DNA from: Lachnospiraceae bacterium
GTDB lineage: Bacteria; Bacillota; Clostridia; Lachnospirales; Lachnospiraceae
NCBI GenBank assembly: GCA_022766515.1
Contig: JALEPA010000020.1
Span: 1-37,825 of the forward strand
DNA length: 37,825 bases
Direction of reading: 5' to 3'
Of this stretch, positions 1-37,825 are shown piece after piece. Under the pieces are notes generated by a model. It saw only the letters and a program-made list of their open reading frames with translations, searched no databases and was not told the DNA's origin. The first letter of the stretch is position 1. Every line of letters begins with the position of its first letter. The position numbers and the translations under genes are program-made.

Positions 1-1
1 G

Positions 2-1339
2 AAAGCTCTTGCACCAACAGGCGACAAGCGTATCGGATCTAACCCACATGCAAACGGTGGTAAGCTCCTTCGCGATCTTCGTTTACCTGATTTCCGTGAT
101 TACGGAATTGAAGTTCCAACACCTGGCGCTGTAGAGGCTCAGGATATGATCGAGCTCGGTGGATTTGTAAGAGATATCTTCAAATTGAACGAGGATTCTA
201 AGAACTTCCGTATCTTTGGACCGGACGAGACTATGTCTAACCGTCTTGGCAAGGTATTCGAAGTAACAAACCGTGATTGGAATAACGACAAGTATGACAG
301 CGACGAGTTCTTAGCTGCAGATGGTCGTGTTATGGACTCTATGCTGAGTGAGCATATGTGTGAAGGATGGCTCGAAGGTTATCTGTTGACCGGACGTCAT
401 GGTTTCTTCGCAAGTTACGAAGCATTTATCCGTGTTGTAGATTCTATGTGTGCACAGCATGCTAAATGGTTGAAAGTTTGCAATCAGCTTCCTTGGAGAC
501 AGTCTATCGCTTCCTTGAACCTGATCCTTTCTTCTAATGTATGGCAGCAGGATCACAACGGATTTACTCACCAGGATCCTGGATTCCTGGATCATATCGC
601 TAACAAGAAAGCAGATGTCGTAAGACTTTATCTGCCACCAGATACAAACTGTCTGTTATCTTGCTTCGATCACTGCATCAGAAGTAAAGATTATGTCAAT
701 GTATTGGTAACATCTAAGCATCCAAGACAGCAGTGGCTGACAATGGAGCAGGCCGTTAAGCATTGTACACAAGGTATTGGTATTTGGGAGTGGGCAAGTA
801 ACGATCAGGGCGAAGAGCCGGATCTCGTTATGGCATGCTGTGGTGATACTCCTACACTGGAGACACTGGCTGCTGTTACAATCTTGCGTGAAGCTATCCC
901 AGAGCTTAAGATCCGCGTGATCAATGTAGTTGACTTGATGAAACTTGAGCCAAATACAAAGCATCCTCACGGATTGACAGATGCTGATTATGATACTTTG
1001 TTCACAAAGGACAAACCTATCATCTTCGCATTCCACGGATACCATACATTGATCCACGAGTTGACTTACAGAAGAACCAACCGCAACATCCATGTATATG
1101 GTTACAAAGAGGAAGGAACGATCACAACTCCATTCGACATGCGTGTTCAGAACGAGATCGATCGTTTCAGCCTGGTAAAGAATGCGATCAAGCATTTACC
1201 ACAGCTTGGAAATCGTGGTGCATATCTTGTACAGAAGATGAACGACAAGTTAGTTGAGCATAAGCAGTACATCCATGAATATGGTATTGATATGCCAGAG
1301 ATCAGAGATTGGCAGTGGAGCACACCGGAGGATAAATAA
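2..1339 (+). CDS. Xylulose-5-phosphate/fructose-6-phosphate phosphoketolase, C-terminal part (5' truncated by window edge)
   Basis: Frame 2 is open from the window start ([38 protein letters not shown]...) and continues into the 146..1339 ORF ([14 protein letters not shown]..., [25 protein letters not shown]), which are XFP C-terminal motifs. Confidence 0.95.
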
Positions 1340-1394
1340 GATTCCTCTGGGCGCTTGCCCGGTCTAATCACAGATAAATATATGTGAAATCAAA

Positions 1395-1432
1395 AAACCA
1401 GCAGGAAAATCATTTTCCTGCTGGTTTTGTTT
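1395..1432. terminator. Rho-independent, probably bidirectional terminator between the phosphoketolase gene and the P-ATPase gene
   Basis: Perfect stem aaaccagcaggaaaat / attttcctgctggttt followed by tgttttatt. Confidence 0.85.
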
Positions 1433-1504
1433 TATTATCATGTTGTTTGTTACGATACAAGCTCTTATAAAATATGCTCTTTCTCTCTATCGTTTACTTT
1501 CCCT

Positions 1505-3373
1505 CTATAGTTTGGATACGAACAGCGTACGAATAGCATTTAACACTGCTAATACCATGACTCCTACATCCGCAAAGATCGCTACCCACATGTTTGCGAT
1601 TCCCAATGCACCAAGTAACAGGCACAATGCTTTTACTCCCAATGCAAAGACAATATTTTGGTGAACAATGCGCAAACATTTTCTTGCGATACGAACTGCC
1701 TTTGCGATCTTCAATGGATCATCATCCATCAGCACGACATCTGCCGCCTCGATCGCTGCATCAGAGCCAAGAGCACCCATTGCGATTCCAACATCTGCAC
1801 GGGATAAAACCGGTGCATCATTGATTCCATCACCTACGAAGGCAAGTTTTGCCTTGCCCTTCTGCTCTCCCAGCAGTTTTTCTACCATTTCCACTTTGTC
1901 TGCCGGTAACAGTTCGCTATGCACCTCGTCAATCTGCAACTCAGCCGCAACACTTTCTGCCACACGACTGTCATCACCGGTCAACATAACGGTTCGCTCG
2001 ATTCCTGCCTTATGCAGTGCACGAACTGCGTCTTTTGCCGCTGGCTTCAAGACATCTGCGATCAAAATATGACCGCTGTATTCGCCATCTACTGCCACAT
2101 GAACGACCGTACCTACTTTATGACACTCTTTTGCCTCTACGCCAATTCTACGCATCAGCTTGGCATTTCCGACTGCAACGGTTCTACCATCTACTTTAGC
2201 GATCACACCATTTCCGCCAATTTCCTCTACATCGCTGACAGCACCGGCATTGATCTCTTCTCCATATGCCTGCTGCAGGCTCTTACTGATCGGATGGCTG
2301 GAATGACATTCTGCATGCGCTGCAAGACGAAGCAGTTCCTTCTCTTCCAAAGCATTGTGATGAACACCAACCACTTTGAAGACACCCTGTGTCATCGTTC
2401 CGGTCTTGTCAAATACAACACAACGGACATCCGACAATGTCTCCAAATAGTTAGAACCCTTGACCAGCACACCTTCATGACTGGCACCACCGATTCCGGC
2501 AAAAAAGCTCAATGGAATACTGATGACCAGTGCACATGGACAGCTGATAACCAGGAAGGTAAGCGCACGGTAGATCCAATCACCCCATGCTGCACTCTGT
2601 CCCAACAATAACATCTGCACTAATGGTGGCAATACTGCCAATGCTAAAGCACCATAGCATACCGCAGGTGTATAATATTTTGCAAACTTGGTAATAAAGT
2701 TCTCGGATCTGGACTTCTTGGAACTGGAATTTTCCACCAGATCCAAAATCTTAGATACCGTTGATTCTCCAAATTCTTTTGTCGTACGAATCCGAAGCAC
2801 ACCAGTCATGTTGATACATCCACTGATGACTTCATCGCCCGGCTGTACCTCGCGAGGCTTGCTCTCACCGGTCAGCGCACTCGTATTCAGCGAAGCGTTT
2901 CCCTCTTCCACAATACCATCAATCGGTACTTTCTCGCCCGGCTGCACCACGATCACACAGCCGATCTCCACCTCATCGGGATCGATCTGCTCCAGCTTGC
3001 CGTTCACCTCAATGTTGGCATAATCCGGTCGTATGTCCATCAGTTCACTGATATTGCGACGGCTCTTGCCCACTGCATAACTCTGGAACAACTCTCCGAT
3101 CTGATAAAACAGCATAACCGCTACGCCTTCGGTATACTCGCCCAAAGCGATCGCACCTACTGTTGCCACCGCCATCAGGAAGTTCTCATCAAACACCTGA
3201 CGGTTCAGGATTCCTTTTCCTGCCTTGCGTAAAATATCATAGCCAATGACCAGATAAGGAATCAAAAACAATCCAAATCGTAGCCATCCTTTTACCGGAA
3301 GCAATGCTATCGCTACCATCATCACGGAAGCCACGATAATGCGGATCAAAACTTTTTTTTGTTTTTTATTCAT
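1505..3373 (-). CDS. Heavy-metal translocating P1B-type ATPase (Cd/Zn/Co exporter-like), no N-terminal HMA domain
   Basis: SCPCALVISIPL (CPC), DKTGTMTQG, TGES, HP motif (SSHPIS) and GDGINDAPVL motifs; starts directly with TM helices. Confidence 0.95.
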   Translation of the reverse strand: MNKKQKKVLIRIIVASVMMVAIALLPVKGWLRFGLFLIPYLVIGYDILRKAGKGILNRQVFDENFLMAVATVGAIALGEYTEGVAVMLFYQIGELFQSYAVGKSRRNISELMDIRPDYANIEVNGKLEQIDPDEVEIGCVIVVQPGEKVPIDGIVEEGNASLNTSALTGESKPREVQPGDEVISGCINMTGVLRIRTTKEFGESTVSKILDLVENSSSKKSRSENFITKFAKYYTPAVCYGALALAVLPPLVQMLLLGQSAAWGDWIYRALTFLVISCPCALVISIPLSFFAGIGGASHEGVLVKGSNYLETLSDVRCVVFDKTGTMTQGVFKVVGVHHNALEEKELLRLAAHAECHSSHPISKSLQQAYGEEINAGAVSDVEEIGGNGVIAKVDGRTVAVGNAKLMRRIGVEAKECHKVGTVVHVAVDGEYSGHILIADVLKPAAKDAVRALHKAGIERTVMLTGDDSRVAESVAAELQIDEVHSELLPADKVEMVEKLLGEQKGKAKLAFVGDGINDAPVLSRADVGIAMGALGSDAAIEAADVVLMDDDPLKIAKAVRIARKCLRIVHQNIVFALGVKALCLLLGALGIANMWVAIFADVGVMVLAVLNAIRTLFVSKL

Positions 3374-3400
3374 ATAAAACCAACTTTCTGATTGCTTTCC

Positions 3401-3619
3401 TTAGAAAAAGATCTCGCAGTCGTCTTCTACTTTTTTGCAGTTCTTAAGAACAGTAGGCATAACATCTGCAGGTGTCTTACCTTCCTCAAATTCTACGATC
3501 ATTTTCAATGCCATAAAATTCACAGTTGCGTCCTTGACACCTTCTGTCTTCTTCGCTGCCTCTTCCATCTTTGCTGCACAGTTTGCACAATCCACATCAA
3601 TCTTATAAGTCTTCTTCAT
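3401..3619 (-). CDS. Stand-alone heavy-metal-associated (HMA) domain protein, putative metal chaperone for the adjacent ATPase
   Basis: 72 aa, MKKTYKIDVDCANCAAKMEEAAKK...; CxxC metal site (CANC); SD ggaggattatt upstream; 28 bp upstream of the ATPase gene. Confidence 0.9.
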   Translation of the reverse strand: MKKTYKIDVDCANCAAKMEEAAKKTEGVKDATVNFMALKMIVEFEEGKTPADVMPTVLKNCKKVEDDCEIFF

Positions 3620-3705
3620 AATAATCCTCCATTCTTGACGATTGATCCATTGCTATTGGGGATAGTCCCGACAATGGATCGCCGATGCTTAATCTGTTGC
3701 CTTTT

Positions 3706-3729
3706 ACATATGAACAATTATTCATATGT
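3706..3729. promoter_or_regulatory. ArsR/SmtB-family type operator candidate
   Basis: ACATATGAA-CAATTA-TTCATATGT, perfect 9-bp arms with the TGAACA..TATTCA core typical of SmtB/CzrA 12-2-12 operators; lies just downstream of the minus-strand -10. Confidence 0.7.
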
Positions 3730-3737
3730 TTGTTTGT

Positions 3738-3765
3738 ATTATAGCACCCTCCCTCTTTTTGTCAA
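3738..3765 (-). promoter_or_regulatory. Sigma-A promoter for the HMA chaperone/P-ATPase operon
   Basis: On the minus strand TTGACA (3765-3760), 16-bp spacer, TATAAT (3743-3738). Confidence 0.8.
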
Positions 3766-3799
3766 GTATTTCTCTAAAAATATTAGAAAAAGTGTATTA

Positions 3800-5977
3800 T
3801 TATGAATCCTGCTGCTGTAATCCCATCGACAGATCATATTTGGTGATTTTTCCGTTCACGCGCAATTCTCCGTAAGGATATGCGTCAAAGTCTGCAAAGC
3901 GGCTCACTTTCGGAATCATCTGCATGGAGTTTTTACCAATATAAGTCAAACGCAGCAAATAACCTTCCTGTGTTGCATGTTTCATTTTTTCCGGTGCGAC
4001 AACAAACTCACCCTTTTTATTTAGATCTCCAATCCCGATCTTCTGCTTGTAAAATACTTTCTTCGTTGCCTGATCCTGCAATTCTATCAGGTACTCCGGT
4101 GTTGATGGCAGTATCGGCTGTTCCGGCAACTCAAAATATAAGGTCAATCGATTCCACTGTCCCTTTCGCACATACTGATTTTGTTGCAAAGTCTGCTCTA
4201 ACAGATAGGGAACGACACCCAGTTCTTCCTGTACGGAAACAGAGTCTCCCACAATACGGCTCTGATAGAAATGCCTCCGTACCCGATGGCGTTCCTGTTT
4301 CCAAATAACGCCCTGTGTGATCACGACCGCAGCCGCACTGATCACCAATAAACCCCTGCCTGCAATATGCTGCACTTTTTTTCTATGCGAATCCTGCCTG
4401 TTAGCAAATACTCCTGCATAACCATATTCCATTCCGTCTGCCATCAGGATCAGATAGACGCCCATAAAGCAGATATTATATTTTCGATTGGCCTCCCAAA
4501 GCATAAAGAACAAGACTGCTCCCAAAAAAGTCAACGCAAACAGAAACATTTCACTGCATTGTTTTTCTCTAAGCTGACGCACCAAGGAAAAACAGAGGAA
4601 CAGAAAAATGCACATACGAAATGCCTGTGTGTATAATAAGAAGTTTCCGTTATTGTTACCCATGACATATTCATACAGTACCGGATACTCCTTTGCATAT
4701 CCCGCTTTTGGCAGAGAATCATCGTCACCCATCGCCCACACACGGAACATTTTTACGAGTAACTGTCTTCCCAGACCCAGTGGTCCCATCCGTTGCAGAC
4801 GGTGTTTTGTCTCCTCGATCGTCGCCTTTGTTTTCTCTTCTTTGGTCGGAAAACTTCTCGTAAAATTCTCGTCATCTCTGGAGAATCCACCGTAGCTTTC
4901 CTCGTTCAATCCCATCATGATCCAATGTGTTACCGGAAATTCACCTGTCAATTTACTTTGATCAACATGGCGGTTGACCAACTCCCCACATCCGGCATAA
5001 ACGACACCAAAAACAGCAAGAACCAACACGGCTTTCACGACAGTATTTCGTTTTTCTGTCTTTCCGCGCACCAGATTCCAGCGTGGATTGAATCTTCGTT
5101 TGGTCGTTCCCGCAGCCTGTTTGCCTGTCTCCGGAAGCAGGATCGGCTCCTGGAAAAATTTCACCGCTGCAAACAGGATCATTGCCAATATAGGCAGGAT
5201 CGTGGTAGGACGAAGCCAATAACCGATCGCCATGAAGGAACCTAACAGGATGCATTTGACAATGTTCTTGACCGTCAGCTTCCCCCCACGCAACCACAGA
5301 CACAGATACAAGATCCCGATAACAAATGGGAATGACATCGTATTAGTATAGGCTGTTGTCAACCAGACATAAGTGGTAGGACAAAGCAAAAAGCAAAGCA
5401 GCACCATATTTGCCATACCGCGCCCTTTTAAGCGTTTTGCCGTACGATAACTAATGTAAATTCCTACATCTACAAAACAAGTATTTAAGATAACTAATGG
5501 CAGCCAGATCTGCTCAATGCGGCAGGCATTTAATATTTTGAAAAAATAATAAAACAGTACCGTAAGAAAATGATTATTCGTATATCGCTGAAAATAATCA
5601 TTTGCCATATTCATCTGTCCATGCTGCTCTCTTGCCATCGCAAGTGCTTCTTCCTGCACTCGTGCTGCATCACTGATCGACATTGGTCGCGACACCAGCG
5701 TCAAAAATGCAATCTGTGCCAGTACAATGAGAACAAAAATTGCGATCGTTGTCTTGCGCCCCGTCTGTTCCATTTTAGGATACAGCTTGATCGCCAAGAC
5801 AGAAAGCACGATTGCTAACGCTACTACCGCTCCAATTTCCAGTGCGATCCACGCAGCCCCGGGTAATACCTTTCGATAATACACGACCGATATCCCCGAC
5901 ATCACCAACAGGATCGTCCCGATCACCAGCGTCATCCACAGACTGAGTCTGTGACAAAAATTAACTACTTGTTTCAT
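3800..5977 (-). CDS. Large polytopic membrane protein, GT-C glycosyltransferase-like
   Basis: 725 aa with about 12 hydrophobic segments, a large extracytoplasmic loop and a soluble C-terminal beta-like domain; overall GT-C style. Family assignment uncertain. Confidence 0.6.
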   Translation of the reverse strand: MKQVVNFCHRLSLWMTLVIGTILLVMSGISVVYYRKVLPGAAWIALEIGAVVALAIVLSVLAIKLYPKMEQTGRKTTIAIFVLIVLAQIAFLTLVSRPMSISDAARVQEEALAMAREQHGQMNMANDYFQRYTNNHFLTVLFYYFFKILNACRIEQIWLPLVILNTCFVDVGIYISYRTAKRLKGRGMANMVLLCFLLCPTTYVWLTTAYTNTMSFPFVIGILYLCLWLRGGKLTVKNIVKCILLGSFMAIGYWLRPTTILPILAMILFAAVKFFQEPILLPETGKQAAGTTKRRFNPRWNLVRGKTEKRNTVVKAVLVLAVFGVVYAGCGELVNRHVDQSKLTGEFPVTHWIMMGLNEESYGGFSRDDENFTRSFPTKEEKTKATIEETKHRLQRMGPLGLGRQLLVKMFRVWAMGDDDSLPKAGYAKEYPVLYEYVMGNNNGNFLLYTQAFRMCIFLFLCFSLVRQLREKQCSEMFLFALTFLGAVLFFMLWEANRKYNICFMGVYLILMADGMEYGYAGVFANRQDSHRKKVQHIAGRGLLVISAAAVVITQGVIWKQERHRVRRHFYQSRIVGDSVSVQEELGVVPYLLEQTLQQNQYVRKGQWNRLTLYFELPEQPILPSTPEYLIELQDQATKKVFYKQKIGIGDLNKKGEFVVAPEKMKHATQEGYLLRLTYIGKNSMQMIPKVSRFADFDAYPYGELRVNGKITKYDLSMGLQQQDS

Positions 5978-6024
5978 AATAACCCTCCTTGCCCCCCCGG
6001 CATTTTATCTTTTGCAGTGTGTTT

Positions 6025-7470
6025 TTATAACTGCTTTAAAACCTCTAATGTAAAGTCCCATGTGCGTTTTACACTTTCTACACACATCGACTCTTTTGGC
6101 GTATGAATATCCTTCATATCCGGTCCATAGGAAACACAATCAAGTCCCGGAAGTTTACCGGAAAACAGACCGCACTCAACGCCTGCATGCAATCCCTGTA
6201 CAACCGGATCTTTTCCATACATCTTTTGGTAAGTTGCAACCATCGTGTCACGAAGCGGAGAATCCTTGCGATATTCCCAAGCAGGATAATTTCCTGCATT
6301 TTCGAGCGTGCCACCCTTTGCCTGAATAAAACTCTCCAGACGATCTACCAACGCCACCTTCTGGCTGTCTACGCTGCTTCGCACGCAGAACGAGAACCGA
6401 ACTTCCTCTTCACTGCTTGTCAATATACCCATATTCAGAGAAGTCTGCACCATATGATCCATGATAGGATCCATTGCTACGATGCCGCCCGGAAGATTGA
6501 GCAGACAATCAATAACCATTTGTGTGCTCTCCTTCGTCATTGGCTGCCATTCGCTCTGTTCTGCTTCGTTAAGAGAGATCGTAATCTCTGCATCGGTGTA
6601 TTGATACTCGTCGCGCAGTTCTTTTTGCTGTGCCTCAGCAATACGGTATAGCGACTCTTTTTGACTTTCCTCTACAACCAGATCTGCCTGTGCCTGTCGT
6701 GGGATCGCATTGTCCTTGCTGCCACCCTGAACCTGATACAGTGCAATATCTGCCTCTTTCTGCATCGCATATAATACACGACCCAAAAGCTGATTGGCAT
6801 TGGCTCTTCCTTTATGAATCTCTGCACCGGAATGACCTCCCTGCAATCCATCAATGACTAAGCGAAGTGCTGTGCCTGTCTTCGCCTCTCTCTGTACCGG
6901 TAAATGTGCTACAGAAGTGCATCCTCCCGCACAACTTACCAGGAAAAATCCCTCATCCTCAGAGTCCATATTTAACATGGTACGAGACTTTAAGACAGAG
7001 GCATCAAGCGCTGCTGCGCCAAGCATACCGATCTCTTCATCTACTGTTAATACCACTTCCAATGGTGGATGCGGAATATCATCGGACGCTAAGATTGCTA
7101 ACGCATACGCCACTGCGATACCATCATCTCCGCCCAAAGTCGTACCCTTTGCGGAGATAATTCCATCTTCCAACCGGAGATCCAAACCATCTTTCGTAAA
7201 ATCGATCGTGCAATCTGCTTCTTTTTCACACACCATATCCATGTGTCCCTGAAGCATGACCGGTGCATGATCTTCATATCCTGCCGTACCATCCTTCCAA
7301 ATGATCACATTGTTGCTCTCATCCTGCACATAACGAAGTCCCTGCTTCTTGGCGAACTGTACAAGATAATCACTGATCTTCTTTGTATCTCTTGAGCCAT
7401 GCGGAATTCCGCAGATGTCCTCAAAATATTTAAATACACTTGCCGGTTGTAATCCTTCTAAAACACTCAT
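6025..7470 (-). CDS. pepD: Aminoacyl-histidine dipeptidase (beta-Ala-His dipeptidase, M20 family)
   Basis: Motifs MLQGHMDMVCEK, LGGDDGIAVAYALAIL, LTVDEEIGMLGA, QGGHSGAEIHKGRANANQLL, HAGVECGLF. Confidence 0.93.
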   Translation of the reverse strand: MSVLEGLQPASVFKYFEDICGIPHGSRDTKKISDYLVQFAKKQGLRYVQDESNNVIIWKDGTAGYEDHAPVMLQGHMDMVCEKEADCTIDFTKDGLDLRLEDGIISAKGTTLGGDDGIAVAYALAILASDDIPHPPLEVVLTVDEEIGMLGAAALDASVLKSRTMLNMDSEDEGFFLVSCAGGCTSVAHLPVQREAKTGTALRLVIDGLQGGHSGAEIHKGRANANQLLGRVLYAMQKEADIALYQVQGGSKDNAIPRQAQADLVVEESQKESLYRIAEAQQKELRDEYQYTDAEITISLNEAEQSEWQPMTKESTQMVIDCLLNLPGGIVAMDPIMDHMVQTSLNMGILTSSEEEVRFSFCVRSSVDSQKVALVDRLESFIQAKGGTLENAGNYPAWEYRKDSPLRDTMVATYQKMYGKDPVVQGLHAGVECGLFSGKLPGLDCVSYGPDMKDIHTPKESMCVESVKRTWDFTLEVLKQL

Positions 7471-7491
7471 TTTTCTATTTCCTTTCTTATT

Positions 7492-9459
7492 TTATTTCTC
7501 CGGGTATACCTGCATTTCAAATGGTTGTAACACATCTCCTGTCCATATTTTCTGGGAATGCATGGTATTGTTAAAGACAAAAGTCCAGCTCTTCTGTCCC
7601 TTTTTGCGGACAGTAACTTCCACACCGGGCGGCAGATCATTTCGATAAGACACGCCTGTCTCTTCGACGATCGTTTGTGCCAGACTGTGGTAAGCAGATC
7701 GGTTCATGACCGTTCCTACATAGTATGCTCTTCCTTCGCCATATTCATTACAGGTCACGGCTGCTCTTCCACCGTAAAACAGTGAGAAACCCTTCGGTCC
7801 ATACACTGCCATAGTCTTTGCAGTCGTAGGCGCAAGAATATCGCACCACTGCATCGCCTTAGCAGATTGCTCTCCATGCACCTGCTTCCACGCGCTATCA
7901 CAGAGTTGCAGATCATGTTCGTGCGACCCTATCGCATCATACTCTTCTACGCGCACTCCTGCAAGTTCTTCATACACGGTTGGCAATGCCTGCATGATGC
8001 AGCAGTTATAGGAATCTTTCACACCGCATCGATTGGTCAGTACCACACTGCCACCATCCTCTGCAAAATGATACAGATGATCTTTCACCTCTTCGTTCGT
8101 GATCAGCAGGGTCGGTGCGATCACGATGCGGTACTGCTCTAAGGATGCCGTCTCATTAATGATATCCACACCTACACCGATGGAAGTAAAGGCATCGTGA
8201 AACAATTTAAGCTGTTCCAGATAATACATTCCTTCTGCCTGATGTTGCAGTTTGAAGGCATATTCCTGTGCAGAACCATATAGGATCGCCACCTCATTTT
8301 GAATAACAGCCCCCTCTGCTTCCTTCCATTTCTTCGCCCAGGAACAAAGTTCGGCGAACTCACGATACCGTCTTCCCGGAACATTGTTGTGATCCAAAAT
8401 ACCATGCCAATACATCTCCGCTCCGGAGCAAGCCGTCCGCCAGCGAAAATGCAATACGGTATCTGCTCCGTGCGCAAACGCCTGTGCTGCATATCCCCGG
8501 ATCATTCCCGGTCTTGGTGTCGGTGACATCGGCATCCAACTACCCATCGCACCGCTTAACTGCTCCATGATCCAGAAATTCTGTTGCTTGATCCCACGCA
8601 TCAAATCCAAATGAAACGCATGGGAATAGAGGCTTTCTTCGTCCTCCGGCAACACCGACAACGGGTAATTGTCATAGGACACAAAGTCCAAATGCTCAAA
8701 CAGATCATAAAAATCCGGCATATTTTCGCAAAACCAATTATTTGTCGTGATCGGCACTGTTGCATCCCACTTGCGGATGCACTGTCTCTGAAACTCTATA
8801 TAGTCGACAATGCTGTCTGATGCATAGCGGTTGTAGTCCAATGTCAGTGATGGATTTTGCCACTGCAAAACACCTGCCGTAGGCGGCTTTACTTCCTCCC
8901 AGGAAGAATACTCCCCGCTCCATACTGTATTGCGGTAAGCTGCATTGACTGCCTGTGGCGTTCCATATTTCTTTTGCATCCATGCACGAAATCCCTGCGT
9001 ACACTCCTCACAGCGGCAATGGTTAGCCTCCACCTCATTATCGATCTGATAGGCTATGATCCTTGGATTGTCGTGATACCGTTCCACCAAGGCTTGAATG
9101 ATCTTCTCACACAACCTGCGATAAGTGGCGTTCGTCACACAACGGTGGCCACGAATCCCAATGGGAATCTTTGCGCCATCTGCTCCCACTTGAATGATCT
9201 CCGGATATTTTTCAAACGCCCATTGTGGTGGTGTACAAGTTGGCGTACACAATACCAGATCAATTTCTCTATCCGTAAAAATCTGCACCACTCGGTCCAG
9301 CCATGCAAAATCATAAACACCTTCTGTAGGTTCCATGCGGCTCCATGCAAACTCTCCCACGCGAACAATCTCGACACCGATCTCCTTCATCCGGTCGGCA
9401 TCCTGTTCCCACATGGTTTCATCCCATTGTTCCGGATAATAATCTACGCCAATGCGCAT
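7492..9459 (-). CDS. GH42 beta-galactosidase
   Basis: MRIGVDYYPEQWDETMWEQDADRMKEIGVEIVRVGEFAWSRMEP, YQIDNEVEANHCRCEEC; start chosen at ATG 9459 (SD-like ggggg) rather than the ORF-track start at 9510. Confidence 0.93.
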   Translation of the reverse strand: MRIGVDYYPEQWDETMWEQDADRMKEIGVEIVRVGEFAWSRMEPTEGVYDFAWLDRVVQIFTDREIDLVLCTPTCTPPQWAFEKYPEIIQVGADGAKIPIGIRGHRCVTNATYRRLCEKIIQALVERYHDNPRIIAYQIDNEVEANHCRCEECTQGFRAWMQKKYGTPQAVNAAYRNTVWSGEYSSWEEVKPPTAGVLQWQNPSLTLDYNRYASDSIVDYIEFQRQCIRKWDATVPITTNNWFCENMPDFYDLFEHLDFVSYDNYPLSVLPEDEESLYSHAFHLDLMRGIKQQNFWIMEQLSGAMGSWMPMSPTPRPGMIRGYAAQAFAHGADTVLHFRWRTACSGAEMYWHGILDHNNVPGRRYREFAELCSWAKKWKEAEGAVIQNEVAILYGSAQEYAFKLQHQAEGMYYLEQLKLFHDAFTSIGVGVDIINETASLEQYRIVIAPTLLITNEEVKDHLYHFAEDGGSVVLTNRCGVKDSYNCCIMQALPTVYEELAGVRVEEYDAIGSHEHDLQLCDSAWKQVHGEQSAKAMQWCDILAPTTAKTMAVYGPKGFSLFYGGRAAVTCNEYGEGRAYYVGTVMNRSAYHSLAQTIVEETGVSYRNDLPPGVEVTVRKKGQKSWTFVFNNTMHSQKIWTGDVLQPFEMQVYPEK

Positions 9460-9563
9460 CCCTAAAAGCCCCCTTTTTACTATGCGTATGTAATCTTTTT
9501 TGTGCGTCACTGCATCCCTACAAAATGTTTTTTACTTTATAAGGATGACTACAAAACCCCAAA

Positions 9564-9599
9564 ATGGGGATAGACTATCCTGCGATAGCCTGTCCCCAT
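9564..9599 (-). terminator. Terminator downstream of the 588-aa coiled-coil gene
   Basis: ATGGGGAtAGaCTATC ctgc GATAGcCTgTCCCCAT stem; minus-strand 3' side runs into attttggggtttt. Confidence 0.6.
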
Positions 9600-9622
9600 C
9601 TGCTTTGTGTACGATTTATGTC

Positions 9623-11389
9623 CTACATTTTTGCAAGCTCCGCTTCTTTCTGCAAAAGACTCTGCTTCTCAGCAGCAACACTCTGCTCTAATTGTTTCAT
9701 CTTCTCTAGGTTTTGCTTGATCTCTTCCTGCAGCTTATCTGTATCTCCCACAAGATCTTTGAGCTTGCGATTCCATTCGTCCGCAACCTGCTGTCTCTCT
9801 GCCTCAAGATTCTTACCAACATCTCTATATTTGTTAATAAAGGTCATGTTGTACTCGATCGTATCACGGATCGTCTTCTTGCGGCCCAACGCAAATCCGG
9901 ATGCATCTTTCAATTCATCCTCTAACTTCTTGTTCTCAACTTCCATCTCTTCGATGCGCATGTTGTTTTCACGAATACGCTCATCCACTGCTCCTACCGC
10001 AGCTTCGCCTCTGGAAACAAGTTTCTTGCGATCTTCTTCCAGATTGCCCTTGCTGGATTCCAACTGCTTATTCGCATATTCTACAACTGCCTTCGCATCG
10101 TTGTAATCCTTGATCATGAGATTGATCTTCTGACGGATCTCGTTGATCGCATCCTCCACCTGTTTGCGCACCTGATTCTTCTTCTCTTCCTCCAGCGCAC
10201 GGATTACAGATGGCAATCCCTTATATACCTCTTCCCAATGCTCGTGATTTCTGGATACACGACGGGAGATACGATACTCCACAGTACCCAGATTATCAAA
10301 CTCTGCACGGAGATTTGTCAACTCTGCATAGCAGTCTCTCTCCAGATCCAATACTGTCTTCATGACATCCTCTGGCACACCCTGCTTCTCAAGATCATCA
10401 ATATGATCGTATAAGTCTTCTAAGATTTCTTCCAGATCCGCACCGAAATCTTCCTGTGCATCTGCAAGCTTGTCTCTCATTTCCTTGATCTTTGGATCAG
10501 AGAAACCGGTAAAACGAACCTCGGACAACTCTTTCTTGAAATCTTCCAAATATTTCGTCCAGCCATCAGCCACTTTCTGCAGCTTTGGCTTAACCTCATC
10601 TGCATAAGATCCAAACTCTGCCGGAAGCTCTGCTGCCGGTGCTGCCGCTGCCATTGCTGCCGGACTCGCTGCTGTCGTAGTTTCCATCGGTGCTGCCACC
10701 GGATCCATCGCTCCGCTGTCTGATACCGCTGTCTCTACAATAGATGCCACCTGGGTCGCATCTCCTTCCGGCTCTGCCTGCTCACTTGCTGTCGCCGGAG
10801 CGGACATTGGTGCAGGCTCCGGAGCCTGTTCCGGTATCGGAGCTGTTGTGGTATCTTCCTTAGGGACTTCATGTCCATTGGCATCTACTTCTACCACCGT
10901 GATCTCTACACTCTTTGGATCTGTTCCGTTGTAGGCAACGAGCATCTCAACCAACTCTCTGACTTTCTCTTCTGCCTCCGGAATACATTTGCGGACACGA
11001 GTCTCCATAGAAGCCGTAATGCCATTCACCGTACGATTCAACGCCAGTAAATGCCATTTGAACAGGTAGAAAAATGTCATACCTGTCATGTCCTCATTCT
11101 GCAAAAACTCCCGGATCTCTTCCCCCAAATCATCTAACTTCACTCGGAATTTTACATTTTTCTCAATATATACCATCAAGTTGACCAATTCCGGTGCAAG
11201 CGTGTCCATCTTATCAAAGATACCTGGGAAATCACGCATCGCAGTCGTATTTGCCTGCATTCCCTTCACCTGATGATATGTTCCATCGTAATACAGTTCT
11301 CCCGGCTTAAAGAAAAAGACCCCGCCGTCCAACAGTACCTGGGCTGCCAGAATGCCATCAATCTTTCCGTTTTTACCTATAAGATCCAT
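9623..11389 (-). CDS. Uncharacterised soluble two-domain protein: alpha/beta N-domain, Pro/Ala-rich linker, long coiled-coil C-domain
   Basis: 588 aa; no TM or signal peptide; linker APIPEQAPEPAPMSAPATASEQ...; C-terminal ~300 aa charged heptads. SD aaggagg upstream. Confidence 0.85.
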   Translation of the reverse strand: MDLIGKNGKIDGILAAQVLLDGGVFFFKPGELYYDGTYHQVKGMQANTTAMRDFPGIFDKMDTLAPELVNLMVYIEKNVKFRVKLDDLGEEIREFLQNEDMTGMTFFYLFKWHLLALNRTVNGITASMETRVRKCIPEAEEKVRELVEMLVAYNGTDPKSVEITVVEVDANGHEVPKEDTTTAPIPEQAPEPAPMSAPATASEQAEPEGDATQVASIVETAVSDSGAMDPVAAPMETTTAASPAAMAAAAPAAELPAEFGSYADEVKPKLQKVADGWTKYLEDFKKELSEVRFTGFSDPKIKEMRDKLADAQEDFGADLEEILEDLYDHIDDLEKQGVPEDVMKTVLDLERDCYAELTNLRAEFDNLGTVEYRISRRVSRNHEHWEEVYKGLPSVIRALEEEKKNQVRKQVEDAINEIRQKINLMIKDYNDAKAVVEYANKQLESSKGNLEEDRKKLVSRGEAAVGAVDERIRENNMRIEEMEVENKKLEDELKDASGFALGRKKTIRDTIEYNMTFINKYRDVGKNLEAERQQVADEWNRKLKDLVGDTDKLQEEIKQNLEKMKQLEQSVAAEKQSLLQKEAELAKM

Positions 11390-11551
11390 AAAACGCGCCT
11401 CCTTACTACATGTTCTGTCCTTCTCTAATCTATGTAAATGGTATAATTAACCTATTTTTCAGTAGTTTTTTGCAGTCTATGCTTTACATTTCATTCATAT
11501 TTGTGTTACATCTCCTCCCAAAGGGTAGACTGCCCATAGGTTACCTTTCCT

Positions 11552-11580
11552 ATTATACTTTTCTTTTGTGATTCTGTCAT
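11552..11580 (-). promoter_or_regulatory. Sigma-A-like promoter for the 588-aa gene (~155-nt leader)
   Basis: Minus strand ATGACA, 17 bp, TATAAT. Confidence 0.55.
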
Positions 11581-11707
11581 CACCTTTTTGTGATTTAATA
11601 TGTAAACAATTTGTAAACTTTTCGTGAATATGCCCTATTTGTGGTCTGCTTTCCATCTAGGTACTACATGGTGTGCCTTTGAATTTTTTGTGAAATTTGT
11701 TTTTTCG

Positions 11708-11736
11708 TTGCCACCCTTTTCAAACTATGCTATACT
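11708..11736 (+). promoter_or_regulatory. Sigma-A promoter of the LacI-family regulator
   Basis: TTGCCA (11708-11713), 17 bp, TATACT (11731-11736); SD ggagg further downstream. Confidence 0.65.
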
Positions 11737-11775
11737 GATAGCGAAAACGATTAAGAATGGAGGATTTAACAATTC

Positions 11776-12792
11776 ATGGCATCAATCAAAGACATTGCAA
11801 AGCTGTGTGGAGTGTCGGTTGCGACGGTGAGTAAAGCCTTAAACGACAAGACGGACATCAGCGAAGAAACAAAGCAGCACATCAAACAAGTTGCCAAGGA
11901 AATGGGGTATGTCCCTCAGTATTATGCCAGAGCGATCCGTACGAATAAAAGTTACAACATTGGTGTGCTTTTTATGGACGATGCAATGAGTGGACTGACG
12001 CATGATTATTTTTCCTATATTTTGAATAGCTTTAAGGTGACTGCCGAAAAGAAAGGCTATGATATCACCTTTATCAACAGCGACCAAACGCATAACAAAC
12101 ATAAAACCTACCTGGAGCATTGCCGGTATCGTGGACTGGATGGCGTGATGATCGCTTGTATTAATTTTGACAATGAGGATGTAAAGGCATTGATCCAAAG
12201 CGACATTCCGGTCGTGACTGTTGACCGCTCTTATCCTAATACGATATCGGTCATGTCCGACAACATTAACGGAATGGAGTCTCTTGTCGAATATATTATT
12301 TCTCAGGGTCATAAGCGTATTGCTTATTTTTCCGGGGAAGATTCTACTGTTACGACCCAGCGTATCAACAGCTATCAAAATACCATGCGCAAGCACGGAT
12401 TAGAGATTCCGGAGGAATATCACATTCGGACAGAGTACCGCAATCTCGCGGCAGCCAGAAAATATACCAAGCTGCTATTGTCTCTGCCAACACCGCCTAC
12501 CTGTATCATCTATCAGGATGACTACTCCGCAGTGGGTGGCATGGAATTGATCCGCGAAATGGGCTTGTCTGTTCCGGAGGACATCTCCGTAGCAGGATAT
12601 GATGATATCTTCATCGCCAGACAGTTACAGCCTCGTCTTACAACGGTACACCAGGATACCGAAGTCATCGGCTGTCTCGCTGCTGAGCAGCTTATCGCAT
12701 TGATTGAAAACAAAAAACGGGGTTCTTTCGAGCCGATCATTGTAGGCTCACACTTAGAAAAAGGTGAATCGGTTGGAAAAATTACCGAATAA
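11776..12792 (+). CDS. LacI/GalR family transcriptional regulator
   Basis: MASIKDIAKLCGVSVATVSKALNDKTDISEETKQHIKQVAKEMGYVPQYYAR HTH plus periplasmic-binding-like effector domain. Confidence 0.95.
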   Translation: MASIKDIAKLCGVSVATVSKALNDKTDISEETKQHIKQVAKEMGYVPQYYARAIRTNKSYNIGVLFMDDAMSGLTHDYFSYILNSFKVTAEKKGYDITFINSDQTHNKHKTYLEHCRYRGLDGVMIACINFDNEDVKALIQSDIPVVTVDRSYPNTISVMSDNINGMESLVEYIISQGHKRIAYFSGEDSTVTTQRINSYQNTMRKHGLEIPEEYHIRTEYRNLAAARKYTKLLLSLPTPPTCIIYQDDYSAVGGMELIREMGLSVPEDISVAGYDDIFIARQLQPRLTTVHQDTEVIGCLAAEQLIALIENKKRGSFEPIIVGSHLEKGESVGKITE

Positions 12793-12795
12793 AAA

Positions 12796-12830
12796 ATGAG
12801 CAATTTCCTATTCCATAAAAAAGCGCAAAA
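12796..12830. repeat. Degenerate tail fragment of the dispersed palindromic repeat family
   Basis: atgagcaatttcctattccataaaaaagcgcaaaa versus atgagcaatttcctatttaggaacaaaagagcaaaa at 24675. Confidence 0.5.
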
Positions 12831-12866
12831 AATAGAGGCTGATCGTTAGATCAAAGCCTCTATTTG
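12830..12866. terminator. Bidirectional terminator between convergent lacI-type and HD-GYP genes
   Basis: AAATAGAGGCT gatcgttagatcaa AGCCTCTATTT. Confidence 0.85.
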
Positions 12867-13931
12867 TATGTGAAAATTTTTAGACAAGTCATAACTATTT
12901 CCCTGCTCCGTGATCACAACCGGACGCGATATAAACGATTTATTCAGCAAGACAACTTTTCCATTTTCTCCATTGGACAAACGCACTTCGGTGTTGACAT
13001 AAGCTTCTATCGTTCGCTCCATGAACAAAAGCAGCACGCTTGGTTCATACAAGTCTTTTTCCCGCTCCATCATCTCGATGACCGTAAACGGACAGATTCC
13101 TTTGCGATAACAACGGTTTGCCGTCATGGCATCATACACATCCGCCACCGCTACGATCGACGAAAAATATCCAATCTCCGAACGAGAAAGACCTAACGGA
13201 TAGCCACTTCCATCAAATCGCTCATGATGCTGCAACGCTGCGAGTTTGATTCGATCATCCAGATTTTTATCTTTTAAGATCTCGTATCCGTAAGCCGGAT
13301 GTTTCTTGACTAACTCATATTCTTCTGCTGTCAATTTACCCGGTTTGGTAATGATCTCTGATGGTATTTTTAACTTGCCAATATCGTGCAGCAGTCCACA
13401 AGTGACCAACACATTCAGATCGTCTTCATTCATGCGAAGCCAGTTGCCGATCACATTACAGATCAGCGCTACATTCATGGAGTGCGTGTAAGTCAAGTCG
13501 TCATAACCACGCATACACTGCAGCATATCCAGCAAATGCAGAGGATTCCGTGTCTTTTTCAAGATCGACTTCACATCGTTTAACATATTGTCGACCAGAC
13601 CATCGGTACTCTTCGTCACAATATCATTCAATGACTGACGAAATCCATTGACACAATCGGTAAATTCACTCTCAAATTCCTTAAAATCCTCGGAATTTTG
13701 CACGCGTTCAAAATAGGTCAGTGTTTCTTTCGGCTGTTCCGCTACCGCAGACACTTCCTCCTGTGCATACACTTTCACTGCCTTGACCGCATAATATTTC
13801 AGCTTTTCTATAATTTCTTCTGTTAATACCGTGTTACTTTGAATGACCAGATGATTTGTCGATGTATACGCCGCCTCCGACGAAACCATTCCCGGTTTGA
13901 GATTTGCTGTTAATACTTTTTTAATCTTCAT
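12846..13931 (-). CDS. HD-GYP domain protein (putative cyclic-di-GMP phosphodiesterase)
   Basis: GLLHDIGKLKIP, KKHPAYGYEIL, LQHHERFDGSGYPLGL (HD and GYP motifs). Confidence 0.93.
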   Translation of the reverse strand: MKIKKVLTANLKPGMVSSEAAYTSTNHLVIQSNTVLTEEIIEKLKYYAVKAVKVYAQEEVSAVAEQPKETLTYFERVQNSEDFKEFESEFTDCVNGFRQSLNDIVTKSTDGLVDNMLNDVKSILKKTRNPLHLLDMLQCMRGYDDLTYTHSMNVALICNVIGNWLRMNEDDLNVLVTCGLLHDIGKLKIPSEIITKPGKLTAEEYELVKKHPAYGYEILKDKNLDDRIKLAALQHHERFDGSGYPLGLSRSEIGYFSSIVAVADVYDAMTANRCYRKGICPFTVIEMMEREKDLYEPSVLLLFMERTIEAYVNTEVRLSNGENGKVVLLNKSFISRPVVITEQGNSYDLSKNFHIQIEALI

Positions 13932-13960
13932 ATGTTCATCCCTTCATTATGTGAATTTCC

Positions 13961-14347
13961 CTAATGTTTTGGGAAATAGATCAATAATAAATACGCCCAC
14001 CGAAGAAGTCCTCCCGTTATCAGCAGACCCGCCTGCAAGATCACATCAAACTTTTTGCGTTTTATGCGGTCCTTGCCTGTCTTCTCCTCTTTTTCCACCA
14101 GATCAATCTGTATTGTATTTCTTTGTATCACATATCGATATACCGCCAGCACGAAAAACCAAAGCAGAAACATGACCGCTCCCGCCAGCTGCAATAGTCC
14201 CTCTTTCTGAGGTCGATACGCTCCACTGTCGTTTGCCGCTCCCGTCAGGAGACGAAACGCATAATACAGATAATCCAAGGAAATAAATCCCCACACCAAA
14301 CTAATCACAGAAAACACGATGCGTTTTCCCAGCATCTTTCGTGACAT
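13961..14347 (-). CDS. Small membrane protein of unknown function
   Basis: Start at ATG 14347 preceded by gaaggggg SD; about 3 TM segments. The longer track ORF to 14515 lacks SD support. Confidence 0.6.
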   Translation of the reverse strand: MSRKMLGKRIVFSVISLVWGFISLDYLYYAFRLLTGAANDSGAYRPQKEGLLQLAGAVMFLLWFFVLAVYRYVIQRNTIQIDLVEKEEKTGKDRIKRKKFDVILQAGLLITGGLLRWAYLLLIYFPKH

Positions 14348-14532
14348 AAACATCCCCCTTCTATCTTCCATCCAAAGTACGGATTTTTGCTTTGTCACTG
14401 CATGGTACAGATTGTTATTAGTATAAACCGCAACCAGACAAAAAGCAAGCAGACAGCGTCCGATCCCACATAAGAAGGCTCGACTTTCTTCTACCCGCTT
14501 TTTGCCAGATTGCATTCCCTCTTTTCAGTCAA

Positions 14533-16398
14533 TTATTTCTTCTTGTTTTTGCCAAGCTTTGCTTTCGCATTCGCTGCTACAACAATCGCTTTCTTCTTTT
14601 TGTCCACCGTATTGGACTTGATCTTTCCGCTGACAACCGCGCGGTTCAATACATAAATGCTAAATTGTTTTGCCTTGCTGACTTTGTTTTTGGAAACGCC
14701 GCCTTTGACCTTAACATAATTGTTGATCATGATGCCGTTCCATCCGGCGCCGATCACCTTGTTGCCCTTAATGCCCTTGCCAACACGCGACTTATTTAAT
14801 ACATAAATACCATTCAGCTTTGACTTGCGGATCAAGTTAGACAAAATCGAGCCATTCACGATCGATCCATTGTCAATGCTGATTGCTGTCTGCTTCGCAT
14901 TTTTGATCGTATTTTTCTCAATGTTTTTCAACACCTTGGATTTTCCGTACATATGAATTCCATTTTTGCCCGGATTGACGATCGTATTGTTGCTGATCCT
15001 GGAGGCAGAGCTCTTGTCCTGCAGGAAAATTCCATTCTGCTGTACATTGTTGATCACATTTCCTGCGATCACATTTTTCACACTGGCTTTGCCTAAATGA
15101 ATACCATTGTACTTCTTCGCCTTAGCGATCGGATCGTTCTTATCGTATCCCACGCCCGTGATCACATTGTTGTAGAGTGAACATTTCTTGGCATCATCCA
15201 AAGAAATTCCATAACCGGATGTCGTAATCTTGTTGCCTGCCACTGTGACGCCTGCTACATAATAATCACCAGGTGTCACTTTTCCGTGATCTACCGGATT
15301 CGTCTCTGTCTTTGTAATCTTTCGCCCAAACAGTTTGATACCAAAATCGCCTTCGCTCAGTTTGTTATATTTCGTGATGATCGTATTTCCACTGATCAGA
15401 GAAGCCGCATCTGTGCGAACCGTTCCCTTGTATTTCTTCTTTCCATCCTGGATCGTCGTGAAGATCGTCTTTGCATCACCCTTAGAATACTGGAACAAAA
15501 CACCTGATCCGCAGTTCGTCATCACATTACCGGTGATCGTTGCTTTATAATAGTTCAAAGCGGTAACACATTCCTGATCTACATTGGTAAAAGTATTATT
15601 CAAGATCTGAATGTTCTCAATATATGCACCCTGCAATAAGGAATGAGAACCGATTCCACGAGATACATTGATAAATTTACATCCACTGATCACTACATTT
15701 TTCATCATCGTTCCATCATAAATGATCTCCGGATAAATGCTGTTATGTGCGGCAAGATCCAGCTGCAGTGCCTCTCTCTTACCGGATGCTTTCGTCATAT
15801 CACGAAATGTACATCCTGTCACCTTAAAGTCATCGATCGCTGCAACCTCTAACTGATGGTTGTTGTTGCCGCCTTTGATCGTTACATCTTTGACAGTAAC
15901 ATGACTTGCGTGGAAAATACGCATCTGCGTCTTCTTGTTTTTGCTTGATCCTACCCAGGTTCCACCTAAAATATTAATATTTTCAAATCCCTTGTAACCA
16001 CTGCACTTAGCAGAATTCACATAGGAAACTGTTCCCGATACCAGCATATTGAAATTTCCGGCAGATGGATCACAAGTGATCGTCGCACCATATGCGGATA
16101 ATGTTGTGTTGCTAAGAATATGCGTAATACCGGACAGCTTATAATTTCCAGCCGGAATCTTTACCGTATAGTGCTTCTTGGAAGTCGCTCTCGCTCCCAC
16201 ATTACGCAAAGCACCGTCCAGCGCACCCGTAATATCATCTCCATTTTTAACATCCAGCGTGGCAATGCATTTATCCGTGTCAACTTCATATCCGTATTGC
16301 TGCTCGACTGCCGCCTTAGATGAAGCCGGGATCAACACTGCTGCCGCAAGCAATGCCACTCCGGCTACCGTCCATTTTGTGATCATTTTTTTGAACAT
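14533..16398 (-). CDS. Secreted right-handed parallel beta-helix (PbH1 repeat) protein
   Basis: Signal peptide MFKKMITKWTVAGVALLAAAVLIPASSKA; repeated ISGNTI / NNVITG / ISNNTIVNPGKNGIHM coils; SD ggggagg before ATG 16398. Confidence 0.85.
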   Translation of the reverse strand: MFKKMITKWTVAGVALLAAAVLIPASSKAAVEQQYGYEVDTDKCIATLDVKNGDDITGALDGALRNVGARATSKKHYTVKIPAGNYKLSGITHILSNTTLSAYGATITCDPSAGNFNMLVSGTVSYVNSAKCSGYKGFENINILGGTWVGSSKNKKTQMRIFHASHVTVKDVTIKGGNNNHQLEVAAIDDFKVTGCTFRDMTKASGKREALQLDLAAHNSIYPEIIYDGTMMKNVVISGCKFINVSRGIGSHSLLQGAYIENIQILNNTFTNVDQECVTALNYYKATITGNVMTNCGSGVLFQYSKGDAKTIFTTIQDGKKKYKGTVRTDAASLISGNTIITKYNKLSEGDFGIKLFGRKITKTETNPVDHGKVTPGDYYVAGVTVAGNKITTSGYGISLDDAKKCSLYNNVITGVGYDKNDPIAKAKKYNGIHLGKASVKNVIAGNVINNVQQNGIFLQDKSSASRISNNTIVNPGKNGIHMYGKSKVLKNIEKNTIKNAKQTAISIDNGSIVNGSILSNLIRKSKLNGIYVLNKSRVGKGIKGNKVIGAGWNGIMINNYVKVKGGVSKNKVSKAKQFSIYVLNRAVVSGKIKSNTVDKKKKAIVVAANAKAKLGKNKKK

Positions 16399-16494
16399 CT
16401 TCTTTTCCTCCCCATTTTCTTTTTTCTTAAGCAAGACCAACGCCAACGCTTTGCTCTTACATTACGAGCCTTTTTCTTATTCCCTAAACACAAC

Positions 16495-16511
16495 GGGAGC
16501 CAGCGGCTCCC
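16495..16511 (-). terminator. Hairpin, probable terminator after the GH26-like gene
   Basis: GGGAGCC agc GGCTCCC; minus-strand downstream gttgtgttt. Confidence 0.5.
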
Positions 16512-16577
16512 ATCGTGATATTCTCATTTAATTGTTCTCCGAGCGCTCCGAACCTCAGATTGCCCTATTCGTCCTGC

Positions 16578-18029
16578 TTATTTTACGATTGGTGCAAAAC
16601 GGATACGAACCTGTGGCAGAGACTTCAACTCTGTATAGTAATTTGTCATCCAGTCATCACCCTGCTCCGGATCATTTTCACCTGATGCAGGTGGTGCAAA
16701 GATCTTCAAAGTCATATCTGCTTCACCCTGCAATGGTTTCTTGAAAAATGCACTCATCATATCGATGCATTTTACACCCGGTGCCTTATAGAACCAATGT
16801 CCATTGATCTCCATCATAAGGTTCATGTCGATGTTATCATCGTCAAAATATACCTCGCAGAATACCGGATTCTTCTCAAAATGCAATGGAATTGCAACAC
16901 CCTCTGCATCTTCAGATCCGCCCCAGCGCATCTTTGCAGGCAATGCGATCTCTTCTCCCTCGTCCATAGCAGGGCTAAAGAAATCTTCATGAATGATCTC
17001 ACGGTAAGTATCTAAAATTGGCTGCTCGATTCCGACATTTGCGTTATTAGGATCCTCGATCTCAAGTCCCAAACGACCTCTGTCGCGCATCTGATACAAT
17101 GTGAAACCGGAAAGCCATTTTTCCTTGTCTGCCTTGAGCATCTCACAGAAGTCTTTCAACATCTGTGCCTGATCGTACGCACCCGTAACATCACCGTCTG
17201 CGTTAAACTCAGACAATACCATTGGCTTCTTTTCTCCATGATTTACATAGGTATATCTCTCATAGCTGTTCTTTGCAAGCTTGTAGATCTTCTCTACCGT
17301 ATGACGAGCGAAAGTATCGCCGCCCTCCTCTGCAACATCGTATGGCCATCCCCAGTGAAGTGCCATGTAACGGTCTACAGATACAATGTCAGCTGCACGG
17401 GATGCCTCTGCGAAGATGTCTTCCATTTCCATCTTCTCATCCTCTAACTCCTTGCAGCCATCCAGACAAATGATCGTCTTAACATTTGGAGCTTCTCTAT
17501 GGATGATCTCACAGCAATGGGTAAAGAATGCTGCTACTTCCTCATAAGATGCTCTCTTGTTGAAAGAGAACCAGTTACCTGTTGCCTCATGGTTGATACG
17601 AAGCTGTACACGACCAAAAGTACGAAGATCCTTTGCGATCGCTACGATATGATCATCGGTCAGCTTTGGATCGATCGTGATCGTCAACAAAACATCCTGT
17701 CCATGTTTACGGACATCTCTCATATAAGTAAATGGCTCATCGTCTAATGTTCCATTCAAGCCACCCTTGTAAGTAAAGTAATCATCGTATGGGAAGTCCC
17801 ATGCAAACTGTACGGATGGATCTGCATGTACCACGCTGGCACGACCAGGCCACTTGTCATCGTTTGGATAATAACAATACATCAAATTGATCGCTCTATG
17901 TGGACGGCCAAGTTTGTGGAGAATGTAATCCTGATCTACATACTCTCCTCTCTCGCTTCCATCCCCCAGATCTACTGCACACTGTGCAGGTCCCATATGC
18001 AACGCCTTAACTTTCAACTGTTCGCTCAT
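16578..18029 (-). CDS. Glycoside hydrolase-like TIM-barrel protein (GH26-like), cytosolic
   Basis: RINHEATGNWFSFN (HE..G.WF acid/base region), PMVLSEFNADGD (nucleophile-like SEF); no signal peptide; SD atggaggaatag before ATG 18029. Confidence 0.65.
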   Translation of the reverse strand: MSEQLKVKALHMGPAQCAVDLGDGSERGEYVDQDYILHKLGRPHRAINLMYCYYPNDDKWPGRASVVHADPSVQFAWDFPYDDYFTYKGGLNGTLDDEPFTYMRDVRKHGQDVLLTITIDPKLTDDHIVAIAKDLRTFGRVQLRINHEATGNWFSFNKRASYEEVAAFFTHCCEIIHREAPNVKTIICLDGCKELEDEKMEMEDIFAEASRAADIVSVDRYMALHWGWPYDVAEEGGDTFARHTVEKIYKLAKNSYERYTYVNHGEKKPMVLSEFNADGDVTGAYDQAQMLKDFCEMLKADKEKWLSGFTLYQMRDRGRLGLEIEDPNNANVGIEQPILDTYREIIHEDFFSPAMDEGEEIALPAKMRWGGSEDAEGVAIPLHFEKNPVFCEVYFDDDNIDMNLMMEINGHWFYKAPGVKCIDMMSAFFKKPLQGEADMTLKIFAPPASGENDPEQGDDWMTNYYTELKSLPQVRIRFAPIVK

Positions 18030-18068
18030 TCTATTCCTCCATTTCTTCGCATAGCATAATCTCATTGG

Positions 18069-18097
18069 ATTATAGCAGATTCCACATCAATCTTCAA
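18069..18097 (-). promoter_or_regulatory. Promoter for the GH26-like gene, embedded in the 3' end of the upstream gene
   Basis: Minus strand TTGAAG, 17 bp, TATAAT; overlapped by ATAATC-N6-GATTAT (18056-18073). Confidence 0.6.
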
Positions 18098-19376
18098 TCG
18101 CTTCTAATGCCTGTTTCAGATCAGCGATCAAATCCTCTTTATCTTCCAATCCACACGAAATGCGGACCAGACCTGCCGGAACTCCGGCTGCTGCCAGCTG
18201 CTCATCATTCATCTGACGATGTGTAGAAGTTGCCGGATTCAGGCAACAGGTTCTCGCATCTGCCACATGAGTCTCGATCGCTGCCAGTTTTAAGTGCTTC
18301 ATAAATGTCTCTGCAGCCTTTCTGCCACCTTTTAATTCAAAAGAAACAACACCGCAGCCGCCATTTGGCAGGTATTTCTGTGCAATCTCATAATATTTAT
18401 CTGTAGGCAGACCGCTATAATTGACATAGGCTACCTGTGGCTGATCCTGCAAAAACTCTGCCACTGCCTGTCCATTCTCTACATGGCGAGGCATGCGGAC
18501 ATGCAACGATTCCAAGCCGAGATTTAACAAAAATGCATGTTGTGGTGACTGAATACATCCAAGATCACGCATAAGCTGTGCCGTACATTTCGTGATAAAC
18601 GCGCCCTCTTTGCCAAATTTCTCTGCATAAGTAATGCCATGATAAGAATCATCCGGTGTGCAGAGTCCGGGGAACTTGTCCTTATGCGCCATCCAGTCAA
18701 AGTTACCGGAATCTACGATCGCACCACCTACTGCTGCACCATGTCCATCCATATACTTTGTCGTAGAATGGGTAACAATATCAGCACCCCACTCGATCGG
18801 ACGACAGTTGATCGGTGTTGGGAAAGTATTATCCACGATCAACGGAACACCATGTGCATGTGCTGCTTTCGCAAATTTCTCGATGTCCAGTACCGTCAAT
18901 GCCGGATTCGCGATCGTCTCACCAAATACTGCTTTCGTGTTATCCTGAAAAGCTGCATTTAACTCTTCTTCCGTACAGTCCGGTGACACAAAAGTTACCT
19001 CGATACCCATTTTCTTCATCGTCACTTCGATGAGATTAAAAGTACCACCATAGATCGATGAAGATGCCACGATATGACTGCCACACTCACAAATATTAAA
19101 CAGCGCAAAAAAGTTTGCTGCCTGACCGGAAGATGTCAGCATAGCTGCCGTACCGCCTTCCATCTCCGCTATTTTGGCTGCCACATGATCATTTGTTGGA
19201 TTTTGCAGACGCGTATAAAAATAACCCGATGCTTCCAGATCAAACAACTTTCCCATATCCTCGCTCGTGTCATACTTAAATGTCGTAGACTGCACGATAG
19301 GAATCTGTCTTGGCTCTCCATTTCCCGGCGTATATCCCGCCTGTACACATTTCGTGTTCATCTTGTAATCACTCAT
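18087..19376 (-). CDS. metY: O-acetylhomoserine aminocarboxypropyltransferase / sulfhydrylase
   Basis: MNTKCVQAGYTPGNGEPRQIPIVQSTTFKYDTSEDMGKLFDL, THSTTKYMDGHGAAVGG PLP site. Confidence 0.92.
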   Translation of the reverse strand: MSDYKMNTKCVQAGYTPGNGEPRQIPIVQSTTFKYDTSEDMGKLFDLEASGYFYTRLQNPTNDHVAAKIAEMEGGTAAMLTSSGQAANFFALFNICECGSHIVASSSIYGGTFNLIEVTMKKMGIEVTFVSPDCTEEELNAAFQDNTKAVFGETIANPALTVLDIEKFAKAAHAHGVPLIVDNTFPTPINCRPIEWGADIVTHSTTKYMDGHGAAVGGAIVDSGNFDWMAHKDKFPGLCTPDDSYHGITYAEKFGKEGAFITKCTAQLMRDLGCIQSPQHAFLLNLGLESLHVRMPRHVENGQAVAEFLQDQPQVAYVNYSGLPTDKYYEIAQKYLPNGGCGVVSFELKGGRKAAETFMKHLKLAAIETHVADARTCCLNPATSTHRQMNDEQLAAAGVPAGLVRISCGLEDKEDLIADLKQALEAIED

Positions 19377-19466
19377 AATTCTCCTCTTTTCTGCGCTGTC
19401 TCGTGTTGTGTTACACAGTGCTGCAGCGCGCGCACTGCGTTTGTATCATGATTGACCTCTTTATTC

Positions 19467-20018
19467 TTATCCTATCAGCGACTCACAGGCAAAATCCTGC
19501 AGGCTTCCCTGATAGACAACTCGCCACTCCGGCAGTTGCATAAAATTAGTCGGATGAACCACTCCGGTAATCTCCCCTTGCCCGATCATATCAAACTCCG
19601 CCAGCACATGACGCACAAACTCCGAACAATAGTAATGATCCCTCGATTGGTACGCCAAATGAAACAATGCCAGAAAAAGTCCAATATAGTTGTAGGTATA
19701 CTGTGCTCTATGATCGTACATTTCCTCTAAATACCGCTTTATGTCCTGATAAACCTGTTCCCCGACCGGAAGTGCCAACACGACAATCTTTGTATTTTGG
19801 AATCTATGAAATGTCCCATAAGCGGGACTCTCCTTTACAAATCCTCCCCAAACAGGATTGTACGGATGCATCCGTCCAAAAGAATACATCGTCTGCAGGG
19901 TCGGATCGACACTAATCGATGCATGATTATAAACAGCTCTCGTAACCGCTTTAATAATACGTGATAATATCGTGCCCGTCTGACTGATCACGATATAGAT
20001 CTGTCTTTGCTCCTCCAT
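19467..20018 (-). CDS. YiiX/YebB-like permuted NlpC/P60 (papain-like) family protein
   Basis: His motif NHASISVD near the N-terminus and Cys motif YYCSEFV near the C-terminus, i.e. circularly permuted order. Confidence 0.6.
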   Translation of the reverse strand: MEEQRQIYIVISQTGTILSRIIKAVTRAVYNHASISVDPTLQTMYSFGRMHPYNPVWGGFVKESPAYGTFHRFQNTKIVVLALPVGEQVYQDIKRYLEEMYDHRAQYTYNYIGLFLALFHLAYQSRDHYYCSEFVRHVLAEFDMIGQGEITGVVHPTNFMQLPEWRVVYQGSLQDFACESLIG

Positions 20019-20041
20019 TCTCTTCCCCCTTATCTTCAGTA

Positions 20042-20821
20042 TTATAAAGACATTAGCTTATGAAATAAGATTTCTTCCTCTTTATCCGCTTTACTGCACT
20101 GAAATTCGATCTTTCCCTGCTCCTCGCTATCCGACAAAAGTCCGGATTCCTGCAAACGTCTTCTCATCTCGCACGCTGTGCCGCAAGCTCCATCGTAGAT
20201 TGCCACGCACTCACCTGCTACCTGCACGACCATATCCTGTACAAATGGATAATGTGTGCAGCCAAGCACGATCGCATCGATTGGCTGATCCTGTACACTC
20301 CACAATAATTCCGTCAGATATTTACGCAGGTTGTCTCCTGTTGTCTCTCCCCGTTCTACAAACTCCATCAGTCCCGGACAGGGTAAAGGTACGATCTGTG
20401 CCTTGTCCTCATAACGCCCCATCAGCTTTTGAAATTTTTCCTGCCGCAATGTCATTGGTGTTGCCATAACGACCACTCTTCCGCCCGGATGTTCTAACAC
20501 TGCCGGTTTGATCGCCGGTTCAATCCCTACTAAAGGTACTTCCGGATGCATTTGGCGTAACTTTGCCACCGCAGCACTTGTCGCTGTATTACATGCCACT
20601 ACGATCCCCTTCGCTCCCTGCTCTAACAGGCGCTCCACATTGGCGATCGTCAGTTCACGGATCTCCTGCAGCGGTTTCGTTCCATATGGTGCATGTGCGG
20701 AATCTCCGTAATACAAAAAATCCTCACCCGGCATCACACGAACAAGCTGACGCAATACGCTGACGCCGCCCATACCGGAATCAAATACACCAATCGGTCT
20801 ATTTCGTAATTCTGTATCCAT
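20042..20821 (-). CDS. murI: Glutamate racemase
   Basis: RPIGVFDSGMGGVSVLRQL, YYGDSAHAPYGTKP, VVACNTATSAA, VLGCTHYPF. Confidence 0.95.
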   Translation of the reverse strand: MDTELRNRPIGVFDSGMGGVSVLRQLVRVMPGEDFLYYGDSAHAPYGTKPLQEIRELTIANVERLLEQGAKGIVVACNTATSAAVAKLRQMHPEVPLVGIEPAIKPAVLEHPGGRVVVMATPMTLRQEKFQKLMGRYEDKAQIVPLPCPGLMEFVERGETTGDNLRKYLTELLWSVQDQPIDAIVLGCTHYPFVQDMVVQVAGECVAIYDGACGTACEMRRRLQESGLLSDSEEQGKIEFQCSKADKEEEILFHKLMSL

Positions 20822-20892
20822 GCTCTTACTCTTTTCTTTCCCCACAAACAACACCCTGCGCCAAATATCGACACAGGGCATCTTTATCTCTA

Positions 20893-21876
20893 TCAATCTT
20901 TATCAATGATTTCTTTATAAAAGCCGGAATAATCCTTGCGGCCCTCTTTCATCGCTGCGATCGCTGCACGAGGATGCTGATTGAGATGTCCTGTCAGCAG
21001 ATACGGAATATCAAATCCCCATTCCACACCTTGCTCTTTCAATGGAACAATGTTCTCCTCGATAAACCGGATTACCGGGAACAGTTTATATCTTGGATTC
21101 TTCAAAAATCCTAACAACAGTTCCATTGCACAGTTACCGGCACCTCTTCCCATGCCGCTCATTGTCGCATCCAGGTAAGATACACCACGCGCACAAGACT
21201 CAATCGTATTAGCAAATGCCAACTGCTGATTGTTATGTGCATGCATTCCTATGTATTTATTGTACTTATCTCCAATCTCCATATATTGATCGGAGATCGT
21301 GCGGATCTGCTCTGGGAACAAAGAACCAAAACTATCAACGATATAAATGCCGTCTACACAAGATTTTCCAAGCATCTCCAGCGCCTGATTGATGTCAGAC
21401 TCCTTTGCATTAGAAATCGCCATAATGTTACAAGTCGTCTCATAACCTTTGCGATTGGCATCTTCGATCATGTCTAATGCTGCCGGCATTGTATTTACAT
21501 AGGTTGCCACTCTGACCAGATCTACCGGGCTTTCGCTGCGATCATGAATATCCTCTTTGTAATTGCAGCGTCCTACATCTGCCATAATGGATATTTTCAG
21601 ATCAGTATCATTGTCACCAACAATTTTGCGGATCGTGTCATCTTCGGCAAATTTCCAAGGTCCAAACTCGTCCACATTAAACATTTCTTTATCGGCACGA
21701 TAACCAAACTCCATATAGTCTACGCCAGCTTTCACATTGGCATGATATAATGCTTTGATAAATTCATCCGTAAAGTAAAAATCGTTGACAAGTCCTCCAT
21801 CACGAATCGTTGCATCCAACACCTTAATATCGGGACGGAACGATAATAAATCTCCTTTTTTTGACACTTTCTTCAT
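20893..21876 (-). CDS. HMGL-like / DRE-TIM aldolase family protein
   Basis: KVLDATIRDGGLVNDFYF, MHAHNNQQLAFANT, SYLDATMSGMGRGAGNCAMELL. Confidence 0.85.
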   Translation of the reverse strand: MKKVSKKGDLLSFRPDIKVLDATIRDGGLVNDFYFTDEFIKALYHANVKAGVDYMEFGYRADKEMFNVDEFGPWKFAEDDTIRKIVGDNDTDLKISIMADVGRCNYKEDIHDRSESPVDLVRVATYVNTMPAALDMIEDANRKGYETTCNIMAISNAKESDINQALEMLGKSCVDGIYIVDSFGSLFPEQIRTISDQYMEIGDKYNKYIGMHAHNNQQLAFANTIESCARGVSYLDATMSGMGRGAGNCAMELLLGFLKNPRYKLFPVIRFIEENIVPLKEQGVEWGFDIPYLLTGHLNQHPRAAIAAMKEGRKDYSGFYKEIIDKD

Positions 21877-21906
21877 CCTCCACTCATTTGTTCGTTTGAC
21901 TCTGCT

Positions 21907-21956
21907 ATGCGAGTAATTTCCAGTTTCTCAAAATAAGAGCGTTATTGCTAACGCTC
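21907..21956. repeat. Diverged copy of the dispersed palindromic repeat, possibly serving as terminator of the ncRNA
   Basis: gcGAGtAATTTCCagTTT...AAtAAGAGCgttattgctaacGCTC compared with tGAGcAATTTCCtaTTT...AAAAGAGCaaaaccagcgtttTGCTC. Confidence 0.4.
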
Positions 21957-22147
21957 CTATTTATTAATCCATATAGCCCAAAATGCCGGTTCCTGAATTT
22001 TGACGCCTAGCAGAAGCTAGGTGGGTCACCGCATACAAGATTTTGTCTTCCTCTGCAAACGAAGGCCTGACATCCACTTATAAATATAGGAATCCCAATT
22101 CAAAAGTGTAGGTTCAAAATATCAGAAGTTGTCGTACATTCCAGGTA
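21930..22147 (-). ncRNA. Structured non-coding RNA candidate, possibly 6S RNA (SsrS)
   Basis: Own promoter (TTGTAT-17-TATACT), closing stem CUGAUAUUUUGA/UCAAAAUUCAG, internal hairpin CCUAGC-uucu-GCUAGG flanked by UGAC/GUCA, strong terminator GAGCGTTAgcaaTAACGCTC then TTATTTT; no ORF. Confidence 0.55.
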
Positions 22148-22153
22148 CTATTA

Positions 22154-22182
22154 AGTATATACAATTCCGTACAAAAATACAA
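22154..22182 (-). promoter_or_regulatory. Promoter of the ncRNA candidate
   Basis: Minus strand TTGTAT (22182-22177), 17 bp, TATACT (22159-22154). Confidence 0.65.
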
Positions 22183-22239
22183 CTAAAAATTATAACTGCC
22201 ACGATCTACCATATTGCCTTCGTTCTGCCGCCGTTTTCA

Positions 22240-23778
22240 CTACTCAAACTGTGTGGTGTCCGTCAGTTCTGCAAAAGTAAACACAAAAGCAGTTCCCTGT
22301 CCTTCTTTACTCTCTACCTGAATATCACTATCATGGCGCAGTGCGATCTGTCGGGCGATCATCAATCCAAGTCCGGTTCCTTTTTCGTTTTGCTTTAATT
22401 TGGATTTATAAAACTTCTCGAAAATATAAGGAAGCTCCTCTTCTTTGATGCCCACTCCATGATCCCTGATCTCCACCTGTATCTGCTCCTGTTCCTCGGC
22501 GACCGTGATCTCTATCGCGCCGCCTTCGTGCGAGAATTTGACGGCATTGTCCAAAATGATCATAAACATTTGGCGAAGTCGCACATAGTCTCCCAAGATC
22601 AAACACGGCTGCTCCTCCGGTGCCTGCAGCTTGATCTCTACCTGTTTGCTCTGTGCTACCACTCGCGCACTTCGCACAACATCCGAAAAGATCTGCGTGA
22701 TGCTGACCGGTTCTTTGTCGATCTGGAAGTCCGGATTTTGCATTTTGGATAACACAAACAGATCCCCTACCAGTCGTTCCATGCCCTGACATTCCGTCAA
22801 GATCCTGCGGTAGATCTCCTGAATATTGTCCTCGCCTTCGATCACACCATCTGACAAGCTCTCCGCATAACCCCGCATGACCGTGATCGGTGTGCGAAGT
22901 TCATGCGACACATTGGCGAAAAAGTCTTTTCGCACCTGCTCCAGTCCCTCGCGCTCTTCCTCTGCCTTGGCAAGCTGCGCTGACAATGCATCCAGCCGCT
23001 CCTCTAACGCTGCAAGCTGGCGGCTCCTGCTCTTCTTCTCGATCGGTAAATAATCTCCCTGTGAGATCCGGTAAATATCGCGTTCAATCTTATTCAATGG
23101 CCGTGACAGATATCTGGCAAATGCAATGGCAAGAATAAATGATATCAACACAGCGATGATCGCACTCAAAGTGATCAAATACTTGCCTTCCTGCAATCCC
23201 ATCGTCTGTTTATCGATCATCGACACCATCATGATACCGCCGATCACTTCTTCCGTCTGAATATCGCGTATCGGCACCGCCACACGAAGAATCATCATGC
23301 CGTAAGCCTTATCATAGCTGGAAGATGCCGTCACCTGACCTGCAAATGCCCCCTGCAGGACCTTATTCATTTCTGCCGTCATGGCATCGTCGCCCAAGCT
23401 GGCATTGGTGTATTCCTCTTCCAGGCAATTTTCTCCGTTTCCATTGCTGACGATCCAGACATCCGTCTGCTCTGCTCCTTCCAGTTCGTCAACATAGACG
23501 GAATATTTCTCATATTGTTTGAGATTTCCGTTGTAATGAAATCTGGCGACACGACGAGAGATTTTCTTTCCCTGCTTCGTGAGCAATTCCGTGTAAGAAC
23601 GAATATAATTTTTTTGATATAAGCGGGTAAATATAATGCCGGTCAGTACTAAAGTGACCGTCAATACAAAGACAAAGGACGCATAAATCCGAATCGCGAT
23701 ATCATTTTTATAGATCGCTTTCTGCCCTGCCACTGACTTCTGTTGTTTCTCCGCCCGTTTCTTCTTTCTGTTCCACAT
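22240..23778 (-). CDS. Sensor histidine kinase (two TM, extracytoplasmic sensor, HAMP, HisKA, HATPase_c)
   Basis: FFANVSHELRTPITVMRGYAESL (H box), ILDNAVKFSHEG (N box), GTGLGLMIARQI (G box). Confidence 0.95.
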   Translation of the reverse strand: MWNRKKKRAEKQQKSVAGQKAIYKNDIAIRIYASFVFVLTVTLVLTGIIFTRLYQKNYIRSYTELLTKQGKKISRRVARFHYNGNLKQYEKYSVYVDELEGAEQTDVWIVSNGNGENCLEEEYTNASLGDDAMTAEMNKVLQGAFAGQVTASSSYDKAYGMMILRVAVPIRDIQTEEVIGGIMMVSMIDKQTMGLQEGKYLITLSAIIAVLISFILAIAFARYLSRPLNKIERDIYRISQGDYLPIEKKSRSRQLAALEERLDALSAQLAKAEEEREGLEQVRKDFFANVSHELRTPITVMRGYAESLSDGVIEGEDNIQEIYRRILTECQGMERLVGDLFVLSKMQNPDFQIDKEPVSITQIFSDVVRSARVVAQSKQVEIKLQAPEEQPCLILGDYVRLRQMFMIILDNAVKFSHEGGAIEITVAEEQEQIQVEIRDHGVGIKEEELPYIFEKFYKSKLKQNEKGTGLGLMIARQIALRHDSDIQVESKEGQGTAFVFTFAELTDTTQFE

Positions 23779-23787
23779 ATATTTTTC

Positions 23788-24483
23788 CTATGCTTCATTC
23801 ACTTCAAACTTGTAGCCGACACCCCAAATGGTCTTGATCGCCCAACCCGGATGATCCACAGTGTCTAATTTGGCGCGCAGTCTCTTGATGTGTGAATCCA
23901 CCGTACGGCTGTCGCCATAATAATCATACCCCCACAAGCTGTCCAACAAGTTGTCTCTGGTAAATACCTTTCCCGGTGTACTTGCCAAAGTCCACATCGT
24001 CTCGACTTCTTTTTTGGTCAGCGGAATCTTCTTGCCATCCACCTTAAAAGTATACTCTTCAATATTCACGACCATATTGGAAATCCGGATCTGGCTGTCT
24101 GACTTTTGCACCCCATCCTGTCGATTCATTCTTCTGAGTACCGCACGAAGTCTCGCCATAACCTCACTCGGACTAAATGGTTTGACAATATAATCGTCCG
24201 CGCCAATATCCAATCCCATGATCTTGTCGTAATCTTCTCCTCTTGCCGTGATCAAAATGATCGGTACTGCCGATTCACTGCGGATATCCCGACACACTTC
24301 ATATCCGTCCTTGTGAGGCATCATAACATCTAACAGGATTGCTGCCGGATCATACTGATGAAACAACTTCTCGGCTTCGATACCGTCTTTTGCAATGATC
24401 GGCTCATATCCTTCTTTTTTCACATAAGCTTCCAAAATATCCGTAATGTCCTTATTATCGTCTGCAATTAATATGTATTCCAT
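23788..24483 (-). CDS. OmpR/PhoB-family response regulator
   Basis: MEYILIADDNKDITDILEAYVKKEGYEP..., ILLDVMMPHKDGYEV, winged helix DSRTVDSHIKRLRAKL; start corrected to ATG 24483 (SD gaggag). The track ORF extends into a repeat. Confidence 0.95.
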   Translation of the reverse strand: MEYILIADDNKDITDILEAYVKKEGYEPIIAKDGIEAEKLFHQYDPAAILLDVMMPHKDGYEVCRDIRSESAVPIILITARGEDYDKIMGLDIGADDYIVKPFSPSEVMARLRAVLRRMNRQDGVQKSDSQIRISNMVVNIEEYTFKVDGKKIPLTKKEVETMWTLASTPGKVFTRDNLLDSLWGYDYYGDSRTVDSHIKRLRAKLDTVDHPGWAIKTIWGVGYKFEVNEA

Positions 24484-24513
24484 ACGCTTCTCCTCACTTA
24501 TCCATTTTGTATC

Positions 24514-24542
24514 ATTATAATACCTATTTTCAAAAACTACAA
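24514..24542 (-). promoter_or_regulatory. Promoter of the two-component operon
   Basis: Minus strand TTGTAG-17-TATAAT. Confidence 0.55.
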
Positions 24543-24608
24543 AATATTTATGGCAAACCTTTGACATCTTTCTGCCATTTCTCTCTTTTACAATCTTACC
24601 ATACAAAA

Positions 24609-24786
24609 GAGCAAAACCAGCGTTTTGCTCTGCAAGAATTGCGAAAGAAATTCTTGGTGGCATAACACCACATTATGAGCAATTTCCTATTTAGGAACAA
24701 AAGAGCAAAACCAGCGTTTTGCTCTGCAAGAATTGCTTTCACAATTCTTGGTGGTATATTTATAAGCAATTTCCTATTTAGGAACA
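24609..24786. repeat. Two tandem copies (94-bp period) of the dispersed multi-hairpin repeat
   Basis: GAGCAAAACCAGCGTTTTGCTCTGCAAGAATTGC...ATTCTTGGTGG...AGCAATTTCCTATTTAGGAACAAA at 24609 and again from 24703. Confidence 0.9.
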
Positions 24787-24844
24787 AAGCTATCTTTTCG
24801 GCTTCTTATAGAAGCCAATTTTCAACCAACGAAAGGAGATCGCT

Positions 24845-25612
24845 ATGCATTTATTTCGCAGATTTGCGAGCGTCACACTGCTTGGTGCTTTGGCGGTGAC
24901 CATGTTGTGCAGCAGCCATACACTGGCAGCCACAGCCTTGAAGAATGACAATACGCGACAAGTCGTTGCGACTGTCAATAGGCAAATACACAATTCCATA
25001 CAGACCACCGGGACAACATTGACTGTCACGGACGAATTGCAGCAAAAGGTCTTGAGTTCTACGAAAGGACGCAAGGCATCGAAATCACAGTTCAAAAAAC
25101 AGTTCAAAAAGCTGCTCTTTGTAAGAGACTCTTCGAGCCTGACTTTGATCGGTGATACCGAGGATTACGATGTTACTTTTAAGAGTTCAGATACCTCTAT
25201 TTTAAGAGTAGACAAAGTGTCTGATAACACTTGCGATTACTATGGTATTGCTGCCGGAAAGGCAACGATCACCATTCGCATCAAGAATAAAAACGAACTG
25301 TTTTTCTGGAATCGACCTCTGGTGCTTAGGGCGAAAATAACCGTTTCGCCACGCGCAGTCAGCGTGAAGTTCCGTCACTCCAAATATAAGATCATAAAAG
25401 GCAGATCCAGACAGCTGCGGACTACGATCCGTCCAAGTATCACCAAGGAAAAGCCAAATTATCAGTCTCTCAACCCTTCTATTGCAACGGTCAACGCAAA
25501 AGGAGTTGTTCGTGCCAGGTCGGAGGGTACCGCATATATTACGGCAACCTTGGCAAACGGTATGCAATCCAAATGCAAGATCATTGTCAAAAAGCAAAAC
25601 GGCACCTCGTAA
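24845..25612 (+). CDS. Secreted bacterial Ig-like (Big2) domain protein
   Basis: Signal peptide MHLFRRFASVTLLGALAVTMLCSSHTLAA; SSDTSILRVD...GIAAGKATITI and NPSIATVNAKGVVRARSEGTAYITATLANG Big2 signatures; SD aaaggag. Confidence 0.85.
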   Translation: MHLFRRFASVTLLGALAVTMLCSSHTLAATALKNDNTRQVVATVNRQIHNSIQTTGTTLTVTDELQQKVLSSTKGRKASKSQFKKQFKKLLFVRDSSSLTLIGDTEDYDVTFKSSDTSILRVDKVSDNTCDYYGIAAGKATITIRIKNKNELFFWNRPLVLRAKITVSPRAVSVKFRHSKYKIIKGRSRQLRTTIRPSITKEKPNYQSLNPSIATVNAKGVVRARSEGTAYITATLANGMQSKCKIIVKKQNGTS

Positions 25613-25630
25613 CAGAGATGCCGTTTTATT
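25596..25630. terminator. Terminator overlapping the stop codon of the Big2 gene
   Basis: AAAACGGCAcCTC gtaaca GAGaTGCCGTTTT ATT. Confidence 0.85.
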
Positions 25631-25731
25631 ACTTTCTCAGATCTCATACCTATAACCGGACTGCTTTCGCATTTTGCCTCAGGCACGATATTGGTCATAT
25701 TTCAAATACTGCATCACCGACATTTCCAAAA

Positions 25732-26295
25732 TTATAGATCCAAGAAAATATCTTTTGAGAATTTAGGATGTTTCGTGTCTTTCTCTGACACAATAGGTGT
25801 TTCTCCCGCAGGGATCGGCCAGTCGATCTGCAGTGACTCATCATCCCATGCAATGCCTGCTTCTGATGTTGGATCATAATAATCCGTACATTTGTAGAAA
25901 AACTCTGCGGTATCTGACATGACATAAAATCCATGTGCAAATCCTGCAGGTACAAAGAAGGAAGTAGCATCCTCTCCACTAAGTTCCACGCCATACCATT
26001 GACCATATGTCTTAGAACCTTTGCGTATGTCTACGACAACATCATACACTCTGCCCTGCAGTACACGGACCAATTTTCCCTGTGTATGCTGCTTTTGATA
26101 ATGCAATCCACGCAAAACACCTTTTGTTGAACTAGACTGATTATCCTGTACAAATTCTGCCGTAATACCACCCTTGGCAAATTCCTCTTTCTGATAAGTC
26201 TCCATGAAGTAACCTCTGGAGTCTCCAAACTTCTTGGTGTGCACCAAGTACAATCCTTCAAAATCTCCACATTGCTCAAATGTAAAATTTCCCAT
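25732..26295 (-). CDS. rfbC: dTDP-4-dehydrorhamnose 3,5-epimerase
   Basis: GDSRGYFMETYQKEEF, FVQDNQSSSTKGVLRGLHYQ, FVPAGFAHGFYVMSDTAEFFYKCTDYY; SD aggagga before ATG 26295. Confidence 0.95.
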   Translation of the reverse strand: MGNFTFEQCGDFEGLYLVHTKKFGDSRGYFMETYQKEEFAKGGITAEFVQDNQSSSTKGVLRGLHYQKQHTQGKLVRVLQGRVYDVVVDIRKGSKTYGQWYGVELSGEDATSFFVPAGFAHGFYVMSDTAEFFYKCTDYYDPTSEAGIAWDDESLQIDWPIPAGETPIVSEKDTKHPKFSKDIFLDL

Positions 26296-26378
26296 AACTC
26301 TGTTCCTCCTGCTCAGAAGTATACTCCTTTCCTTCCACATGAGCAACCCTGTCCAATTTTCCGGACAGAAATATATCG

Positions 26379-27089
26379 TTAGATCGGCAGATGCAGCCAC
26401 CGCTTTCTGGCTTCTTTTTTCTTTTCCCGATCATCCCTCGTCTGTATCGTCTGCACTTCTACCTCTTCTGTTGCTGCGATCTCCCGTGTTTTATCCGGCT
26501 TTAGTTCGACAAGGATCTGCTGAAGGATGTCGATCTGTTTCTCCTGCAGCTCCTCTTTTTCACGCATCAGATAGTTCATTTCTTTGGTCAGATTTTCCGT
26601 GACATGATCTGTGATCCTTTTTTCGGATTCCTCCCATGACTCCTGCATCATCCCCTGCATCATCTCACGCAATACCGTCTGAAACTTTTCTAATTTTTCT
26701 TCTTTTCTCTCCACATCTTCCAGCCCTGTACCGCTGTCGCTGCGGATCGGCATCTCCATCACCTTCCCCATGCTGCTGTGTTTATGATGCTCTTCTTCCA
26801 TTTGCACACGCTGGTTCAATTCCTGACGCAGAGCATATAACTCCTGTCCGGTCATCTTCTCCACCCTTGCCATATCCGGTAACAGTCTGCGGATCGAGCG
26901 CAGCAAAAATCCCTGCTCTTTCCACTCCTTGATCTTGTGTAATATATGAATGTCCTGATCCCGGTAAATACGATGTCCCTGTGCATTTCTTGGTATGTGC
27001 AGATCCAATTCTTCTTCCCAATAACGCAGCACATGCGCCTCTACATTCACCTGCCTTGCCGCATCTGAAATACTGTATCTTTTCTCCAT
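26379..27089 (-). CDS. MerR-family transcriptional regulator with long coiled-coil C-terminus
   Basis: KRYSISDAARQVNVEAHVLRYWEEELDLHIPRNAQGHRIYRDQDI. Confidence 0.88.
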   Translation of the reverse strand: MEKRYSISDAARQVNVEAHVLRYWEEELDLHIPRNAQGHRIYRDQDIHILHKIKEWKEQGFLLRSIRRLLPDMARVEKMTGQELYALRQELNQRVQMEEEHHKHSSMGKVMEMPIRSDSGTGLEDVERKEEKLEKFQTVLREMMQGMMQESWEESEKRITDHVTENLTKEMNYLMREKEELQEKQIDILQQILVELKPDKTREIAATEEVEVQTIQTRDDREKKKEARKRWLHLPI

Positions 27090-27108
27090 TCCAACCACCA
27101 TGCCTTTC

Positions 27109-27759
27109 CTAAAAATATTCCTCTATCACTTCTCCGATCAACTCGATCTTTTCCCGTTCACTCATCGTATGGTTCTCTTCTTTTCTTTCTTCTTCCTCAA
27201 AATATTCACGCTGATATTCTTCCTGCTCCTCCGGATACAGATATTGATTTTCATAGCGAGACTTCAATGTATTTTCCAGATAATCCAATAGATACACCCG
27301 TATCATTTTCTGTTTGGCATGGATCTGTAGCAGCAGATCACAGCCAAAGATCATGCACAACAGCACCAGCGTATAGATACAATAGACACCATACACCCGC
27401 AGGCTGGAACCCGTGTACAACGCCAGGATCGTGCAGACGCCAAAATAAGTTGCCACCAGCCATGCTCCGTAAATGCCCATACTTTCCCAGGTATGCAGCC
27501 GAATATTTCCATAACGGTACTCCCATAGGTAACGGTCCAAGAAACCGCCCACATCCTGCACGGGAATGTGCAACTCGTAGCACACTTCAAACTTATTCCT
27601 TAAGTTTTTTATCCATTGATTCTTTGTTCCAGCAGGCTGTTTACATTCAACCAGAAGTTCTCCTTGTATTTTACTTGCCATACACTGTAACACGATCGCG
27701 ACACCACCGATGGCTAACATTCCCCATAGTAGAATAAAACTTTCATACCATCCTTTCAT
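27109..27759 (-). CDS. Membrane protein of unknown function with charged C-terminal tail
   Basis: 216 aa; N-terminal TM, two further TM segments, C-terminal EEQEEYQREYFEEEERKEE. Confidence 0.7.
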   Translation of the reverse strand: MKGWYESFILLWGMLAIGGVAIVLQCMASKIQGELLVECKQPAGTKNQWIKNLRNKFEVCYELHIPVQDVGGFLDRYLWEYRYGNIRLHTWESMGIYGAWLVATYFGVCTILALYTGSSLRVYGVYCIYTLVLLCMIFGCDLLLQIHAKQKMIRVYLLDYLENTLKSRYENQYLYPEEQEEYQREYFEEEERKEENHTMSEREKIELIGEVIEEYF

Positions 27760-27954
27760 TTTTCCTTCCTTTCCAAGCTGTCCACTTTCTTTTCCTTATC
27801 ATACTCCCTGCAGACATTCCAAAAAAGTCTATACAATACGCCATTTTCTTTCCTTGTTCGACTTTTATTTTTTTGCTATAATCGAATGATTAAGAGCTTG
27901 ATGAACAATTTTTGTCAAAGATTAGTTTGCCAAACAAAGAAAGGTGGAATTGAA

Positions 27955-28572
27955 ATGCAGACAAACGAAGAACCACATTTACCGCTGCCACTCGTAACGA
28001 TTGCCTTGGTCGTGATCAATACACTGATCTTCCTCTATACGGATCTGATCTGCGACAACAACAGTGATATTATCCAATCCGGCGGACTCAGCTACCTGTT
28101 CATCACAGAGGATAGACAATGGTACCGCTTTCTCACTTCCATGTTTTTGCACCTGGATCTGGATCACATTTTCAACAACATGGTCGTACTGCTTGCCACA
28201 GGGTATTACCTGGAACATTATCTGGGACATCTCCGCTACGGGATCTTATACTTTTTATCAGGACTTCTTGCAGGTGGTACCTCTATCGTTTATAATATGA
28301 TGTTGAATGACCCGACCATTTCCGTTGGCGCATCAGGAGCTATCTTTGGCTTACTGGGAGGTCTGATCGTTGCCGTAATATCCATAGGCAGACGAACCGG
28401 ACATTATAATCTGTATCAATTGGGAATTATGGTCGTGCTGAATTTATATGCCGGATTTGCCAATCCGCAAGTCGATAATGCAGCACATATCGGTGGTTTA
28501 GTATTTGGCATTATTTTGTGCCTGATCTTGTCCCATAGACATTCCCTCGATATGACGCCTTATGGAGAATAG
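27955..28572 (+). CDS. Rhomboid-family intramembrane serine protease
   Basis: MFLHLDLDHIFNNM, SVGASGAIFGLLGG (GxSG), NAAHIGGLVFG; start at ATG 27955. Confidence 0.93.
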   Translation: MQTNEEPHLPLPLVTIALVVINTLIFLYTDLICDNNSDIIQSGGLSYLFITEDRQWYRFLTSMFLHLDLDHIFNNMVVLLATGYYLEHYLGHLRYGILYFLSGLLAGGTSIVYNMMLNDPTISVGASGAIFGLLGGLIVAVISIGRRTGHYNLYQLGIMVVLNLYAGFANPQVDNAAHIGGLVFGIILCLILSHRHSLDMTPYGE

Positions 28573-28579
28573 TTAAAAA

Positions 28580-28660
28580 GAGCAAAACCAGCGTTTTGCT
28601 CTGCAAGAATTGCTAATGCAATTCTTAATGGTGCTCTATTATACTACGAGCAATTTCTTA
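28580..28660. repeat. Copy of the dispersed multi-hairpin repeat
   Basis: GAGCAAAACCAGCGTTTTGCTCTGCAAGAATTGCTAATGCAATTCTTAATGG...CGAGCAATTTCTTAATAG. Confidence 0.85.
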
Positions 28661-28663
28661 ATA

Positions 28664-28823
28664 GATTAAGGTGTCAAAAGTCCATTTTCATGACGGAGAT
28701 ATTTTTTTGAAGATTTGTGCTACAATATCTTGAGGCGATGCGGCGCATCGTTGATAGATATTGTGGTCAAAGATTCGAGAAAATAGCCCGTCAGGGAAAT
28801 TCAGACCTTTTGACACCTTAATC
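28664..28823. mobile_element. 160-bp MITE-like long imperfect palindrome with ~20-bp terminal inverted repeats
   Basis: GATTAAGGTGTCAAAAGTC ... GACCTTTTGACACCTTAATC termini; nested TGACGG/CCGTCA, ACAATATCT/AGATATTGT, CGATGC/GCATCG; no ORF. Confidence 0.75.
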
Positions 28824-28855
28824 TTAATATAAAAAAAAGAAAGGACGATAGTCAC

Positions 28856-29869
28856 ATGACAAAAGTAAATATCTATTATGGCGGAAGAGGTTTGATCGAA
28901 GACCCTACTATTTCTGTCATGAATAAGATTACGCAGGTATTAAACGAATTAAATGTCGTGGTACAACGATACAACCTGTATGAGGAGAAAAAAGGAATTA
29001 CGGCACTTCCCAAAACGCTGAAAGAGGCGGATGCCATCATTCTCGCTGCCTCCGTCGAATGGTTCGGCGTTGGCGGATTGTTACAGCAGTTTTTGGATGC
29101 CTGTTGGCTTTACGGTGACAAGGACACCATTCATTCACTTCATATGATGCCGGTCGTTCTTTCGACCACTTATGGCGAAAAGGATTCCTACACTTACCTG
29201 ACGAAAGCGTGGGATATTCTCGGTGGATTGACTTGTGACGGTATTCATGCCTTTGTAAAAGATGCCTTAGAATTTGAAAACAATGCCGGCTACAATGGCG
29301 TGATCGAGAAACGCGTGGAGGATTTTTTCCGATGCTTTACCGGCAAATTAAGCACTTTGCCATCAAGCGACAATGCCGTACGCGATACGGTATCCAGACC
29401 AACGAGCATTGATCTGACTCCGCAAGAAAGCGAACAGCTTTCGGAATATGTATCTAACGACACTTATGTCAAGAAACAAAAAGAAGATATTCAGGAGCTT
29501 AGCGCGATTTTCCGAAATATTCTCGGTGATGAGGCACCGGAAGGCAGCACACAGAGCAATCCTTATGCGCAGGCATTTTCGAGCCATTTTCATGGCATGG
29601 CAGATATTGCCGTCTGCTTCGCACTGGAACTAACCGATATCGAGCAAACTCTCTATCTGTACGCAGACGGACAAACACTCCACTGCTCCGATGTTGCTGC
29701 TCAGGTACCGGATCCTAATGTATCCATCAAGCTGAAAACAGCTTTATTAGATAAGATCACAACCGGACAGACCACCCTGCAGGAAGCATTCCGCCAAGGC
29801 GATGTGATTGCCAAGGGAGATTTTAAGATCTTAGGAAACTTTGACCATCTGTTTCGGTTTCACAATTAA
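28856..29869 (+). CDS. Flavodoxin-like NAD(P)H oxidoreductase domain fused to SCP2 sterol-carrier domain
   Basis: N-terminus VNIYYGGRGLIEDPTISVMNKI...DAIILAASVEWFGVGGLLQQFLDAC; C-terminus LYLYADGQTLHCSDVAAQVPDPNVSIKL...ITTGQTTLQEAFRQGDVIAKGDFKIL typical of SCP2. Confidence 0.8.
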   Translation: MTKVNIYYGGRGLIEDPTISVMNKITQVLNELNVVVQRYNLYEEKKGITALPKTLKEADAIILAASVEWFGVGGLLQQFLDACWLYGDKDTIHSLHMMPVVLSTTYGEKDSYTYLTKAWDILGGLTCDGIHAFVKDALEFENNAGYNGVIEKRVEDFFRCFTGKLSTLPSSDNAVRDTVSRPTSIDLTPQESEQLSEYVSNDTYVKKQKEDIQELSAIFRNILGDEAPEGSTQSNPYAQAFSSHFHGMADIAVCFALELTDIEQTLYLYADGQTLHCSDVAAQVPDPNVSIKLKTALLDKITTGQTTLQEAFRQGDVIAKGDFKILGNFDHLFRFHN

Positions 29870-29887
29870 GGAAAGGGGATAATAAAC

Positions 29888-30304
29888 ATGAACAAACACA
29901 CAGACGATAATTGCATTTTTTGTAAATTGGCTAACGGACAGATTCCTACCAATTCCATCTACGAAGATGATGATTTTAATGTCATCCTGGATCAGGAACC
30001 TGCTGCCAAGGGCCACTGCATTATTTTACCAAAAACACATGCGGCAAATCTGTACGAACTGCCGGATGATTATTGCAGCAAGATCATGGGCGTGGCAAAG
30101 AAATGTGCTTCCGCTCTGAAAAACACCTTGCACTGCGATGGTATCAATGTACTGCAGAACAATGGTGATGCGGCTGGACAAACCGTGTTCCATCTTCATG
30201 TACATGTGATCCCACGCTACGACAACGACTCTGTAACGATCACATGGGACAAAAAAGAGGCACCGACTGCTGCCGATGCCGAAGAGATCAAAAAAGGATT
30301 CTAA
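29888..30304 (+). CDS. HIT-family protein (Hint-like nucleotide hydrolase)
   Basis: CIFCKLANGQIPTNSIYEDDDF, GQTVFHLHVHVIPR (HxHxH). Confidence 0.95.
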   Translation: MNKHTDDNCIFCKLANGQIPTNSIYEDDDFNVILDQEPAAKGHCIILPKTHAANLYELPDDYCSKIMGVAKKCASALKNTLHCDGINVLQNNGDAAGQTVFHLHVHVIPRYDNDSVTITWDKKEAPTAADAEEIKKGF

Positions 30305-30328
30305 TCGTCCTACTTGACCATCTATATT

Positions 30329-30374
30329 GCTGCACCGCATACGATTATCGATCGTATATGGTGCAGTATTTTTT
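30329..30374. terminator. Bidirectional terminator between convergent HIT and malQ genes
   Basis: CTGCACC gc ATACGAT tatcg ATCGTAT at GGTGCAG tattttttt. Confidence 0.9.
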
Positions 30375-31829
30375 TAATCTTGAAATCTGTTCTTTTTGGA
30401 AAGCTCCCGGTTTCATACGCCAGCGCCAGTTGGTTCCTACTGTCGAAGGCTCATTCATTCTTGCCGTGTCATCAAGTTCCAAAATATCCTGCATCTGGAA
30501 GATGACCGTATCCGCAATACTTCCATACGCCAAACGAAGCATCGCCTTCGGGATCTGCTTTACCTTTTTGATATGCAGATATTTCATCAAAAAGGACAAC
30601 TGCTCCGGTGTACGATTTCCATAATATCCCATCAAAGTCTGGTTATCATGCGTTCCACCATAGACGATGCAGTTGCTGTTTTGATAGTGATGAGGAAGAT
30701 ATTCATTTTCTGCACCACCATCAAAGGCAAACTCCAAAATTTTCATGCCGGGCCATCCGGTCTGATTGATCAATGCTCTGACCTGGTCACTGACGATTCC
30801 CAGATCTTCTGCGATAATGTCAGAACCCTTGGTTGCCTTACGGATCACTTTGGTCAAATGCTTGCCCGGTCCCTTGCGCCATTTTCCTTCTACAGCCGTA
30901 GGACATTCTGCAGGGATCGACCAATAATGTACGATGCCGATAAAATGATCGATACGGATCACATCATACAATGCGGCATTTGCCTGCATACGATGTTTCC
31001 ACCAATCATATCCATCCTTTTTCATGCGTTTCCAGCAATACAACGGATTGCCCCATCGCTGACCATCCTCTGAAAAACAATCCGGTGGCACACCTGCTAC
31101 CTGCGTTGGTCTTTTTCTCTCATCCAGTTCAAACAGATCCGTATGTGTCCAGACATCTGCGCTGTCCAGTGCCACATATAACGGAATATCTCCGATGATC
31201 TTAATGCCTTTTTTGTTGGCATATTTTTTTAATTTCTTCCATTGATCAAAAAAGTGATACTGTGCAAACTGCCAAAAACCAATCTCTTCCTGCAACAGTT
31301 CTTTATATTTCACCAAAGCATCTTTTCTGCGATACTTGAGGGAGTCTTCCCACAAAGACCATTCCTGTCCTCCGAAATAAAACTTCAGCGCCATATAAAA
31401 GCTATAGTCTTCCAGCCAATAACGATTGGCTGACTGAAATTTTCGGAACGATTTGGTCTGCTTATGTTCACTCCGCTCATATGCTTTATGCAAAAGCGGA
31501 AAACGATTTTGATACAATGTCGCATAATCCACCTGCTCTGCATCATCTCCCCAGTCATATGCCTCGATCTCTTCTTTTGTCAATAATCCCTGTTTGACCA
31601 ACTCATCCAGATCAATGAAATAAGGATTACCGGCAAACGCCGAAAAAGACTGATACGGACTATCGCCAAAACTGGTAGGTCCTACCGGAAGTACCTGCCA
31701 ATATTTCTGTCCTGCCTTGTCTAACTGATCTACAAAATGATATGCCTCTGCCCCCAGTGTACCGATCCCATAAGGGGATGGCAAACTGCTGATCGGCATC
31801 AAAATACCTGCTCCTCTTTGCTTCTTCAT
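30345..31829 (-). CDS. malQ: 4-alpha-glucanotransferase (GH77)
   Basis: GAGILMPISSLPSPYGIGTLGAEAYHFVDQL, GDIPLYVALDSADVW, IRIDHFIG, IAEDLGIV, GTHDNQTL. Confidence 0.95.
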   Translation of the reverse strand: MKKQRGAGILMPISSLPSPYGIGTLGAEAYHFVDQLDKAGQKYWQVLPVGPTSFGDSPYQSFSAFAGNPYFIDLDELVKQGLLTKEEIEAYDWGDDAEQVDYATLYQNRFPLLHKAYERSEHKQTKSFRKFQSANRYWLEDYSFYMALKFYFGGQEWSLWEDSLKYRRKDALVKYKELLQEEIGFWQFAQYHFFDQWKKLKKYANKKGIKIIGDIPLYVALDSADVWTHTDLFELDERKRPTQVAGVPPDCFSEDGQRWGNPLYCWKRMKKDGYDWWKHRMQANAALYDVIRIDHFIGIVHYWSIPAECPTAVEGKWRKGPGKHLTKVIRKATKGSDIIAEDLGIVSDQVRALINQTGWPGMKILEFAFDGGAENEYLPHHYQNSNCIVYGGTHDNQTLMGYYGNRTPEQLSFLMKYLHIKKVKQIPKAMLRLAYGSIADTVIFQMQDILELDDTARMNEPSTVGTNWRWRMKPGAFQKEQISRLKKYCTIYDR

Positions 31830-32293
31830 ACCCATTCTCCATTTCCATTGGTCGAATATTCTGTCAATGTACCTTTTCCATAAGTCAACCCTGCGTAAAC
31901 TTGCTGCTGTCCACCCATCACCGGTGTAGAAGAATCCTCCTTGGCGATCTGTGCAAAGCTGTCCATCAAGCCGGACAGAACCTGCGTAACAGATGCAAAA
32001 TTCACAGGCTTTCTGCGAATGATCGTATGGATCAACTGCTCATTGACATAACGGTATAACTGTCGCAGATTTGCAGAAATCTCATATTGCATATCAAGAC
32101 TTCCGATAAGCTCTGTCAAATACGCCTGCGCCTTTTTGACATGCTCTTCACCCTGCTCCGTTTCTCCGGCATTGTATGCCTTTTCCGCCTCATTGACACT
32201 GTCTAAGATCAGTTCATAAATGATCACTACCAACTCTGTGCGATTTGCCTGCACCACTCTGGCAGTATATTGTTTCTTTTCCTCACTCGTCAT
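31826..32293 (-). CDS. fliS: Flagellar export chaperone FliS
   Basis: YTARVVQANRTELVVIIYELILDSVNEAEKAY; immediately downstream of flagellin. Confidence 0.88.
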   Translation of the reverse strand: MTSEEKKQYTARVVQANRTELVVIIYELILDSVNEAEKAYNAGETEQGEEHVKKAQAYLTELIGSLDMQYEISANLRQLYRYVNEQLIHTIIRRKPVNFASVTQVLSGLMDSFAQIAKEDSSTPVMGGQQQVYAGLTYGKGTLTEYSTNGNGEWV

Positions 32294-32307
32294 AGTTTTT
32301 CCTCATA

Positions 32308-33663
32308 TTAGCTCTGTAACAAGCTCATAATCTGCTGTGGACGGTTGTTTGCCTGTGACAACATGGAAGTTGCCGCCTGTGACAATACGCTCTGCTGTGT
32401 ATATTCTGTCATCTCTGCCGCCATATCCGTGTCCGTAATACGGGACATAGAGTTTGTCAGGTTTTCGCTGCTGACATCCAATGTATCTCTCGTTGCCTCG
32501 AGACGGTTCTGATAAGCACCCAATGCAGAACGCGCCTGTGATACTTTGTTGATCGCGTCATCCAGCGCACTGATCATATCATTTGCTCCGATCTGTGTGC
32601 AGGCATTGATCAGATCCACACCATCGCTGTCGCGCAGGCAGAGACTTTTACAAGTAAGCTCTGTGAAATCCATCTCCAATGTCTGATGCTCGTTTGCTCC
32701 AATCTGAAGTACCATCAATCCGGCATCCTCAACCTGAATATTACCGGTGTCTCCCGCACTTGCTTTTGCTACATCGATCTGCATCTCAAAACCACCATTT
32801 CCAACGATCGTTACGATGCCGCCATCTGCCTTATAGCTATATGCGTCCGCAGGAGTAAACTGTGCTCCAAGTTCGATCTCTGCGTCTTTACCCTGTGCCG
32901 TTCTATCCTGTGTCTCATTTGCAGATCTGACAGAGATTTTCTGTGCTGATCCTGCCGCACGACTTGTCAAGGTAAAGGAATCACCTGTCTGTGAGACATC
33001 CAGATTCATCGCATCACACATGGAGATCATTCTCTCACGGATCTCATCTGTCGTCTCCCCTGCTGAAATCTCAAAAGTATAACCATTCACACGAATCTTA
33101 GAAGGCACGGTATAGTCCACAGTAATCTCAGCCTTCTCCGCTACCGCTGTAACAGTTACATCATAACCGTTCTCCAATCTTGGCACTTTGGTCGATGCGG
33201 AAATTGTCTGTACAGATAAGGTATTGGACATTGTTGTTCTGGAAGAAGATCCATCCAATAATGGCTTGCCGTTAAACTGTGTCGTCTCAGCAATTCGATC
33301 CACCTCATCCAACATTTTGTCAACTTCTTCCTGCACAGTCATTCGGTCTTCCAATGCTAAGGTATCATTAGATGCCTGTACTGCAAGCTCACGTACTCTC
33401 TGTAAAATACTCTCGATCTCGCCCATTGCTCCTTCCGCTGTCTGAATAATGGAATCACCATCTGCGGCATTTCTGGAAGCCTGATCCAGTGCTTTGATCT
33501 GGGTACGCATTTTATTCGAGATCGCCATTCCGGCAGAATCGTCTGCTGCCTTGTTGATCTTATATCCTGTGCTCAAACGCTCCAAGCTGGCGCTTAATTT
33601 GTTGTCGATCTTCTTCAAGCTGACATTTGCCAACTGTGCAGAAATGTTGTGATTAATTCTCAT
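32308..33663 (-). CDS. fliC: Flagellin
   Basis: MRINHNISAQLANVSLKKIDNKLSASLERLSTGYKINKAADDSAGMAISNKMRTQ; C-terminal SVLSQAATSMLSQANNRPQQIMSLLQS. Confidence 0.97.
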   Translation of the reverse strand: MRINHNISAQLANVSLKKIDNKLSASLERLSTGYKINKAADDSAGMAISNKMRTQIKALDQASRNAADGDSIIQTAEGAMGEIESILQRVRELAVQASNDTLALEDRMTVQEEVDKMLDEVDRIAETTQFNGKPLLDGSSSRTTMSNTLSVQTISASTKVPRLENGYDVTVTAVAEKAEITVDYTVPSKIRVNGYTFEISAGETTDEIRERMISMCDAMNLDVSQTGDSFTLTSRAAGSAQKISVRSANETQDRTAQGKDAEIELGAQFTPADAYSYKADGGIVTIVGNGGFEMQIDVAKASAGDTGNIQVEDAGLMVLQIGANEHQTLEMDFTELTCKSLCLRDSDGVDLINACTQIGANDMISALDDAINKVSQARSALGAYQNRLEATRDTLDVSSENLTNSMSRITDTDMAAEMTEYTQQSVLSQAATSMLSQANNRPQQIMSLLQS

Positions 33664-33684
33664 GTTTCGTCCTCCATTCTATCG

Positions 33685-36600
33685 TTATCGGTCTGTATCC
33701 GATGTCTTTACGGTGTCTACTACCTGTGCAACCAAAACCTTTGCTACTGCATACAAAATTCTGCCATCTGTCTCTGACGCATCTGCTTCATTTTTCTGCC
33801 AGAAATCTGCCTGTTTGAAATCCATGCCGTAGGATAAGTTCTTCACCTCACAACCTAATGATTCCAAACTTGTCTGAAGAGATTCCTGCATATCCTGCAA
33901 ACGCTCATAACCTGCTCGGTCCCCACAAAGGATCAATCCCTTGACCTCGCCTTCTTTGATACGCAGCTCCATCGAGATCTGCATCGGCTCATCAATGGAG
34001 ACTTGTACTCTTCCCGCATGATCTCCTGTTCGACGAACTGTCAGGTTCATGCAGACAATCGAATCTCCTGCCTGCATCGGTATTTCATATTTCTCATTCG
34101 CTGCCAGGCTGCGATGCAGCTGTACCAATCCTCTCAGTCTAGCACTCTCTACCATGTCACTGTATGTTATATCGGCTGTTTGCTCATATTCCGTGAGAAC
34201 CCGCTCCAAATAGGCATCGTTTTGTTCCAGCTTAGCCTGCAGATCCTCTTGACTTTCCCAATCATCCGGTTGTCCGTCAAATGCCGCATCCCACCGGTCC
34301 GTACTCTCCGCAAATCTGCGGCCGCCACGATACATATCTTTCCACAGAGATCCCTGCTCCATATAGGTAGCTGCTGCCTGTATATGTTCATAATGATCCG
34401 TAAGGTCATTATTTGCCAAAAACTCTACCGTCTTGTCAGCATCTGCAAAAGTATCGCGAAGTTCTTTCGCCTGCTCCGCATAATACTCTTTCTCCAGCAC
34501 TTCATCGCCCTGCATCTCCTGCATGGCATCTGCTGCTGCATCCAAAGTATACTGTAGCATTTCTTCAGGATGTCCATCGGTCAATGTCTGTATTTTTTCC
34601 GGTGTCGCCTGATCCCACGCCTGGAAAGCCTGCTCTTTATAAAATGCCGTCTCGATCTGACGGGTAATGCTGCCAGCCGACTCGACCGATTGCTTCAGAT
34701 CGCTGGTATCATCCACGCGTTGGTCAATCCCGTTCCCCTTCTCTGTGCGCACCGCTGTCAGCAGATTGGCTAATGTCATCTGTCTGCCGGACTGCAATAC
34801 CGCTCCGATCGCTGCGCCATCGCTTTGTTCGATCTGATGCAGTAATCTAAAAATTCCTATATAGCCACTACGCTCCTGCTCCGTGATCTGATCACTTTTT
34901 TCTAACTGCCATAAATATTTGCTAAAGTTTTGCTGTTCTTTCGCCTCTTGATCTGCCTGCTGATCCAACTGCTCGTTAAGCTGCTCTACTGTCTGTTCCA
35001 AAGGATTGTTTCCCTGACGGATCATGTCCAATACAACAGACGGTTTCATCTGACGGATCATTTGGTTGACCTGTGCATCCCACGAACGCATCGTCTGCAC
35101 ATTATCCAGCGTAATTTCCATGCGATTGTATCCCAAAATACGGACAGCTCTTTGATTCGCCTCCGTGTCTTCTAAGCCAAGCTCCTGCAACAAATCCGGG
35201 ATGCTGTCCCATGCCTTGCGGATATTATCCCCCAAGTCCGGACGAACCTGCGTACTGACTGCCTCATAATCCTGCTGATACTGCCATGCACTTCTCGTTG
35301 CACTGATCGCCACACTGTGCAATTCCTGCACCGTCATCAAGGCATGCTGCCGCATACTTCCTGCCAGCACAACTGCGGGTGCTTGTGCGATCTCTCTTAC
35401 CGCTGACACGGTATCCTGCATCAATGTGATCTGATCTGCCTCAACCGGTGTCCCATTTTGCGCCCCCTGGCTCTGGAAATATACTGCTTCCATCTGACGA
35501 AGCCGGTCCACCAGGTCTGCCAACGGCTGTGTCTCCACTTGGATTCCCTGCTGCCACATCTTCATAATGGAAGAGGAAGTCATGCGAAGACGGATTTCCT
35601 CCAAACGACGATATAAAGTAATCTGCTCAATAGATTGCCGGTCTATCGTCTCACTTTCCTGCAGATATGAGCCCTGTTCCGTCTCTGAACCGGAGAAAGA
35701 AACATCCTGTCCGGTTTTAGCTGCTATCGAATCCAAAGTACCCTGCTGTTGTACTGTATGCGCCTGTTCCAAAGCACCTTGGTCCTGTCCGCTTTCCTGT
35801 ACAGCAAGCGCCTGTTCCAGCGTGACTTGGTCCATGTCCTGTGCCTGTCCATTACGCTCCATCTGCATGACAATATTTGCCGAGTCCAGTTCGCTAACAC
35901 GATCTGCAAGCTGTTCTGCCTGCCATGCCGTGTCACTGCCGGGTATCGTATCGACACCTCTCTGTCCGTATGCCATCGTCTGCACAATATCTGCTGCAAC
36001 CTGCTCCAGCGGCAATTCCGTCCGCATATTCTGCAAAACATCTAAAACCGCCATGTTATTTTCTGTAATCGGAAGTTCATTGGCAAACAGCCACTTTGCC
36101 TGTTCCAGACTGTCCGCATCTGTCTGACCCAGTTTCTGTAAAAGTGTCTGCACCTGATCGGCATACTCCGTCCACTCACTCTCAGATACCGCATCCGCCG
36201 GCACGCCATTCGCTCCCGAATACATCCCCTGATAAATATTGGCGATAGAAGGCGTGTACCCTCCGTCAATGATGTAATGCATCGCCGCATCCGAGACACT
36301 GCCGATCTGTGTATACATCTGCAAGCCATTTACGACCTGATTGACATTTTGGGTCGTCACAGGCAGATCTGCCTGTGCCAGCATCTCACGGATCTGTGCG
36401 TCACTTTTTTGCGACAAAAATCCGCCCGCCTGCATGCTCTCCAAATCTTCCTGCATCTGTCTGCGAAATTCCAGATTTTCTTCCTGTCGATCCCGCTTCC
36501 ATTTGCGCTCCGTACGAATCCTCTCGACTGCGCGTTCCAGACTGGACTCCTGATACTTCTCTAACGCACTGCCTTCTTCCTGTGACAATGCCTGATAGTC

Positions 36601-36900
36601 CTCTCCCGTCAAAACAGCAAGATTCTGTCCCGCTGTTTCCTGGGTCTGTCCGGCATCAGAGACAAACTTTGCCTCATCTTTCTGCTGATCTGTGTACACC
36701 TTTGTAACCTGATCATTGTAATCACTATTGGGTGTAACAGGAACCTCCATGTTCCTCCATCTTGCAGATACTTTTTCCACAGAGCGTTTCATTGCCTGCT
36801 GCGAAGCTGTATTGATTCGCGTCCCGGAAAGTCCTGCATGATAGGCATCCGTGCCCTTTTGTTGTTTTTGTTCCTGTAAAACTACATCCCTTATATTCAT
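33685..36900 (-). CDS. Large flagellar-cluster protein with FliK (hook-length control) C-domain-like terminus
   Basis: About 1071 aa from ATG 36900 (SD gagggac), Gln-rich and soluble; C-terminal VCMNLTVRRTGDHAGRVQVSIDEPMQISMELRIKEGEVKGLIL...LQDMQESLQTSLESLGCEVKNLSYGMD resembles the Flg_hook fold pattern. Confidence 0.6.
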   Translation of the reverse strand: MNIRDVVLQEQKQQKGTDAYHAGLSGTRINTASQQAMKRSVEKVSARWRNMEVPVTPNSDYNDQVTKVYTDQQKDEAKFVSDAGQTQETAGQNLAVLTGEDYQALSQEEGSALEKYQESSLERAVERIRTERKWKRDRQEENLEFRRQMQEDLESMQAGGFLSQKSDAQIREMLAQADLPVTTQNVNQVVNGLQMYTQIGSVSDAAMHYIIDGGYTPSIANIYQGMYSGANGVPADAVSESEWTEYADQVQTLLQKLGQTDADSLEQAKWLFANELPITENNMAVLDVLQNMRTELPLEQVAADIVQTMAYGQRGVDTIPGSDTAWQAEQLADRVSELDSANIVMQMERNGQAQDMDQVTLEQALAVQESGQDQGALEQAHTVQQQGTLDSIAAKTGQDVSFSGSETEQGSYLQESETIDRQSIEQITLYRRLEEIRLRMTSSSIMKMWQQGIQVETQPLADLVDRLRQMEAVYFQSQGAQNGTPVEADQITLMQDTVSAVREIAQAPAVVLAGSMRQHALMTVQELHSVAISATRSAWQYQQDYEAVSTQVRPDLGDNIRKAWDSIPDLLQELGLEDTEANQRAVRILGYNRMEITLDNVQTMRSWDAQVNQMIRQMKPSVVLDMIRQGNNPLEQTVEQLNEQLDQQADQEAKEQQNFSKYLWQLEKSDQITEQERSGYIGIFRLLHQIEQSDGAAIGAVLQSGRQMTLANLLTAVRTEKGNGIDQRVDDTSDLKQSVESAGSITRQIETAFYKEQAFQAWDQATPEKIQTLTDGHPEEMLQYTLDAAADAMQEMQGDEVLEKEYYAEQAKELRDTFADADKTVEFLANNDLTDHYEHIQAAATYMEQGSLWKDMYRGGRRFAESTDRWDAAFDGQPDDWESQEDLQAKLEQNDAYLERVLTEYEQTADITYSDMVESARLRGLVQLHRSLAANEKYEIPMQAGDSIVCMNLTVRRTGDHAGRVQVSIDEPMQISMELRIKEGEVKGLILCGDRAGYERLQDMQESLQTSLESLGCEVKNLSYGMDFKQADFWQKNEADASETDGRILYAVAKVLVAQVVDTVKTSDTDR

Positions 36901-36932
36901 GCTGTCCCTCACTTTGAATTTTACTAACAATT

Positions 36933-36959
36933 ATTTCGGCACCTTTGGCGATTTTCTGA
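36933..36959 (-). promoter_or_regulatory. Candidate sigma-28 (sigma-D) flagellar promoter
   Basis: Minus strand -10-like GCCGAAAT with an A-rich cagaaaa near -35; weak -35 match. Confidence 0.35.
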
Positions 36960-36968
36960 AGTATACAA

Positions 36969-37083
36969 GAGCAAAGCCCGCGCTTTGCTCTGCAAGAATT
37001 GCTTTCGCAATTCTTGGTGATATATCACTACACTATGGGCAATTTTCTATATAATGCACAAGAGCAAAGCCCGCGCTTTGCTC
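36969..37083. repeat. Copy of the dispersed multi-hairpin repeat with its leading palindrome duplicated at the far end
   Basis: GAGCAAAGCCCGCGCTTTGCTC at 36969 and again at 37062; middle GCAAGAATTGCTTTCGCAATTCTTG. Confidence 0.85.
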
Positions 37084-37094
37084 TTGTGTCCTCT

Positions 37095-37814
37095 TTATGA
37101 TTTTTTGGCTGTCTTGAAAGCTTCCTGATAACTAAGTACTTTACTGATGTAGCTTTTGCACTGCGATGGTATTCCGCCTGTTCGGCGCACCGTACCACTT
37201 CCTGCGTTATATGCCGCCAATGCCAGCTTGACATTTCCCTGAAATTCTTTTAACTTCTGCGCAATGCACTTTGCTCCGCCCATAATATTCTGTTCCGGAT
37301 CAAACGGATCATCCACACCCAAACCTCTTGCGGTATCCGGCATTAACTGCATGATGCCCATTGCTCCGGAGCTGGAAACATCTTTTGGATTGAAGTTGGA
37401 CTCCGCTTTTGCGATTCCTTTCAGCAGGCTCTCGTCCACACCATATTTTTTTGCTGCCTTTTTGAAATAGCTGTCATATGGTGTTGTTTTCATAGAAGAT
37501 GCCGTTGTCGTTGTTACTTTATTAGAAGTAGACTTAGAACGACTGGTTGAAGAAGTCGATGTCTTTTTCGCTCCTTGACTTTCCACATATTGCACATTGC
37601 TGCCCGTAGATGGATCTTTGTAAGTAACCACACCGGAGCGACTGTTCGTGGAAGTATCACCAGACTCTGATGATGTCTTCTGCGCTGTTTGTTCTGTCTC
37701 TTTTTGCGTCTGTAATGCTGCTTCAAAACTTGTGATGGAGGTATGTCTGCCGCTTTCCCCATGATGCGTCACCAAGGGTTTGATCTGTAATGTAGAAATC
37801 GCCTGCGTTGTCAA
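37095..37814 (-). CDS. Lytic transglycosylase (SLT domain), start near window edge (TTG 37814 or upstream)
   Basis: YGVDESLLKGIAKAESNFNPKDVSSSGAMGIMQLMPDTARGLGVDDPFDPEQNIMGG...ALAAYNAG. Confidence 0.9.
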   Translation of the reverse strand: MTTQAISTLQIKPLVTHHGESGRHTSITSFEAALQTQKETEQTAQKTSSESGDTSTNSRSGVVTYKDPSTGSNVQYVESQGAKKTSTSSTSRSKSTSNKVTTTTASSMKTTPYDSYFKKAAKKYGVDESLLKGIAKAESNFNPKDVSSSGAMGIMQLMPDTARGLGVDDPFDPEQNIMGGAKCIAQKLKEFQGNVKLALAAYNAGSGTVRRTGGIPSQCKSYISKVLSYQEAFKTAKKS

Positions 37815-37825
37815 ACCACATCCTC

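Follow-up and report, generated by a model that had tools for sequence, protein, structure and literature searches.

A dispersed 160-bp palindrome of Lachnospiraceae, very probably a MITE moved by an IS1182-like transposase

Introduction

The intergenic region between a rhomboid-family gene and a flavodoxin-SCP2 gene of a Lachnospiraceae bacterium (assembly GCA_022766515.1, contig JALEPA010000020.1) contains a 160-bp palindrome that folds almost end to end. The question raised by this locus is whether such a palindrome is a mobile element or a functional RNA in the leader of the downstream gene, the two readings given in a preliminary description made from the sequence. We analysed the palindrome within a contig stretch of 37,825 nucleotides (the window), in the rest of the draft genome and in other genomes of the family. 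The palindrome is very probably a dispersed non-autonomous MITE moved by an IS1182-like transposase, which would explain widespread Lachnospiraceae palindromes that could pass for regulatory RNAs.

Results

Structure of the palindrome

The palindrome spans exactly the 160 bp first described (Table 1), and its arms, end-to-end pairing and predicted fold all agree with that description. The outer arms (28663-28680 and 28807-28824) pair perfectly for 18 nt, so that the terminal inverted repeats, given earlier as 20 bp, are indeed present but are perfect for only 17-18 bp, beyond which comes one unpaired G. The inner arms (28722-28742 and 28744-28764) are 76% complementary, and pairing of the 160 nt from end to end gives 65 Watson-Crick and 7 G.T pairs among 78 aligned positions (72/78 pairable). 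Positions 28655-28832 are predicted to fold with free energies of -83.2 and -61.5 kcal/mol on the + and - strands (z -11.9 and -9.2, respectively), values reached by none of 200 shuffles in either case. As first noted, the palindrome has no coding content, the overlapping ORFs being of chance size only (at most 55 aa). An Rfam scan of the window left the palindrome unmatched, the sole match being a 6S RNA gene elsewhere (21971-22150, - strand, RF00013, 84 bits). No T-tract was found downstream of the hairpin, no terminator was called at the site, and searches of plasmid and phage collections gave no match to the palindrome.

Table 1 Features of the palindrome and its surroundings (window positions; a dot marks features given without a strand)
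Feature	Position	Strand	Basis
Rhomboid-family membrane protein gene, upstream neighbour	27886..28572	+	ORF annotation
D1 interspersed repeat copy, not part of the MITE	28573..28664	+	Repeat search
Left target-site duplication TTAATA (CTTAATA including base 28657)	28658..28663	+	Sequence; 7-bp duplications of the family
Palindromic element with IS1182-type ends, very probably a MITE	28664..28823	.	Arms, fold, dispersal, shared ends, family duplications
Left terminal inverted repeat GATTAAGGTGTCAAAAG	28664..28680	+	Arm search; 17-mer common to full-length IS1182-like ends
Subterminal motif TTGTGC, 52 nt from left end	28715..28720	+	Motif comparison with IS and MITE relatives
Central inverted repeat ACAATATCTTGAGGCGATGCG / CGCATCGTTGATAGATATTGT, hairpin tip	28722..28764	.	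Arm search, fold
Right terminal inverted repeat, GATTAAGGTGTCAAAAG on the - strand	28807..28823	-	Arms, terminal matches, IS ends
Right target-site duplication TTAATA	28824..28829	+	Sequence; a 7-bp copy would need one missing C
Flavodoxin-like/SCP2 protein gene, downstream neighbour	28856..29869	+	ORF annotation, orthologue comparison

Copies in the host genome and in relatives

Occurrence as a single copy would have counted against a MITE. Homology to the palindrome was found at 14 distinct places in the draft genome of the host, ranging from near-complete copies (97 and 94% identity) to fragments, and the terminal 16-mer (allowing up to two mismatches) gave 33 matches compared with one for a reversed-pattern control. 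Many of these matches fall between genes, at elements that are whole, internally deleted or single-ended; some are probably chance matches within genes. The host copies are thus intact, shortened or decayed, and copies of the element also adjoin unrelated genes. Some have been reduced to hairpins of 37-72 bp.

Three 160-bp copies were present in one genome of the same genus (G006) and one in another (G019), with identities of 85-88%, and other species of the genus contained fragments. A further genome (G025) has numerous elements that share these ends but differ in the interior (65, 143, 238 and 274 bp); the 238-bp MITE-like element (L121, 366-603) has tandem GGCAATCTGCC-type units within one arm. 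Across the sampled family, the exact terminal 17-mer was found in 25 of 397 genomes and the control in none. Two further observations are given here. A 120-bp palindromic relative flanked by CATATAA duplications lies on a contig classed as viral (IMGVR_UViG_2563367179_000002; L264, 1570-1689). A 1491-bp stretch in G317 (L147, 27-1517) is bounded by MITE-like ends whose subterminal inverted repeats TATTTTTCAAGGCAAAATGAC are longer, and encloses a 355-aa ORF that is not evidently a transposase; no 7-bp duplication was seen, and the stretch is perhaps a cargo-bearing relative.

Autonomous relatives have the same ends

A 1049-bp element with the same ends (L148, genome G346) encodes the N-terminal part of a transposase, and scanning of bacterial genomes with this partial protein gave full-length elements. 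Three of these from Lachnospiraceae, L191 (1860 bp), L192 (1854 bp) and L194 (1871 bp), have transposase ORFs of 535-550 aa between GATTAGGGTGTCAAAAG ends, one end of L191 having a single mismatch. The autonomous transposon called for in the preliminary description therefore exists in the family: the full-length elements and the MITE share the 17-bp ends GATTARGGTGTCAAAAG, in which position 6 is A or G. Two of the three full-length elements are flanked by 7-bp duplications (CTTATAG/CTTATAG for L192 and TTTATAG/TTTATAG for L194). Deletion derivatives of 1049 bp (L148) and 652 bp (L149), which retain the same ends and 7-bp duplications, bridge IS and MITE.

The transposases match DUF772 and DDE_Tnp_1_6 above the Pfam cut-offs, and their best NCBIfam match is IS1182 (NF033551) over nearly the full length of the model. 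As the scores (105-107 bits) fall below the IS1182 equivalog cut-off of 270 bits, the proteins form a divergent branch for which IS1182-like is the safe name; NCBIfam IS5 models also match, weakly. Two other IS1182-like elements, L184 (1374-3225, genome G025) and L185 (genome G227), have different ends (GATGCTGGGGTCAAAAG and GATGTTGGGG, respectively) and apparent 7-bp flanking repeats (ATGTCAT and ATATAAT). Given these flanks despite the other ends, 7 bp may be general for the branch.

The draft genome of the host has no such IS1182-type transposase, only a weak IS1182-like fragment (28 bits), and thus we infer the partner element. The host may hold stranded copies, or the draft may have missed the IS, an element type that draft assemblies often lose. 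Note that the sequence common to the MITE interior and the sampled IS ends is only about 20 bp long, and hence the MITE did not arise from the sampled ISs simply by internal deletion.

An inner motif

In 21 of the 38 ends examined (IS and MITE relatives) the motif TTGYRC was located 38-53 nt inward, compared with 2.7% of shuffles. Six genomes have TTTGCACA at this distance (a 51-nt match), whereas TTTGTACCTTGAAAA takes its place in the ISs whose transposases lie between the shared outer ends. A pattern search of 27 genomes for a partner IS having the MITE-like inner motif gave mostly known short MITEs, with no recognised IS among the loci inspected. The outer ends plus the inner motif suggest a putative two-part transposase-binding site, a post hoc comparison in which the ends are not independent of one another.

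Target-site duplication and target preference

Exact 7-bp duplications, seen at many MITEs as well as at L192 and L194, flank 15 of 33 distinct element pairs, compared with 0.28 expected from cross-pairs (mixed flanks). Duplications of 4, 5, 8, 9 or 10 bp were not found in the 33 pairs, and the window copy is one of two cases with 6 bp. The TA duplication expected in the preliminary description is therefore not what this family makes. The window copy is flanked by TTAATA, which judging from its flanks was probably 7 bp originally, with one C since lost. The motif TTTCCTATA was matched at seven or more of nine positions by 20 of the 33 insertions compared with 3.6% of control positions, the motif having been read off the same 33 insertions that were then counted. 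Insertions thus show an apparent preference for AT-rich TTTCCTATA-like sites.

The insertion site

The palindrome abuts a copy of another repeat, D1, and lies upstream of the flavodoxin-SCP2 ORF, as the preliminary description had placed it; 32 nt separate its end from that ORF. D1 and the MITE occupy the 283-nt gap that divides the rhomboid gene from the flavodoxin-SCP2 gene. The two genes are adjacent in 25 same-genus relatives, where they are -14 to 143 nt apart, often overlapping, and both the palindrome and D1 are absent from all 25 junctions. Among the genomes examined only this one has D1 and the MITE separating the gene pair. The element is therefore missing from the orthologous sites, although the empty sites compared belong to other species and lack D1 as well, so that the exact pre-insertion sequence was not seen.

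The D1 tail, GAGCAATTTC, forms the immediate left flank of the MITE and resembles the favoured target TTTCCTATA. D1 itself was considered as an insertion target and discarded: it lies within about 150 bp of the element at only 3 of the 29 host loci examined, and thus D1 adjacency is no rule, whereas the TTTCCTATA flank preference is. D1 occurs in the window at 24602-24787, 28573-28664 and 36962-37053 as units of about 90 bp that form hairpins with a GAGCAAAACCAGCGTTTTGCTC core. In the host genome at least 50 matches were listed (40 of 133 candidates scored), often in tandem with a spacing of about 94 bp.

Conservation of the palindrome

When nine copies were aligned, 94% of cells paired and seven pairs had changed on both sides. 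The covariation score exceeded that of every shuffle and of every slid register, the structure being taken from one of the nine aligned sequences. The double changes mostly separate the host subfamily from that of G006 and G019 and hence represent few events. A diverged copy (C96) and a truncated copy (C68) fold much less well.

The G.T mismatches of the window subfamily show a suggestive lean to the + strand (7 vs 1, p 0.07). Unrelated MITE subfamilies are mostly palindromic inside as well (inner self-complementarity z of about 3-8, with two exceptions), and those that are palindromic have no G.T strand bias, A.C being as frequent as G.T per strand. The 7:1 lean was thus not taken as evidence for an RNA. 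As old copies lose pairing and the unrelated subfamilies are unbiased, there is no good sign of RNA selection. The unbiased mismatches argue for a cause that would act at the DNA level (inverted-duplication origin or arm correction) over selection on a transcript.

Discussion

These data fit a MITE best, as first proposed: the element is multi-copy, it has autonomous relatives with identical ends, its family makes 7-bp duplications and it is absent in the 25 relatives. In the mechanism we propose, an IS1182-like DDE transposase acts in trans on the 17-bp ends and would have mobilised the element in this host, probably also using the inner motif about 40-55 nt in as a putative binding site. Insertion at an AT-rich target would have duplicated 7 bp, by which the element would have landed between the rhomboid and flavodoxin-SCP2 genes beside D1. 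Any effect on the downstream gene would be a side-effect of placing a long mRNA hairpin shortly before its start codon.

The alternative raised at the outset, a folded RNA or attenuator in the flavodoxin-SCP2 leader conserved as a regulator of that gene, could draw on the strong predicted + strand hairpin just before the start codon, the + strand lean of the G.T mismatches and the pairs maintained through double changes. However, 25 orthologous leaders lack the palindrome, the genes there nearly touching or overlapping, and the same element is found at unrelated genes. Given also a hairpin with neither T-tract, called terminator nor Rfam match, and unrelated subfamilies free of G.T strand bias, we consider such a regulator very improbable. 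A MITE whose hairpin might have been co-opted in cis, for example for RNase III cleavage or shielding of the start region, deserves more weight but is still unlikely. In its favour, Correia and ERIC offer a precedent for RNA-level effects (PMC10969869, PMC2229807), and the two genes that the insertion separates lie close together in relatives. Against co-option, the insertion is known from one species only, the window copy shows no sign of being better kept than other copies, and the compensated pairs distinguish subfamilies (host vs G006 and G019) rather than loci.

A MITE of another transposon family, either Tc1/IS630 with a TA duplication or IS5-like, is improbable: the duplications are 7 bp rather than TA and the best, near full-length HMM match of the transposase is IS1182, although several bacterial MITEs (Correia, RUP and ERIC) have TA at their termini and the NCBIfam IS5 models do match weakly. 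We give next to no credence to dispersal of a REP/BIME-type element by a RAYT (Y1) transposase, or to a chance or assembly palindrome, since the element has defined ends with target duplications, shares those ends with a DDE transposon and recurs in separately assembled genomes. Its palindromic, intergenic nature and the 37-72 bp hairpins are what such an origin could explain.

With the IS1182-like MITE as the preferred reading, these Lachnospiraceae palindromes are tied to a transposon that has defined ends, duplicates 7 bp and prefers certain targets, and the locus is an example of a MITE that separates two closely spaced genes. The question raised is why the MITEs remain palindromic although their interiors differ. 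In Lachnospiraceae one set of IS1182-type ends would have been joined repeatedly to unrelated near-perfect palindromic interiors, with most subfamilies palindromic and the palindrome persisting through double changes (the seven pairs above). The hairpin, as DNA, might therefore be needed for, or made by, transposition (e.g., by a hairpin or template-switch step) rather than being an accident of origin, a conjecture that we think doubtful.

Among other palindromic repeats, the Correia/NEMIS elements of Neisseria and ERIC of enterobacteria are also about 105-160 bp, intergenic and bounded by terminal inverted repeats, and give a long stem-loop in transcripts. They differ in their TA termini and origin, and RNA processing, which has been shown for them, would be a possibility in the Lachnospiraceae element. 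QMITE2 of Coxiella, with its many truncated copies, and the Rickettsia palindromic elements have other ends and hosts, and the Rickettsia elements lie within genes whereas the 160-bp element is intergenic. IS1272 of Staphylococcus, an IS1182 family member like the inferred partner, inserts by replacing an inverted repeat, without duplicating its target (PMC5678879). Transposition of this type is contradicted by the 7-bp duplications of the Lachnospiraceae group. Our literature search found no report of IS1182 MITEs in Lachnospiraceae. The closest precedent is Methanosarcina acetivorans, in which IS1182-family MITEs of 160 bp (14 copies) and 169 bp (7 copies) have ISMac2 as partner (PMC3852290). 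These resemble the present element in transposase family, size, lack of autonomy and terminal inverted repeats. They differ in their archaeal host and, in a comparison made by table rather than by sequence, in repeat sizes (columns read as 25-26 and 0-4 bp) versus the 17-bp ends and 7-bp duplications seen here. IS1182 MITEs are thus already known, and the Lachnospiraceae element is one of the ordinary kind that adds a few new details.
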